From assembly GCF_029269265.1 (NCBI RefSeq), contig NZ_JARIXP010000001.1:1016418-1070980 (forward strand): a stretch of 54,563 bases of DNA, read 5' to 3'. This document shows, piece by piece, positions 1 through 54,563 of the stretch. This DNA comes from Rheinheimera sp. 1928-s (GTDB lineage Bacteria; Pseudomonadota; Gammaproteobacteria; Enterobacterales; Alteromonadaceae). Numbering within the stretch: position 1 is the first letter of the stretch; every line of letters starts with the position of its first letter. The position numbers were made by a program, and so were the translations under genes. The notes under the pieces are model-generated. The model worked only from the letters and a program-made list of their open reading frames with translations. It was not told the DNA's origin and searched no databases.

Positions 1-61
1 GCATCGCAAGCAAACCTTTGAAGCTATAGATGCCTTTTTAAATAAATATTTACCACTTTGA
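1..61 (+). CDS. S9-type peptidase, C-terminal end only
   Basis: The window opens inside a gene. Reading from base 2, the last 19 codons give HRKQTFEAIDAFLNKYLPL and then TGA at 59-61. This matches the last residues of the next gene (HRQKTFEVIDEFLDTYLPL) at 13 of 19 positions, so the upstream gene is very probably a paralogous prolyl oligopeptidase-family enzyme arranged in tandem. Only the final helix of the alpha/beta-hydrolase domain is visible, so nothing can be said about its active site. Confidence 0.75.
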   Translation, partial: HRKQTFEAIDAFLNKYLPL

Positions 62-65
62 TACT

Positions 66-92
66 CTGACAAACCGCATTGCGGTTTGTCAG
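66..92 (+). terminator. 13-bp perfect hairpin after the first S9 gene
   Basis: CTGACAAACCGCA and TGCGGTTTGTCAG form a perfect 13-bp inverted repeat around one base, five bases after the stop codon. Only a weak T run (ATTTTTG) follows further down, so it is a plausible but not classical intrinsic terminator. It could also be a transcript-stabilising hairpin. Confidence 0.55.
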
Positions 93-259
93 TTACAAGA
101 TTTTTGATGAAAGTTTCGACAACTGGCAGCAAGTGCAGATGTTGTTCAGCACAGGGTATGTTTTCCCAGTTCTGGACATTTTTTGTTGCTTAATTTTACA
201 AATTTCTAATAGAATCAAACTGCTTTTTAATAGGATCTCATTAGCTAAAAGGATTAAGC

Positions 260-2200
260 ATGTCAGCTTTCTGCGCCCGCTTTATGGTTTATTTAGTTCC
301 TGCTTTGTTTTTCTTTGTACCACACGCTTTTGCCGGGCCAGAGAATAAGCCAACACTTGAAACATTTTATCAAAGCCCTTTATTGCAAAAATTAAGTTTG
401 TCACCTGATGGCAGTAAATTAGTTGCTCTGCGAAATGTAGGCGAGGAAACCTTTATTCAAATAATTGATTTGAATACAGATAAATCTATATTGCTAAGCA
501 AAACTGACAATATCAAGTTCAGATATGCGTGGGTAGAATGGGCTAATAATTCGCATTTGCTGGTCAGTCTTCGTTTTACAGCTGTAAGAGCTGGTGGCAT
601 AAGGACAAACGAGACCCGTTTGTATTCACTGGCAGCAAAAGAGGGCGCTGAACTAGTGCAAATGGCTAAAGACAGACGTGATGCCAGATTCACCAGCCAG
701 TTTCAGGATGATGTCATCAAGCTTCGATACCCGGATGATAATCACTTCTTACTCAGTATTGATCGGGATTTACAGGGACATGACTCTGTCTATCAGGTAC
801 ATGTTCAAACTGGCGAAATGAGGTTATTACAACAGGCGCAACGTTCAGTACGCAATTGGCTGGTTGACCGTCAGGGCGAAGTCCGTGTTGGTTTTGGGTT
901 CAAGGCTGGCAACGCAGAACATTCCATCCGCATTAAACCACCGGGTAAAGAGCAGTGGCTTACGGCCTGGAAAAATACAGTGTTGGATGAACCTGGTATG
1001 GCGGTGTTGGGTTTTGGTAAAGAAGCAAAAGATTTGTATGTTGCGGCAGATCATCAGGGACGTACAGCTTTATATAAAGTGGATTTATCAAAAGCTGATT
1101 TTCCAAAAGAGCTGGTAGTAAGTGACGAAAAGTATGATGTTTCGGGTTCGTTAATATACTCCAGAGCAAAGCAGGATGTAGTAGGGATTTATTTTAATTC
1201 TGACGCTTCAAGAAGCATGTTTTGGGATCCTGAATTTAAAGCGTTTCAGGCCGGGTTAGACAGAACATTACCCGACAGTCACAACTATGTGGTCAGTTTT
1301 AGCGACAACGCAAGGCGTTATATAGTGTACTCGTCCAGTGTTACTGAACCTGGTACTTATTATTATGGTGACAGGGACGAAAAAACCTTAGTGCCTTTAG
1401 TGAGTATATTGCCCGGTTTAGATGAAACCACTTTAGTGGCCAAGTCCAGGGTTGAGTATAAAAGTCGGGATGGTTTAGCTATCGAAGGGTATGTTTCAAC
1501 ACCCAAAGGAAAATCAGGCCCTTTACCCATGGTAGTTTTACCTCATGGTGGCCCTATGAGTCAGGACTCCAATAGTTTTGATCGTTTTTCTGCTTATCTG
1601 GTCAATAAAGGCTACCTGGTATTTCAGCCTAACTTCCGCGGTTCCAGTGGCTATGGGCGTGATTTTATGATCCAGGCTATGGGGCAATATGGCATGGCAA
1701 TGCAGGATGATATTACCGATGGTGTAAATTATCTGGTTCAGCTGCAACTGGCGGATCCTAAAAAGATTTGTATTATGGGGGCCAGTTATGGCGGTTATGC
1801 GGCTTTATTGGGCGTAGCCAAAACACCGGACTTATATCAGTGCGCTATCAGCTTTGCTGGTATTTCAGATCTGGAAGAATTACGTGGCAGCTATCGCCAT
1901 TTTGTAAACTATCAGGTTGTGCGAAAACAAATAGGTACTGATAACAAACAATTAGAGAAAAGCTCACCACTCTATTTGGCCGACCAAATAAAAGTTCCGG
2001 TCTTATTGATCCATGGCGATGAGGATTTATCTGTGCCTGTAAAGCAAAGTCGTGAAATGGCTGAAGCACTAAAAAAAGCGGATAAAGTTTATCAATACAT
2101 TGAACTTGAGGATGGCTCTCATCATTTAGATTACTTGCCTCATCGCCAAAAGACCTTTGAAGTGATTGATGAGTTTCTTGATACGTATTTGCCCCTTTAA
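260..2200 (+). CDS. Exported S9 family (prolyl oligopeptidase-like) serine peptidase
   Basis: Predicted 646-residue peptidase that should cleave peptides in the periplasm. A signal peptide is visible: a hydrophobic stretch at residues 8-22 followed by HAFA and a likely cleavage before GPE. Residues about 30-390 would form the beta-propeller. The C-terminal alpha/beta-hydrolase domain carries the nucleophile in GASYGGY (Ser509), an HGDED segment with the likely catalytic Asp589, and a DGSHH segment with the likely His621. The start follows an AAAAGGA-type ribosome site. The gene upstream ends in nearly the same residues, pointing to a tandem duplication. The family is certain enough; substrate specificity (dipeptidyl, prolyl or acylaminoacyl) cannot be read from sequence alone. 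Confidence 0.9.
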   Translation: MSAFCARFMVYLVPALFFFVPHAFAGPENKPTLETFYQSPLLQKLSLSPDGSKLVALRNVGEETFIQIIDLNTDKSILLSKTDNIKFRYAWVEWANNSHLLVSLRFTAVRAGGIRTNETRLYSLAAKEGAELVQMAKDRRDARFTSQFQDDVIKLRYPDDNHFLLSIDRDLQGHDSVYQVHVQTGEMRLLQQAQRSVRNWLVDRQGEVRVGFGFKAGNAEHSIRIKPPGKEQWLTAWKNTVLDEPGMAVLGFGKEAKDLYVAADHQGRTALYKVDLSKADFPKELVVSDEKYDVSGSLIYSRAKQDVVGIYFNSDASRSMFWDPEFKAFQAGLDRTLPDSHNYVVSFSDNARRYIVYSSSVTEPGTYYYGDRDEKTLVPLVSILPGLDETTLVAKSRVEYKSRDGLAIEGYVSTPKGKSGPLPMVVLPHGGPMSQDSNSFDRFSAYLVNKGYLVFQPNFRGSSGYGRDFMIQAMGQYGMAMQDDITDGVNYLVQLQLADPKKICIMGASYGGYAALLGVAKTPDLYQCAISFAGISDLEELRGSYRHFVNYQVVRKQIGTDNKQLEKSSPLYLADQIKVPVLLIHGDEDLSVPVKQSREMAEALKKADKVYQYIELEDGSHHLDYLPHRQKTFEVIDEFLDTYLPL

Positions 2201-2205
2201 AAAGC

Positions 2206-2230
2206 AGAGGCGCTCTGGCGCCTCTTTTTT
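2206..2230. terminator. Bidirectional terminator between S9 peptidase and LURP-one gene
   Basis: AGAGGCGC and GCGCCTCT pair as an 8-bp stem with a TCTG loop, followed by six T on the plus strand and preceded by AAA on the other side. It lies between two convergent genes and can serve both. Confidence 0.85.
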
Positions 2231-2251
2231 CTGAGCAAAACACGAGAAGCG

Positions 2252-2749
2252 TTAATCGTCCACCACTGAATTAGTGCCTGAATGCTGCATGCGGTCTATC
2301 ACTATCACTGCAGCGAGCAATTGAGCTGTCAGTTTAGGATCAAAAATATCCACACCATAAGTATCTGACCAGCTAAACCAGGACTTTGACACTTCTGCCA
2401 GGGTTTTGCCGTTTTGACTGATTTTATATTCGTGTTGCCATAAATTACCCTGCATTTCCAGCTCACCTGCCGGACCTGTCACAGTAAAACGGCTGGTCCA
2501 GAAGGGCCAGAATCTTTTGCGAATAAGCCACTCACTGCCATCAGCACAAAGCAGCCGACAGGCTGGCATAATGGTCAGGTATTTGCGTTTTATTTTTAAA
2601 AGCTCAACACCACGACTGTCAAATAGGGTCTGGCTGCTGGAGATACTGAAAAACTTGCCTTTGACGCTAAAAGCTTCGTTGCCATTTTCATCTTCAATAG
2701 TAAAGCTGTCGGTCAGGCTGAATATCTTTTGTTTGATTTTATATTTCAT
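2252..2749 (-). CDS. LURP-one-related (DUF567-like) protein
   Basis: A 165-residue protein resembling the LURP-one/tubby C-terminal-like fold. It has alternating short beta strands with the pattern MKYKIKQKIFSLTDSFTI, then repeated sensor-like segments such as LFDSRGVELLKI and FTVTGPAGELEMQG, and a hydrophobic C-terminal helix (LTAQLLAAVIVIDRM) characteristic of this fold. No signal peptide is seen. Bacterial members have no settled function; phospholipid binding or scrambling has been proposed for the fold, but nothing here tests that. The start ATG follows AGGAG at good spacing. It is transcribed alone, convergent with the peptidase. Confidence 0.75.
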   Translation of the reverse strand: MKYKIKQKIFSLTDSFTIEDENGNEAFSVKGKFFSISSSQTLFDSRGVELLKIKRKYLTIMPACRLLCADGSEWLIRKRFWPFWTSRFTVTGPAGELEMQGNLWQHEYKISQNGKTLAEVSKSWFSWSDTYGVDIFDPKLTAQLLAAVIVIDRMQHSGTNSVVDD

Positions 2750-2890
2750 CGTTGCAGCTCCTGATTTACATCATCTGTCGTTCATATCGCTCTTATGCTG
2801 CCTGAGTTTCTCAGTGGATCAAAGCCATAACATAATGATTTACAAAAAAGTGTTATGGTCGACGATCTGTAATTTGCGCTGCAGCGCATG

Positions 2891-2923
2891 CAGGTTGCAG
2901 GAATAAATAATTCCCACAACCTG
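2891..2923 (-). terminator. Hairpin downstream of the his operon
   Basis: On the minus strand two 14-base arms around a TATTT loop pair fully if two G-U wobbles are allowed. On the plus strand the same positions would be A-C mismatches, so the structure favours a minus-strand RNA, that is the 3' end of the his transcript. No T tract follows, so termination itself is uncertain. A 14-bp palindrome (TGCGCTGCAGCGCA, 2875-2888) lies just beyond it. Confidence 0.45.
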
Positions 2924-2954
2924 ACAATAAGAGGATATAAAGGGAAAGAAGGGA

Positions 2955-3587
2955 TCAGCTTTTTTTCTGATGCCGCTGCCGTAGTACCTCAAGTACATCA
3001 TGCAAAGCCAAATCCTGGCTTTTTAGTAAGACTAACAAGTGATAGATCAGATCTGCAGCTTCGTTTTTCAGCTCTTCTCTGTCGCCTACAGTAGCAGCCA
3101 GGGCGGTTTCTACCCCTTCTTCACCCACTTTTTGCGCTATACGTTTCACGCCTTTGGCAAATAAAGAAGCGGTGTAGCTGGAGCTTGGGTCGGCGCCGTA
3201 TCTGCTGTGGATCACTTGTTCCAACTGATCTAAAAAGGCTAAGTCTGGCTGGTTAGCATCTTCTGCGTGCCAGCAACTTTCAGTGCCGACATGACAAGTA
3301 GGGCCTATCGGCAATACCAACGCCAGAATACTGTCCTGGTCGCAGTCCGCTGCCATGCTTTGTAATTTCAGCCTATGGCCTGAGCTTTCGCCTTTGGTCC
3401 ATAAGCGGTTTTTACTGCGGCTGAAAAAGGTAACATCGCCGCTTTCCAGGCTTTTTTGCAGCGCTTCTTTGTTAGCAAAACCCTGCATCAGTACTTTGCC
3501 TGAACGGGCGTGTTGCACTATGACCGGCAATAAGCCATCGCCTTTGCTGAAATCCAGCTGGTCCAGGTTAGTTAAATTCAGTTTCAT
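2955..3587 (-). CDS. hisI: Bifunctional phosphoribosyl-AMP cyclohydrolase / phosphoribosyl-ATP pyrophosphatase
   Basis: Carries out steps 2 and 3 of histidine synthesis in the cytoplasm: hydrolysis of PR-ATP to PR-AMP, then opening of the adenine ring. The N-terminal cyclohydrolase half shows [25 protein letters not shown] and the metal-binding Cys/Asp segments DCDQD and GPTCHVG. The C-terminal pyrophosphatase half shows [14 protein letters not shown], then [13 protein letters not shown] and [14 protein letters not shown]. At 210 residues it is close to the E. coli HisIE fusion. Its ATG overlaps the hisF stop by four bases. It is the last gene of the his operon. Confidence 0.97.
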
Positions 3588-4357
3588 GGCCTGATCTCCA
3601 GCTTACGTTCTAATAAAAATGCTTTTAGCTCTGGTATAGGAATAATTCCTTTGTGGAACACCGAAGCGGCTAAAGCACCGTCGACATCGGCTTGTTCAAA
3701 TACATCAGCAAAATGCTGCATAGACCCAGCACCACCACTGGCAATCAGTGGCACTTTGCACGCATTTCGCATCAGTTGTAACTGAGTTAAATCATAACCC
3801 TGGCGCACACCATCCTGATTCATACAGTTCAGCACTATTTCACCAGCGCCCAGCTCCTGCACCCGTTTTAACCAGTCCAGTGTTTGCCAGCGGGTTTTCT
3901 GAGTGCGGCTTTCATCACCGGTGAACTGATACACCTGATATTGGCCTGTTTCTTTATCAAAAAAGCTGTCGATGCCGATGACCACACATTGCTGACCAAA
4001 GCTGTGTTCCAGCTCGCTAATCAGTTCTGGTCGTGCTAAAGCAGGGCTATTGACAGAGATTTTATCTGCGCCCATCTCCAGAATCAGGCCAGCATCAGCG
4101 ACAGATTTAATACCACCAGCGACACAAAAAGGAATGTCGATGACTTCAGCAATACGGCGCACCCAGCTTTTATCCACCACACGACCATCGCTGGAGGCGG
4201 TGATATCGTAAAACACCAGCTCGTCTGCGCCTTGTTCGGCATAGGCTTTTGCCAGCGGTACTATATCGCCAATGATTTCGTGATTACGAAACTGCACACC
4301 TTTGACCACTTTGCCATCGCGCACATCTAAACAAGGAATTATGCGTCTTGCCAGCAT
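3584..4357 (-). CDS. hisF: Imidazole glycerol phosphate synthase, cyclase subunit
   Basis: HisF closes the imidazole ring using ammonia delivered by HisH, yielding IGP and AICAR. It is a 257-residue (beta/alpha)8 barrel. It opens with [20 protein letters not shown], with the catalytic Asp in CLDVRDG; the second catalytic Asp falls in the DGVRQGYDL segment. Phosphate-binding loops [10 protein letters not shown] and ASGGAGS are present, as is the ending [12 protein letters not shown]. It overlaps the end of hisA by 19 bases, which suggests translational coupling, and overlaps hisI by four. Confidence 0.98.
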
Positions 4358-5076
4358 TGCATTGCCTCCTGTGCGGTGAACTTACCTTCCAGCAAGGCCC
4401 GGCCTAAAATCACTCCAGCCACGCCTGTTGGCTTTAAAGCAGTGATATCAGCCAAAGAGCCAACGCCACCAGAGGCTTGCCACTGAATTTGTGGGTACTT
4501 CCGCACCAGCTCTGCGTATAAAGCGACATTAGGGCCCTGCAAAGTGCCGTCTTTACTGATATCGGTGCAAAGCACATGCTTGGCGCCAGCGGCAATAAAA
4601 CCATCCAGCACCTGCTCAAGGGTAATAGTTGATTCTTCAATCCAGCCGTGGCTTGGCAAAGTTTTGTCGCCTTTGGCATTGATAGACACATCAAGCGCCA
4701 GAACTATCTTGTCACCGCCATACCTACGTAACCAGCCTTGCACCTTTTCTGGTTCGCGAATAGCCACACTGCCTACGACTACGCGGCTGGCACCAGCTGC
4801 CAGTAACTGCTCTACATCAGCTGCTGTGCGCACACCACCACCTACTTGTACTGGCAGAGGCGAATTTTTCATTAAGGTCGTTAGTAGCTCAAGCTGGCGA
4901 TCCGCAGCGTTTTTTGCCCCTGTTAAATCCACCAGATGCAAAATGCCTGCGCCAGCTTCAGCGTATAAGTCGCGCAGCTGCAATGGAGTTTGCTGATATT
5001 CAGTGGTTTTATCGTAGCTGCCCTGATAGAGCCGCACTGTTTTACCTTGTATTAAATCTATAGCTGGAATAATCAC
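4339..5076 (-). CDS. hisA: ProFAR isomerase
   Basis: Isomerises ProFAR to PRFAR, the substrate of the HisF-HisH complex. This 245-residue half-barrel-duplicated protein is homologous to HisF. It starts [19 protein letters not shown] with the catalytic Asp in PAIDL, has [12 protein letters not shown] and VVVGSVAI for phosphate binding, and [14 protein letters not shown] with the second catalytic Asp. The end of its reading frame contains the start of hisF. A 36-base gap separates it from hisH. Confidence 0.98.
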
Positions 5077-5112
5077 GTTCAGTCCTGTAACGGCAAGGCC
5101 GGATGAGAAAAA

Positions 5113-5715
5113 TTAACCATTAAAAGCCAGAAAATTCTGTAATAAACGTGCGCCGACAGCACCTGAACGTTCAGGGTGAAATTGCGCACCAAGTTTATTG
5201 CCTTTGCCAATCACAGCGGCAAAGTCACTGCCGTAATTGCAGCGGGCTAAGGTGGTATCGGATGGCGCTACCGCAAAACTATGGACAAAATACACATAGT
5301 CTTTTTCGCCTATGCCTTTAAGCAGCGGGTGATTTTGCGCACTATCTTCCACCTGCAAAGTATTCCAGCCCATATGAGGCAAACGTAAATCACCGACTTG
5401 CATACGTTTGACCTGACCTGGTATTAAACCTAAACAGTCGACATCGCCTTCTTCGCTGCGGTCGGTCAACAGCTGCATGCCTAAGCAAATACCAAGTAGT
5501 GGCTGCTCTGCCTGTTGTAAGGTGGCAATTAAATCGCGTTCACGTAAATTTGCCATCGCCTGACGGGCTGCGCCCACACCTGGCACTAATAAACGGCTGG
5601 CGTTTTTAATCACGCTTAAATCGCGGCTGACTTTGGCATCTACACCTAAACGCTGGAAGGCGCAATACACAGAGCTGATATTGGCGCAGCCGGTATCTAC
5701 AATCACTAGCGACAT
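5113..5715 (-). CDS. hisH: Imidazole glycerol phosphate synthase, glutaminase subunit
   Basis: Class I glutamine amidotransferase that hydrolyses glutamine and channels ammonia into HisF. It is 200 residues long. The nucleophile is Cys77 in GICLGMQLL, and the His-Glu pair is in AQFHPERSG near the C terminus. The glycine-rich oxyanion strand is LVPGVGAARQAM. Its ATG shares one base with the hisB stop, so the two are tightly coupled. Confidence 0.97.
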   Translation of the reverse strand: MSLVIVDTGCANISSVYCAFQRLGVDAKVSRDLSVIKNASRLLVPGVGAARQAMANLRERDLIATLQQAEQPLLGICLGMQLLTDRSEEGDVDCLGLIPGQVKRMQVGDLRLPHMGWNTLQVEDSAQNHPLLKGIGEKDYVYFVHSFAVAPSDTTLARCNYGSDFAAVIGKGNKLGAQFHPERSGAVGARLLQNFLAFNG

Positions 5716-6785
5716 TAAAGCACTCCTTTACTGCTTGGCAGGGCTTCACCCGACACTTTAATCGCCTGGCCAAGTGCCCGGCCGAAGGCTTTAAATAAAC
5801 CTTCGACCATATGGTGTTTATTGCCCGGGCTGACGGATAAGTGCAGCGTCATCAGCATGGCATCGCTTAATGAGCGGAAGAAGTGGTGCACCATCTCCAG
5901 ATTCATTGTGCCTACAGAGCCCTGACCTAAATCGGCATCAAACTTCAGCAGCGGTCGGCCGGACAAATCCAGCACACATTCAGCGCGGCATTCATCCATG
6001 GGCAAAACAAAACCAAAGCGGGTAATGCCTTTTTTATTACCCAGCGCTTGTTTTAACGCCTGACCTAAAGCCAGCGCTGTATCTTCTACACTGTGGTGAT
6101 CGTCTATGTGTAAATCGCCTTTCACTTTGAGTTGCAGGCTAAAACCACCGTGGGTAGCAATCTGATCCAGCATATGGTCAAAAAAGCCAACGCCGGTTTC
6201 AATGACGTTGCCGCCTTGTTGGTCTAAATCGACATTGACCTGAATATCGGTTTCGCGGGTGACACGATTGACGCTGCCTTTACGGCCTTTGCTTAACAGC
6301 TGTTTGGTGATTTCTTTCCAGCCTAAAGTGTCGCGGTCATAACGGAACGAAGGCAGTCCCATATTTTCGGCCAGTTGCACGTCAGTTAAGCGGTCGCCAA
6401 TAACAAAAGAGTTGGTGAAATCTACTTTGCCCTGCTGCAGATAGTCTTTGACTAAACCCAGCTTCGGTTTACGGCAGCTGCAGTTGTCTTTATCAAAGTG
6501 AGGGCAAATCAGAATATCGTCAAAACGAATGCCTTGTGAATTCAACAACTGCATCATTTTTTCCTGCGGCGCATCAAAGGTATCACGCGGGAAACTTGAG
6601 GTGCCAAGGCCATCCTGATTGGTTACCATCACTAAGGAATAACCTGCGGCCTGCAGCTTTAATAATGAAGGCACCAAGTCAGGCTCGTAGGCTAACTTTT
6701 CCAGTGAATCCAGTTGTTTATCTACCGGAGGTTCTTCCACCATAGTGCCGTCACGGTCGATAAATAAAATAGCTTTGGCACTCAT
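5715..6785 (-). CDS. hisB: Bifunctional histidinol-phosphatase / imidazoleglycerol-phosphate dehydratase
   Basis: Carries two steps of the pathway on one 356-residue chain, as in enteric bacteria. Residues about 1-165 are a HAD phosphatase with the DxD nucleophile motif FIDRDGT (Asp10, Asp12) and a zinc-binding set of Cys/His ([14 protein letters not shown]). The remainder is the dehydratase, with metal-binding His clusters [24 protein letters not shown] and MVHHFFRSL. The fusion is typical of gammaproteobacteria. It overlaps hisC by four bases. Confidence 0.98.
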
Positions 6786-7873
6786 AAAGACTCCTGTTTT
6801 TCTGAATTTGGTGATAAAGAATAAGACGACATAATCTGTTGTAACTGCGCCATTTCATCTGGTGAACCAATAGACACCCGCACTACCTGGCCTAAACCCA
6901 GCTGGCTGGATTGGTTGCGAATCAGCACACCTTGCTCTGCTATGAAGCTGACCAGTGCAGCCGCATCAGGCACAGCCAGCAGCACGTAGTTGGCCTTGGA
7001 TGGATATACAAAGCTGACATAACTCAGAGTCCCGGCAAAAGCGCTAAAGCTATCGCGTAAGCTGTTAATTTGTTCCACTGTGGCGCGCATCTTTTGCTGG
7101 CCTTGGGCTGATAACGCCTGCACTGCAATTTCAGCCACAGGAGCTGGCACAGGGTAGGGCGCAATCATCTGGCGAAGTGCGGCAATGACTGAAGGCTCTG
7201 CCAGGGTAAAACCACAACGCAGACCTGCCAACGCAAAAGCTTTAGATAAAGTACGCAGCACCACTAAGTTGCTGTATTGGTTTAATAAACCAGCCACTGA
7301 AGCTTCGGGTGCAAACTCAATATAAGCTTCATCGACCACGACTAAGGCCTTATCTTTGTAAAACTCCAGCACCTCGACAATTTGCTCCCGGGGTATTAAA
7401 TCGCCTGTTGGGTTATTAGGGCTACAAATAAACACCAGTTTTACATTGGCTTTTTGTGCAAATAAGGTCGGCAGATCCAACGTCAACTCTTGAGTTAATG
7501 GCACTATATTGACATCCACCAACTGACTTTCGGCGCTGATTTTGTACATGCCATAAGTGGGTGGGCAAATGCTGATGGCATCTTGTCCTGGCTCACAGAA
7601 GCTGCGAATGAGAAGCTCAATCCCTTCGTCAGCGCCACGACTGGTCAGTACCTGATTGGTTTCTACGCCGGCATACCCTGCATAAGCGCTAATCAGCTCT
7701 TTTGGCTGACAATCCGGGTATCTGTTGTATTGGCCTGAAAGTGTATAGTTGGTTGCCATAGAGTTTTCGTTGGCATTCAGCCACACCGAGCCGCCGCTCA
7801 TGCTTAAACGGGCTGAGGCATAAGGCACCAGTTGTTGCACTTTTTGCCTGGCTAAAGAACTGATACGGCTCAT
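6782..7873 (-). CDS. hisC: Histidinol-phosphate aminotransferase
   Basis: PLP-dependent class I/II aminotransferase that converts imidazole acetol phosphate to histidinol phosphate with glutamate as donor. At 363 residues it has the usual length. The PLP lysine lies in [15 protein letters not shown]. Other markers are [20 protein letters not shown], the substrate-binding NRYPDCQP near the N terminus and a late [10 protein letters not shown] carrying the carboxylate-binding Arg. Its ATG overlaps the hisD stop by four bases. Confidence 0.97.
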
Positions 7874-9213
7874 GAGCGATTTTCCTCTGAAATTTTTGCT
7901 GAAAGCTCTAACTCTGCTAACCGAAATGACACGGCGTTAGCGTGCGCATCTAATCCTTCGGCTTTGGCCAGTTTGACAATAGTTGGGCCTAAATCGCGCA
8001 TGCCATCCGCTGTTAAGGTTTGCACTGTGTAGCGACGGTAAAAGTCGGCCAAACTTAAACTGCTGTGATTACGGCTGTAGCCATAAGTGGGCAATACGTG
8101 GTTGGTACCGCTGGCATAATCACCTGCCGATTCTGGCGTGTATGGGCCAACAAAAATACTGGCGGCGTTAGTCAGTTTGCCCAGTAAGGCCTGATCGTCA
8201 GAGGTTTGAATAATTAAGTGTTCAGGCGCGTATTGATTGCTGACTTGTGCCGCTGTTGCTAAATCCGGCGTTAAAATCAGTCTGCTGTTGCTCAGGGCTT
8301 TTTTAGCAATTTCAGCGCGGGGTAATAAAGCCGTCTGACGTTTTAACTCACTAATAGTGTTAACCAGTAAAGCTTCAGAAGGGCAGACCAACACCACTTG
8401 TGAGTCCGGGCCGTGTTCGGCCTGGGATAATAAATCTGCCGCCACAAACACCGGATTGGCGTTGTCATCGGCAATCACTAAAACTTCAGAAGGGCCGGCA
8501 GGCATATCAATAGCGGCGCCGCGGGCGTCTTGGCTGACTTGCTGTTTTGCTTCAGTGACAAACCTGTTGCCAGGGCCAAAAATTTTATCCACTTTGCCTA
8601 TAGTCTCAGTGCCATAGGCCAAGGCGGCAACAGCCTGAGCACCACCTAAAGTATAAATCTCCGTAATGCCACAAAGTGATGCTGCATAAACAATCTCAGC
8701 AGCAATATCGCCCGCTTCAGGTTGGCCCGGTGGTGTGACTAACACCACACGACGGCAACCGGCCAGTTGAGCAGGCACACCCAGCATTAATACAGTTGAA
8801 GGCAAAGGGGCGCTGCCGCCTGGTACATACAAACCGACCTGATCCAAAGCGCTGTAATTCAGTTCACAGACCACACCGGGCTGAGTTTCAATACGGATAT
8901 TTTGTGGCAATTGAGCGGCGTGAAAGGTGCGGATATTACGATACGCAATCTGAATGGCGGTTTTTAGCTCATCAGATAAAGACGCAATTAAGCCTTGTTG
9001 CAACTCATCAGCCAAACGCAAAGGGTTGCGTTGCAGCTTGTCGAATTCGCGGCTAAACCGCAGCAAAGCAACATCGCCTTCGCTTCGCACAGCACGAATT
9101 ATATCTTTCACCGTCTGTTTTAAGCTGTCGGATTCCTGCTGCAGCGGGCGTTCTAATAAAGCCTGCTGCGCAGTTTTATCCAGTTGTTGCCAGTTGCTGA
9201 TCTGAAACTGCAT
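7870..9213 (-). CDS. hisD: Histidinol dehydrogenase
   Basis: Zinc enzyme that oxidises histidinol to histidine in two NAD-dependent steps, the last of the pathway. It is 447 residues. The family signature is visible: the substrate-binding VGLYVPGGSAPLPSTVLM, the NAD-binding GGAQAVAALAYGT, IFGPGNRFVTEAK, DMPAGPSEVLVIADD, LLSQAEHGPDSQ with a zinc ligand, and YAPEHLII and SGTNHVLPT further on. The gap to hisG is three bases, so the two are co-translated. Confidence 0.98.
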   Translation of the reverse strand: MQFQISNWQQLDKTAQQALLERPLQQESDSLKQTVKDIIRAVRSEGDVALLRFSREFDKLQRNPLRLADELQQGLIASLSDELKTAIQIAYRNIRTFHAAQLPQNIRIETQPGVVCELNYSALDQVGLYVPGGSAPLPSTVLMLGVPAQLAGCRRVVLVTPPGQPEAGDIAAEIVYAASLCGITEIYTLGGAQAVAALAYGTETIGKVDKIFGPGNRFVTEAKQQVSQDARGAAIDMPAGPSEVLVIADDNANPVFVAADLLSQAEHGPDSQVVLVCPSEALLVNTISELKRQTALLPRAEIAKKALSNSRLILTPDLATAAQVSNQYAPEHLIIQTSDDQALLGKLTNAASIFVGPYTPESAGDYASGTNHVLPTYGYSRNHSSLSLADFYRRYTVQTLTADGMRDLGPTIVKLAKAEGLDAHANAVSFRLAELELSAKISEENRS

Positions 9214-9216
9214 GCC

Positions 9217-10119
9217 TTACTCCATCATCTTTTCAATGGGTAATACTAAAATAGAGCTGGCACCTAAGCCTTTCAGTTGCTCCATGGTTTCCCAGAACAA
9301 AGTTTCGCTGCTGACCACATGCAAAGCCACTAAATCATCATTGCCAGCCAGCGGTAATAAAGTTGGATTTTCGGCACCCGGCAGCAGAGCTATCACTTCC
9401 TGCAAACGAGCCCGTGGCGCGTGCAACATAATGTACTTGCTTTCATTGGCTTGCATCACGCCCTGAATACGTGGCATCAGTTTTTTAATCAGTTTCAGTT
9501 GTTTGTCATCAGCCAAATCCCGACGCTGAATCAGTACAGCTTTAGAGCGGTAAATCACTTCCACTTCTTTTAAACCATTGGCTTCTAAAGTGGCGCCTGT
9601 AGAGACTAAATCACAAATGGCGTCGGCTAAACCTGCGCGCGGTGCTACTTCCACCGAGCCTTTTAAATTAACGATACGGCAATTGACGCCGTTTTGTTTT
9701 AAATAGCGATTCAGTAAACGTGGGTAAGTGGTGGCAATAGTGCGGCCTTCTAAATCTTTGATGGATTTATAGTCTTCTTCTTGCGGCACAGCGATAGATA
9801 AGCGACAGCCACCAAAGTCCAGCCGGGCCAAAACAGTGTAATCGTACGTTTCGTTGTCCATTTGACGTTGCAAGGAGACTTCTTCCAGCACGTTTTCGCC
9901 AACAAAACCTAAGTCACAGACACCATCCATCACTAAACCCGGAATATCGTCATCCCGCACCCGCAGTAAGTCGATATCCATGTTTTCTACATGGGCGATC
10001 AGGCGCTGTTCGCGTAAATTGATTTTTAAACCGCAGCTGGTTAAAAGTGCCTGAGAGTCTTGCGACAGGCGACCTGACTTCTGAATGGCGATACGTAATC
10101 TGTTGGTAGTGACTGTCAT
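9217..10119 (-). CDS. hisG: ATP phosphoribosyltransferase (long form)
   Basis: First committed enzyme of histidine synthesis: joins ATP and PRPP to PR-ATP and is normally feedback-inhibited by histidine. The 300-residue length and the C-terminal segment after about residue 225 ([21 protein letters not shown]) mark the long, ACT-like-regulated form. Motifs are [32 protein letters not shown] and the PRPP loop [15 protein letters not shown] chose the ATG at 10119. An in-frame TTG at 10152 would add 11 residues but lies inside the attenuator T tract, and E. coli HisG begins at the equivalent point. First gene of the operon behind hisL. Confidence 0.96.
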
Positions 10120-10142
10120 GTTATTTATTACCTTATAAAAAT

Positions 10143-10179
10143 CGTAAAACAAAAACCCCGGGATTTTAGCCCCGGGGTT
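10143..10179 (-). terminator. his operon attenuator (intrinsic terminator)
   Basis: On the minus strand AACCCCGGG and CCCGGGGTT form a 9-bp GC-rich stem around a short loop, followed directly by GTTTTTGTTTT. It sits between the His-rich leader peptide and hisG, the position of the classical his attenuator. The 70 bases between leader stop and terminator would hold the alternative antiterminator pairing, which I did not resolve. Confidence 0.9.
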
Positions 10180-10252
10180 CAGTTGGAATTGGTTTGCACT
10201 TTCTCCACCGCAGGCTGGTTATAACCTAGCCTCCAATGTCAACACGGACCGG

Positions 10253-10300
10253 CTAGTCGGATAAATGATGGTGATGATGCCAGTGAATGTTGATAATCAT
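10253..10300 (-). CDS. hisL: his operon leader peptide
   Basis: A 15-codon frame reads MIINIHWHHHHHLSD and stops with TAG. Six of fifteen codons are His, five of them consecutive. A ribosome site (GAGGAG) lies about eight bases before the ATG. It is followed by the GC-rich attenuator and hisG. By analogy with enteric hisL, ribosome stalling on the His codons when charged tRNA-His is scarce would allow antitermination. The peptide itself is not expected to have another function. Confidence 0.92.
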   Translation of the reverse strand: MIINIHWHHHHHLSD

Positions 10301-10321
10301 GAAAGTGACTCCTCGTTAATA

Positions 10322-10349
10322 TGTATACAAGCTAACGGCTTTTTGTCAT
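10322..10349 (-). promoter_or_regulatory. Probable his operon promoter
   Basis: On the minus strand ATGACA (5 of 6 to the -35 consensus) and TATACA are separated by 16 bases, about 22 bases upstream of the hisL start codon. The DNA upstream is very AT-rich, as in an UP element. Prediction by eye only. Confidence 0.6.
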
Positions 10350-10495
10350 TCAGGCAACAGAATTTTTTGCTTCAGCTGTATTTTATTTTAAGCTTGTAAT
10401 TATGTTATCTAATTGTTTTCATTCTTTTATTTTGTTTTTTATACAATTATTTACGATAAGAACTGAATAAGTTATAAAAAATAGACTCTAACAAA

Positions 10496-10524
10496 TTGAG
10501 TGAAAATTACTCAGGTTGTATAGA
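10496..10524 (+). promoter_or_regulatory. Probable promoter with overlapping dyad
   Basis: TTGAGT and TATAGA are spaced 17 bases apart, about 46 bases before the start codon of the small gene at 10571. A dyad TGAGT-N7-ACTCA overlaps the -35 element and spacer, where a repressor could bind. The regulator is unknown. Confidence 0.55.
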
Positions 10525-10570
10525 TAAAGTTATTTAACTCACTGCCGATAACAAAGCAGAGGAGGAGTTT

Positions 10571-10831
10571 ATGGACGTTTTATTTCCCTATTTATATCGA
10601 CCACCAGGTACACCGCCGGGTCAAGCCGGACCTATGATCGCGCCTGTGTTTAAAGATGCCAAAATCAGCGCTTATGAAAAAGAGGAAAAACGTTTTCTGA
10701 TTTTGTTAAAAGACCAGCAAAAAAAACGTCAGGACAGACGCCGCTCTGACGACTATCCGCCTGCACCTGAAACTACACCTGAAGAAGAGCAGCATGTAGA
10801 TGATGAAGGACACTTAGATATTTTTGTCTAG
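10571..10831 (+). CDS. Small charged protein of unknown function
   Basis: An 86-residue protein I do not recognise. It opens with MDVLFPYLYRPPGTPPGQAG and then has a highly charged helix-prone segment (residues about 33-58, many Lys, Glu, Arg). It ends in an acidic tail with EEEQHVDDEGHLDIFV. No signal peptide, membrane segment or metal site is apparent. A strong GAGGAG ribosome site sits about seven bases before the ATG and a credible promoter lies upstream, so it is likely expressed. It is transcribed towards yoaA and away from the his operon. Confidence 0.65.
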   Translation: MDVLFPYLYRPPGTPPGQAGPMIAPVFKDAKISAYEKEEKRFLILLKDQQKKRQDRRRSDDYPPAPETTPEEEQHVDDEGHLDIFV

Positions 10832-10920
10832 CCAAGGCATAATAGCGCAAATTCTTGCCGGGCCTTGTTTATGCTGTTGTCTGCTGTTTCATCCTCCATC
10901 TCTGTCTTGTCTTTTTGCTT

Positions 10921-12840
10921 ATGCTAAAACAAGTGCAGCAGGCTTTTGCCGAACAAGGAGCTTTATCCAAAGCTATTGACGGTTTTAAGGCCCGGGAACC
11001 GCAAAAGCTGATGGCGGCTTCTGTGACCAAATCCATTGAAAACGGCAATGCGTTATTGGTCGAAGCGGGCACTGGTACAGGTAAAACTTACGCCTATTTA
11101 GTACCTGCGTTGTTATCTGGCAAAAAAGTTATTTTATCTACTGGTACGAAAAACCTGCAGGAACAGTTGTTTTTCCGCGATTTACCTACAGTACTCAAAG
11201 CTTTGGCTTTGCCGGTGGATACGTCTTTACTCAAAGGCCGTTCCAACTATTTGTGTTTATTCCGCTTAGATCAGCATTATCAGCATGTGCCTACTGCAGA
11301 TGCGGCTGTGATCAATGATTTAAGCCTGATCAAAAAATGGTCTAACGAAACCCAGAGTGGTGATATCGGCGAGCTTACTTATATAGCCGAAGACTCCAAA
11401 GCTTTGCCTCTGGTGACCAGTACCACCGACAACTGCCTCGGCAAAGACTGCCCTTCTTATGAAGACTGTTATCTGCTGAAAGCCCGTAAAAAGGCGATGC
11501 AGGCCGATTTAGTGGTCGTGAACCATCATTTGTTTTTTGCTGATATGGCGCTGAAAGATACGGGTTTTGGTGAGCTGCTGCCGAATATGGATGTGGTGAT
11601 CTTTGATGAGGCCCACCAAATTCCGGATATTGCCAGTGAGTATTTTGGCGAGACCTTATCCAGCCGTACTTTGCTGGAGCTCTGTAAAGAGCTGGAGCTG
11701 ATTTGTAAAACTGAATTGCGTGACCATCCACAATTAAGCAAAACAGCAGACAAACTGGCGACTTTAGTGCGGGACTGGCGCTTGCTGTGGTCCGATGAAC
11801 CTGAACGGGGTAACTGGCGCGATAGCAGTAAAAGACCGGATGTCCAACTGGCGCTCACCCGGGTGTCAGAAGCTATGGGCATGTTGTATCAGGTGCTCAA
11901 AGGCAGTTTAGGTCGCAACGAAGTGGTGGATCACTGTTTTGAGCGCTTGGCTTTGGCTAAAACTCAGCTGGAGAAACTGCAGGATGTCAGCAAAACCGGC
12001 GTCAGTTTTTGGTATGAAACCACCAGACAGCATATCAGCCTGCACTTAACACCTTTAAGTATTGCCGATAAATTCCGCGAGCTGGTGTTTGCCGAAAAAC
12101 GCAGCTGGATTTTCACCTCAGCTACCTTGTCGGTGGATCAGGGTTTTGCCCACTATATCGAACAAATGGGTTTGCAGCAGGCGGACACTTTGTTGCTCGA
12201 CAGCCCTTTTGATTATGAACAACAGGCTATGTTGCTGGTACCTCGGTATTTACCTGAACCTAATGATGCCCGTATGGGCAAAGCGCTGCTAAAATTGGCG
12301 GTGCCTTTAATTGAAGCCAATCAGGGCCGCTGTTTTTTCCTCTTCACCAGCCATCGGATGCTGCAGTGGATGGCCAATGAGCTGCCCCAACATTTGTCTT
12401 TGCCTGTGCTGGTGCAGGGCACTACCAGTAAACGTTTATTGCTGGAACAGTTTGTTGAAACCAAACATGCGGTGTTACTCGGGACAGGCAGTTTCTGGGA
12501 AGGCGTGGATGTAAGGGGTGATACCTTAAGCTGCGTCATTATCGATAAATTACCTTTTGCCTCGCCTGACGATCCTTTATTGCAGGCGCGTAATGAAGAT
12601 TGCCAAATGAAAGGTCTGGACCCTTTTGCTTTAGTGCAATTGCCACAAGCTGTGATCACTTTAAAGCAGGGCGTTGGGCGTTTGATCCGTGACGTGTCAG
12701 ACCGGGGTGTCTTGGTGATTTGTGACAACAGATTAGTGACCCGGCCTTATGGCTCTGTATTTTTAAAAAGCTTACCGCCGATGCGCCGTAGCCGTGATTT
12801 GCAGGCTGCTGTGAAATTTTTAGAAGATTTACCCAAGTAA
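10921..12840 (+). CDS. yoaA: ATP-dependent DNA helicase YoaA (DinG/XPD-like)
   Basis: Superfamily 2 Fe-S helicase, expected to unwind DNA 5'-3' during repair; E. coli YoaA works with the polymerase clamp-loader subunit HolC. From the ATG at 10921 it has 639 residues, matching E. coli YoaA. Walker A is GTGTGKT at residues 50-56. Four Cys suited to the 4Fe-4S cluster occur in NYLCLF, DNCLGKDC and YEDCYLL. The DEAH box is VVIFDEAHQIPD, and motif VI is GVGRLIRD near the end. A longer frame from 10855 begins with a TTG and an implausible hydrophobic run, so it was rejected. No clear ribosome site precedes 10921. tsaB follows after 40 bases, as in E. coli. Confidence 0.92.
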   Translation: MLKQVQQAFAEQGALSKAIDGFKAREPQKLMAASVTKSIENGNALLVEAGTGTGKTYAYLVPALLSGKKVILSTGTKNLQEQLFFRDLPTVLKALALPVDTSLLKGRSNYLCLFRLDQHYQHVPTADAAVINDLSLIKKWSNETQSGDIGELTYIAEDSKALPLVTSTTDNCLGKDCPSYEDCYLLKARKKAMQADLVVVNHHLFFADMALKDTGFGELLPNMDVVIFDEAHQIPDIASEYFGETLSSRTLLELCKELELICKTELRDHPQLSKTADKLATLVRDWRLLWSDEPERGNWRDSSKRPDVQLALTRVSEAMGMLYQVLKGSLGRNEVVDHCFERLALAKTQLEKLQDVSKTGVSFWYETTRQHISLHLTPLSIADKFRELVFAEKRSWIFTSATLSVDQGFAHYIEQMGLQQADTLLLDSPFDYEQQAMLLVPRYLPEPNDARMGKALLKLAVPLIEANQGRCFFLFTSHRMLQWMANELPQHLSLPVLVQGTTSKRLLLEQFVETKHAVLLGTGSFWEGVDVRGDTLSCVIIDKLPFASPDDPLLQARNEDCQMKGLDPFALVQLPQAVITLKQGVGRLIRDVSDRGVLVICDNRLVTRPYGSVFLKSLPPMRRSRDLQAAVKFLEDLPK

Positions 12841-12880
12841 TATAAGTAAAACAATCCGAATTGTAGAAAGGAGTAGCCTG

Positions 12881-13600
12881 TTGAAATTACTGGCGTTAGA
12901 TACCTCAACCGAAGCGTGTTCAGTGGCTTTAACTGTCGATGGCAAGATTCTGACTTTAGATGAAGTCTGCCCGCAGCAACACAGCAAACGTATTTTGCCT
13001 ATGGTGCAGCAACTGTTGTCTGAAGCTGGTTTAACTTTGCAGCAACTGGATGGTCTGGTATTTGGTAAAGGCCCTGGTAGTTTTACCGGTGTGCGTATTG
13101 GAGTAGGGGTTTGTCAGGGCCTGGCTTTTGGCGCTGAACTGCCGGTTTATGGTGTATCAACTTTGGCCGCCATGGCACAAGCTGCACACAGATTACATCA
13201 GGCTCATCAGGTGGTTGCTGCCATTGATGCGCGAATGAATGAAGTCTACTTAGCCAGTTTTCAGTTAGATGATCAAGGCATGATGCAGGCATTAAGCACT
13301 GAAATAGCGGCTAAACCGACGGCTTTACCTGCACCTGTGTTAAAAGGCCATATTTGTGCTGTAGGTACTGGCTGGCAAACCTATCCGCAGCAGTTGGAAG
13401 ACTGGCATAAAACTGGCAACAGCGGAGCAGAGGATCTTGCTGTTGTTCATCATAGCCCTGTGATTCTGTACCCTTCAGCGCAGGATATGTTGAGTCTGGC
13501 GGCAAGTCCGTTCCGGCAGGGGCAATTTATTGCCGCGGAAACGGCAGAACCCACCTATGTCAGAGACGAAGTGACCTGGCAAAAACTGCCAGGCCGATAA
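12881..13600 (+). CDS. tsaB: tRNA t6A biosynthesis protein TsaB (YeaZ)
   Basis: TsaB scaffolds the TsaB-TsaD-TsaE complex that transfers the threonylcarbamoyl group onto A37 of ANN-decoding tRNAs. The 239-residue protein has the ASKHA-like opening MKLLALDTSTEACSVAL, QQHSKRILPMVQQLL, and the conserved FGKGPGSFTGVRIGVGVCQG and AAIDARMNEVY. The start codon is TTG, fixed by an AAGGAG seven bases upstream. It follows yoaA as in E. coli, probably in the same transcript. Confidence 0.95.
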   Translation: MKLLALDTSTEACSVALTVDGKILTLDEVCPQQHSKRILPMVQQLLSEAGLTLQQLDGLVFGKGPGSFTGVRIGVGVCQGLAFGAELPVYGVSTLAAMAQAAHRLHQAHQVVAAIDARMNEVYLASFQLDDQGMMQALSTEIAAKPTALPAPVLKGHICAVGTGWQTYPQQLEDWHKTGNSGAEDLAVVHHSPVILYPSAQDMLSLAASPFRQGQFIAAETAEPTYVRDEVTWQKLPGR

Positions 13601-13652
13601 ACCCGTCGTCAGAGTAGCAGCGACGTAGGGTATGAAGATTTAAAAAAGCGAC

Positions 13653-13680
13653 TTGGCGAAATTTTTTGCTAAGTTATACT
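13653..13680 (+). promoter_or_regulatory. Probable promoter of the small gene at 13712
   Basis: TTGGCG and TATACT with a 16-base spacer lie 32 bases before the ATG. The -10 matches consensus at five of six positions. Confidence 0.55.
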
Positions 13681-13711
13681 GGCACTAAAGCAAGGCGAAC
13701 GTTGAGCAGTT

Positions 13712-14017
13712 ATGACAATAGCCGTTAGTCGTGATGTACCCCAAAGCCCTAGTGTTGGGCTGGTATTTCAGGGCAATAAAACCAAAGCCGTTGAGGCTGA
13801 ACCACAAAGCAAAACCACACTGGTGCCATCGGGTTCCGGTGTGCGTGCTGACGCTGAAGCTTTGTCTATGCTGGATCAGCAGGAAGCACAAAAACGCACC
13901 ACTTACGACCAGCCAAAACAGCGCAATCAACAAGCTTTAGATGCCTACGAAATGTTAGCCAATCAGGACAAGCGCGAAAAAATTCAGCAAATGTTTAGCC
14001 TGGATTTGTACGCTTAA
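13712..14017 (+). CDS. Small protein of unknown function
   Basis: A 101-residue soluble protein with no family I recognise. The N-terminal half is low in structure-forming residues (Ser, Pro, Gly, Lys). The C-terminal half, from about residue 45, is helix-prone and Gln/Lys-rich (DQQEAQKRTTYDQPKQ, then ALDAYEMLANQDKREKIQQM) and ends in FSLDLYA. There is no signal peptide. The ribosome site is weak. A credible promoter precedes it, and it begins the block that separates tsaB from slp. Confidence 0.6.
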   Translation: MTIAVSRDVPQSPSVGLVFQGNKTKAVEAEPQSKTTLVPSGSGVRADAEALSMLDQQEAQKRTTYDQPKQRNQQALDAYEMLANQDKREKIQQMFSLDLYA

Positions 14018-14067
14018 AGCAAAATTCCGCTCCAAAACAATCACTTCAAAATTCATAACAACAAAAT

Positions 14068-14087
14068 CAATGAAAGTGTTTTCATTG
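14068..14087. promoter_or_regulatory. Dyad before the TSUP permease gene
   Basis: CAATGAAA and TTTCATTG form a perfect 8-bp inverted repeat around GTGT, about 40 bases upstream of the permease start. No T tract follows, so it is more likely an operator or mRNA leader hairpin than a terminator. Confidence 0.4.
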
Positions 14088-14129
14088 TGATTTATGCTGT
14101 CTTTCTAATAAGAAAAAAGGATGTCAGTG

Positions 14130-15122
14130 ATGTTTGACAGCAAGGTATTCAGGCTTTGGTTTGTAGCGGCTTTAGCGGTATGGCTAGTGCTTTTTAGTCA
14201 GTTTAATCAACTCAGTTTTTTAATAGAGCATTGGTATTATCCGGCCATTATGGTCGCTGGTGCTTTTGTTGCAGGTGTGACGCCAGAAGGCGGTGGTGCT
14301 GTTGCTTTTCCCGTGCTGAATATTTTCCTCAATATTGACCGCACTATGGCGCGGGATTTCAGTTTAATGATCCAAAGTATTGGCATGACCAGCGCCAGTA
14401 TTTTTATCTTAAGTCACAAAGCTAACCGGCTAAAAACCTACAGGCCTTTATTGGTCTTTATCCCTGTGGCTTTTGCTGGTTTTGTATTGGGGATGCAACT
14501 GCTACAACAACTGCCTGTATACATTATGCAGGCGCTGTTTTTAAGTCTGATCACCAGTTTTGCTGTGGTTTACAGCTTTGGTAAACACAGAGGCAGTAAA
14601 GCTTCTTTAGACTTAAATAAACCCATGGATTTTATGTTGTTGCTACTGATGTTGCTGGCTGGTGGCATGTGCGCCAGTTTATTTGGCACAGGTGCAGATA
14701 TTATTTTATATACCCTGCTGGTGACCCGTTTTCGGATGCAGGAAAAAGTAGCGACTCATATGAGCATTATGTTGATGGCTGCGATCAGTGTACTTGGTTA
14801 TGCCTACCGCCATTTTGTTGATCAGGGCTTAACTGGCTATCAGGTCCAAACCTGGCTTTGTGCTTATCCAGTCGTGTTGCTGATGGCACCTTTGGGCGCT
14901 TATGTGCTGCATCGTATTAATAAAGAAATTATGTTGTATGCCATAGCTGTGCTGAATATTGCTCAGTTATTGTATTTCCTCTGTTATAACCCTTCGGTGA
15001 ATAAGCTGATCTGGGCTTCTGTGTTCACTGTAGTGTTGTCCACAGGCTTTTATCTGCTGATCCGTAACCTGAGCCGTAAAGCTGTGCTTGCCGAGGCGCC
15101 GAAGCTTGCAGTGTCGCACTAA
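14130..15122 (+). CDS. TSUP (TauE/SafE) family membrane permease
   Basis: About 330 residues with eight to nine hydrophobic segments. The N-terminal part holds the conserved AGVTPEGGGAVAFPVLN and the second half a related LLAGGMCASLFGTGADIIL, the two inverted-repeat signatures of the TSUP family of organosulfur, sulfite and other anion exporters. The substrate here is unknown. I prefer the ATG at 14130: AAAAAGGA ends right at an earlier in-frame ATG (14121), leaving that one no spacing, but sits about eight bases before 14130. Flanked by an orphan gene and an SDR operon; no sulfur-metabolism gene is adjacent. Confidence 0.85.
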   Translation: MFDSKVFRLWFVAALAVWLVLFSQFNQLSFLIEHWYYPAIMVAGAFVAGVTPEGGGAVAFPVLNIFLNIDRTMARDFSLMIQSIGMTSASIFILSHKANRLKTYRPLLVFIPVAFAGFVLGMQLLQQLPVYIMQALFLSLITSFAVVYSFGKHRGSKASLDLNKPMDFMLLLLMLLAGGMCASLFGTGADIILYTLLVTRFRMQEKVATHMSIMLMAAISVLGYAYRHFVDQGLTGYQVQTWLCAYPVVLLMAPLGAYVLHRINKEIMLYAIAVLNIAQLLYFLCYNPSVNKLIWASVFTVVLSTGFYLLIRNLSRKAVLAEAPKLAVSH

Positions 15123-15181
15123 AGGATCCAAAACACTGCTCTGAACGTATACACAAATATCCAATTCAGGAGTTTGTATAT

Positions 15182-15925
15182 ATGCCTCGTTATTGTTTAA
15201 TTACAGGAGCCAGTTCGGGCTTAGGTCGCGAGCTGGCCATTCAATATGCTGACGCTGGCTGGCAAGTTATCGCTGTGGCCCGTTCAGTGAATGCACTGAA
15301 CGAGTTGCATCAGAAACACAAAAGCATTCACGCTCTTCCTTTAGACCTAACCGACACGCAATTGTTTTCTGCCGCTGTAGATCAGCTTTCCCAACAGATC
15401 CCTGCTTTGGATTTGGTCATCCTCAATGCAGGCAGCTGCGATTACGTCGATGCGACCAATCTTCCTCTGGATATTTTCGACCGAACTCTTGCATTGAATT
15501 TCCAGGCCCAGGTGGCGGCTGTGAAGTTGCTATTGCCGCTGCTGCAAAAATCGGAGCAAGGTACTTTGGCTGTTGTCAGTAGTCTGGCGCATTTATTTCC
15601 ATTTACCAAAGCAGAAGCTTATGGCGCCAGTAAAGCTGCTTTAAGTTATTTTGCTGACAGCTTAAGAGTGGATTTAACGGACTCTGCTGTGCGGGTCTGT
15701 CTGATTGAACCTGGTTTTGTTGATACGCCTTTAACCCAAAAAAATGATTTCAAAATGCCTTTTTTGCTTCAGGTATCAGATGCGGCAGGCCGTATTCGCA
15801 AGGGGCTTGATGCACAGCAGCTGCGCATTCGTTTTCCTAAACGTCTGGTATTTAGCCTGCATTTACTCAATCTGCTGCCTTATTCGTTGCGCTGTAAAGT
15901 TGCAGCAGGGATGCGCCAACCATGA
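15182..15925 (+). CDS. Short-chain dehydrogenase/reductase (SDR)
   Basis: Classical SDR of 247 residues, expected to be a cytoplasmic NAD(P)-dependent oxidoreductase. The cofactor loop is TGASSGLG at residues 8-15, NAG follows at 82-84, and the active site is Ser133/134 with Tyr147 and Lys151 in YGASKAAL. The Arg in AVARS suggests NADPH. Its start has AGGAG ten bases upstream. The stop overlaps the next start by four bases, so it forms an operon with the DUF2878 and chalcone-isomerase-like genes. The substrate cannot be assigned; the operon partners suggest a lipid. Confidence 0.88.
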   Translation: MPRYCLITGASSGLGRELAIQYADAGWQVIAVARSVNALNELHQKHKSIHALPLDLTDTQLFSAAVDQLSQQIPALDLVILNAGSCDYVDATNLPLDIFDRTLALNFQAQVAAVKLLLPLLQKSEQGTLAVVSSLAHLFPFTKAEAYGASKAALSYFADSLRVDLTDSAVRVCLIEPGFVDTPLTQKNDFKMPFLLQVSDAAGRIRKGLDAQQLRIRFPKRLVFSLHLLNLLPYSLRCKVAAGMRQP

Positions 15926-16401
15926 CAGCAATGAACTGGCCGGTTTTAATAGGCTTTAAATTAAGCTGGTTTGCGCTGGTGTTATTGCAGAACATGCTTG
16001 TTATTCCTGTGTTGTTATTTTTGCTCTGGTCCTTGTGGCGCATTAGCCCGTCCGAGCGTCTGGCCTGGTTGGTACTGGCTGCAGTGGGTATAGCTCTGGA
16101 TTCTCTGTTGCAATACAGCGGTGTGTTAAGTTTTACCGGTTCCGTCTGGTTACCGCTCTGGATGTTAGTGTTGTGGCTGGTGTTTAGTCTGGTGGTGGTG
16201 CAGGTGTTTTCGGTGTTTTTGCAAAATTACTGGTTAGCGGCACTTATTGCAGCTGTGTCTGGTCCAATGGCTTATCTGGGTGGAGCTGCATTAAGTGGTC
16301 AGATGCAAATAAGTAACACAACAGAGGCTTACATAGCGTTGGCTTTGTGTTGGGCTTGTTATGGTGTGTTGTCCGGATGGAGCAGAAGATTTTATGCGTA
16401 A
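15922..16401 (+). CDS. DUF2878 family membrane protein
   Basis: A 159-residue protein with about five transmembrane helices, fitting DUF2878 in length and in features such as the GIALDSLLQYSGV segment and SGPMAYLGGAAL. Function unknown. In other gammaproteobacteria this family occurs with an SDR, a chalcone-isomerase-like protein and cyclopropane-fatty-acid-type methyltransferases. That is from general knowledge; only the first two partners are present here. It overlaps both neighbours (four bases before, eight after), so translation is coupled. Confidence 0.75.
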   Translation: MTAMNWPVLIGFKLSWFALVLLQNMLVIPVLLFLLWSLWRISPSERLAWLVLAAVGIALDSLLQYSGVLSFTGSVWLPLWMLVLWLVFSLVVVQVFSVFLQNYWLAALIAAVSGPMAYLGGAALSGQMQISNTTEAYIALALCWACYGVLSGWSRRFYA

Positions 16402-16891
16402 AATACTGGTTATAGCGACTATTCTGTGCAGCTTAGCTGCACAAGCAATGCCTGATAATGTCAAACTTGTGGGGCAGGGGCAGTTTAGCTATCTGTTCTG
16501 GGATTTATATCAGGCAAAGTTATATACGGCAGATGGCAGCTGGAACGATTATCAGCAGAGTTCGCCTGTGGTACTGAAACTCACCTACCAGCGTACTATC
16601 AGTAAAGAAGATTTTATTGAAGCTACGGTCGATCAATGGAAACATTTGCAAGGCAAGCTTTCTGCTCATCACAAAGACTGGGCGACACAGTTAGATAAAC
16701 TCTGGACCGATGTTAAAAAAGGCGACGAATTAAGTTGTGTATTAGCGGCTGATGGTAAGGTGCAGTTTTACTTTAATGACGAACTGCTTGGAGATATCAG
16801 TGATCCTGCTTTTGGCCCGGCTTTTCTGGATATCTGGTTGTCCGAGAAAACATCAGCGCCCAAACTTAGAAAGCAGTTGCTGCAGCTTTAG
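16394..16891 (+). CDS. Chalcone isomerase-like exported protein
   Basis: A 165-residue protein of the bacterial chalcone-isomerase-like group, probably periplasmic. A signal peptide is clear (MRKILVIATILCSLAAQAM, cleavage near AQA). The mature part has GQGQFSYLFWDLYQAKLY, the QRTISKEDFIEA segment, DVKKGDELSC and LGDISDPAFGPAFLDIWLSE, all typical of the fold. Bacterial members are not expected to isomerise flavonoids; fatty-acid binding is more likely. The start is the ATG overlapping the DUF2878 stop (ATGCGTAA), and the longer upstream frame was rejected because it lacks the signal peptide at its N terminus. Confidence 0.82.
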   Translation: MRKILVIATILCSLAAQAMPDNVKLVGQGQFSYLFWDLYQAKLYTADGSWNDYQQSSPVVLKLTYQRTISKEDFIEATVDQWKHLQGKLSAHHKDWATQLDKLWTDVKKGDELSCVLAADGKVQFYFNDELLGDISDPAFGPAFLDIWLSEKTSAPKLRKQLLQL

Positions 16892-16978
16892 GAGTAATAG
16901 CGGATCAGCGCTTCTGCAGCTCAACGGCTGAATGGTCAGTATGTCTTGAGCAAAATTTGCCGGAACCCTGTTTTCTTA

Positions 16979-17010
16979 ATCAGCTAATTTAGCTGATGTT
17001 GTTTTTCATT
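16979..17010 (+). terminator. Terminator after the SDR/DUF2878/chalcone isomerase operon
   Basis: ATCAGCTA and TAGCTGAT form a perfect 8-bp stem around ATT, followed by GTTGTTTTT and more T-rich sequence. It lies 88 bases after the last stop codon. The rest of 16892-17426 has no gene that I can support. Confidence 0.7.
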
Positions 17011-17229
17011 TTATTTACTTAAAGTTTTTCCTTAAAACTGCTCGAGTACTGATTTTGTTTGTTTCTTCAGCAGTGGGCTGAAGGGCATAAATGTTTTTTT
17101 ATTTAAATTATCTTTGTGAAACAACCCGCTAGGTTTTTTTGTCTGCTTTTTTTAGTCCTCACTTATTAAATTGACTTGTTTATTTTGTATACAAATTTTC
17201 ATCTTGTTGATTTTTATCATAAATTTAAC

Positions 17230-17279
17230 ACCTGTGTTTTTTGCGGCAGATGCCCTTTAACCTGTGCTTTTGTGCGGCA
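17230..17279 (+). repeat. Two 19-20-base direct repeats in the TonB receptor leader
   Basis: ACCTGTGTTTTTTGCGGCA (17230-17248) and ACCTGTGCTTTTGTGCGGCA (17260-17279) are near-identical and start 30 bases apart, about three helical turns. Such phasing suits two bound regulator molecules, but no regulator is identified. Confidence 0.55.
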
Positions 17280-17362
17280 AAAGCTGTTGACCCCGACAAA
17301 ATATAACCTTTATCATCCGCCGCCGTTTTGGGATAACCCCAAAATCAGGTGTGTTGTAGCTT

Positions 17363-17384
17363 CAATCAACGCCAATGTTGATTG
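17363..17384. promoter_or_regulatory. Perfect 8-bp dyad upstream of TonB receptor
   Basis: CAATCAAC and GTTGATTG flank GCCAAT as a perfect inverted repeat, 43 bases before the start codon. It could be an operator or a leader-mRNA hairpin. Confidence 0.5.
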
Positions 17385-17397
17385 CCGTAAAAACAGA

Positions 17398-17413
17398 GTC
17401 ACTACTTAGTGAC
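17398..17413 (+). promoter_or_regulatory. Hairpin abutting the TonB receptor ribosome site
   Basis: GTCACTA and TAGTGAC form a perfect 7-bp stem with a two-base centre, ending one base before the CCAGGGAG ribosome site of the receptor gene. In mRNA it could influence initiation. The GTG inside it (17409) is in frame with the receptor but is a poor start. Confidence 0.5.
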
Positions 17414-17426
17414 CCAGGGAGACAAA

Positions 17427-20240
17427 ATGTTTGTAAGTAGTAAGTTGTCAAAAGCAGTTAGTTTAGCTGTAGCTTTTGGTGCTGTGTCAGGCGTCACTTT
17501 TTCTGGTTCGGTACATGCTCAGGAAACGGATAGTGTTGAACGTATTCAGGTTACAGGTTCAAGTATCAAACGTACCGATTTTGAAGGTGCTTTACCGGTT
17601 CAGACTATTGACCGTGCCGCTATTGACCGTTCAGGTTTAGCAACAGCAGGTGACTTAATCCAGTCTATTCCGTCTATGCAAGGTTTCACTTCTGACGGTG
17701 ATTCTGTCGGTGGTGGCGGTGGTGGTATGAAAACCGCTTCGTTACGTGGTTTAGGTGCTGAGTATACTCTTGTTTTGATCAACGGCCGCAGAATGGCACC
17801 ACGTGGCTCAGGCTCGACTATCGACCTGAACTCTATTCCTTTAGCTGCTATTGAGCGTGTTGAAGTACTGACAGACGGCGCATCTGCTTTGTACGGTTCA
17901 GACGCTATCGCAGGTGTTGTAAACTTTATTACGAAAGACGATGCTCAGGGTGTGAATGTTACTGCCCGTTACAGCAAGCCAGAAGAGAAAAATGGTACCA
18001 GCGACAATTTCTCAATCACTGGTGGTTTCGGTAACTTTGATACTGACGGTTACAACGTACTGTTATCTTACAGCCGCGATTCTCAGGAACAGCTGAAAGC
18101 GACTGACCGTGATTTTGCTAAATCAGGCATCATCCCATTCAGCGTAAATAACAAAGATTATTACTATGTTGCAGGTTCGCCAAACGCTATCCCTGCAAAT
18201 GCCCGTTATGTATACACAGACGCTGATGGTAAATCAGTAAACTCTGCAGCATTTAACCCGTACGCAAAACAAAACGGCGCTTGTGCACCGGATAACTTTG
18301 AATCTTCAGGTTTATGTCAGTATGACTACACAACTACAGTAGAAATTCTGCCAGAAAGTAAACGTGATTCACTGATGCTGGGCACCGATATTGCAATTAA
18401 CGATGATACAAAGTTTTTTGCAGATGTGATGTATTCTGATTTCTCTCAGACTACCCGTATCGCACCTAACGCTACAGGTTTCTTCAGTCTGGATGCCGAT
18501 TCAGCTTTAGCTCAACAATATGTTATGCCTTATGTTGACCCTGCTCATGTGGGTTCAGTGACTTCTGTGCAGGCGCAATGGCGTGCATTACCGCTGGGTG
18601 GCCGTGCTACTGAGTGGAACACTAAATCAACTCATATCGTCAGTGGTGTTGAAGGTGTGATTGATACCATCGACTACTCAGCTGCTTTTACGTATTCAAA
18701 AAATGACACTGACGAGAACATCGCTGGTGGCTACCCAATCTATGACAAGTTCATGGATGCCGTAGGTTCTGGTCTGGTGAACGTATTTGAAACTCCGGAT
18801 AAAATCAGTGCAGCAGGCCTGCAGGCGCTGCAGGATTCTCAGTACTTCGGTAACTGGAGCAACGACACTACTGAAGTAAAAGGCTTTGATCTGAAAGCCT
18901 CAACTCCAGTTTATGAATTGCCAGCAGGCGATGTGTACATTGGTACTGGTGTTGAATTCCGTAACACAAACTACGTAAGTTCTCTGGCTGATGCGAACAA
19001 ACAGGATCTGTTGTTAGGCGCAAACATTGGCTCTGAGTATGATTTAAGCCGTGATAACTACGGTGGTTTTGTTGAGGTGATAGTTCCGGTACTTGAAGAT
19101 CTGGAACTGACAGGTGCTGTGCGTTATGACAACATCGGTGAAGTGACCTCTGATTTCGTTTACAACGAAGACGGTGTTGCCGGTCCTGGCAGCTACAAAG
19201 TAAACGATTCAATGAATGACACGACGTACAAGCTGGCATTGCGTTACAACGCAACTGAAGACTTGTTACTGCGTGCTTCAACAGGTACAGGTTTCAAAGC
19301 TCCATCTATGTTAGCTTTAGGTCAGCCTAAAGTTGAATTTGGTGTAACAAGCGGTGCCTACCTGTGTCCATTCGCTGGTACTACAGATCCACTGGCCGCC
19401 GTATGTAGCGTTTCTCCACAGCAGTTTGAAGCGTTCAGCCAGGGTAACCCTGGATTAAAACCAGAAGAGTCGAAGCAGTACACTTTAGGTTTTGTCTATG
19501 CTCCTGACAACAACTTCAGTTTCAGCATGGATTACTGGAACATTGAACTGACTAACCTGGTGACTTCAGTCACTGAGTCTCAGATCGTTGCAGATCCAGT
19601 ACGTTACCGTGATTTGTTTACTACTAAAACAAACAAAGCCACTGGTCAGGAAGAACTGGCTATTGTATTTGCAAGCGTGAACGTAGGTCAGTCTAAAAAT
19701 TCTGGTCTCGACTGGGATTTAACAATAGGCAATGACTTATCTTTTGGTCGTTTAAGCACTACCTTAGCTGGTACTTATGTACTGGACAGCGAATACACTC
19801 GTCCTGGTACTACTAATGACTGGATCAGCAGCTTAGGTCGTTTTGGTGATGACAACGCAGTTGTATTCAGAACTGTAGCTAAATTCATCAATACCTTAAC
19901 CCATGGTGATTTCGCTCACAGTGCAACTCTGAATTACCGCAGTGGTTATCAGGATCAAGCGCAATCTGCAGCAAGCCGCTATGTGCGTTTAGGCTCTGTG
20001 AATGGTGTTGGTGTGGACATGCAGCTGAGTGTTCCTTCGTATGCAACCATTAATTACCAGACAAAGTATCAGGCTATGGACGCTTTAGGTGTAACCTTCG
20101 GTATCAATAACCTGGCAGATCGTGCTCCGCCATTATCATTACGTTCAGGTGGTGCTGGTCACCAGGTGGGTTTCGACCCTCGTTATACTGACGTTTATGG
20201 TCGCACTTTCTATTTAGGTCTGGACTACAAGTTCATGTAA
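17427..20240 (+). CDS. TonB-dependent outer-membrane receptor
   Basis: A 937-residue outer-membrane transporter energised by TonB-ExbBD. It has a signal peptide ending near SVHA before QETD and a Ton box candidate VERIQVTG. The plug domain (about residues 45-165) includes SLRGLGAEYTLVLINGRR and VEVLTDGASALYGSDAIAGVVNFIT. The rest is a 22-strand barrel ending in the aromatic YLGLDYKFM. Late motifs such as TGFKAPSML and NPGLKPEESKQYTLGF are typical. The class is common in Alteromonadales-like bacteria for glycans, peptides or siderophores; no substrate is indicated. The ATG at 17427 was chosen over a GTG at 17409 because it has AGGGAG six bases upstream. Codon use looks highly expressed. Confidence 0.95.
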   Translation: MFVSSKLSKAVSLAVAFGAVSGVTFSGSVHAQETDSVERIQVTGSSIKRTDFEGALPVQTIDRAAIDRSGLATAGDLIQSIPSMQGFTSDGDSVGGGGGGMKTASLRGLGAEYTLVLINGRRMAPRGSGSTIDLNSIPLAAIERVEVLTDGASALYGSDAIAGVVNFITKDDAQGVNVTARYSKPEEKNGTSDNFSITGGFGNFDTDGYNVLLSYSRDSQEQLKATDRDFAKSGIIPFSVNNKDYYYVAGSPNAIPANARYVYTDADGKSVNSAAFNPYAKQNGACAPDNFESSGLCQYDYTTTVEILPESKRDSLMLGTDIAINDDTKFFADVMYSDFSQTTRIAPNATGFFSLDADSALAQQYVMPYVDPAHVGSVTSVQAQWRALPLGGRATEWNTKSTHIVSGVEGVIDTIDYSAAFTYSKNDTDENIAGGYPIYDKFMDAVGSGLVNVFETPDKISAAGLQALQDSQYFGNWSNDTTEVKGFDLKASTPVYELPAGDVYIGTGVEFRNTNYVSSLADANKQDLLLGANIGSEYDLSRDNYGGFVEVIVPVLEDLELTGAVRYDNIGEVTSDFVYNEDGVAGPGSYKVNDSMNDTTYKLALRYNATEDLLLRASTGTGFKAPSMLALGQPKVEFGVTSGAYLCPFAGTTDPLAAVCSVSPQQFEAFSQGNPGLKPEESKQYTLGFVYAPDNNFSFSMDYWNIELTNLVTSVTESQIVADPVRYRDLFTTKTNKATGQEELAIVFASVNVGQSKNSGLDWDLTIGNDLSFGRLSTTLAGTYVLDSEYTRPGTTNDWISSLGRFGDDNAVVFRTVAKFINTLTHGDFAHSATLNYRSGYQDQAQSAASRYVRLGSVNGVGVDMQLSVPSYATINYQTKYQAMDALGVTFGINNLADRAPPLSLRSGGAGHQVGFDPRYTDVYGRTFYLGLDYKFM

Positions 20241-20298
20241 TCTGAAGAAATGTGAAGGGAGCAGAGCTAAAGTACCAGCTTTGTTTCCCCGACAAAAT

Positions 20299-20328
20299 AA
20301 AAACCCCACTGCATGCAGTGGGGTTTTT
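20299..20328. terminator. Bidirectional terminator between TonB receptor and alkaline phosphatase
   Basis: AAACCCCACTGCA and TGCAGTGGGGTTT form a perfect palindrome flanked by A and T runs on both sides, between convergent genes. Confidence 0.92.
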
Positions 20329-20377
20329 TATTTGATTTTTAGTTTGCCTCAGGCTTGATCTGCGCCGTTGGAAAACA

Positions 20378-21682
20378 CTATTTTTGCTGAATAAACTTGA
20401 TTAACTTAGCGGCGATGTCTGTATTGTCCTGAAAACCGGCAAACTGCTGTTTATCAGCACCATAAGCCAGGACTGGCACATCGGCTGCTGTATGGCCGCT
20501 GCTGGTCCAGCCTGTGGAAGAATAGTGGTCTATACGCTGTTTTACGGCAACAGCTAAGGCTTTCTGCCCTTCAGTACGAGCTTTGCTCAACAGTTGTTGC
20601 TCATCAGCATTCAGTTCCAGACCGGTTAAACCTAACCAGGCCTGATACAATACTTTGTCATCTTTGAGTGCCAGCAATTGGCCAGCTATATAGTCACCTG
20701 TATGTTTTACCTTTTGAACTACATCCCGTTTCCAGCTGTAGTTGCCGTTGGCACCTAAAGACAAACCACCGGTTTCATGGTCAGCTGTGATCACTAATAA
20801 AGTATCAGGGTGGGCATCAACATAAGCTTTGGCCACTTTAATCGCTTCGGCAAAGTCGTGCATTTCAGCCATAGCACAGGCGATATCATTGGCATGACCA
20901 CACCAGTCAATCTGGCTGCCTTCAACCATCACCACAAAACCTTTCTCAGCAGGAGACAACAGTTCCAGCGCTTTTTCTGTCATTTGTTTTAATGGCAGAG
21001 GTTCTGGATTATCTAAAGTACTGACAAAACCTTTAGGGGCAAACAAACCTAAAGCCGGCAACTTATTCAGTGATTTTAACTCTGTCCAGCTGTCTGTGTA
21101 CTGGTAACCCGCTTGTTTAAACTCTTCCACCAGATTACGGTCTTTACGAATGAAATAGCTGGTACCGCCACCGAGCATTAAGTCTGCCACAATACGGCCA
21201 TTCACTTTATTGTCGATGTAGTCGTCTGCTATCTGATCATAATTCTGGCGGCTCTTGTCATGCGCTAAAAAACCGGCAGGGGTGGCGTGATTAATCTGCG
21301 CTGTCACCACCACGCCAGTTTGCATACCCTTAGCTTTGGCAATTTCCATCATAGTGGTTAACGACTTGTGATCGTGATCTACAGCTATAGCTCCGTTGTA
21401 AGTTTTGTGCGTACTGGATAGTGCTGTCGCTGCTGCAGCTGAGTCTGTCACTACTGTGTCATCATCAGGGTATGTACTTGCATTACCAATCCATAACTCA
21501 TCAAAAACGGTGGATTCCACTACTTTGGTGTCCGGGTTATCCATGTAATAACGGTAAGCAGCTAAATAAGCTGGGCCCATACCGTCACCTATCATATAGA
21601 TAATGTTTTTTGGTGCGGCAATTGCACCTGCTGACACACAACTAAGGCAAGCAATACTGATTAAACTAAGTTTTTTTAACAT
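20378..21682 (-). CDS. Alkaline phosphatase (PhoA family), periplasmic
   Basis: Releases phosphate from organic monoesters in the periplasm. From the ATG at 21682 it has 434 residues with a signal peptide (LISIACLSCVSAGAIAA). The metal-binding Asp33 lies in MIGDGMGPAYL, the nucleophile Ser81 in TDSAAAATA, and further ligands in VEGSQIDWCGHAND, ITADHETGGLSLG and GWTSSGHTAADVPVLAYG. An upstream extension of 33 residues would bury the signal peptide, so it was rejected. A Pho box lies 69-86 bases upstream, so phosphate starvation should induce it. The symbol phoA is avoided because several related types exist. Confidence 0.93.
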   Translation of the reverse strand: MLKKLSLISIACLSCVSAGAIAAPKNIIYMIGDGMGPAYLAAYRYYMDNPDTKVVESTVFDELWIGNASTYPDDDTVVTDSAAAATALSSTHKTYNGAIAVDHDHKSLTTMMEIAKAKGMQTGVVVTAQINHATPAGFLAHDKSRQNYDQIADDYIDNKVNGRIVADLMLGGGTSYFIRKDRNLVEEFKQAGYQYTDSWTELKSLNKLPALGLFAPKGFVSTLDNPEPLPLKQMTEKALELLSPAEKGFVVMVEGSQIDWCGHANDIACAMAEMHDFAEAIKVAKAYVDAHPDTLLVITADHETGGLSLGANGNYSWKRDVVQKVKHTGDYIAGQLLALKDDKVLYQAWLGLTGLELNADEQQLLSKARTEGQKALAVAVKQRIDHYSSTGWTSSGHTAADVPVLAYGADKQQFAGFQDNTDIAAKLIKFIQQK

Positions 21683-21734
21683 AAAAGGCTCTGTAGATAG
21701 CTGGAAATCTGGTGTTACCAGAGTCAATAGGTAA

Positions 21735-21768
21735 GGATATCTTACGTCAGTGACTAATTTATGACAAA
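21735..21768 (-). promoter_or_regulatory. Pho box and -10 element of the alkaline phosphatase gene
   Basis: On the minus strand TTGTCATAAATTAGTCAC matches the PhoB box consensus (two CTGTCA-type half-sites 11 bases apart) at about 15 of 18 positions. Ten bases later comes TATCCT as a -10 element, the spacing known for PhoB-activated promoters. The box replaces a normal -35. Confidence 0.82.
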
Positions 21769-21942
21769 ACTGTAAATGCAAAAAACGCGACCAACAGAGG
21801 TAAAAGCAGGACTGAAATGCCTTCTGGCTGAACTTCTTATATAAGTGTTGCAGAGCAGATCATGCATGGCTTAGAGTAATGATGGAACTAAAGTAAGTCC
21901 ACCTTATCTAACAGGCTGTAAAGTTAACGAGGTTAAGAAGTC

Positions 21943-22539
21943 ATGAGTAAGAAGTTTGCTGTTATTGCTTTGAGTCTGATGATTCTGGCAGGTTGTGCCA
22001 GTTATCCCGAACAAGTACGTATAGCCGATAATGTGGCGCTCACCAGCTATGAGAATGCTGCTCAACAAAATATTGATTTTGGTACGGCGCGATGGAGCGG
22101 AGTTATTGCTGAAGTCAGTAATAAAGCAAACCAAACCCGGCTGGAAGTGGTTTATTTCCCCTCAGGTACCAACGGACGTCCTCATGTTTCTGACCAAACG
22201 AAAGGCCGTTTTGTTGCCTATATCAAAGGCTTTTTAGACCCTATGGTGTATCAGCCTGGAAAGTCAGTCACAGTACTGGGTGAATTGACTCGTTCAGAAA
22301 TAGGCAAAGTGGATGAATATGAATACCGTTATCCTGTGATCAAAGATGCAACTGTGTATCTGTGGCCAAAACTGCAGGATCGGGTTGAAGTCATTGAGAC
22401 CTGGCCTATGATGCGCCCATATCCTTACTACTGGGGTTACGGCCCGGGTATACGTATCCGAACGACCACAAAACAACAATCGACAACACAAGGCCCAGTT
22501 CATGTTGACAATAATAAACAGAATAAAGTGCAACCTTAA
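21943..22539 (+). CDS. Slp family outer-membrane lipoprotein
   Basis: A 198-residue lipoprotein with lipobox LAGC (Cys18) after a short signal. The body matches the Slp/YeaY family: a domain around RWSGVIAEVSNKANQTRLEVVYFP, GRFVAYIKGFLDPMVYQPGKSVTVLGEL, and a YPVIKDATVYLWP segment. The C-terminal tail is Gln/Asn/Lys-rich. E. coli Slp is induced by starvation and YeaY lies beside fadD, as this gene nearly does, so it is probably the yeaY equivalent. Its end overlaps the methyltransferase-like gene by 38 bases. Confidence 0.85.
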   Translation: MSKKFAVIALSLMILAGCASYPEQVRIADNVALTSYENAAQQNIDFGTARWSGVIAEVSNKANQTRLEVVYFPSGTNGRPHVSDQTKGRFVAYIKGFLDPMVYQPGKSVTVLGELTRSEIGKVDEYEYRYPVIKDATVYLWPKLQDRVEVIETWPMMRPYPYYWGYGPGIRIRTTTKQQSTTQGPVHVDNNKQNKVQP

Positions 22540-23362
22540 TGTAGTGCTGCTCGGAGCTGCGCTTTGTAGCGCAGCCGCTGTAGCCGAAACTCCCTCCGCT
22601 CCTGATTTAACGGCTTTAGCTGAGCACTCATTTCGTAGCGAGGAAGATAAAGCCAGGAACAAACATCGTCATCCGGTAGAGACGTTAAGCTTTTTTGGCA
22701 TCAAGCCAACTATGTCTGTACTGGAGATTTGGCCAGCCCGCGGTTGGTATACCGATATTCTCGCCCCCTATTTAAAAGACCAGGGCAAACTGACTATCGC
22801 CAACTTCCGTGTGGATGATGGCACTATGCAGGATGACAGAAAAATATTCTGGAGTCGCATTAGTGAAAAGCTGACTCAGCGCATTCTGAAAAACAAAGAG
22901 CATTATGGCTCAGTTGAACAAACTGAATTTGATCCGCCAGGTTATATGTTTCTGGGGTTAACCCAGCAATACGATATGGTGCTGAGTTTCCGCAATGCTC
23001 ATATCTGGAATGAACAAGGTTATTTGCTGGATGTATTTCGTTCCGTGTTTGATGTACTTAAACCCGGTGGCGTATTTGGCATTGTCGAGCACAGAGCAAG
23101 TCGGGTATCTGAAATTTCCAGCTCTGCTGTGGAAGGTTATCTGGACGAGTCTTATGTAATTGCGGTAGCAGAACATGCTGGTTTTAAACTGCTGGCTAAA
23201 TCAGAAATTAATGCCAACTCAAAAGACACCAAAGATTACCCTAAAGGTGTGTACGCTTTACCTCCCACTTTAGCTATGGGCACAGTGGAGCGCGAGAAAT
23301 ACCTGGACATAGGCGAAAGTGATCGCATGACCTTAAAGTTTGTTAAGGCCAGCAGCGAATAA
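22502..23362 (+). CDS. Exported methyltransferase-like protein
   Basis: A 286-residue protein with a Rossmann-like methyltransferase fold but a signal peptide (NVVLLGAALCSAAAVA, cleavage before ETPS). Motif I reads VLEIWPARGWYTDIL, not the usual acidic-x-GxGxG. Later come LTIANF, a DMVLSFRNAHIW segment and VFDVLKPGGVFGIVEHR, which fits motif III. It resembles the predicted methyltransferase group COG4798, whose members are often exported. SAM is not known to be available outside the cytoplasm, so the activity is in doubt. The start ATG has AAGG eight bases upstream and lies inside slp; it is followed by the hydrolase with a one-base overlap, so the three form an operon. Confidence 0.75.
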   Translation: MLTIINRIKCNLNVVLLGAALCSAAAVAETPSAPDLTALAEHSFRSEEDKARNKHRHPVETLSFFGIKPTMSVLEIWPARGWYTDILAPYLKDQGKLTIANFRVDDGTMQDDRKIFWSRISEKLTQRILKNKEHYGSVEQTEFDPPGYMFLGLTQQYDMVLSFRNAHIWNEQGYLLDVFRSVFDVLKPGGVFGIVEHRASRVSEISSSAVEGYLDESYVIAVAEHAGFKLLAKSEINANSKDTKDYPKGVYALPPTLAMGTVEREKYLDIGESDRMTLKFVKASSE

Positions 23363-24201
23363 TGTCGGCGCTGGTGTTTTCCTTGCCTGCCTTGTCGTTG
23401 GCTGGCTGGCAGCAAGGCTTGGCTTCAGCACGAGTTACTTTGTGTTTGCATGGTTGGCTGGATAATGCCGACAGTTTTTTACCTCTTTCTGTCTATTTGC
23501 CCCAACTGAATTTGGTGGCTATAGATTTGCCTGGCCATGGTCAGTCACAGCACCGCAGCTCTGATGCCCATTATCATTTTTTAGACTGGATCTACGATGT
23601 CGCTACCCTGATTAAAACTCAAGGCTGGCAGCAGGTGGATATTATCGGCCATTCGATGGGCGGTATGATAGGTTCAGTACTCGCAGCTGTTATGCCTCAG
23701 ATGGTACGAAAGCTGGTGCTGATTGACAGTATCGGCCTGGTAACAGGTGAGGCCTGCAATACGACACAACAAGTGCGAACTGCAATCAGTCACAGATGGC
23801 AAAGCCCAAATAAACAAAAACCTGTCTACAGCGACTTACAAAGTGCCGCTTTGGCCAGACAAAAACAAAGTGATTTTGATATCAATTGTGCGTTAATTCT
23901 TGCCAAGCGTGGCACAGAGTTGTGCGCTGGTGGGTTGACCTGGTCTGCCGATATGAGATTACGTGAATCTTCCGCATATCGTTTAATGCAGAGTCAGGCC
24001 ATGCAACTGCTAAACGATATCCAATGCCCCGTACTGGCTGTTCTGGCCAAAGATGGTCTGGAGATGATGCAAAAGGCAAAGCAGGAGTATCAGGCTCACT
24101 ATAGGCAGCTAGAGTTGGTTGAGATCCAGGGGGGGCATCATTGCCATATGATGCAACCAAAAATAACAGCGGACGCAATTCGTCAATTTTTACTGTCCTG
24201 A
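23362..24201 (+). CDS. Alpha/beta-fold hydrolase
   Basis: A 279-residue cytoplasmic hydrolase. The oxyanion segment is LHGWLDNADSF (from residue 29), the DLPGHGQS strand follows, the nucleophile is Ser98 in IIGHSMGGMIGS and the His is in the QGGHHCHM segment near the C terminus. The likely acid lies in VLAVLAKDGLEMM. It resembles MEST/serine hydrolase-type and 2-succinyl-type esterases; the substrate is unknown. Its ATG overlaps the preceding TAA by one base. The next gene along is fadD, but a repeat-rich 347-base gap separates them. Confidence 0.85.
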   Translation: MSALVFSLPALSLAGWQQGLASARVTLCLHGWLDNADSFLPLSVYLPQLNLVAIDLPGHGQSQHRSSDAHYHFLDWIYDVATLIKTQGWQQVDIIGHSMGGMIGSVLAAVMPQMVRKLVLIDSIGLVTGEACNTTQQVRTAISHRWQSPNKQKPVYSDLQSAALARQKQSDFDINCALILAKRGTELCAGGLTWSADMRLRESSAYRLMQSQAMQLLNDIQCPVLAVLAKDGLEMMQKAKQEYQAHYRQLELVEIQGGHHCHMMQPKITADAIRQFLLS

Positions 24202-24357
24202 TTGTTTTTTATGCTCTGCAATCCTGCAGAGCACCCTTACGGGCCAGCTAAAGCTGTTAAAAATCGTTCCTGACGATTTTTTATGCTCTGCAATCCTGCA
24301 GAGCACCCTTGCGGGCCAGCTAAAGCTGTTAAAAATCGTTCCTGACGATTTTTTATG
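24200..24357 (+). repeat. Two-copy 72-75-bp tandem repeat with nested hairpins
   Basis: A unit beginning GATTTTTTATGCTCTGC and ending in AAAATCGTTCCTGAC occurs twice (24200-24274 and 24275-24346), with the first 15 bases of a third copy. The copies differ by a three-base indel and one A/G change. Each unit contains GCTCTGCA/TGCAGAGC around ATCC, CAGCT/AGCTG around AA, and AAAATCGT/ACGATTTT around TCCTG followed by T and A. The last can act as an intrinsic terminator, so the hydrolase operon may end in a double terminator. The rest of this gap (24358-24548) carries the dyad listed next and no gene. Confidence 0.85.
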
Positions 24358-24392
24358 CTGTTATAGTCAATGCCAGAACTGCCGTTCTGCAG

Positions 24393-24417
24393 ACAATTGT
24401 TAAATCTGAACAATTGT
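24393..24417. promoter_or_regulatory. Operator-like dyad upstream of fadD
   Basis: ACAATTGTT and AACAATTGT flank AAATCTG as a perfect 9-bp inverted repeat, about 130 bases before fadD; each arm also contains the palindrome ACAATTGT. It does not fit the E. coli FadR site. It could bind another fatty-acid regulator, but none is identified. Confidence 0.5.
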
Positions 24418-24548
24418 GGGATGATGCCGTATTAGAGTAAAAACTCAGTGTCCTTTGTGCCAGAATTAAACTATGTCTGTGCAAAGGGCCGAAGCACTAA
24501 CTATAACTACTATAACTAAAAAATAATAAATACCACGAGGAGAGGACA

Positions 24549-26207
24549 GTGGATCGAGTCTGGTCAAAAAATTACCCTGAAGGCGTTCCGGTTGATATCA
24601 ATGCCGACCATTACGCATCATTACTGGAAGTCTTTGATGAAAGCATCAGAGACTACGCCGACAGAACCGCCTTTATCAATATGGGCAAAAGCATTACTTA
24701 TGCAGAGCTGGATAAGCTGAGCTTAAAGTTTGCCGCTTATTTGCAACAACAGTTAGGTATGAAACAAGGTGACGCCGTCGCTGTGATGATGCCAAACTTG
24801 CTGCAATACCCGGTTTGTATTTTAGGTATTTTGCGCGCTGGTTGTGTGGTGGTGAACGTTAATCCACTGTATACACCACGTGAACTGCAGCATCAACTTC
24901 TTGATTCTAAAGCTAAAGCTATAGTGATTGTCGAAAACTTTGCCCATACCTTGTCTGATGTACAAGACAAAGTGAAGTTGGATCATGTGATCCTGACGCA
25001 CATGGGCGATATGTTAGGTCTGGTGAAAGGCACTATTGTCAATCTGGTGGTCAAGCATGTGAAAAAGCTGATCCCGGCCCACAACCTGCAAAAGTACATA
25101 AGTTACAAACAAGTGATAGCTGCTGGCGATGAAGCGGCTTATAAAAAACCAGTGGTTGTTGGAGATAATTTAGCTTTCCTGCAATACACAGGCGGTACTA
25201 CAGGTGTTTCCAAAGGTGCGATGCTGACGCATCGTAATATGGTTGCGAACCTGGAGCAGGCCGATGGTTGCATTGGTCCTGTGTTAACCAAAGGCCAGGA
25301 GTTTATTGTTACAGCCTTGCCGCTGTACCATATCTTCGCTTTAACTGCTAATTTCCTGATGTTTATGAAATATGGTGGTACTAACCTTCTGATCACCAAC
25401 CCAAGAGACATGCCCAATTTTGTCAAAGAGCTGGCGACCTATCCTTTTACCGCTTTAACAGGTGTCAATACACTGTTTAATGGTTTACTGAATACCCCTG
25501 GTTTTGCCCAGCTGGATTTCAGCAGACTTAAACTGGCTTTAGGTGGCGGTATGGCCGTTCAGCGTCCTGTGGCTGAGCGCTGGCAGAAAGTCACTCATAC
25601 TCGCTTGGTGGAAGGTTATGGTTTAACAGAATGTGCGCCTCTGGTCACGGTCAGCCCTTATAACCTGCCAGCTTACAATGGCAGCATTGGTTTTCCTGCG
25701 CCTTCGACTGATATCAAGCTGGTAAACGATGATGGTGTTGAAGTGGCTGCTGGCGAAGCTGGTGAAATGTGGGTCAAAGGTCCACAAGTGATGAAAGGCT
25801 ACTACGACAGACCAGAAGAAACGGCAAAAGTACTGAACGAAGATGGCTGGTTAGCGACAGGCGACATAGCCCGTATGGATGACGATGGTTTCTTCTATAT
25901 AGTTGACCGTAAAAAAGACATGATTTTAGTCTCTGGTTTTAACGTTTATCCGAATGAAATTGAAGAAGTAGTGGCGATGAACGAAAAAGTGCTGGAAGTT
26001 GCCGCTGTAGGCGTTCCGAACGAAGCTACTGGTGAAGCCGTGAAGATTTTTGTGGTGAAAAAAGACCAGAGCCTGACAGATGCTGAATTAATTCAACACT
26101 GTAAGGAACGTTTGACGGGCTATAAAGTGCCGAAGCTGGTAGAATTCCGCACTGAATTGCCAAAAACCAATGTGGGTAAAATCTTAAGGCGAGAGCTGAA
26201 AGGTTGA
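24549..26207 (+). CDS. fadD: Long-chain fatty acid CoA ligase
   Basis: Activates imported long-chain fatty acids to acyl-CoA via an acyl-adenylate, at the inner face of the inner membrane. It is 552 residues long. The AMP-binding P-loop is [13 protein letters not shown], with [15 protein letters not shown] and the [12 protein letters not shown] hinge region, [20 protein letters not shown] and the C-terminal Lys in [13 protein letters not shown]. The start is GTG, fixed by GAGGAGAGG just upstream. It is followed by rnd, as in E. coli. Confidence 0.95.
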
Positions 26208-26212
26208 TCCAG

Positions 26213-26239
26213 AAAAAACCGGCGCAGGCCGGTTTTTTT
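26213..26239 (+). terminator. fadD terminator
   Basis: AAAAAACCGGC and GCCGGTTTTTT pair around GCAG, with a run of seven T. It begins five bases after the fadD stop. Confidence 0.92.
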
Positions 26240-26285
26240 ATGCTTAAAAGTCAGAGACAGAAATAAAGAAAATCAAGGATATCAA

Positions 26286-27431
26286 ATGACGTATCAGCTT
26301 ATTACCACTTCATCTGCTTTAGCTGCTTTTTGTGCGCAAGCCGCCAGTGCTGAGGTGTTAGCTGTGGATACTGAATTTGTCCGCCAAACCACCTTATACC
26401 CCAAGCTTGGTTTAATTCAGCTGTTTGATGGCAAACAGCTGGTGTTAGTTGATCCTTTAGCTATTGATGACTGGAGCTCCTTGCAACAGCTGTTTGCTAA
26501 TCCGTCGGTTTGTAAGGTCGTGCATTCCTGCAATGAAGATTTAGAAGCCTTAGCTACTAAAAGTTTATTGCCAATATTGCCTCTGATTGATACTCAACTG
26601 GCGGCAGAGCTGGCAGGTTGGGGTGGCAGTCAGGGCTATGCCAAGCTGGTGCAAAGAGTCTGTGCTGTGGAGCTGGATAAAAGTGAATCCCGCACCGACT
26701 GGATAGCCCGGCCTTTATCGGTTTTGCAGTTGGATTACGCCGCTAAAGATGTAGAGCATTTGCTGGACGTGTATCAGGCGCTGAAAGCTGAACTGGTCGC
26801 AAAAGACCAATACGAGCTGCTGCTTGCTGAAGGTGAACATTTAATAGCACGTCGCTCTTTTGGTTTACCTTTGTCATTTCGCCATCTGGAGCTGAAAAAC
26901 AGCAATTTGCTGACGCCACGTGAGCTGGCTATTTTGCGAGAGTTAGTGATCTGGCGACAGGACTATGCGCAGCAGCACGATATGGCATTGGGTTTTATTT
27001 TTAAAGATCATCATTTACTGGATATTGCTAAACGCCGTCCCGGCAGTCTGGAATCGATGTTTAATATTCCTGAGTTACCGGGGCGTGAAGTGCGTCGACA
27101 TGGTAAAACAGTGTTAGCTCTTATTGAACAAGCCAAAGCGTTACCGCTGGAACAATGCCCACAGCCTTTTTATCACACTGATGTGTTCGCTGGGTTTAAA
27201 GAAGAGCTGCAGCGCATTACAGATGCAATTAAAGCGGCGGCTAAAGCGTCCGGTATTCCGGCAGAATTTATCGCGGTTCGACGGCAAAGTACCGAGTACT
27301 TTAACTGGTGCTGGCGGGTCAGTGACGAAGACAGAGCTCAACTGCCTGTTCCTGAGTTTTTGCGAGGCTGGCGCAGGAATATTTTGCTTAAACACTTACC
27401 TGTTCCTGCCCACATTCAGTCACTGATCTGA
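26286..27431 (+). CDS. rnd: Ribonuclease D
   Basis: A 3'-5' exoribonuclease of the DEDD family, working in 3' trimming of tRNA and other stable RNAs. It is 381 residues. The exonuclease domain begins with the first acidic pair in AVDTEFVRQ, then HSCNEDLEAL and later DYAAKDVEHLLDVY with Tyr as in the DEDDy type. The HRDC-type domains follow from about residue 210 (LTPRELAILRELVIWRQDYAQ). An AAGGA site sits six bases before the ATG. It keeps the E. coli order after fadD. Confidence 0.94.
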   Translation: MTYQLITTSSALAAFCAQAASAEVLAVDTEFVRQTTLYPKLGLIQLFDGKQLVLVDPLAIDDWSSLQQLFANPSVCKVVHSCNEDLEALATKSLLPILPLIDTQLAAELAGWGGSQGYAKLVQRVCAVELDKSESRTDWIARPLSVLQLDYAAKDVEHLLDVYQALKAELVAKDQYELLLAEGEHLIARRSFGLPLSFRHLELKNSNLLTPRELAILRELVIWRQDYAQQHDMALGFIFKDHHLLDIAKRRPGSLESMFNIPELPGREVRRHGKTVLALIEQAKALPLEQCPQPFYHTDVFAGFKEELQRITDAIKAAAKASGIPAEFIAVRRQSTEYFNWCWRVSDEDRAQLPVPEFLRGWRRNILLKHLPVPAHIQSLI

Positions 27432-27587
27432 ATTCACTGATCATACGTAATACAGCCCTATTCACAGGATGGTTTAGTAGATTTTTTCGGCTAAACCATG
27501 CTGTTTTTTGCAAAAATCTGCGCTGATCCTGTTGAAAAACCATTTCGTAACTCTTTTGCTACATCAACAATCAAAAGGGTAAATACA

Positions 27588-28955
27588 ATGAAATGGAGTA
27601 ATAAATTAGTTGCTTTGACTATTGCGCTGCTGGCTATCGGCGGATGCAATGACTCAGACCCGGAACCAGTAATCCAGCCACCACCTCCTGTAAACGCTAA
27701 TATCAAAGTAGTTCATGCAGTGTCAGATGCTCCTGATGTTGCAGTGAACGCTAACGGTAATGTTGCCGTAGCGAATCTTGCATTTGGTGAAGCTGCCGGA
27801 CCACTTTCCGTGGCAGCCGGAAATTTCAATACGTCCGTTGATGCGAAACTGCCCGGCGATACTTTGACTACAGTGATCCCCCAAACCAGTCTTTCGCTTA
27901 CTCAGGCCACAGACTACGTAATCTTTGCCACAGGGAAAGTTGCAGATGACAGTATTGAACCTCTGGTGGTTAATTTCCCACAAACCGCGGTGAGTAGTGG
28001 TAACGTGCGTCTGCGCGTCGTGCATGCTGCTGCGTCTGCACCCACTGTCGATGTGCATTTAACAGCTCCGGCTGATGCGTTATCTGCTGGAACTGTCGCT
28101 GCAACCCTGGAGTTCAGCGATGCAACAGGTGATGTGACTGTGCCAGCCGGGGATTACAGAGTTCGTATTACTCCGGCAGGTAACTTAACCACAGTGGTTT
28201 TTGATTCTGGCACCGTGGCTTTAGCTTCAGGAAGCGACTTAACTATTGCTGCTTTGGATAGCAGGTTCGCCGGACCTTCACCTGTGTCTTTATTAGCTTT
28301 AGTTCAGGGAGGTAACACAAGTCTTGAGCTGTTGGACACAGGTTCAGTCTCTGCTGTGCGTGTAGTGCACGATGTATCCGATGCACCTGCTGTGGATATC
28401 TTAGTGGACGACGCAGAAGCTATTAATGCACTCGCTTTCCCTGACTTTACTGGTTATGCCGAACTGGCCCCTGATACTTACAACGTGAAAGTTGCTGCTG
28501 ACGCTGACAATTCCGTGGTGGTGATTAACGCCGATTTAGAATTAGAAAGCGGTGCTTATTACACAGTGCACGCGGTAGGTTCTTTAACAGAAGAAAGCAT
28601 TGAACCTTTGGTTGTGATGGACCACCCGCGTCGCATCGCCACAGCAGCACAAATCCGCGTGATCCATGGTTCAAGTCTGGCTGGTCCGGTGGATGTTTAT
28701 CTGACTGCGAACTCAGACATTTCTGCGGCCGCAGCGGCGCTGAGTAACGTGCCTTTTAAAGCGGATTCCGGCTATATTCAGGTACCAGCAGGGGATTATT
28801 TTGTCACAGTGACACCTACAGGCAGTAAAACAGCAGCTATAGGCCCAGTAGCAGTCACATTAGACGCCAATAGTATTTATACCGCAGTAGCTCGCGATGG
28901 TGAGGGCTTAACAACGGATCTGGGGTTGATCCTGATGGATGACTTTAGTAACTAA
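27588..28955 (+). CDS. Lipoprotein with DUF4397 repeats
   Basis: A 455-residue lipoprotein (lipobox AIGGC, Cys20) made of repeated beta-rich DUF4397 units. Four related openings can be seen: KVVHAVSDAPDVAV, RVVHAAASAPTVDV, RVVHDVSDAPAVDI and RVIHGSSLAGPVDV. Each is followed by a segment like VPAGDYRVRITPAGN. Function unknown; the fold suggests a surface or periplasmic adhesion-like or scaffold protein. I chose the ATG at 27588, with AAAAGGG upstream, because the longer frame hides the lipobox. It sits between rnd and minE, where E. coli has no such gene. Confidence 0.85.
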   Translation: MKWSNKLVALTIALLAIGGCNDSDPEPVIQPPPPVNANIKVVHAVSDAPDVAVNANGNVAVANLAFGEAAGPLSVAAGNFNTSVDAKLPGDTLTTVIPQTSLSLTQATDYVIFATGKVADDSIEPLVVNFPQTAVSSGNVRLRVVHAAASAPTVDVHLTAPADALSAGTVAATLEFSDATGDVTVPAGDYRVRITPAGNLTTVVFDSGTVALASGSDLTIAALDSRFAGPSPVSLLALVQGGNTSLELLDTGSVSAVRVVHDVSDAPAVDILVDDAEAINALAFPDFTGYAELAPDTYNVKVAADADNSVVVINADLELESGAYYTVHAVGSLTEESIEPLVVMDHPRRIATAAQIRVIHGSSLAGPVDVYLTANSDISAAAAALSNVPFKADSGYIQVPAGDYFVTVTPTGSKTAAIGPVAVTLDANSIYTAVARDGEGLTTDLGLILMDDFSN

Positions 28956-28964
28956 GAGTCGCAT

Positions 28965-28997
28965 AAAAGAGGCAAAGTCACAGACTCTGCCTCTTTT
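28965..28997. terminator. Bidirectional terminator between DUF4397 lipoprotein and minE
   Basis: AAAAGAGGCA and TGCCTCTTTT pair as a 10-bp stem over a 13-base loop, with A and T runs on both sides, between convergent genes. Confidence 0.85.
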
Positions 28998-29002
28998 CTT
29001 TA

Positions 29003-29263
29003 CTACTTCTTATCGTCAGGAAAAGTAACGTTTAATTCCAGCACAGATAGTTCATCTGAGCTCTTTTCCAGTGATACCGAAACCTGATCGTCAGCTATAT
29101 CCACATACTTGCGAATCACTGCCAAAATATCGCGCTCCAGTTGCGGTAAATAATCCGGGCTGTTGCGGCGGTTGCGTTCATGCGCAACGATAATTTGTAA
29201 CCGCTCTTTGGCAGTTGAAGCGGTATTTTTTTTCGTTGAACGGAAATAATCCAATAACGACAT
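29003..29263 (-). CDS. minE: Division-site topological specificity factor MinE
   Basis: MinE displaces MinC from MinD and drives the pole-to-pole oscillation that keeps the FtsZ ring at midcell. From the ATG at 29263 it has 86 residues: the MSLLDYF membrane-binding start, the MinD-contact helix [17 protein letters not shown] and the C-terminal topological domain ([31 protein letters not shown]). A GGAGG lies eight bases upstream. The longer frame adds five residues and overlaps minD; it was rejected. Last gene of minCDE. Confidence 0.96.
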
Positions 29264-29267
29264 TCGC

Positions 29268-30077
29268 TTAGCCTCCAAATATACGTTTCAGCAAGCCTTT
29301 TTTCTCCACGTTCAGGAAACGGAAAGGCACTTCTTCGCCAAGCAAGCGGGCGACCGTATCTAAATAGGCCTGGCCAGCATCGCTGTCTTCGTCCAGAATC
29401 ACCGGAGTACCAGAGTTGGAGGCGTTTAAAACCGCCTGAGACTCAGGGATCACACCCAGCAGTTTAATCGCCAGAATTTCACCCACGTCTTCAACACTCA
29501 GCATTTCACCTTTGAGAACACGCTCTGGGTTGTAACGGGTTAACAACAAGTGTTCTTTGATGCCTGGTAAACCTTGTTCTGCACGGCGAGATTTGCTGCT
29601 CAGCATTCCTAAAATACGGTCTGAGTCACGCACTGAAGATACTTCAGGGTTAGTCACAACCACAGCTTCGTCGGCAAAATACAACGCCATCATAGCGCCT
29701 GATTCAATACCAGCAGGCGAGTCACAGATGATGTAATCAAATTCCTGTGCCAGCTCGTTCAGAATACGTTCTACGCCTTCTTTACTCAGCGCGTCTTTAT
29801 CACGGGTTTGTGAAGCAGGCAGAATAAACAGGGTGTCGATACGTTTATCTTTGATCATCGCCTGTTTTAAATTCGCTTCACCATTAATCACGTTAACGAA
29901 GTCGTATACGACACGACGCTCGCAACCCATGATTAAATCCAGGTTTCTTAAGCCAATATCAAAATCGATAATGACGGTTTTGAAACCGCGCATGGCGATG
30001 CCTGTACCAATAGCCGCGCTTGACGTAGTTTTGCCTACGCCACCTTTACCTGATGTAACAACAATGATTTTTGCCAT
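29268..30077 (-). CDS. minD: Septum site-determining ATPase MinD
   Basis: ParA-type ATPase that recruits MinC to the membrane. It is 269 residues long. The deviant Walker A is [14 protein letters not shown], followed by [14 protein letters not shown] and [13 protein letters not shown]. The C-terminal amphipathic membrane-targeting helix is visible in [17 protein letters not shown] sits upstream of the ATG. It lies between minC (12-base gap) and minE (four-base gap). Confidence 0.98.
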
Positions 30078-30089
30078 CGCAAAATATCC

Positions 30090-30791
30090 TTAAAGCAAAT
30101 CTGCTAAAACCAACTTATCGTCCTGCAACCCAATGCAAGCCGACTTACCCCAATATTCGCCTTGCAGACTGTCACTTAACCAGTAACTTCCGGCTATGGA
30201 GATCAGTTCAGCTTCCAGCTTGTGACAAAACACGCGTTTTTGATTATCTCCGGCAGCTCCTGCTATGGCTTTGCCACGCAGCGTACCGTAAATATGTATA
30301 TTTCCATCAGCAATGACTTCAGCGCCAGCACCTACAGTACCACGGATCACTAAATCTGCACCTTTGGCATAAATTTGCTGGCCAGAGCGAATATTTTGCT
30401 CCACCACTTTGGTTTCCATCACAGGAGCAGCAGTTGCTGCTTCAGTTTTGGCTTCAATTTCTTTTGTTTCTTTAGCCGGTGTTTTGCTTTTACTTAGCTG
30501 AAGTGCGGCTAAACCTGCGGCCTGAGCCACTTTTTTCAGTTCAGCTGAAGCACCACATACACCCACCAAGACCAATTCAAGTTCTTTGAAAACTTCAGCA
30601 ATAGCTTCAAAATCAGGAGCTTGAGTAACAGACTCGACATTAATCACCACAGGCGCGCGGTAAAAAAAGGCAGGAGCTTGCGCCAGTTTTTGTTGCAGCT
30701 GAGTTTTTACGGCAGCAGCAGACAGGTCCTGACAATACAATACAGACAGTGGAAACAAACTGCCTTTTAATTCAAAGGAATGATCAGACAT
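30090..30791 (-). CDS. minC: Septum formation inhibitor MinC
   Basis: Blocks FtsZ polymerisation away from midcell when held at the membrane by MinD. It is 233 residues: an N-terminal FtsZ-inhibiting domain to about residue 105, an Ala/Lys/Glu/Thr-rich linker (around residues 105-130), then the C-terminal beta-helix domain with RSGQQIYAKGADLVIRG, GAEVIADGNIHIYGTLRGKA and a MinD-contacting end. First gene of minCDE and divergent from ycgL. Confidence 0.96.
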   Translation of the reverse strand: MSDHSFELKGSLFPLSVLYCQDLSAAAVKTQLQQKLAQAPAFFYRAPVVINVESVTQAPDFEAIAEVFKELELVLVGVCGASAELKKVAQAAGLAALQLSKSKTPAKETKEIEAKTEAATAAPVMETKVVEQNIRSGQQIYAKGADLVIRGTVGAGAEVIADGNIHIYGTLRGKAIAGAAGDNQKRVFCHKLEAELISIAGSYWLSDSLQGEYWGKSACIGLQDDKLVLADLL

Positions 30792-30880
30792 AGCTCAAAA
30801 TGCGCACTTTATTATTTGTTTAATGACGGCAAAAATTCGTGTCAGCCTTTATTCGCTTGGTACGCAAGGCTGGTGCTTCA

Positions 30881-30889
30881 TGTTATAGT
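30881..30889 (+). promoter_or_regulatory. Extended -10 promoter element before ycgL
   Basis: TGTTATAGT is an extended -10 (TGnTATAGT) 43 bases before the ycgL start. The -35 at the expected distance is weak, as tolerated for extended -10 promoters. Confidence 0.5.
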
Positions 30890-30932
30890 TTGCGCCCCTG
30901 TTAGGCAAGTTAGTCAGAGTAGTTTTTGTCCT

Positions 30933-31211
30933 ATGCTATGTGTTGTTTATAAAAGTCCTAAACTGGACCAAACCTATTTGTATGTATTGCGCCGTGATGA
31001 TTTTAGCGCTGTACCTGAAGCTTTACTTAAAACCTTTGGTAAACCTATGCTGGTCACGCTGATTAATCTGGCGACCAAAAGCAAATTAGCCCATGCCGAT
31101 ATCGACAAGGTCAGACAACAGCTGACAGAGCAGGGCTTTTATTTGCAGTTACCTCCGCCGCCTGAAGATTTGCTCAAAGCACATAAAGAGAGCCAGCCCA
31201 ACAAGGAGTAG
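30933..31211 (+). CDS. ycgL: YcgL domain-containing protein
   Basis: A 92-residue protein matching the YcgL family: MLCVVYKSPKLDQTYLYV, DDFSAVPEALLKTFGKPMLV and EQGFYLQLPPPPEDLL. It may act in RNA processing (E. coli YcgL has been linked to RNase D), but the role is unsettled. I start at 30933. The longer upstream frame overlaps minC's start and looks non-coding. It is divergent from minCDE as in E. coli. Confidence 0.9.
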   Translation: MLCVVYKSPKLDQTYLYVLRRDDFSAVPEALLKTFGKPMLVTLINLATKSKLAHADIDKVRQQLTEQGFYLQLPPPPEDLLKAHKESQPNKE

Positions 31212-31214
31212 TAC

Positions 31215-32366
31215 ATGAAGTTCACTCAAATCGCAGTTATTGTTGCCAGCAGCTTATTATTGGCTTGTACCACTACTGTCTCAGGCAAAGCTCAGACTGC
31301 AACTGAAGTCGTAAAAACACAAGCTGCCGCCACAACAGAAACTAAAGCACCAGTAAAGCCCCAAGCTAAAGCCGCCACTGCGGTAGCGACAGCTGAGCCT
31401 GCTCAGGCCGCAATCACCAAAGGCAGTTTTGAAAACTATGTAGCGTCTTTAAAACAAGAAGCCTTACAAAAGGGCTATTCCAAAGCTTTAGTTGATGAAG
31501 TGTTTGCCAGCCTGAAACATTACCAGTCTGCTGTGGTCGCTGATAAAAAACAGCCTGAATTTACTGAAACTTTAGATACTTATTTACCTAAACGTATCAG
31601 TAAACAGCGTATAGCGCTGGCTCGCAAATACTACAAAGAACATCAAAAAGAGCTTGACGCTATAGGCCAGAAATATGGCGTCCAACCCCGTTTTATCGTT
31701 GCCTTATGGGGGCTCGAAAGCAGCTTCGGAAAAATTATGGGCAACTACTCAGTGCCTTCGGCTTTAGCCACTATGGCCTATGATGGTCGTCGTGAAGCCT
31801 TTTTTAAATCCGAGTTTTTTCTGGCGCTGGATATTCTGCAGCAAGGCCATGTCAAATTAGCGGATATGAAAGGCTCATGGGCCGGTGCTATGGGTCAGAG
31901 TCAATTTATGCCAAGTGCTTTTATGTCCTATGCTCAGGATGGTGACGGTGATGGTCATATCAATATCTGGCAAAGCCGCTCTGACGCTTTTGCCTCTATT
32001 GCTAATTATTTAAAAACCCGGGGCTGGGACAATAGCCAAACCTGGGGCAGGGAAGTAAAAGTACCAAAAAACTTTGATTTCTCTTACGTGATCCCAAAAG
32101 GCAGCAAAGACAGAACTCAGTGGCTGCAGTGGTGGGCTAAATCTGAACGTTCTTTAGCGGCATGGCAAACTTTGGGCGTTCGCACCACTGAAGGCAAAGC
32201 TCTGCCCAAGCGAGATATCAAAGCTGCTTTGGTGATGCCGGATGACGAACAAGGCCGGGTGTATCTGGCGTACAGCAACTACCAGACACTGATGCACTGG
32301 AACCGATCTTATTATTTTGTCACCAGCGTAGGTTATCTGGCTGATTTAATAGTGGCTGAGGATTAA
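31215..32366 (+). CDS. Lytic murein transglycosylase (MltB-like lipoprotein)
   Basis: Cleaves peptidoglycan glycan strands with formation of 1,6-anhydro ends, at the outer membrane. It is 383 residues with a lipobox LLAC (Cys18) and then an Ala/Thr/Lys-rich linker to about residue 72. The catalytic Glu is in ALWGLESSFGKIMGNYSV. DMKGSWAGAMGQSQFMPSAF and the Ca-binding-like DGDGDGHINIW follow, as in the SLT_2 family. Three bases after ycgL and two before ycgM, so probably co-transcribed. E. coli lacks it at this position. Confidence 0.92.
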   Translation: MKFTQIAVIVASSLLLACTTTVSGKAQTATEVVKTQAAATTETKAPVKPQAKAATAVATAEPAQAAITKGSFENYVASLKQEALQKGYSKALVDEVFASLKHYQSAVVADKKQPEFTETLDTYLPKRISKQRIALARKYYKEHQKELDAIGQKYGVQPRFIVALWGLESSFGKIMGNYSVPSALATMAYDGRREAFFKSEFFLALDILQQGHVKLADMKGSWAGAMGQSQFMPSAFMSYAQDGDGDGHINIWQSRSDAFASIANYLKTRGWDNSQTWGREVKVPKNFDFSYVIPKGSKDRTQWLQWWAKSERSLAAWQTLGVRTTEGKALPKRDIKAALVMPDDEQGRVYLAYSNYQTLMHWNRSYYFVTSVGYLADLIVAED

Positions 32367-32368
32367 AC

Positions 32369-33031
32369 ATGAGTTATCAGCATAAAGATGTTCAGGGACA
32401 GGTTATTCAGCTGCCTTTAGGCAAAGTGCTTTGCATAGGTCAGAATTATCAGGACCATATAGCTGAGATGAACAGCAAAACAGCACCAGAAGCACTGTTT
32501 TTCATCAAACCCAATACGGCAGTGGTTGATATCAATCAGCCTTTTCTGATCCCGGACCAGTTAGGTGCGGTGCATAATGAAACTGAGCTGGCGGTGCTGA
32601 TCAAAGCACCTTTAACCAAAGTAACTCCACAGCAAGTGCTGGATGCGGTGTGGGGTTATGGTCTGGCGCTGGATTTAACGCTTCGGGATCAGCAAAAGAA
32701 ATTAAAAGAGCTGGGACGGCCCTGGGAAATTGCTAAAGGTTTTGATGGTGCTTGCCCTGTCTCTGGTTTTGTTCCCGCTGAGCAACTGGGTGATGTACAG
32801 CAATTACAGTTTAGCTTGATGGTAAATGGCGAACTGCGTCAGCAAGGCGATACCCGCATGATGATCCGTTCCGTGATTCAAATGATCAGTGAGATGTCGC
32901 AGTTTTTTACCTTGTTACCTGGCGATCTGGTACTCACCGGCACACCAGCAGGTGTAGGGCCACTTTATAGCGGCGATCAGTTAGAATTAACTCTGGCTAA
33001 CAAGCTATATATTAAGACGTCAGTACGCTGA
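32369..33031 (+). CDS. ycgM: Fumarylacetoacetate hydrolase family protein YcgM
   Basis: A 220-residue member of the FAH family, probably a metal-dependent acylpyruvate hydrolase or oxaloacetate decarboxylase-type enzyme. The metal ligands are the Glu residues in VHNETELAVLI and the Asp in GLALDLTLRD. Lys and other conserved residues occur in EIAKGFDGACP, and LVLTGTPAGVGPL is the classic late motif. It follows the transglycosylase by two bases. Substrate not certain from sequence. Confidence 0.9.
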   Translation: MSYQHKDVQGQVIQLPLGKVLCIGQNYQDHIAEMNSKTAPEALFFIKPNTAVVDINQPFLIPDQLGAVHNETELAVLIKAPLTKVTPQQVLDAVWGYGLALDLTLRDQQKKLKELGRPWEIAKGFDGACPVSGFVPAEQLGDVQQLQFSLMVNGELRQQGDTRMMIRSVIQMISEMSQFFTLLPGDLVLTGTPAGVGPLYSGDQLELTLANKLYIKTSVR

Positions 33032-33044
33032 CAGAGAGGTTGAA

Positions 33045-33542
33045 GTGTTAACAGCAAAATTCTGGGAAACCAAAAGCCTGGAACAAATGACAATAGAAGA
33101 GTGGGAAGCTGTCTGTGACGGCTGCGCCAAATGTTGTCTGAATAAATTTATTGATGATGAAGACGAAGAGGCTGAAGGCCCAACCGATTACATCAAGCCG
33201 GATGAACAAATCCATTTTACCAATATCGCTTGTCGTTATCTGGACAGTCACAAATGTGCCTGTACTGTGTATGAGCAACGTACAGTCTTGGTGCCGGATT
33301 GCGTGAAGCTGACGCAGGACAATTTAAAAGATATCTTTTTTATGCCAAACAGTTGTAGCTACCGCCGTTTGCATGAAGGTCGTGGTTTACCGTCCTGGCA
33401 TCCGCTTCTGAATAACGGCAAAAAAAGCCTGATGCATAAAAAACAAATGTCAGTGCGGAATAAAACCATTTCAGAAGACGAGGTCGATATGGAAAAGTTT
33501 GAAGACCATATTGTGACCTGGGCTATAAACGATCTGGATTAA
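33045..33542 (+). CDS. ycgN: YcgN family Cys-cluster protein
   Basis: A 165-residue protein of the YcgN/UPF0260 family with a conserved set of Cys: CDGCAKCCLNKF, CRYLDSHKCACTVYEQR, DCVKL and NSCSYRR. This suggests a bound Zn or Fe-S centre. Its function is not settled. The start is GTG with GAGAGG about six bases before it. Adjacent to ycgM as in E. coli. Confidence 0.92.
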   Translation: MLTAKFWETKSLEQMTIEEWEAVCDGCAKCCLNKFIDDEDEEAEGPTDYIKPDEQIHFTNIACRYLDSHKCACTVYEQRTVLVPDCVKLTQDNLKDIFFMPNSCSYRRLHEGRGLPSWHPLLNNGKKSLMHKKQMSVRNKTISEDEVDMEKFEDHIVTWAINDLD

Positions 33543-33597
33543 ACATTTTCAGTCTAAGTTCAGTTGTACAAGGAAAAATAGCGTTTTTTGAAGAAGG

Positions 33598-34212
33598 GTG
33601 GTGATTGTGCAAGAAGCCATGCAGATTTTGCATCAGTTAAGACAGTTAATGGCCAGTTTTAGTCCGGCTATAGTGCAGATGGTGATCAGTGCTGTCATCA
33701 TCCTGATTTATATCGTTTTAAGTCGCAGAATAGCGCCGTTTTTATACCGTACTATTGCTGCCAGCGTATTAAAAGATGAAATGAACCGCCGTGCTCTGGT
33801 GGTGTTTCATATTCTGCTGTTTTTATTGTTAGTTGTTATTCTGAGCGTGGTCTGGGGGATCGACATCAAAGGTTTGCTGGTTCTTGCCTCCTCAATGATA
33901 GCGGTGATAGGTGTGGCTTTGTTTGCCGCCTGGTCATTGTTAAGCAACATCACCGCCTTTTTTATTATGTTGGGTCAGCGTAACTTTGCGCCTGGTGCTG
34001 AAGTCAAAATTATTGATGGTGCAAACCATGTCGAAGGCAAGGTGGTGGAAATCAATTTGTTCAGCACAGTGTTGCTGACCAAAAACAACGAGCAGATTGT
34101 CTATCCTAATAACCTGATTGTGTCCCGCCCTGTGATAGTGCAACATCAGTTCAGAGCGGATAAAAACAAAATCGTAAACAGATGGCGGCGTAAATTCCCA
34201 GAACAGAGATAA
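33598..34212 (+). CDS. Small mechanosensitive channel family (MscS) protein
   Basis: About 204 residues with three hydrophobic segments (about residues 22-45, 62-90, 95-125) and the MscS pore-lining and beta-domain features: AAWSLLSNITAFFIMLGQRNFAPGAEVKI, then VEGKVVEINLFSTVLLTKNNEQIVYPNNLIVSRPV. It lacks the large C-terminal cytoplasmic vestibule, so it is shorter than E. coli MscS (286). The start is not fixed: GTG codons occur at 33598, 33601 and 33607, with an AAGAAGGG site just before them. Confidence 0.85.
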   Translation: MVIVQEAMQILHQLRQLMASFSPAIVQMVISAVIILIYIVLSRRIAPFLYRTIAASVLKDEMNRRALVVFHILLFLLLVVILSVVWGIDIKGLLVLASSMIAVIGVALFAAWSLLSNITAFFIMLGQRNFAPGAEVKIIDGANHVEGKVVEINLFSTVLLTKNNEQIVYPNNLIVSRPVIVQHQFRADKNKIVNRWRRKFPEQR

Positions 34213-34215
34213 GTT

Positions 34216-34271
34216 AAAATGGGGTCAGAACACATTAGTTACGCATAACTAATGTGTTCTGACCCCATTTT
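34216..34271. repeat. Perfect 26-bp palindromic element (GGGGTCAGA type), copy 1
   Basis: Two 26-base arms beginning AAAATGGGGTCAGAACACAT form a perfect inverted repeat around CGCA, between the convergent MscS-family and cysZ genes. The flanking A and T runs let it end transcription in both directions. The outer arm is shared with the element at 47295-47351, so it is a repeated, possibly mobile, element and not just a local terminator. Confidence 0.9.
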
Positions 34272-34273
34272 TA

Positions 34274-34990
34274 TTAGTCAGGCAGGCGCAAGGCTTCTCT
34301 GAATTTATCCACCCACATGGCCGTAGCGCCACACACCGCCACCGGCATAATCAGTAAATTAATCAGCGGTACCAAGCTCAGTACATAGACAGTGATACCA
34401 AAAGCATAGCTATGTTTCCACTGCAGTTTTAACGCCTTTCTCATTGTAGTAAAAGGTACTTTATGGTTATCAAAAGGATAGTCACAGTACTGAATCGCCA
34501 GCATCCAGCTGCAGAATAAAAACCATAACAACTGGCCTATGCCCGGCAGGATAAAAAACAGCAGTAAAAAACCAATAGCGCGGGGCAGGCAATAGACAAA
34601 CTTCTGCCATTCACGCCCCAGCATACGGGGGACATCTTTTAAAAAAGCGGCAAGGCCCTGATCGGGCAATGGCTGACCTGTTAAATGCAGTTCTGTTTTT
34701 TCTGCCAGCAAAGCATTAAAAGGTGCAGCGATAAAATTAGCCACCATAGTAAAAGTTAAAGCTAAACCCATCACAATAGAAAACAGCGCCAGAGGCCAGA
34801 CTAAAAAGCCAACAAAGCCCAACCAGTCTGGCAAGGTGGCCACCACCTGATCAACCCAGCCGCCCAATTGACTAAATAAATAGCCAAAAGCCAGCGCAAA
34901 CAGCACCAGGTTGATGCACAGTGGCACCACCACATAACGTTTTAAGCCTTTGACCCGAATTAAGTTCAGGCCTTTCATTAAATAATGCAT
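34274..34990 (-). CDS. cysZ: Sulfate transporter CysZ
   Basis: Inner-membrane sulfate permease that feeds assimilatory cysteine synthesis. From the ATG at 34990 it has 238 residues with four hydrophobic regions. Family features are KRYVVVPLCINLVLF, FIAAPFNALLAEKTE and ILPGIGQLLWFLFCSWMLAIQYCDYPFDN, which align well with E. coli CysZ. I chose 34990 because AGGAG lies eight bases upstream and the family start fits; the frame extends 26 codons further without support. Divergent from smc, as from zipA in E. coli. Confidence 0.93.
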   Translation of the reverse strand: MHYLMKGLNLIRVKGLKRYVVVPLCINLVLFALAFGYLFSQLGGWVDQVVATLPDWLGFVGFLVWPLALFSIVMGLALTFTMVANFIAAPFNALLAEKTELHLTGQPLPDQGLAAFLKDVPRMLGREWQKFVYCLPRAIGFLLLFFILPGIGQLLWFLFCSWMLAIQYCDYPFDNHKVPFTTMRKALKLQWKHSYAFGITVYVLSLVPLINLLIMPVAVCGATAMWVDKFREALRLPD

Positions 34991-35021
34991 CCTTTGAACT
35001 CCTGCAGGAACGAATGAGCCG

Positions 35022-35050
35022 AGCATATAGGCCATGTATCTGAGTCGCAA
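35022..35050 (-). promoter_or_regulatory. Probable cysZ promoter
   Basis: On the minus strand TTGCGA and TATGCT are spaced 17 bases apart, about 32 bases before the cysZ start. No CysB site could be recognised by eye. Confidence 0.5.
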
Positions 35051-35169
35051 GAAGAAATCCGTAAGCAACTTTTTCAGTGTCCTGACACAAAGCGGCCGTG
35101 ACAGCAGCCCTGCTGTTCTGTTACATTCACTTTTGTTAACAAAACCTCGGCCTTATTGTTCAGGGACAG

Positions 35170-38100
35170 ATGCGTCTTAAGCAAATTAAATTAGCGGGTT
35201 TTAAATCCTTCGTTGATCCCACTCAGGTGGCTTTTCCTGCTCAGATGACTGCTGTAGTGGGACCAAACGGCTGCGGTAAATCTAATGTAATTGACGCCGT
35301 GCGCTGGGTGCTGGGTGAAAGCTCAGCGAAAAACCTGCGTGGTGATGCGATGACAGACGTTATCTTTAACGGCTCCACGCAGCGTAAACCTGTGTCTCAG
35401 GCTTCTGTAGAACTGATGTTCGAAAACACGCAAGGCCGTTTGCAAGGCACGCTGGCTGATCGCAGTGAAATATCCATCAAACGTTTAGTGACGCGGGATG
35501 GCCAGTCGAATTATTTCCTTAATGGCACTAAATGCCGCCGTCGTGATATCACAGATATTTTCCTTGGCACGGGCTTAGGCCCACGCAGTTACGCCATTAT
35601 CGAACAGGGCATGATTTCGCGGCTGATAGAATCCAAGCCTGCTGACTTACGTATTTTTATCGAAGAAGCGGCTGGCATTTCCAAATACAAAGAGCGCCGG
35701 CGCGAAACCGAAAACCGCATTAAACATACTCGTGAAAACCTGGACCGTTTATCTGACGTGCGGGAAGAGCTGGGTAAAAACCTCGATAAGTTAAAACGCC
35801 AAGCTGCAGCTGCGGCACGTTTTAAAGAACTCAAAGCACAGGAGCGTAAGCTCAAAGCCGAATTGGCCTGTGTGAAATGGTTACACTTTCATGGCCTGCT
35901 GCAAAAAACCGAGTTGGACATTCAGCACAAGCTGACAGAAATAGAACAGTTTCAGGCGGCTCAATCCGGTGATCAGTTGCTGGTACTGCAACTGAAAGAG
36001 CAGCAACAGGATTTACGTACCGAACAGCAGCAAGTGCAGCAGCAGTATTATCAGGTCGGTAATCAGATCACCCGCCTGGAGCAGCAACAATTGCACCAAC
36101 GTCAGCGCCGCCAAAGCCTGACTGATGAATTACGCTCCTTGCAGCTTACCTTGCAGGAAGCCGACTCTTATATGGCGCAGCAGCAGGAGCAACTGGCTGA
36201 ACTCGAGTTTCAGCTTGAACATGCAGCACCGGATAGTGAACTGAAACAAGAGCAATTTGAAACTCTGACCGAACAAGCCGAGCAAGCGCAGGAACAGTTA
36301 GCCAGCGCTCAGCATGAATTACAACAATGGCAGCAACAGTTTTTTGCACTGCAGCAACAGCAGCAACAAAACAAGCTAAAAACCGAACACAGCCAGCAGC
36401 AGCAACAGCAATTACTCAACCGTATCAGCCAGCTCCAACAGGAACTGGGTCAACTGGACGCTGCGGCCGACTCGAAAGCCGCAGAGCCATTAGTGGCAAA
36501 GCAGCTGCAGGCACAGCAGCAACTTGAACTACTGCAGCAGCAAAGCTCTGATGCCGAACAGCGCTATCAGGATTTGCAACACAATGTGCAGGAACGCAAA
36601 CAACAGCAGTTGGTGCAACAAAGCGAGCTGAAGCAGTTGAAGACTCAGCAGGATAAGCTCAACCAAATTCAGTTGCAGGTGAATCAGCAGCAACAACAAC
36701 TGTTAAAGCAGCTTCAGATTGAAGCCAAATGGGCGAAGGCTGTGAGCTTGGTGCTGGGTGAATTGCAGCATGCTACAGCAGAGCAGGGCACTAAACAGGG
36801 AACTGACCAAAGTTATGTCTCACCAAGCCAGCTTGATGCTAAAATCGGTACTTTAGCAACAGTGATCCGTTCTGGCCTCTACCCGGACTCGTTCCATACT
36901 ATTGTGCTTGCCGACAACCTGGAGCAAGCCAAAGCAAAACAACAGCAATTAGAGCCGCAGCAGTCGGTGATTTGTCCTGAAGGCATTTGGTTTGGCAGCA
37001 ATTGGCAGCTCGTGCCCGGGCAGGCGGCTTCAGATAACTACTTAACACGGCAACAGCAATTGCTGGAACTGGCTGAACAAATTCAGCAGCTTGAACAGCA
37101 ACTTTTGGCAGAGCAGCAACAGGCACTGCAATCCGACGCCGAACTTGCAGAGAGTAAACAGCAATGGCAGCAAAGCATTCAACAGTTGCAACAAGCTAAA
37201 GATTTACTGCAAAAAGTCAGCACTGACCTTTTATTACTGCAACAACAGCAGCAATTACAGCAGCAAAGACGTTTGCAGGCATCCGCTGAGCTGACAGCGC
37301 AGCAGCAGGATTTTGAGTTGTTAAGTCTGCAACTCGAAGAACTGGAGCAGCAATCTGAAGCATTGGACGAACAATATCAGACGCAAAAAGCCAAAGAATG
37401 GCAGTTGCAGCAACAACTCAGCCAGAGCCAGCAACAGCATCAACAACTGAAACAGCAACAGGATTTAATTCGCCAACAACTGCAGCAATTGCAACTGGAA
37501 CAACAAAGCTTAAGTAAGCAAATCACGTTCAGCCAGCAGAATTTACAGCGCAGCCAACAACAACAACAGCAACTGCAGCAGCGCCATCTAGTAGTGCAGG
37601 ATCAACTGGCTGAAGTATCAGAACCCGATGGCGAACAACACGAAACTTTACAGTTATTGTTGGAACAACGAGCTGAAGTTGAACTTTTAGTGCAGCAAAA
37701 AGCCGAAGCTTTGCATTTGTTAGAAGAAAAGCTGCGTCAGGCCGAACAGGGCCATCAAGGTGTGGCGCATGTATTAACGCAAAAGCAAAAAGAGTTAGCA
37801 GATTTACAGTTAAGTGCAGAAGGCTATCGTGTGCGAGCCAACAATATGTTGGAGCAGCTGACAGAACTGCAGGTGAACTTTAAGGAGCTGAGTGAAACTC
37901 TACCGCCTGAAGCGAATGAGCAGGAATGGCAACAGCAACTGGAAAAAACGCAGGATTCAGTGTCACGCTTAGGCCCTATTAACCTGGCGGCTATTGAAGA
38001 GTTTGAACAGCAGGACGAGCGTAAGCAGTATCTGGATGCGCAGCATCAGGATTTAGTCTCCGCATTGGAAACTCTCGAAACTGCTATTCGTAAAATTGAC

Positions 38101-38583
38101 CGGGAAACCCGGCAGAAATTTAAGGAAACCTTTGAACAGGTCAATGAAGGCTTGCAAACTTTGTTTCCAAAAGTCTTTGGTGGAGGTAGCGCCTATCTTG
38201 ATTTAACCGAAGAAGATCTGTTAGAAACAGGTGTAACTATCATGGCGAGACCGCCAGGCAAAAAAAACAGTACAATTCACTTACTCTCGGGTGGTGAAAA
38301 AGCGCTAACCGCTTTATCATTGGTGTTTTCGATTTTTCGATTAAATCCGGCACCTTTTTGCATGTTGGATGAAGTTGATGCACCTTTGGATGATGCAAAC
38401 GTCGGCAGATTTTGTAATCTGGTACGGGAAATGTCTGAAACTGTGCAATTTATTTATATCAGTCACAATAAAATTGCCATGGAAATGGCGGCACAATTAA
38501 TGGGGGTGACCATGCAGGAGCCCGGTGTGTCCAGAGTTGTGGCTGTAGATGTGGAAGATGCCGTGAAAATGGCACAAGCCTAA
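35170..38583 (+). CDS. smc: Chromosome segregation protein SMC
   Basis: Condensin ATPase, working as a dimer with ScpA-ScpB to compact and separate chromosomes. It is 1137 residues. Walker A is GPNGCGKSN (31-39), with the R-loop region and NLRGDAMTDVIFNGS following. Long coiled coils extend to about residue 515 and from about 640 to 970, with a hinge between (SPSQLDAKIGTLATVIRSG and YPDSFHTIVLADN). The C-terminal head has LSGGEKALTALSLVF and FCMLDEVDAPLDDANV. The coils are extraordinarily rich in Gln, with many runs of three to five. scpA and scpB are not in this window. It is followed by zipA and ligA, the order of Pseudomonas and Shewanella-like bacteria. Confidence 0.96.
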   Translation: MRLKQIKLAGFKSFVDPTQVAFPAQMTAVVGPNGCGKSNVIDAVRWVLGESSAKNLRGDAMTDVIFNGSTQRKPVSQASVELMFENTQGRLQGTLADRSEISIKRLVTRDGQSNYFLNGTKCRRRDITDIFLGTGLGPRSYAIIEQGMISRLIESKPADLRIFIEEAAGISKYKERRRETENRIKHTRENLDRLSDVREELGKNLDKLKRQAAAAARFKELKAQERKLKAELACVKWLHFHGLLQKTELDIQHKLTEIEQFQAAQSGDQLLVLQLKEQQQDLRTEQQQVQQQYYQVGNQITRLEQQQLHQRQRRQSLTDELRSLQLTLQEADSYMAQQQEQLAELEFQLEHAAPDSELKQEQFETLTEQAEQAQEQLASAQHELQQWQQQFFALQQQQQQNKLKTEHSQQQQQQLLNRISQLQQELGQLDAAADSKAAEPLVAKQLQAQQQLELLQQQSSDAEQRYQDLQHNVQERKQQQLVQQSELKQLKTQQDKLNQIQLQVNQQQQQLLKQLQIEAKWAKAVSLVLGELQHATAEQGTKQGTDQSYVSPSQLDAKIGTLATVIRSGLYPDSFHTIVLADNLEQAKAKQQQLEPQQSVICPEGIWFGSNWQLVPGQAASDNYLTRQQQLLELAEQIQQLEQQLLAEQQQALQSDAELAESKQQWQQSIQQLQQAKDLLQKVSTDLLLLQQQQQLQQQRRLQASAELTAQQQDFELLSLQLEELEQQSEALDEQYQTQKAKEWQLQQQLSQSQQQHQQLKQQQDLIRQQLQQLQLEQQSLSKQITFSQQNLQRSQQQQQQLQQRHLVVQDQLAEVSEPDGEQHETLQLLLEQRAEVELLVQQKAEALHLLEEKLRQAEQGHQGVAHVLTQKQKELADLQLSAEGYRVRANNMLEQLTELQVNFKELSETLPPEANEQEWQQQLEKTQDSVSRLGPINLAAIEEFEQQDERKQYLDAQHQDLVSALETLETAIRKIDRETRQKFKETFEQVNEGLQTLFPKVFGGGSAYLDLTEEDLLETGVTIMARPPGKKNSTIHLLSGGEKALTALSLVFSIFRLNPAPFCMLDEVDAPLDDANVGRFCNLVREMSETVQFIYISHNKIAMEMAAQLMGVTMQEPGVSRVVAVDVEDAVKMAQA

Positions 38584-38602
38584 AAACTAAAAGGTAAAAG
38601 AG

Positions 38603-39442
38603 ATGGCTGAGGAATTACGTTTAGTCTTGATTGTTTTGGGTGTGTTGGGTATCAGCGCTTTAGCTTTACATGGCTGGTGGACAGTCCGGAAAAATAACAA
38701 GGACAACAGCAAATACGATGTAGACGCTGCTGCAAACTCCGGCCCTAAAGGCGATGGGTTTGATGAGTTGGGTATTGGTCGTAAGCGTGTATTGCAACCA
38801 GGCGAAAAGCCGCAACCAAAACCTGCGCCAACAGTGCCGCCAAAAGCCAACAAATTACGTGAACCGGTCAAAGTGCGTCGTGAGCCGGAATTAAATGAAC
38901 CCTCTTTAGATATGGGCAGTTTTTCTGCTACAGACGAGCCTTATGCTGAAGCTGTTGCCGAAGAGCAACAAGCTGCCTACGAAGCAGAAAAAGATCAAAG
39001 TGCACAGGCGCCAGCAAACGAAGTGCTGATCCTGTACGTATTGTTGCCAGAAGGCGAAGAAATTAACGGCTCTCTATTATTGCCTTCGTTGCTGATGCTG
39101 GGCTTTAAGTACGGCGAAATGAATATTTTCCACCGTTTTCAGGACAATGCAGGTTCAGGCGAAGTGCTGTTTTCACTGGCCAACATGTTTAATCCAGGTA
39201 CCTTCGATTTAGAAGAGATGGAAAAAATGAATACCCGTGGTTTAAGTTTGTTTATGACCTTGCCAGGGCCTGGCGAAGCTTTACAAAACTTCAACCTGAT
39301 GCACAGTGCTGCAAAAAAACTGGCCGATGAATTCGGTGGCCAGGTGCTGGATGGTCAACGCTCAGTGCTAACAGTACAAACAGTACGGCATTATGTGGAA
39401 AAAATCCGTGAGTTCCAGCGTCAGCGCCTGATCCACGGTTAA
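38603..39442 (+). CDS. zipA: Cell division protein ZipA
   Basis: Membrane anchor of the FtsZ ring. It is 279 residues: an N-terminal membrane helix (about residues 4-25, LRLVLIVLGVLGISALAL), a basic and then Pro/Glu/Ala-rich linker to about 135, and the FtsZ-binding domain with EVLILYVLLPEGEEINGSLLLPSLL, MNIFHRFQDNAGSGEVLFSLAN and SLFMTLPGPGEALQNFNLM. It starts 20 bases after smc with AAAAGGTAAAAG upstream, so smc and zipA are likely co-transcribed. Confidence 0.96.
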   Translation: MAEELRLVLIVLGVLGISALALHGWWTVRKNNKDNSKYDVDAAANSGPKGDGFDELGIGRKRVLQPGEKPQPKPAPTVPPKANKLREPVKVRREPELNEPSLDMGSFSATDEPYAEAVAEEQQAAYEAEKDQSAQAPANEVLILYVLLPEGEEINGSLLLPSLLMLGFKYGEMNIFHRFQDNAGSGEVLFSLANMFNPGTFDLEEMEKMNTRGLSLFMTLPGPGEALQNFNLMHSAAKKLADEFGGQVLDGQRSVLTVQTVRHYVEKIREFQRQRLIHG

Positions 39443-39461
39443 TGCATTACAGCTGTTAAAC

Positions 39462-39485
39462 AGGCCCCGTCATCGGGGCCTAGTT

Positions 39486-39490
<5 letters not shown>
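39462..39490 (+). terminator. Terminator between zipA and ligA
   Basis: AGGCCCCG and CGGGGCCT pair around TCAT, followed by AGTTATTTT. The T run is broken, so it may be leaky and allow some reading into ligA. Confidence 0.75.
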
Positions 39491-41577
<2,087 letters not shown>

Positions 41578-41578
41578 T

Positions 41579-42034
41579 ATGTCTGAATTTTATCCTCTGC
41601 TGGATAAGTATGGCCTGACCCGCATCCCTATGCGTTTTTATGCCGTGTTGTTGCTGGTGTTAAGGCCTTATCTGCTGTGGATTTTAGTGTTGACGATGCC
41701 AGAAGGCGGTGACAAGTTAATGGCCGCCGTCTATCCAAAAAGCAGCGATTTCTTAACTGCTTGTCTGATTTGTGCACCTTTGTTGCTGGTTGTGGCTGCA
41801 TTAAGTCAGCGCAAGGATAAGGGGCATCAGGGCTGGTTTAAATTATGGCGGCAAAGTCGTTGGATTATGCTGACAGTTGTTGCTATAGATCTGGTGCACA
41901 GCCTGACTCACTTGCCCAACTATGTGATGCTCAAAGCACCCTGGTTACTGATATCACCAGCACTGCTGTTGCTTAGCTTATGGTGGCTGCTGAAGAACCC
42001 AGTGATGAAACAGGTTGTGACTGAATGGCCTTAA
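41579..42034 (+). CDS. DUF2919 family membrane protein (YfeZ-like)
   Basis: A 151-residue inner-membrane protein with four hydrophobic segments (about 20-40, 58-75, 93-112, 122-138), fitting DUF2919, of which E. coli YfeZ is a member. Function unknown. Its start overlaps the end of ligA closely (one base after the stop) so it is probably in the same transcript. It ends seven bases from the convergent response-regulator gene, with no room for a terminator. Confidence 0.75.
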   Translation: MSEFYPLLDKYGLTRIPMRFYAVLLLVLRPYLLWILVLTMPEGGDKLMAAVYPKSSDFLTACLICAPLLLVVAALSQRKDKGHQGWFKLWRQSRWIMLTVVAIDLVHSLTHLPNYVMLKAPWLLISPALLLLSLWWLLKNPVMKQVVTEWP

Positions 42035-42041
42035 CCCAGAC

Positions 42042-43673
42042 TTAAATCGCTATTTTCTGCTGGCTTTGCAACTGCTGCCAGCGTTTTTCCTGCTCTTCAT
42101 TCAGTTTGGCTCTCGACAACATTACTTCACATTGCAAACGCAATTGTTCAGTTTGAACGGAGGGATCAATGTTTTCTGTGGATCGTAATGACTGCAGCAA
42201 ATTCAGCGCAATACCCACGTTACCGGGCATAATAGTAAAGGCCTGAATAAAAGCGCTCAGCGCCTGATGCAACTGGCCTTTTTCGTAAAGCAATACTGCG
42301 TTGTTGTTAAATTCCCTTGGTCCCATAGGTAAGCTTTCGCGTTCTTGCTGCTCTTGTTGCAAATAAGTGATAAACACAGGATCTGCATTTTTTAACTGAT
42401 AGGCATCTTGAGTCAGTTGTTTAAGTAACTCGCGGGAACTGCTTAATAAACCTACTTCATGCAGAGCTTTGGCTTTGTCCAGAATATCTTCAGCCCCTTG
42501 TGTTACAGGTTTTTTCTCCAGTGCCAGCAACAGCTGCTTCGCTTTTTCTATCTGATCTTTTAGATAATAAATCCTCGCCTGCACCACCACTTGCTGCTCT
42601 TCTTTGCGCTGATCCGGAAACAATTGGCGCATATTGCTTAAAGTGTCATTGGCAACTTTAGACAAGCGATTAGTTTGCTCCTCTTCGTCCACACTTAAGG
42701 CGTAATCAATAGAAGCGCGAGCCAGATTCAAATACAAATCAGGCTGCTCATAAATAGAGAAACGGGCAAAACGCAGCAAGTCTTTAGCTGCTTTAAACTG
42801 ATGTTCGTAGTCATGGGTTAAGCGGGACAGATGCAACAGCTTTTGCTGGCGCATTAAGTTGCGTGGCGCCATATCAGCCGCTTGTAGTAGTTCAGACTGG
42901 GCTTTTTTATATAGTTGCTGGTGCAGATGAATATCCGCCAGTAAATCCAAAGCCGCCAGTTTCATGTCAGCTTTATGCAACAGAGGTTGCAGCAGCGAGA
43001 TGGCTTCAGGGTAACGTTCACGCTGAATTAAACAGCGTGCCAGCCCAAGTTTAACCCAGTGCAGATTTTCGTGATGAATAAGGCTGCTATAAAACTGCTC
43101 TGCTTCGGTCCAGCGACCGGCTTGTTGCAGTATCTCGCCCTTAATTTTCAGCAGCATAGAGTTGTATTTAGGCTGATAGCCTTGTTTCAGCCATTCATCC
43201 AGTTGCTTCAGAGCCGGATCAGTTTTTTTCTGATCCATCAGACTATACAAGGGGCGGAACAAGTTTTTACGCTGCACTGTGCGGTCAATACGGGATTTTA
43301 AGTCTTTAATGGCGTAGGGTTTCACCATAAATTCGTCAGGCTGTAACTCTAAAACGCTGTGCACCAGGCTAGGATCTGTCTCAGCGCTGATAAAAATGAA
43401 ACCTGTGCAATGTCGAAATAAATTACGCGCTTTCAGCTCCTGATACAGCTGATAGCCATCTTTGCCATTCAAATTAAAAGAGCAAATGATCAAATCAAAA
43501 GCTTTGTCACGGCATTGAGTTAAAGCTATAGCGGAGTTTTCAGCGTAGTGGAAACTGGTGTAGCCCAGAGTTTCCAGAGCATAACGCAGATAATTCTGGG
43601 TTAACGGCTGCTCATCTACAACCAGAATTTGGATGTCTTTATTAAGTTTTACTGCCATAAATGAATCAGACAC
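42042..43673 (-). CDS. Receiver-like domain fused to TPR repeats
   Basis: A 543-residue protein. Residues 1-135 form a CheY-like receiver fold: the acidic pair is Asp20-Glu21 in VVDEQP, Ser96 in FISAETD and Lys118 in FMVKPY are conserved, but the phospho-acceptor position is Ser65 in IICSFNLNGKDGYQ, so normal Asp phosphorylation should not occur. From about 170 to 540 it has helical TPR-type repeats, including WTEAEQFYSSLIHHE, YPEAISLLQPLLHKA, YKKAQSELLQAADMAPRN and QLHQALSAFIQAFTIMPGN. There is no output domain for DNA binding. It may be a protein-interaction scaffold. The ORF starts with GTG; an ATG five codons later (43658) is equally possible. It is alone on this strand. Confidence 0.85.
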   Translation of the reverse strand: MSDSFMAVKLNKDIQILVVDEQPLTQNYLRYALETLGYTSFHYAENSAIALTQCRDKAFDLIICSFNLNGKDGYQLYQELKARNLFRHCTGFIFISAETDPSLVHSVLELQPDEFMVKPYAIKDLKSRIDRTVQRKNLFRPLYSLMDQKKTDPALKQLDEWLKQGYQPKYNSMLLKIKGEILQQAGRWTEAEQFYSSLIHHENLHWVKLGLARCLIQRERYPEAISLLQPLLHKADMKLAALDLLADIHLHQQLYKKAQSELLQAADMAPRNLMRQQKLLHLSRLTHDYEHQFKAAKDLLRFARFSIYEQPDLYLNLARASIDYALSVDEEEQTNRLSKVANDTLSNMRQLFPDQRKEEQQVVVQARIYYLKDQIEKAKQLLLALEKKPVTQGAEDILDKAKALHEVGLLSSSRELLKQLTQDAYQLKNADPVFITYLQQEQQERESLPMGPREFNNNAVLLYEKGQLHQALSAFIQAFTIMPGNVGIALNLLQSLRSTENIDPSVQTEQLRLQCEVMLSRAKLNEEQEKRWQQLQSQQKIAI

Positions 43674-43885
43674 CTATTATCATTTCTATCAAATATAGCG
43701 ACTAAACAGGTAAAAAGCTGCAAATTTTTCAAGTGAATTCAATGGCTAATATTTTTCTGATTTGGGAAAATTATAAATAAGTGAAAAAATGGTAAAAATA
43801 TAATATGTAAGGTGATTAGAAACAAGAGGTTAGGGACTTTTGGTGCTTTCCGAAGGAGTTGTACGTTCGGTGTTTATCAAAGAAG

Positions 43886-44279
43886 TGGTGGATGCTACTG
43901 GGATTTAATTAGCGAGTCTTGGGTTTTGTTAAGAGAGTGATGCTTTTCTTTAAAGGGGATGGTGGATGCTACAGGGATCCAATTAGCGAGTCTTGGGTTG
44001 TGTAAAGAGTGCGATGCTTTTTTATCGAAGGAATGAAGGAGTGGTGGATGCTACTGGGATTTAATTAGCGAGTTTTGGGTTTTGTAGAGAGTGCGATGTT
44101 TTTCTTTAAAGGGGATGGTGGATGTTACAGGGATCTAATTAGCGAGTCTTGGGTTTTGTAGAGAGTGCGATATTTTTCTTTAAAGGGGATGGTGGATGCT
44201 ACAGGGATCCAATTAGCGAGTCTTGGGTTGTTTAAAGAGTGCGATGCTTTTTTATCGAAGGAATGAAGGAATGAAGGAG
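43886..44279 (-). repeat. Five tandem repeats starting with the tRNA-Val 3' end (rtT-like)
   Basis: On the minus strand, downstream of the tRNA-Val genes, five units end at 43886, 43960, 44042, 44116 and 44190 (plus-strand starts), 74 to 90 bases long. Each begins on the plus strand with TGGTGGATGCTAC and about six more bases of the tRNA-Val 3' end including CCA, then diverges to a shared segment (AATTAGCGAGTCTTGGG and GAGTGCGATGC). Two tail types exist: one ending TTTAAAGGGGA and one ending ATCGAAGGAATGAAGGAG. None can fold as a tRNA. They may be decayed tRNAs or rtT-like units such as those of E. coli tyrT. Confidence 0.85.
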
Positions 44280-44355
44280 TGGTGGATGCTACTGGGATCG
44301 AACCAGTGACCCTCGCCTTGTAAGGGCGATGCTCTCCCAGCTGAGCTAAGCATCC
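44280..44355 (-). tRNA. tRNA-Val(UAC), copy 4 in transcript order
   Basis: A 76-base gene with CCA encoded. The acceptor arms GGATGCT and AGCATCC pair, the D arm is GCTC/GAGC, the anticodon stem TCGCC/GGCGA holds CTTACAA (anticodon UAC, reading GUA and GUG), and the T arm is ACTGG TTCGATC CCAGT. Sequence is identical to the copies at 44472 and 44581. Confidence 0.97.
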
Positions 44356-44398
44356 TGGGGTATTCTGTATTACATCACTTCTTAGAGTAAAAGTGAGG

Positions 44399-44471
44399 TG
44401 GTGGATGCTACTGGGATTAACCAGCCGCAGCCTCTTCTTTATAAAGGGTGGCGATGCACTCTTTAAAAAGA
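44399..44471 (-). pseudogene. Degenerate tRNA-Val-like unit
   Basis: This 73-base unit begins on the plus strand with TGGTGGATGCTACTGGGAT, the 3' end of tRNA-Val, then diverges: no anticodon arm or D arm can be found, though GGCGATGC and CTCTTT resemble the 5' side and the units of the array below. It lies between intact tRNA copies 3 and 4. Confidence 0.75.
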
Positions 44472-44547
44472 TGGTGGATGCTACTGGGATCGAACCAGTG
44501 ACCCTCGCCTTGTAAGGGCGATGCTCTCCCAGCTGAGCTAAGCATCC
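44472..44547 (-). tRNA. tRNA-Val(UAC), copy 3 in transcript order
   Basis: Same 76-base sequence as its neighbours, with CCA encoded and anticodon UAC in CTTACAA. All four arms pair. Confidence 0.97.
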
Positions 44548-44580
44548 TGGGTGTTCACTATACCTAAGCATCGTAAGAGA

Positions 44581-44656
44581 TGGTGGATGCTACTGGGATC
44601 GAACCAGTGACCCTCGCCTTGTAAGGGCGATGCTCTCCCAGCTGAGCTAAGCATCC
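44581..44656 (-). tRNA. tRNA-Val(UAC), copy 2 in transcript order
   Basis: 76 bases with CCA encoded and anticodon UAC. Identical to copies 3 and 4, which suggests recent duplication or gene conversion. Confidence 0.97.
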
Positions 44657-44712
44657 TGGGCATAACAACATGACTACAACGATTTATCTTTTAAAACAAC
44701 TGTACTAAAAGA

Positions 44713-44788
44713 TGGTGGATGCTACTGGGATCGAACCAGTGACCCCCGCCTTGTAAGGGCGATGCTCTCCCGGCTGAGCTAAGCATCC
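44713..44788 (-). tRNA. tRNA-Val(UAC), first copy after the promoter
   Basis: 76 bases, CCA encoded, anticodon UAC. It differs from the other copies at two positions: a U-G instead of U-A at one end of the anticodon stem (GGCGG) and AGCCGGGAGA in the D loop. Still folds normally. Confidence 0.97.
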
Positions 44789-44806
44789 ATCGTGTGGTCG
44801 GCCGTC

Positions 44807-44834
44807 ATTATAGGGGGCTCGGTTTTTGTGTCAA
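44807..44834 (-). promoter_or_regulatory. tRNA-Val operon promoter
   Basis: On the minus strand a perfect -35 (TTGACA) and a perfect -10 (TATAAT) are spaced 16 bases apart, 19 bases upstream of the first tRNA. A GC-rich discriminator (GACGGCCG) follows, typical of stringently controlled stable-RNA promoters. It faces away from gltX. Confidence 0.9.
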
Positions 44835-44929
44835 TAATATTTTTAGCTTTGTGAACTGTATGCTGTAAAAGTAGTCAGTTAAATCTTTTCCTGCATCGCA
44901 GCTTCGGCCGTGCAATCACAGCTTCGCGT

Positions 44930-44938
44930 TGGTACAAT
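44930..44938 (+). promoter_or_regulatory. Extended -10 promoter element of gltX
   Basis: TGGTACAAT is an extended -10 about 35 bases before the gltX start. The -35 region (GTGCAA) is weak. Confidence 0.5.
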
Positions 44939-44972
44939 AGCGCCCAATTTTTTGGCCTTCAGTGGATTCATT

Positions 44973-46379
44973 ATGTCTATAGTTACTCGTTTCGCGCCAA
45001 GCCCTACAGGTTATCTGCACGTTGGTGGCGCCCGTACAGCGTTATACAGCTGGCTGCATGCCCGGAAAACCGGCGGTACTTTTATCCTTCGTATTGAAGA
45101 TACCGATTTAGAGCGTTCATCGCAGGAATCTGTGGATGCCATTTTAGAAGGTATGGAATGGTTAGGTCTGGATTATGACGACGGCCCTTATTACCAAACT
45201 AAACGTTTTGATTTATATAAAGAAGTGGTTGCTCAGCTGTTAGCAGAAGGCAAAGCGTACAAGTGCTTCTGTACTGTTGAAGAAGTAGACGCTATGCGTG
45301 AAGCGCAAATGGCTGCTGGTGAAAAACCAAAATACAACGGTATGTGGCGTGATCGCACTGATCACCCAACAGACAAGCCTTATACCATTCGTTTTAAAAA
45401 CCCGCTGGATGGCGTTGTGGTGATTGACGATTTAATCAAAGGCCGCATTGAAATTGCCAACGCTGAGCTGGACGATTTAATCATTGCCCGTAGTGACGGC
45501 ACTCCAACTTATAACCTGACTGTTGTGGTAGACGACTGGAAAATGGGTATTACTCACGTTATTCGTGGTGATGACCATGTTAACAACACGCCACGTCAGA
45601 TGAATATTCTGGCCGCTTTGGGTGCTGAACTGCCGAAATACGCTCATGTGCCGATGATTTTAGGTGACGATGGCAAACGCTTATCCAAACGTCATGGCGC
45701 TGTAGGTGTAATGCAATACCGTGATAACGGTTTCCTGCCTGAAGCTTTGATCAACTATTTGGTGCGTTTAGGCTGGTCGCATGGCGATCAGGAGATTTTC
45801 AGCAAAGAAGAACTGGTGCAGCTGTTTGACTTAAGCGACTGTAACCGTGCGCCATCTGCTTTTAACACCGACAAGCTGATTTGGTTAAACCAGCACTATA
45901 TGAAGACTCTGTCACCAGACTACGTCGCCACGCATTTAGCCTGGCATGTGGCCGATCAGAAGCTGGATATCAGCACTGGCCCTGCCTTAGCTGATCTGGT
46001 GAAAGTACAAGCTGAGCGGGTGAAAACCTTAAAAGAACTGGTCGAAGTCAGTCGTTATTTCTACGAAGACTTCAGCGAGTTTGAAGAAAACGCCGCGAAA
46101 AAACATTTACGTCCTGTGGCTGCAGAACCGCTGGTTGCTGTTCAAACCAAGCTGGAAGAACTTCAGGACTGGTCGGTGGAAGCTTTACACAAAGCCATTA
46201 ACGATGCTGCTGAAAGCTTAGGTTTAGGCATGGGTAAAGTAGGTATGCCTTTACGTGTGGCTGTGACAGGCGGTGGCAACTCACCTGCGCTGGATGCAAC
46301 TTTGGCACTGATCGGCAAAGATCGTGTGTTAAAACGTATCAGTATGGCTTTGGACTACATCAGCAAAAGAGCTGAATAA
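44973..46379 (+). CDS. gltX: Glutamyl-tRNA synthetase
   Basis: Charges tRNA-Glu. From the ATG at 44973 it has 468 residues: HIGH region [51 protein letters not shown], the KMSKS equivalent [13 protein letters not shown] and a C-terminal anticodon-binding domain from about residue 320. The upstream in-frame extension of 21 residues does not look like any family N terminus and was rejected. It is divergent from a tRNA-Val operon, as in E. coli. Confidence 0.97.
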
Positions 46380-46384
46380 TCATC

Positions 46385-46418
46385 CGTAAGGGCGATCGCT
46401 CTGGTCGCCCGTCTTACG
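46385..46418 (+). terminator. Possible hairpin after gltX
   Basis: CGTAAG-GGCGA and TCGCC-CTTACG pair, with a three-base bulge, just after the gltX stop. No T tract follows, so termination is doubtful. Confidence 0.35.
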
Positions 46419-46509
46419 TCAAAATCAAATACCGTAAAAGTGATATTCAGTTAGTGCTCATCTGTCACTGACAGAATAAGCGTTAATTTTTTTAGAAGGG
46501 TTATACAAC

Positions 46510-47289
46510 ATGCGTTTAGTAGTCGCATTGTCAGCAGTACTGTTGTGTTCAGCTGTCTCGGTTCAGGCACAGGATTTTCAGAAAAAACATGGTGAAGAAG
46601 AAAGCACTATTCCGCCTTGGGGCGGTGATATCGAAGTGGGTGTAGTATTAAGCCGTGGTAACACCGAAGCCACTGCAGTGCGTACCAATGCCGAATTACA
46701 GCACGAGTTAGAGGATTTCCGTAACAAATACTATATACAGACCCTGTTGCAACGAAATACTCAAACTAACAGCGCTACAGGTGAAAAAGAAGACAACACT
46801 ACAGGTCAGCGTGTAGGTCTGACAGCCCAAAGTAACTATAAATTTTTCCGTTCGGACAGCAGTTTGTTTGGCCGTGCAGCTTATTTAAATGACCGCTTTG
46901 GTGCTTTCCGCGAACAATCATCAGTTGCAGTTGGTTATGCCAACCGTTTATACGAAGAGGGTCAGAACTACTTAGATTTTGAAACTGGTCCTGGTATGGC
47001 GTATGACAGACCATCTGAGGGAGAAAGTAACTCGGGTATGATTTGGTACGCCGCAGGTAACTTTGAGTATCACTTCTCTGACACCAGTAAGTTTAAACAA
47101 ACACTGGAATATGCGATTTCGTTAGATGGTCATAACACCAGCTATACCAGCCGTAGTGCAGTGACAGCTCAAATCAATAACCAACTGGCTCTGCGTTTAA
47201 GCCTGAATATCAAATACGATTCGGATGTAGGTGCGGATAAGAAAAGCACAGACTCAGAAACAGCCGCTTCAGTGGTGTATTCGTTCTAA
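46510..47289 (+). CDS. DUF481 family outer-membrane protein
   Basis: A 259-residue beta-barrel protein with a signal peptide (MRLVVALSAVLLCSAVSVQA). It resembles the DUF481 family (YdiY-like): GDIEVGVVLSRGNTEATAVRT, repeated amphipathic strands such as SSLFGRAAYLNDRFGAFREQ and ADNKK-type turns, and a terminal SVVYSF with C-terminal Phe, as recognised by the BAM machinery. Function unknown; members often respond to salt or acid stress. It is convergent with serA. Confidence 0.85.
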   Translation: MRLVVALSAVLLCSAVSVQAQDFQKKHGEEESTIPPWGGDIEVGVVLSRGNTEATAVRTNAELQHELEDFRNKYYIQTLLQRNTQTNSATGEKEDNTTGQRVGLTAQSNYKFFRSDSSLFGRAAYLNDRFGAFREQSSVAVGYANRLYEEGQNYLDFETGPGMAYDRPSEGESNSGMIWYAAGNFEYHFSDTSKFKQTLEYAISLDGHNTSYTSRSAVTAQINNQLALRLSLNIKYDSDVGADKKSTDSETAASVVYSF

Positions 47290-47294
47290 CAATG

Positions 47295-47351
47295 AAAATG
47301 GGGTCAGATCACATTATTTGCCTGGCAAATAATGTGATCTGACCCCATTTT
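47295..47351. repeat. Perfect 28-bp palindromic element (GGGGTCAGA type), copy 2
   Basis: Two 28-base arms beginning AAAATGGGGTCAGATCACAT form a perfect inverted repeat around one T, between convergent DUF481 and serA. The first 22 bases match the element at 34216 with one change; the inner part differs. Hairpin and T runs make it a bidirectional terminator. Confidence 0.9.
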
Positions 47352-47367
47352 GAAGAACGACGGGTGG

Positions 47368-48594
47368 TTAGTGCAGAACGCGGGCGCGCAAAGTACCTGG
47401 AATCGACTTTAACTCGTTCAGAGCCAGTTCGTGATCCAGTGAATCGATGTCGATCACCACATAACCAATCTCAGCATTAGTTTGCAGATACTGACCTGAA
47501 ATGTTGATGCCGTGCTTAGCAAAAGCTTCGTTGATTTTGGTCAGCATACCAGGCTGGTTTTTGTGGATATGCAGTAAACGTGAACGGCCTCTGTGTTCTG
47601 GCAGCGACACTTCAGGGAAATTCACCGCTGACAAGGTTGAACCGTTGTCGCTGTATTTCACCATCTTGCCTGCTACTTCAAAACCGATATTTTCCTGTGC
47701 TTCCTGAGTAGAACCACCAATATGTGGTGTCAGGATCACGTTGTCGAATTCACGCAGCGGGCTGATAAATTCCTCATCGTTGCTGGTTGGCTCCACCGGG
47801 AATACGTCAATAGCAGCGCCAGCCAGTTTTTTCGCCTGCATCACTCTGGCTAAAGCGTCGATATCGACCACAGTGCCGCGTGAAGCGTTGATCAGAATGC
47901 TGCCTTGTTTCATCAGGTCCAATTCAGCTTCGCCAATCATATTTTTAGTCTGAGCTGTTTCAGGCACATGCAAAGTCACCACGTCTGAAGTTTTCAGCAA
48001 AGTGCCAAAATCAACCTGAGTAGCGTTGCCCAATACCAGCTTGTCTTCGATATCGTAAAACTGCACACGCATACCGATGTTTTCCGCCATGATACTCAGC
48101 TGAGTACCAATATGGCCGTAACCAATAATGCCTAAAGTTTTACCACGGGCTTCAAAAGACTGAGTCGCAGTTTTTTGCCAGACACCACGGTGGGCCGCTG
48201 CATTACGCTCTGGAATACCACGCAGCAGCATAATGATTTGACCTAATACCAGCTCAGCCACAGAGCGGGTATTGGAAAACGGAGCGTTGAATACCGGAAT
48301 ACCACGCATCAAGGCAGCATCTAAATCGACCTGATTGGTACCAATACAGAAGCAGCCAACAGCAGCCAGCTTCGTGGCAGCATCCAGCACTTTTTCGGTC
48401 AGTTGGGTGCGTGAGCGAATACCAATAAAATGCACGTCACGAATTTTTTCAATCAGTTCAGCTTCATCCAAAGAGGTTTTCAGATACTCAATGTTGCTGT
48501 AGCCCTGATTCTTAAAGCTTTGCACCGCACTTTGGTGCAAACCTTCCAGTAACAGGATCTTGATCTTGTCTTTGGGCAGCGAAAATTTTTCCAT
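47368..48594 (-). CDS. serA: D-3-phosphoglycerate dehydrogenase
   Basis: First step of serine synthesis, oxidising 3-phosphoglycerate with NAD. From the ATG at 48594 it has 408 residues, against 410 in E. coli. Signatures are RSRTQLTEKVLDAA, NAPFSNTRSVAELVLGQ, LGIIGYGHIGTQL, LINASRGTVVDIDAL and LTPHIGGSTQEAQENIG, with a C-terminal ACT domain (HIHKNQPGMLTKINEAF) that binds serine for feedback. The upstream TTG start adds 12 unsupported residues and was rejected. Beside rpiA as in E. coli. Confidence 0.97.
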   Translation of the reverse strand: MEKFSLPKDKIKILLLEGLHQSAVQSFKNQGYSNIEYLKTSLDEAELIEKIRDVHFIGIRSRTQLTEKVLDAATKLAAVGCFCIGTNQVDLDAALMRGIPVFNAPFSNTRSVAELVLGQIIMLLRGIPERNAAAHRGVWQKTATQSFEARGKTLGIIGYGHIGTQLSIMAENIGMRVQFYDIEDKLVLGNATQVDFGTLLKTSDVVTLHVPETAQTKNMIGEAELDLMKQGSILINASRGTVVDIDALARVMQAKKLAGAAIDVFPVEPTSNDEEFISPLREFDNVILTPHIGGSTQEAQENIGFEVAGKMVKYSDNGSTLSAVNFPEVSLPEHRGRSRLLHIHKNQPGMLTKINEAFAKHGINISGQYLQTNAEIGYVVIDIDSLDHELALNELKSIPGTLRARVLH

Positions 48595-48626
48595 TTTACT
48601 TCTCTTTAACTTGTTGCAATTTAAAT

Positions 48627-49283
48627 TCAATTAAGTACTAAAGTACCCTGAGCAGTGCCAACTAATACTATATCTGCCGCACGACGGGCAAAAATACCGT
48701 TGGTGACTACGCCAACCAGGTTGTTTATTTGTTGTTCTAATTCTTCTGGCTCTGTAATTTTCAGGCCATGCACATCTAAAATAATATTGCCGTTGTCGGT
48801 CACTACATTTTCACGCCATACAGGGCGACCGCCTAATTTTTCCAGCTCACGGGTGACATAAGCACGAGCCATAGGAATGACTTCAACAGGTAAAGGAAAT
48901 TTTCCGAGCACATTCACTTGTTTGGTTTGATCGACAATACAAACAAACTTTTCGGCTACTGCTGCGACAATTTTTTCGCGGGTCAGTGCTGCGCCACCGC
49001 CTTTAATCATATGGTTTTGCGGGTTAATTTCGTCGGCACCATCTACGTACACACCAAAACTTTCGACGTCGTTTAAGTCCAGTACAGTTATGCCTAAAGC
49101 ACGCATTTTTTCAGTCGATTGCACTGAACTGGACACTGCACCTTTGATCTGATCTTTGATAGTGGCCAGCGCATCAATAAAGTGATTGACGGTGGAGCCA
49201 GTGCCCACGCCGACAATAGTCTGAGGCGCTACATAATCCAATGCTGCCCAGGCGGCATTTTTTTTCATCTGATCTTGAGTCAT
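48627..49283 (-). CDS. rpiA: Ribose-5-phosphate isomerase A
   Basis: Interconverts ribose-5-phosphate and ribulose-5-phosphate in the pentose phosphate pathway. From the ATG at 49283 ([18 protein letters not shown]) it has 218 residues, like E. coli. Motifs are [34 protein letters not shown] and ALTREKIVA, with the catalytic Glu in [16 protein letters not shown] context. The reading frame begins nine codons earlier but the E. coli-like start is preferred. Its TGA lies 32 bases before serA. Confidence 0.96.
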
Positions 49284-49399
49284 AGGTCTACCGGAAAGTT
49301 TTTGAGCCACGTTTAGCCATACAGATGGATAGTAGCCGAAAAGGGGGATCCGGCAAAAGGGGCAAAAGAAAAAAGAACTTAAAGAATTTTAGAATTTAC

Positions 49400-50005
49400 T
49401 TATTGTTCACTAAAACAGCGGAACTTGGTTGGAGTGCAGATCATAGACAACGGGATATCCCAGGCTTCGACTGGTACTGCATCCACTTGCTGGCAATCAT
49501 GGGCTAAGCCGATGAATGCTGGTTTTTTCGCGCCAGAGCTTTTCGTATCAGAGCTAAGCTGGCTTAAGGTTCTGTCATAAAAGCCGCCACCCATACCTAA
49601 ACGTTGACCTTGCAGGTCAAAGGCTACCAAAGGCGTAAAAATCAGATCCAATTGGTCGACAGGGCACAACAGACTGCAATTAAGCTTTGGTTCGCCTATG
49701 CCAAACTGATTGGGTTTTAATAAGGTATCAGGGGTATACAGCTGAAACACCAGATAACCAGATACGACAGGATGCAATAGCGGCAGGTATAAGTTTTTGC
49801 CTTGTTGCCATAAAGCTTGAATAAGCGGGCTGGTATCCAGCTCACCATCGTTGGTCAGGTATAAAGCAATGTGCTGAGCTTGTTGTACTTCAGGACGAGG
49901 CAGTAGTTGTTGCACTAAATCCAGACTGGCCTGGTGTTGCTGTGCTGCAGATAAAGACCGGCGCAAACTGCGAATATGCTGACGAAGCTGTTGGCGTGAA
50001 GTCAA
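49400..50005 (-). CDS. ygfA: 5-formyltetrahydrofolate cyclo-ligase
   Basis: Recycles 5-formyl-THF to 5,10-methenyl-THF with ATP. It is 201 residues. Motifs are the N-terminal RQHIRSLRRSLS (Arg/Lys-rich), NDGELDTSPLIQALWQQGKNLYLP, PLVAFDLQGQRLGMGGGFYDRTL and a DIPLSMICTPTKF ending. The start is TTG in the reading frame; no good alternative or ribosome site is seen. It lies downstream of the 6S RNA gene on the same strand, the arrangement known from E. coli (ssrS-ygfA). Confidence 0.93.
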   Translation of the reverse strand: MTSRQQLRQHIRSLRRSLSAAQQHQASLDLVQQLLPRPEVQQAQHIALYLTNDGELDTSPLIQALWQQGKNLYLPLLHPVVSGYLVFQLYTPDTLLKPNQFGIGEPKLNCSLLCPVDQLDLIFTPLVAFDLQGQRLGMGGGFYDRTLSQLSSDTKSSGAKKPAFIGLAHDCQQVDAVPVEAWDIPLSMICTPTKFRCFSEQ

Positions 50006-50105
50006 AACACTGAACCTGAAGATTTAAAGATAAACCGGACTATAAAACAGAAAGGGTTAGCTGCAAAGCTGCGGTTTTAACAACGAAGGATTTATCCGAT
50101 AAAAT

Positions 50106-50289
50106 TGTTCTCCGAATTGCCGTGTCAAGTATCAGCCCTTGAACCTAAGGTTCAAGGCGGGAGTCAGTTTGTCACCGTAGGCTTCTCGGTACGAGCCGAG
50201 CCTGCACAAAAGCAACAATAAGGAGCCCCTAAAGTAAAACAATTATCGGCTCAGGGACATCTACCTAATCACTGACAACTCAGAGAACG
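50106..50289 (-). ncRNA. ssrS: 6S RNA
   Basis: About 184 bases, minus strand, between zapA and ygfA exactly as in E. coli. 5' GTTCTCTGAG pairs with the 3' CGGAGAAC. Conserved pieces include TCCCTGAGCCGATA, GGCTCCTTATTG, GAGAAGCCT and CCTTGAACCTTAGGTTCAAGGG. The molecule folds as a long bulged rod that mimics an open promoter and binds sigma-70 RNA polymerase in stationary phase. A TATACT -10 box is just upstream (50295-50300). End points are by comparison and good to a few bases. Confidence 0.95.
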
Positions 50290-50315
50290 CCGTAAGTATA
50301 ACACCGGCTTTTTGA

Positions 50316-50621
50316 TTATTCCGCCTTCTTTTTCACTTCTACGAGCTCATTGCATAAATTTAGCGCAATCATCAGCAAAACATCCTCGTTCATATGCACA
50401 CCTGGTTTAAATTTTGTACTGGCAACCCGTTGTTCAAGCTCATTGATAGCATCTTGCAGTCGTTGTTCTTCACCCAAAGGGCAGGAAACTTTTAATACCC
50501 GGCCTAAAACCGAGATAGTCAGTTGCTTAGGTTTTGTACTGGCAGCAGGTTTTGCAGCTGGTTTTTTCACTACAGCTTCAGCTGGAGGTGGGTCAACAGG
50601 ACGAAATTTACGTAAATGCAT
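50316..50621 (-). CDS. zapA: Cell division protein ZapA
   Basis: Crosslinks FtsZ filaments at the division ring. From the ATG at 50621 it has 101 residues. The family core starts about residue 33 (QLTISVLGRVLKVSCPLGEEQRLQDAINELEQRV) with the coiled coil near the C terminus (DVLLMIALNLCNELVEVKKKAE). Residues 1-32 form an unusual Pro/Ala/Lys-rich extension (VDPPPAEAVVKKPAAKP). GAGG lies eight bases before this ATG; the frame continues 12 codons upstream without a site. Same strand as the 6S gene, divergent from ygfB. Confidence 0.9.
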   Translation of the reverse strand: MHLRKFRPVDPPPAEAVVKKPAAKPAASTKPKQLTISVLGRVLKVSCPLGEEQRLQDAINELEQRVASTKFKPGVHMNEDVLLMIALNLCNELVEVKKKAE

Positions 50622-50724
50622 GATAGAGACCTCTGGGCCTGCGATTGGGGCGTCCATCTGTTGGCGGGTAGAACCAGCAAATGGTAGGATAGCTGCCTTG
50701 AAAAGTCGCTTGGGCCGAAAAATT

Positions 50725-51306
50725 ATGACGACAGAAAGTTTTAAATCTTACGATCACTGGACCAGTTTGCTGGATCAATCTTACCTGATGGCGTCGGCCG
50801 CCGAAGTACATGGCTTGATCGCAGGTTTGCTAAGTGCCGGTGTGAGCGCAGAACCGGCGAAGATTTTACCAGTTCTGCACGACTTCTTAAATGACGGACA
50901 AGCCTTATCTGCCCCTGTTAAAGCAGATATTTCCGACTTAATTATGCAAACGTCCGAATCTTTGGCACACACCGACTATTCCTTTGCTTTATTGCTGCCA
51001 AGTGATGACGATTCCTTGCCTGAGCGCCTTGAAGCCATGGTGGAATGGACTCAGTCTTTTTTAGTCGGTTTTGCCATTCAGCAAACCGATTTATCCATTT
51101 GTTCGGCCGATGTAAAAGATGCGATAGAAGAGCTGACCGAAATCACCAAAATTGACGTATTTGCCATAGATGACAACAGTGCAGAAAGTAACGAAGAGTC
51201 GTACTTTTTAGTGTTGGAGCATATCCGGATGTTAGTGCTGACTTGCTTTAACGAAGTAGGGCTGAAATTCAGCAAAAACGAAGTTCAGAATAAGACGTTG
51301 CATTAA
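50725..51306 (+). CDS. ygfB: UPF0149 family protein YgfB
   Basis: A 193-residue protein of the YgfB/YecA family. It shows SLLDQSYLMASAAEVHGLIAG, then HDFLNDGQAL, LPERLEAMVEWTQSFLVGF and DVKDAIEELTEITKIDVFA. It is all-helical with a soluble dimer expected. Function is poorly defined, though in Pseudomonas it has been tied to repression of a cell-wall-linked response. The longer reading frame runs through zapA antisense and was rejected. It heads ygfB-pepP-ubiH-ubiI. Confidence 0.92.
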   Translation: MTTESFKSYDHWTSLLDQSYLMASAAEVHGLIAGLLSAGVSAEPAKILPVLHDFLNDGQALSAPVKADISDLIMQTSESLAHTDYSFALLLPSDDDSLPERLEAMVEWTQSFLVGFAIQQTDLSICSADVKDAIEELTEITKIDVFAIDDNSAESNEESYFLVLEHIRMLVLTCFNEVGLKFSKNEVQNKTLH

Positions 51307-51319
51307 GAGCCTTTAGTAA

Positions 51320-52633
51320 ATGACAGTGAACATCTATTCAAACAGACGTGAGCGCTTGCTTACCTCTATTTCAAACAACAGCGTGGTGTTAGTACCGGCA
51401 GCTGTGGAATTAACCCGTAGCCGCGACACTGAATACCCTTTTCGTCAGGACAGCGACTTCTTTTATCTGACTGGTTTTAATGAACCAGACGCGCTTTTGA
51501 TCTTAAGCAAAGATAATTCTGGTAACACTGCTAGTCTGTTGCTGTGCCGCCCGAAAGACCAGTTGGCTGAAATCTGGCAAGGTCGGCGCTTAGGGCCAGA
51601 GCAAGCCAAAGCCGTATTGGGTTTGGATGCATTGCCTATTGCAGAGCTGGAAAACGAGCTTTTAAAAGCGCTGAATCAAAAAACTACGCTTTGGTATGCG
51701 CAGGGTACTTATGCTGAATTTGACGCCAAAGTAGCAGCCACTTTAGCCACCTTACGACTTTATCCAAAGCGTGGTTACGTAGCACCTACAGTGCAACAGG
51801 ATTTACGGCCTGTGACTGCAGAAATGCGTTTGTTTAAAGATGAAGACGAAATTCATCAGATGCGTCAGGCGGGTTATATCAGTGCCAAAGCGCATAAAAG
51901 AGCAATGCAAGCAGCGAAAGCTGGTGTGTGGGAATATCAGCTGGAAGCTCATATTTTGCATGAGTTTGCCATGCACGGTGCACGTTTTCCTGGCTACAAC
52001 TGCATAGTAGGAGCGGGTGAAAACGGCTGTATTTTGCATTACACCGACAACAGCAGTCAGCTCAAAGACGGTGATTTAGTGCTGATTGATGCAGGTAGCG
52101 AGTATCAGGGCTATACGGCGGATATTACCCGTACTTTCCCGGCCAGTGGCAAATTCAGCCCGGAGCAGGCCGCTGTGTATCAAGTGGTGCTAAATGCTCA
52201 GTATGCGGCTTGTGCCCAGGTGAAACCTGGCAATAAGTTTAAAGATGCGCTCGACGCTGCTTGTTTAGAGCTAACCAAAGGCTTACTGGAGTTAGGTATT
52301 TTACACGGCGAGCTACAACAGCTATTAAAAGACAACGCCTGCAAAGCTTATTTTATCCATGGTTTAGGCCACTGGTTAGGGCTTGATGTGCATGATGTTG
52401 GTGCTTACAAACTTGCTGGCGAAGAGCGGCCTTTTGCACCAGGTATGATTTTAACCATAGAGCCGGGTTTGTATATTCCAACAGGGTCGCTGTGCGATCC
52501 GAAGTGGTGGGGCCTGGCGGTACGGATTGAAGATAATTTGCTGGTGACAGTCGAAGGTCACGACAACTTAACAGAGTTAGTGCCCAAAGAGATTGCGGAA
52601 ATCGAAGCTTTAATGGCGCAAGTTTCAGCCTAA
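51320..52633 (+). CDS. pepP: Xaa-Pro aminopeptidase
   Basis: Removes the N-terminal residue before proline. It is 437 residues long in the cytoplasm with a dinuclear Mn site. The ligands can be placed: the two Asp in LVLIDAGSEYQGYTADITRTF, His in HGLGHWLGLDVHDVG, Glu in ILTIEPGLYIP and Glu in AVRIEDNLLVT. The N-terminal domain has RDTEYPFRQDSDFFYLTGF. Located 13 bases after ygfB, as in E. coli. Confidence 0.96.
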   Translation: MTVNIYSNRRERLLTSISNNSVVLVPAAVELTRSRDTEYPFRQDSDFFYLTGFNEPDALLILSKDNSGNTASLLLCRPKDQLAEIWQGRRLGPEQAKAVLGLDALPIAELENELLKALNQKTTLWYAQGTYAEFDAKVAATLATLRLYPKRGYVAPTVQQDLRPVTAEMRLFKDEDEIHQMRQAGYISAKAHKRAMQAAKAGVWEYQLEAHILHEFAMHGARFPGYNCIVGAGENGCILHYTDNSSQLKDGDLVLIDAGSEYQGYTADITRTFPASGKFSPEQAAVYQVVLNAQYAACAQVKPGNKFKDALDAACLELTKGLLELGILHGELQQLLKDNACKAYFIHGLGHWLGLDVHDVGAYKLAGEERPFAPGMILTIEPGLYIPTGSLCDPKWWGLAVRIEDNLLVTVEGHDNLTELVPKEIAEIEALMAQVSA

Positions 52634-52647
52634 CTACAGGAAACTTT

Positions 52648-53895
52648 ATGTTGCAGACTCATAGTACAGAACAACCACTGGATCTGGTGATCGCAGGCGG
52701 TGGTATGGCCGGATCTATGCTGGCTTATGTGCTGCTAAGTCAAAACCCTGCATTAAAGCTGGCTGTGATTGAGCAAAGTTCAGAACTGGGTACTGACGAG
52801 CAACCTTCTAAAGCCAGCTTTGATAGCCGCAGCATAGCGCTGGCGCATGGCAGTGTGGAGCTGCTGCAGCAATGGGGTTTATGGCAGGATCTGCAACAAA
52901 GCGGCTGTGCTATTAAACATATCCATATTTCCGACCGTGGTCATTTTGGTAAAACCTATTTAAATGCCGCCGATCATCAATTAACTGCTTTAGGTCAGGT
53001 GATTGAAGTCGAAGCTATAGGCGAAGTGTTGTGGCAAAAACTCAAAGCCTTCACAGCACAAGGCCGTTTAAGCTGGTTTTATAACGACGCAATTAGCGCG
53101 TTAAATCCAACCGCAGAGCTGCAGCACATTAGCCTGCAAAGTGGCGCTGTGCTGCAAACTAAGTTGCTGGTCATTGCTGAAGGTGGTTTATCACCCAGCC
53201 GCACTTTAGCTGGTTTTGAGCTGAAATCTGATGACTATCAGCAGCATGCACTGATTGCCAATATAGGTTTAGCGGAATCTCATCAACACAAAGCCTTTGA
53301 ACGTTTTACGCCAACCGGGCCTTTGGCTTTATTGCCCTTAACCCGGCAGCGTTATTCACTGGTCTGGACCTTAACGCCCGAACAAGCGGCGCATCATTTA
53401 AACCAACCAGATCATGAGTTTTTAGCCGCGTTGCAACAAGCCGCAGGCCATAGGGCTGGTGTATTTAAATCGGTAGGTCAGCGCGTGGTATATCCGTTAA
53501 GTTTAAAGCGGGCCACTGAAGCGGCGCGCCATCGCACTGTATTATTGGGTAATAGTTTGCATAACCTGCACCCTATAGCAGGTCAGGGTTTTAACCTGGC
53601 CATCCGCGATATTTTTAGTTTAAGTTTATTGCTGCAAAAACATCAGGCAGATGCAGGTTGCTATGCATTAACCAAAGCCTATCAGCAGGCGCGTTTGCCT
53701 GATATGCAGCAAGTGATTTTGTATACAGACTCTTTAGTGCGGTTATTTTCCAATTCATCGCGCCTGATGGCGCTTGGCCGTAATACAGGTTTATTCGCGT
53801 TAAACCTTTGTCCTGATTTAAAACAAGCCGTGGCTAACCAGGCCATGGGTCTGAATTCTATTCGCCAGCTAAAGGCGCTTTTGACCAGCGCTTAA
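52648..53895 (+). CDS. ubiH: 2-octaprenyl-6-methoxyphenol hydroxylase UbiH
   Basis: FAD-dependent monooxygenase of ubiquinone synthesis. It is 415 residues, with the FAD-binding IAGGGMAGSMLAYVLL near the N terminus, FDSRSIALAHGSVELLQ, a middle ADGL-type segment here as VIAEGGLSPSR, and the late LLGNSLHNLHPIAGQGFNLAIRD. It aligns with the UbiH group and shares the family with the next gene. Start ATG has AGGAAAC upstream. Next to pepP as in E. coli. Confidence 0.93.
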   Translation: MLQTHSTEQPLDLVIAGGGMAGSMLAYVLLSQNPALKLAVIEQSSELGTDEQPSKASFDSRSIALAHGSVELLQQWGLWQDLQQSGCAIKHIHISDRGHFGKTYLNAADHQLTALGQVIEVEAIGEVLWQKLKAFTAQGRLSWFYNDAISALNPTAELQHISLQSGAVLQTKLLVIAEGGLSPSRTLAGFELKSDDYQQHALIANIGLAESHQHKAFERFTPTGPLALLPLTRQRYSLVWTLTPEQAAHHLNQPDHEFLAALQQAAGHRAGVFKSVGQRVVYPLSLKRATEAARHRTVLLGNSLHNLHPIAGQGFNLAIRDIFSLSLLLQKHQADAGCYALTKAYQQARLPDMQQVILYTDSLVRLFSNSSRLMALGRNTGLFALNLCPDLKQAVANQAMGLNSIRQLKALLTSA

Positions 53896-53911
53896 TGGGA
53901 TCTTATTACTT

Positions 53912-54563
53912 ATGTTAGATCTGGATATTTGTATCGTCGGCGCAGGCAGTGCGGGTTTAACCCTTGCATTATTGCTTGCCGACTCACCGCTTAAAATTGC
54001 CGTGCTGGATAAAGAACCGGCGCCAGAGCTTATAGCTCCCAGCTTAAAACGGGTTAGCGCGCTGAATCAGGCGTCAAAACGCTTGTTGAGTCAGCTTGGT
54101 GTTTGGCAGGACTTAACATCAGCTGCGCCTTACACCGATATGAAGGTATGGGAAGCCGATAGTTTTGGCCGTATCGAGTTTTCTGCGCTGGAGCAAGGTT
54201 GTGACGAGCTGGGCTGGATCGTGGATAACGAACAGCTGCGTGCCGTGCTTTACAGCAAACTGAAAAGCAAAACCAATGTCAGTTGCCTGTTTCAAAGCAC
54301 CATTTTAAATATCAGCAATAGCGAACAACAAAACCTGCTGACGCTGCAAGATCAAAGCCCAATGCTGTGCAAACTGCTGGTAGCGGCAGACGGCGCTAAC
54401 TCTTTTGTGCGCCAGCAACTGCAAATGCCTATCGCGTTTTGGGATTACCAGCATCAGGCCTTAGTGGCACAAATCCGCACTACTGAAGCTCATCAAAGCT
54501 GTGCCCGTCAGGTGTTTTTACCGACAGGCCCACTGGCGTTATTGCCATTAGCTGACCCGAATC
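53912..54563 (+). CDS. ubiI: Ubiquinone biosynthesis hydroxylase UbiI (VisC), N-terminal part
   Basis: 217 codons are visible and the gene runs off the window. It begins MLDLDICIVGAGSAGLTLAL with the FAD GxGxxG motif, then RVSALNQASKRLLSQLGVW and LLVAADGANSFVRQQL, the GD-type substrate/FAD motif. The paralogue order ubiH-ubiI matches E. coli, so UbiI/VisC is the best call; UbiF cannot be ruled out on this fragment alone. Confidence 0.85.
   Translation, partial: MLDLDICIVGAGSAGLTLALLLADSPLKIAVLDKEPAPELIAPSLKRVSALNQASKRLLSQLGVWQDLTSAAPYTDMKVWEADSFGRIEFSALEQGCDELGWIVDNEQLRAVLYSKLKSKTNVSCLFQSTILNISNSEQQNLLTLQDQSPMLCKLLVAADGANSFVRQQLQMPIAFWDYQHQALVAQIRTTEAHQSCARQVFLPTGPLALLPLADPN

What the first reader, a model, noticed from the sequence alone, without database searches (positions are those of the whole stretch)
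43886..44788. tRNA-Val array with tandem repeats derived from the tRNA 3' end (rtT-like)
Four intact tRNA-Val(UAC) genes are followed, in the same transcript direction, by one degenerate unit and then five tandem units of 74-90 bases, each starting with the last about 19 bases of the tRNA including CCA and sharing further segments. Units alternate in tail type (order by plus strand: A, B, A, A', B), so pairs have been duplicated together. E. coli tyrT has a comparable set of repeats beginning with tRNA-Tyr 3' sequence (rtT), but I know of no such array for tRNA-Val. Units may yield short RNAs, be cut by tRNA 3' processing enzymes, or be decaying tRNAs.
Basis: partly seen in the sequence, partly recalled or inferred. 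Interest (0 to 1): 0.72.

Follow-up and report, generated by a model that had tools for sequence, protein, structure and literature searches.

The report
tRNA-Val pseudo-tRNA tail repeats
Behind a set of valine tRNA genes sit repeated, truncated copies of the same tRNA; related bacteria have them too, and the copies after the last gene look reshaped into a stop signal for transcription, though this is untested.

Summary
The array is real. On the minus strand, behind a 12-of-12 sigma-70-type promoter, lie Val1-Val2-Val3, one degenerate unit, Val4, then five tandem units of 74-90 nt.

Each unit is a tRNA-Val lacking about its first 21 bases, with an altered anticodon loop and a kept 3' end. Such units occur at the same locus in Rheinheimera, Alishewanella, Arsukibacterium and Pseudocolwellia; outside the family they were sought with one pattern only, which also misses the window.

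Two classes recur. Units between tRNAs are structured; units after the last tRNA are G-poor, C-rich and fold weakly. In 20 of 20 genomes holding both, from three genera, terminal units have the higher C/G. The window's tail has C/G 4.25 against at most 1.97 at 29 other tRNA-operon ends, and no intrinsic terminator.

Best reading: pseudo-tRNAs, the terminal ones domesticated as a Rho-dependent terminator ahead of a codirectional gene. It works like E. coli tyrT/rtT but does not match Rfam RtT. I have no RNA data; the Rho step is inferred.

The parts
44807..44834 (-). promoter TTGACA-16-TATAAT, 12 of 12 consensus, followed by a GC-rich stretch
   Evidence: sequence
44713..44788 (-). tRNA-Val(UAC) gene 1
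44581..44656 (-). tRNA-Val(UAC) gene 2
44472..44547 (-). tRNA-Val(UAC) gene 3
44399..44471 (-). internal pseudo-tRNA-Val unit (structured class S), between Val3 and Val4
   Evidence: (z -3.60)
44280..44355 (-). tRNA-Val(UAC) gene 4 (last intact tRNA)
44190..44279 (-). terminal unit 1, 90 nt, type B
44116..44189 (-). terminal unit 2, 74 nt, type A'
44042..44115 (-). terminal unit 3, 74 nt, type A
43960..44041 (-). terminal unit 4, 82 nt, type B
43886..43959 (-). terminal unit 5, 74 nt, type A; end of the array
42042..43673 (-). downstream gene in the same direction: response regulator receiver plus TPR protein
44973..46379 (+). gltX, divergent neighbour used as anchor for relatives

Best explanation
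The units are old tRNA-Val pseudogenes made by loss of about the first 21 bases of a tRNA copy, so that spacer sequence joins the D-arm 3' strand; they gained an insert (CUCUUU) in the anticodon loop and were amplified in tandem. Copies between tRNAs stay as compact folded spacers. Copies after the last tRNA have lost the G-rich strands that would pair with their C-rich strands, leaving C-rich, G-poor, weakly folding RNA. I propose that this terminal array is a rut array: nascent RNA from the strong tRNA promoter is bound by Rho within the repeats, and transcription ends before the codirectional response-regulator gene about 210 nt downstream. Shown: anatomy, distribution among relatives, position-dependent composition, lack of a detected intrinsic terminator, presence of a rho gene. 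Inferred: Rho binding, termination within the array, any benefit of copy number, and gene conversion as the cause of 3'-end matching.
For: Terminal units have higher C/G than internal units in 20 of 20 genomes holding both (means 2.82 and 1.40), and fold less per base in 19 of 20; these are 5, 9 and 6 genomes of genera g1, g18 and g8 (genus labels). In named records, which overlap those genomes, 17 of 17, one of them (Motilimonas) doubtful. Window tail: C/G 3.74 over 394 nt; of 5418 windows on both strands only windows overlapping the array reach it. C/G is 4.25 in the 250 nt after the last Val, against at most 1.97 at 29 other tRNA-operon ends; 17 of those 29 have a terminator-like hairpin within 250 nt, the Val tail none within 900 nt. 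Only 4 of 1090 sampled 74-nt stretches of the window fold at -2 kcal/mol or weaker; three of the five terminal units do, the other two give -4.9 and -4.5. Against each genome's own tRNA (positions 22-56), terminal units keep A 0.90, C 0.89, T 0.89 but G 0.50. A rho gene is present (726.5 bits). The next gene is codirectional.
Against: No transcript or termination data. A scan modelled on the RhoTermPredict RUT rule finds a site (C/G 5.6) but does not discriminate: 12 of 28 other tRNA tails also contain stretches with C/G above 2, five of them more than Val does (22 of 323 windows), one has a higher best C/G (6.5), and stretches of the window outside the array score higher too. G002 carries ten structured-type units after its last tRNA (C/G 1.67), against the pattern. 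Several relatives have neither units nor a detected intrinsic terminator at this locus, so units are not required. E. coli rtT itself is not G-depleted overall (C/G 1.14 over 495 nt). The 20 genomes come from three genera, so they are far fewer than 20 independent events; loci L209-L238 were picked by a motif search. Spacers between tRNAs are also G-poor. The G-retention count depends on alignment around the altered anticodon arm and on shared ancestry.
Confidence: 0.5

Rival explanations
1. Plain pseudo-tRNA decay: unequal recombination between tRNA copies leaves truncated genes, which slip into tandem arrays and are refreshed at the 3' end by gene conversion with the real tRNAs; no function.
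For: The units align to a 5'-truncated tRNA; 3' 11-mers equal the genome's own tRNA in 109 of 130 units although genera differ, as conversion would give; copy number varies 1-10 among close relatives and some lack units.
Against: Base loss is G-specific rather than general; terminal and internal copies differ the same way in 20 of 20 genomes; class S cores exceed gltX fourfold identity in 28 of 28 species pairs and the best-matching spacer in 22 of 28. Weaker: internal-type units of three genera share 28 invariant columns of 71, but many of these are plain tRNA sequence.
Confidence: 0.27
2. Source of stable small RNAs, as in E. coli rtT: cuts at each CCA end release about 74-nt RNAs that act as regulators or sponges.
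For: Contiguous tRNA-sized units, nearly all ending in CCA; the window's internal unit folds better than its shuffles (z -3.60); RtT RNAs are reported as released from tRNA operons (passages of PMC4986893).
Against: Terminal units fold weakly and are unlikely to be stable; covariation support for a fold is weak, one pair with double changes in each of two alignments; no target or expression data.
Confidence: 0.13
3. Scars or decoys of elements that integrate at tRNA 3' ends (att-site remnants).
For: Direct copies of a tRNA 3' end, a usual att core (recalled).
Against: Homology extends through the anticodon arm to tRNA position ~22 and units are contiguous at about tRNA length. No integrase was recognised by eye among the eight ORFs of 80 aa or more listed around the array; only two of these were searched in Pfam.
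Confidence: 0.04
4. Decoys for anticodon nucleases: pseudo-tRNAs with altered anticodon loops absorb toxin attack.
For: The altered part is the anticodon loop, and the same CUCUUU insert occurs in pseudo-tRNA-fMet units in 22 of 295 family genomes.
Against: The window's terminal units form no anticodon stem in the predicted folds; no nuclease was sought.
Confidence: 0.03

Closest known systems
E. coli tyrT/rtT repeats (rttR; Rfam RF00391 RtT)
   Same: tandem repeats after a tRNA operon, each ending in the tRNA 3' end with CCA (annotation, sequence); the tyrT region is a Rho-dependent terminator (recalled, Madden and Landy 1989, not read)
   Different: no Rfam RtT match at the Val array; pseudo-tRNA units mostly of 73-124 nt instead of repeats of about 180 nt (recalled); E. 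coli region C/G 1.14 against 3.74 here; copies also between tRNAs; found in several genera of one family
Rho-dependent terminators (rut sites)
   Same: C above G, weakly folding RNA, no detected intrinsic terminator, strong promoter upstream
   Different: built from repeated tRNA 3' parts; Rho action not shown
Pseudo-tRNA of Bacillus cereus (tRNAOther; PMC3399842, only the start of the abstract seen)
   Same: a predicted pseudo-tRNA said not to function in translation, whose deletion had cellular effects
   Different: a single gene flanking an island, not a truncated tandem array in a tRNA operon

Membership tests
Rfam RtT (RF00391) | match to the RtT covariance model at the Val array | tested here: not met
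   no RtT match up to E = 1 in 43600-45000; in the whole genome only two sub-cutoff matches (33.7 bits, cutoff 45), both at the tRNA-Arg tail
Rfam RtT (RF00391) | tandem repeats carrying the tRNA 3' end, downstream in the tRNA operon | tested here: met
   E. coli comparison. That the units are transcribed is inferred from position
Rfam RtT (RF00391) | stable RNA released from the transcript, effect on stringent response | not testable with these tools
   needs RNA work
Rho-dependent terminator | C-rich, G-poor, weakly folding RNA in the termination region | tested here: met
Rho-dependent terminator | RUT rule: 78 nt, C/G above 1, C every 11-13 nt | tested here: inconclusive
   met (C/G 5.6) but not discriminating; my own implementation of the rule text
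Rho-dependent terminator | RNA polymerase pause site downstream of the RUT | not tested
   the second step of the published procedure was not implemented
Rho-dependent terminator | no intrinsic terminator before the next gene | tested here: met
   (simple consensus scans)
Rho-dependent terminator | rho gene in the genome | tested here: met
Rho-dependent terminator | termination lost when Rho is inhibited | not testable with these tools
   needs an experiment
Functional tRNA gene | cloverleaf recognised by ARAGORN or Rfam tRNA | tested here: not met
   only the four genes; none of the window's units

The most novel reading that the evidence does not exclude
A bacterial family has turned truncated tRNA genes into a two-part operon element: folded partial-tRNA spacers between tRNA genes, and a G-stripped version after the last gene that acts as a repeat-built Rho terminator. 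Removing a tRNA's G-rich strands leaves its C-rich strands as ready-made rut sites, while concerted evolution keeps each unit's 3' end matched to the host's own tRNA-Val. The same anticodon-loop insert is found in pseudo-tRNA-fMet units, so tRNA-to-terminator conversion may be a general route.
Probability: 0.3. Interest if true: 0.75.

Novelty: new variant of a known kind. Interest (0 to 1): 0.6.

Why it matters
Tail repeats carrying tRNA 3' ends, such as rtT, are known mainly from E. coli, and why they exist is unclear (recalled). Here the same layout occurs, built from different material, in several genera with variable copy number and a built-in contrast (units before and after the last tRNA), so the terminator idea becomes directly testable. 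If right, it shows how a structured RNA gene can become an unstructured termination signal mainly by losing its G-rich strands, and it gives named species to work with.

Tried and rejected
Att-site scars and element remnants: judged unlikely because homology runs through the anticodon arm; integrases were looked for only by eye among the ORFs. Membership of Rfam RtT: rejected at this locus. My first survey used only the motif GCATCCACCA and wrongly suggested that other genera lack units; it missed genera whose tRNA ends otherwise. Repeating it with each genome's own tRNA 3' end corrected this. The RhoTermPredict-like rule was tried as a sharper test and did not discriminate. Covariation for the internal unit fold is weak, so I do not claim a conserved RNA structure.

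Limits of the searches. The pattern does not match the window's own units and matches only 4 of the 12 near relatives (G001, G015, G016, G021), so it undercounts, and 'not seen outside the family' rests on it alone. In one search several of the 67 matching genomes carry only matches that look protein-coding (runs such as TCTTTACCTAATAAACC), judged by eye and not counted genome by genome, so 67 is an upper figure for this pattern; the reversed control matched in one genome. In one search one genome of 369 (G1103) matched, which looks like chance; the reversed control also matched in one genome. The 17 of 29 is not a frequency: the loci are 40 fetched stretches chosen from the relatives plus the window, enriched for the window's genus and for genomes with a match; without the 11 counted near relatives it is 6 of 18, and one of the six (G033) is a single 177-nt stretch.

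Rows dropped or doubtful. One search left out four loci with labels ending in x (two duplicates, two without a tRNA-Val) and terminal units on contigs with under 150 nt after the last tRNA. One search counted 29 of 41 examined loci for the 17 of 29. G002's ten units were taken, because merged three of them. G010 and G012 are split over contigs and G004's contig ends just after its last tRNA. One search examined 60 of the 80 loci: 32 of 55 with at least 250 nt after the last tRNA gave units, but Motilimonas cestriensis (possibly a tRNA that my 76-nt filter dropped) and R. baltica (one 186-nt stretch) are doubtful, and a spacing limit stopped the scan early in some negatives (such as L312 and L318).

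Paper searches: in the rows listed, 10 to 20 per search where more papers matched, I saw nothing on tRNA-Val tail arrays. That is no proof of absence from print. Seen: PMC6407284 abstract and two sections; passages of PMC4986893 and PMC2965389; other papers as listings with the start of the abstract.

Full report
What is there. On the minus strand a 12-of-12 sigma-70-type promoter (44834 to 44807) precedes Val1, Val2, Val3, an internal degenerate unit (44471-44399), Val4, and five contiguous units of 90, 74, 74, 82 and 74 nt ending at 43886. Ten copies of the tRNA 3' end are found at the reported places. Only the four genes are recognised as tRNA by ARAGORN and Rfam.

What the units are. Beyond the shared 3' end, the units align to tRNA-Val from about position 22 onward: GCATCGC from the D-arm 3' side, then an anticodon region in which CTTACAA has become CTCTTTACAAA or similar, then a kept or altered T arm and the 3' acceptor strand. 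About the first 21 bases of the tRNA are replaced by spacer-like sequence. They are therefore 5'-truncated pseudo-tRNAs.

Distribution. I used gltX as anchor and fetched 40 stretches from relatives. Of the 29 loci with at least 150 nt after the last tRNA, the window counted, 17 carry units. This sample is enriched for near relatives; without the 11 nearest it is 6 of 18. In the sub-clade nearest the window (gltX 96% identical or more) all 12 genomes have units, 1 to 10 found per genome, two of the genomes being split over contigs. Named records show units in Rheinheimera, Alishewanella, Arsukibacterium and Pseudocolwellia. A motif search over 395 family genomes matches 67 genomes in 18 of 52 genera, some of them by chance matches in coding sequence. 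The same pattern in a sample of 369 genomes of the class, nearly all outside the family, matches one genome, which looks like chance. This pattern misses the window itself and 8 of the 12 near relatives, so restriction to the family is likely but not shown.

Two classes. Units between tRNAs have C/G near 1.4 and fold; units after the last tRNA have C/G near 2.8 and fold weakly. Terminal exceeds internal in 20 of 20 genomes with both, and folds less in 19 of 20. These are 5, 9 and 6 genomes of three genera (labels), so not 20 independent events. Pooled C/G is 1.50 for spacers, 1.37 for internal units, 2.42 for terminal units and 1.86 for the 100 nt after the array. Spacers are as G-poor as terminal units (0.116 and 0.125) but have far less C (0.174 and 0.302), so what marks terminal units is C kept and G lost. 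Aligned to each genome's own tRNA, terminal units keep A, C and T at 0.89-0.90 but G at 0.50; internal units keep A, C and T at 0.85-0.89 and G at 0.67. Part of that loss goes back to shared replacement of one G-rich stretch; but the replacing sequences differ between Rheinheimera and the genera whose tRNA ends in ATCGTCCACCA.

The insert. In internal-type units of three genera (one of them, G480, at a contig end, so that its position is unknown) the inserted GCUCUU lies opposite GAGAGC, derived from the D arm, and RNAalifold pairs them. In terminal units the GAGAGC side has often become AAAAGC or AAAAAC while the CUCUUU side stays. Support by double changes is slight: one pair in each of two alignments. 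TCTTTAY occurs in 30 of 62 units at loci not selected for it, and YTTTAY in 51 of 62. The same insert is found in pseudo-tRNA-fMet units in 22 of 295 family genomes, three genera.

Conservation. Between eight species, cores of class S units (one chosen per genome; six lie between tRNAs, that of G002 lies after the last tRNA and that of G010 before a contig end) average 0.88 identity. That is above gltX fourfold sites (mean 0.71) in 28 of 28 pairs and above the best-matching spacer in 22 of 28. The 3' 11-mer of a unit equals the genome's own tRNA in 109 of 130 units, although genera differ in that sequence. Gene conversion with the tRNA genes is the simplest cause; selection for matching is not excluded.

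How it may work. The operon is led by a strong-looking promoter and followed, about 210 nt after the array, by a gene in the same direction, a response regulator with TPR repeats. Of 29 other tRNA-operon ends in the genome, 17 have a terminator-like hairpin within 250 nt; the Val tail has none within 900 nt and the highest C/G (4.25, next 1.97). Over 394 nt the tail is the most C-over-G place of the window on either strand. Rho is encoded. Rho-dependent termination in the terminal array is therefore my best explanation. Internal units, which must let transcription pass, lack this composition, which is the strongest indirect argument. Against it stand the non-discriminating RUT scan, the G002 exception, relatives that manage without units, the untested pause site, and the lack of any RNA data.

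Against known systems. The layout resembles E. coli tyrT/rtT (region, sequence), but the Val units do not match RtT, are shorter, and are pseudo-tRNAs. RtT-like elements do exist in this genome, after tRNA-Arg, below the family cutoff. I rate it a new variant of a known kind.

Noticed in passing
G000:C1:629085-629216 and 629348-629480 (L078 from about 886): Two sub-cutoff Rfam RtT matches (33.7 bits, cutoff 45) in a tandem repeat after the tRNA-Ser-Arg-Arg operon, with a copy of the tRNA-Arg 3' end plus its terminator hairpin and an inverted copy of the tRNA 3' part.
   Followed up: partly
L083 (G000:C3:1-1600) and L084 (G000:C22:150700-153000): Pseudo-tRNA-fMet units after Met(CAU) tRNA genes with the same CTCTTT insert in the anticodon loop as the Val units; L083 shows a repeat including an intrinsic terminator, cut by the contig end. 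A pattern search finds such units in 22 of 295 family genomes.
   Followed up: partly
L256 (G001), L257 (G010) and G002:C68:158159-158369: Some pseudo-fMet units carry a second insert (GCTCTTCACAAAGATC) in the T-loop region, resembling the module in the anticodon region of one Val unit subtype (CGCCACTCTTCACAAAGAATAGG).
   Followed up: no
L126 (G035) and L117 (G042): Val tail arrays of six units of 97-100 nt in other genera with their own leaders; possible independent amplification.
   Followed up: partly
L110 (G011) and L230 (G661): Short simple tandem repeats (AATCTTCA type right after the last tRNA-Val; TTCTTTAA type inside a unit): G-free satellites in the same position as the arrays.
   Followed up: no
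window 44806-44789, minus strand: The promoter is followed by a GC-rich stretch (GACGGCCG), as at stringently controlled stable-RNA promoters (recalled).
   Followed up: no
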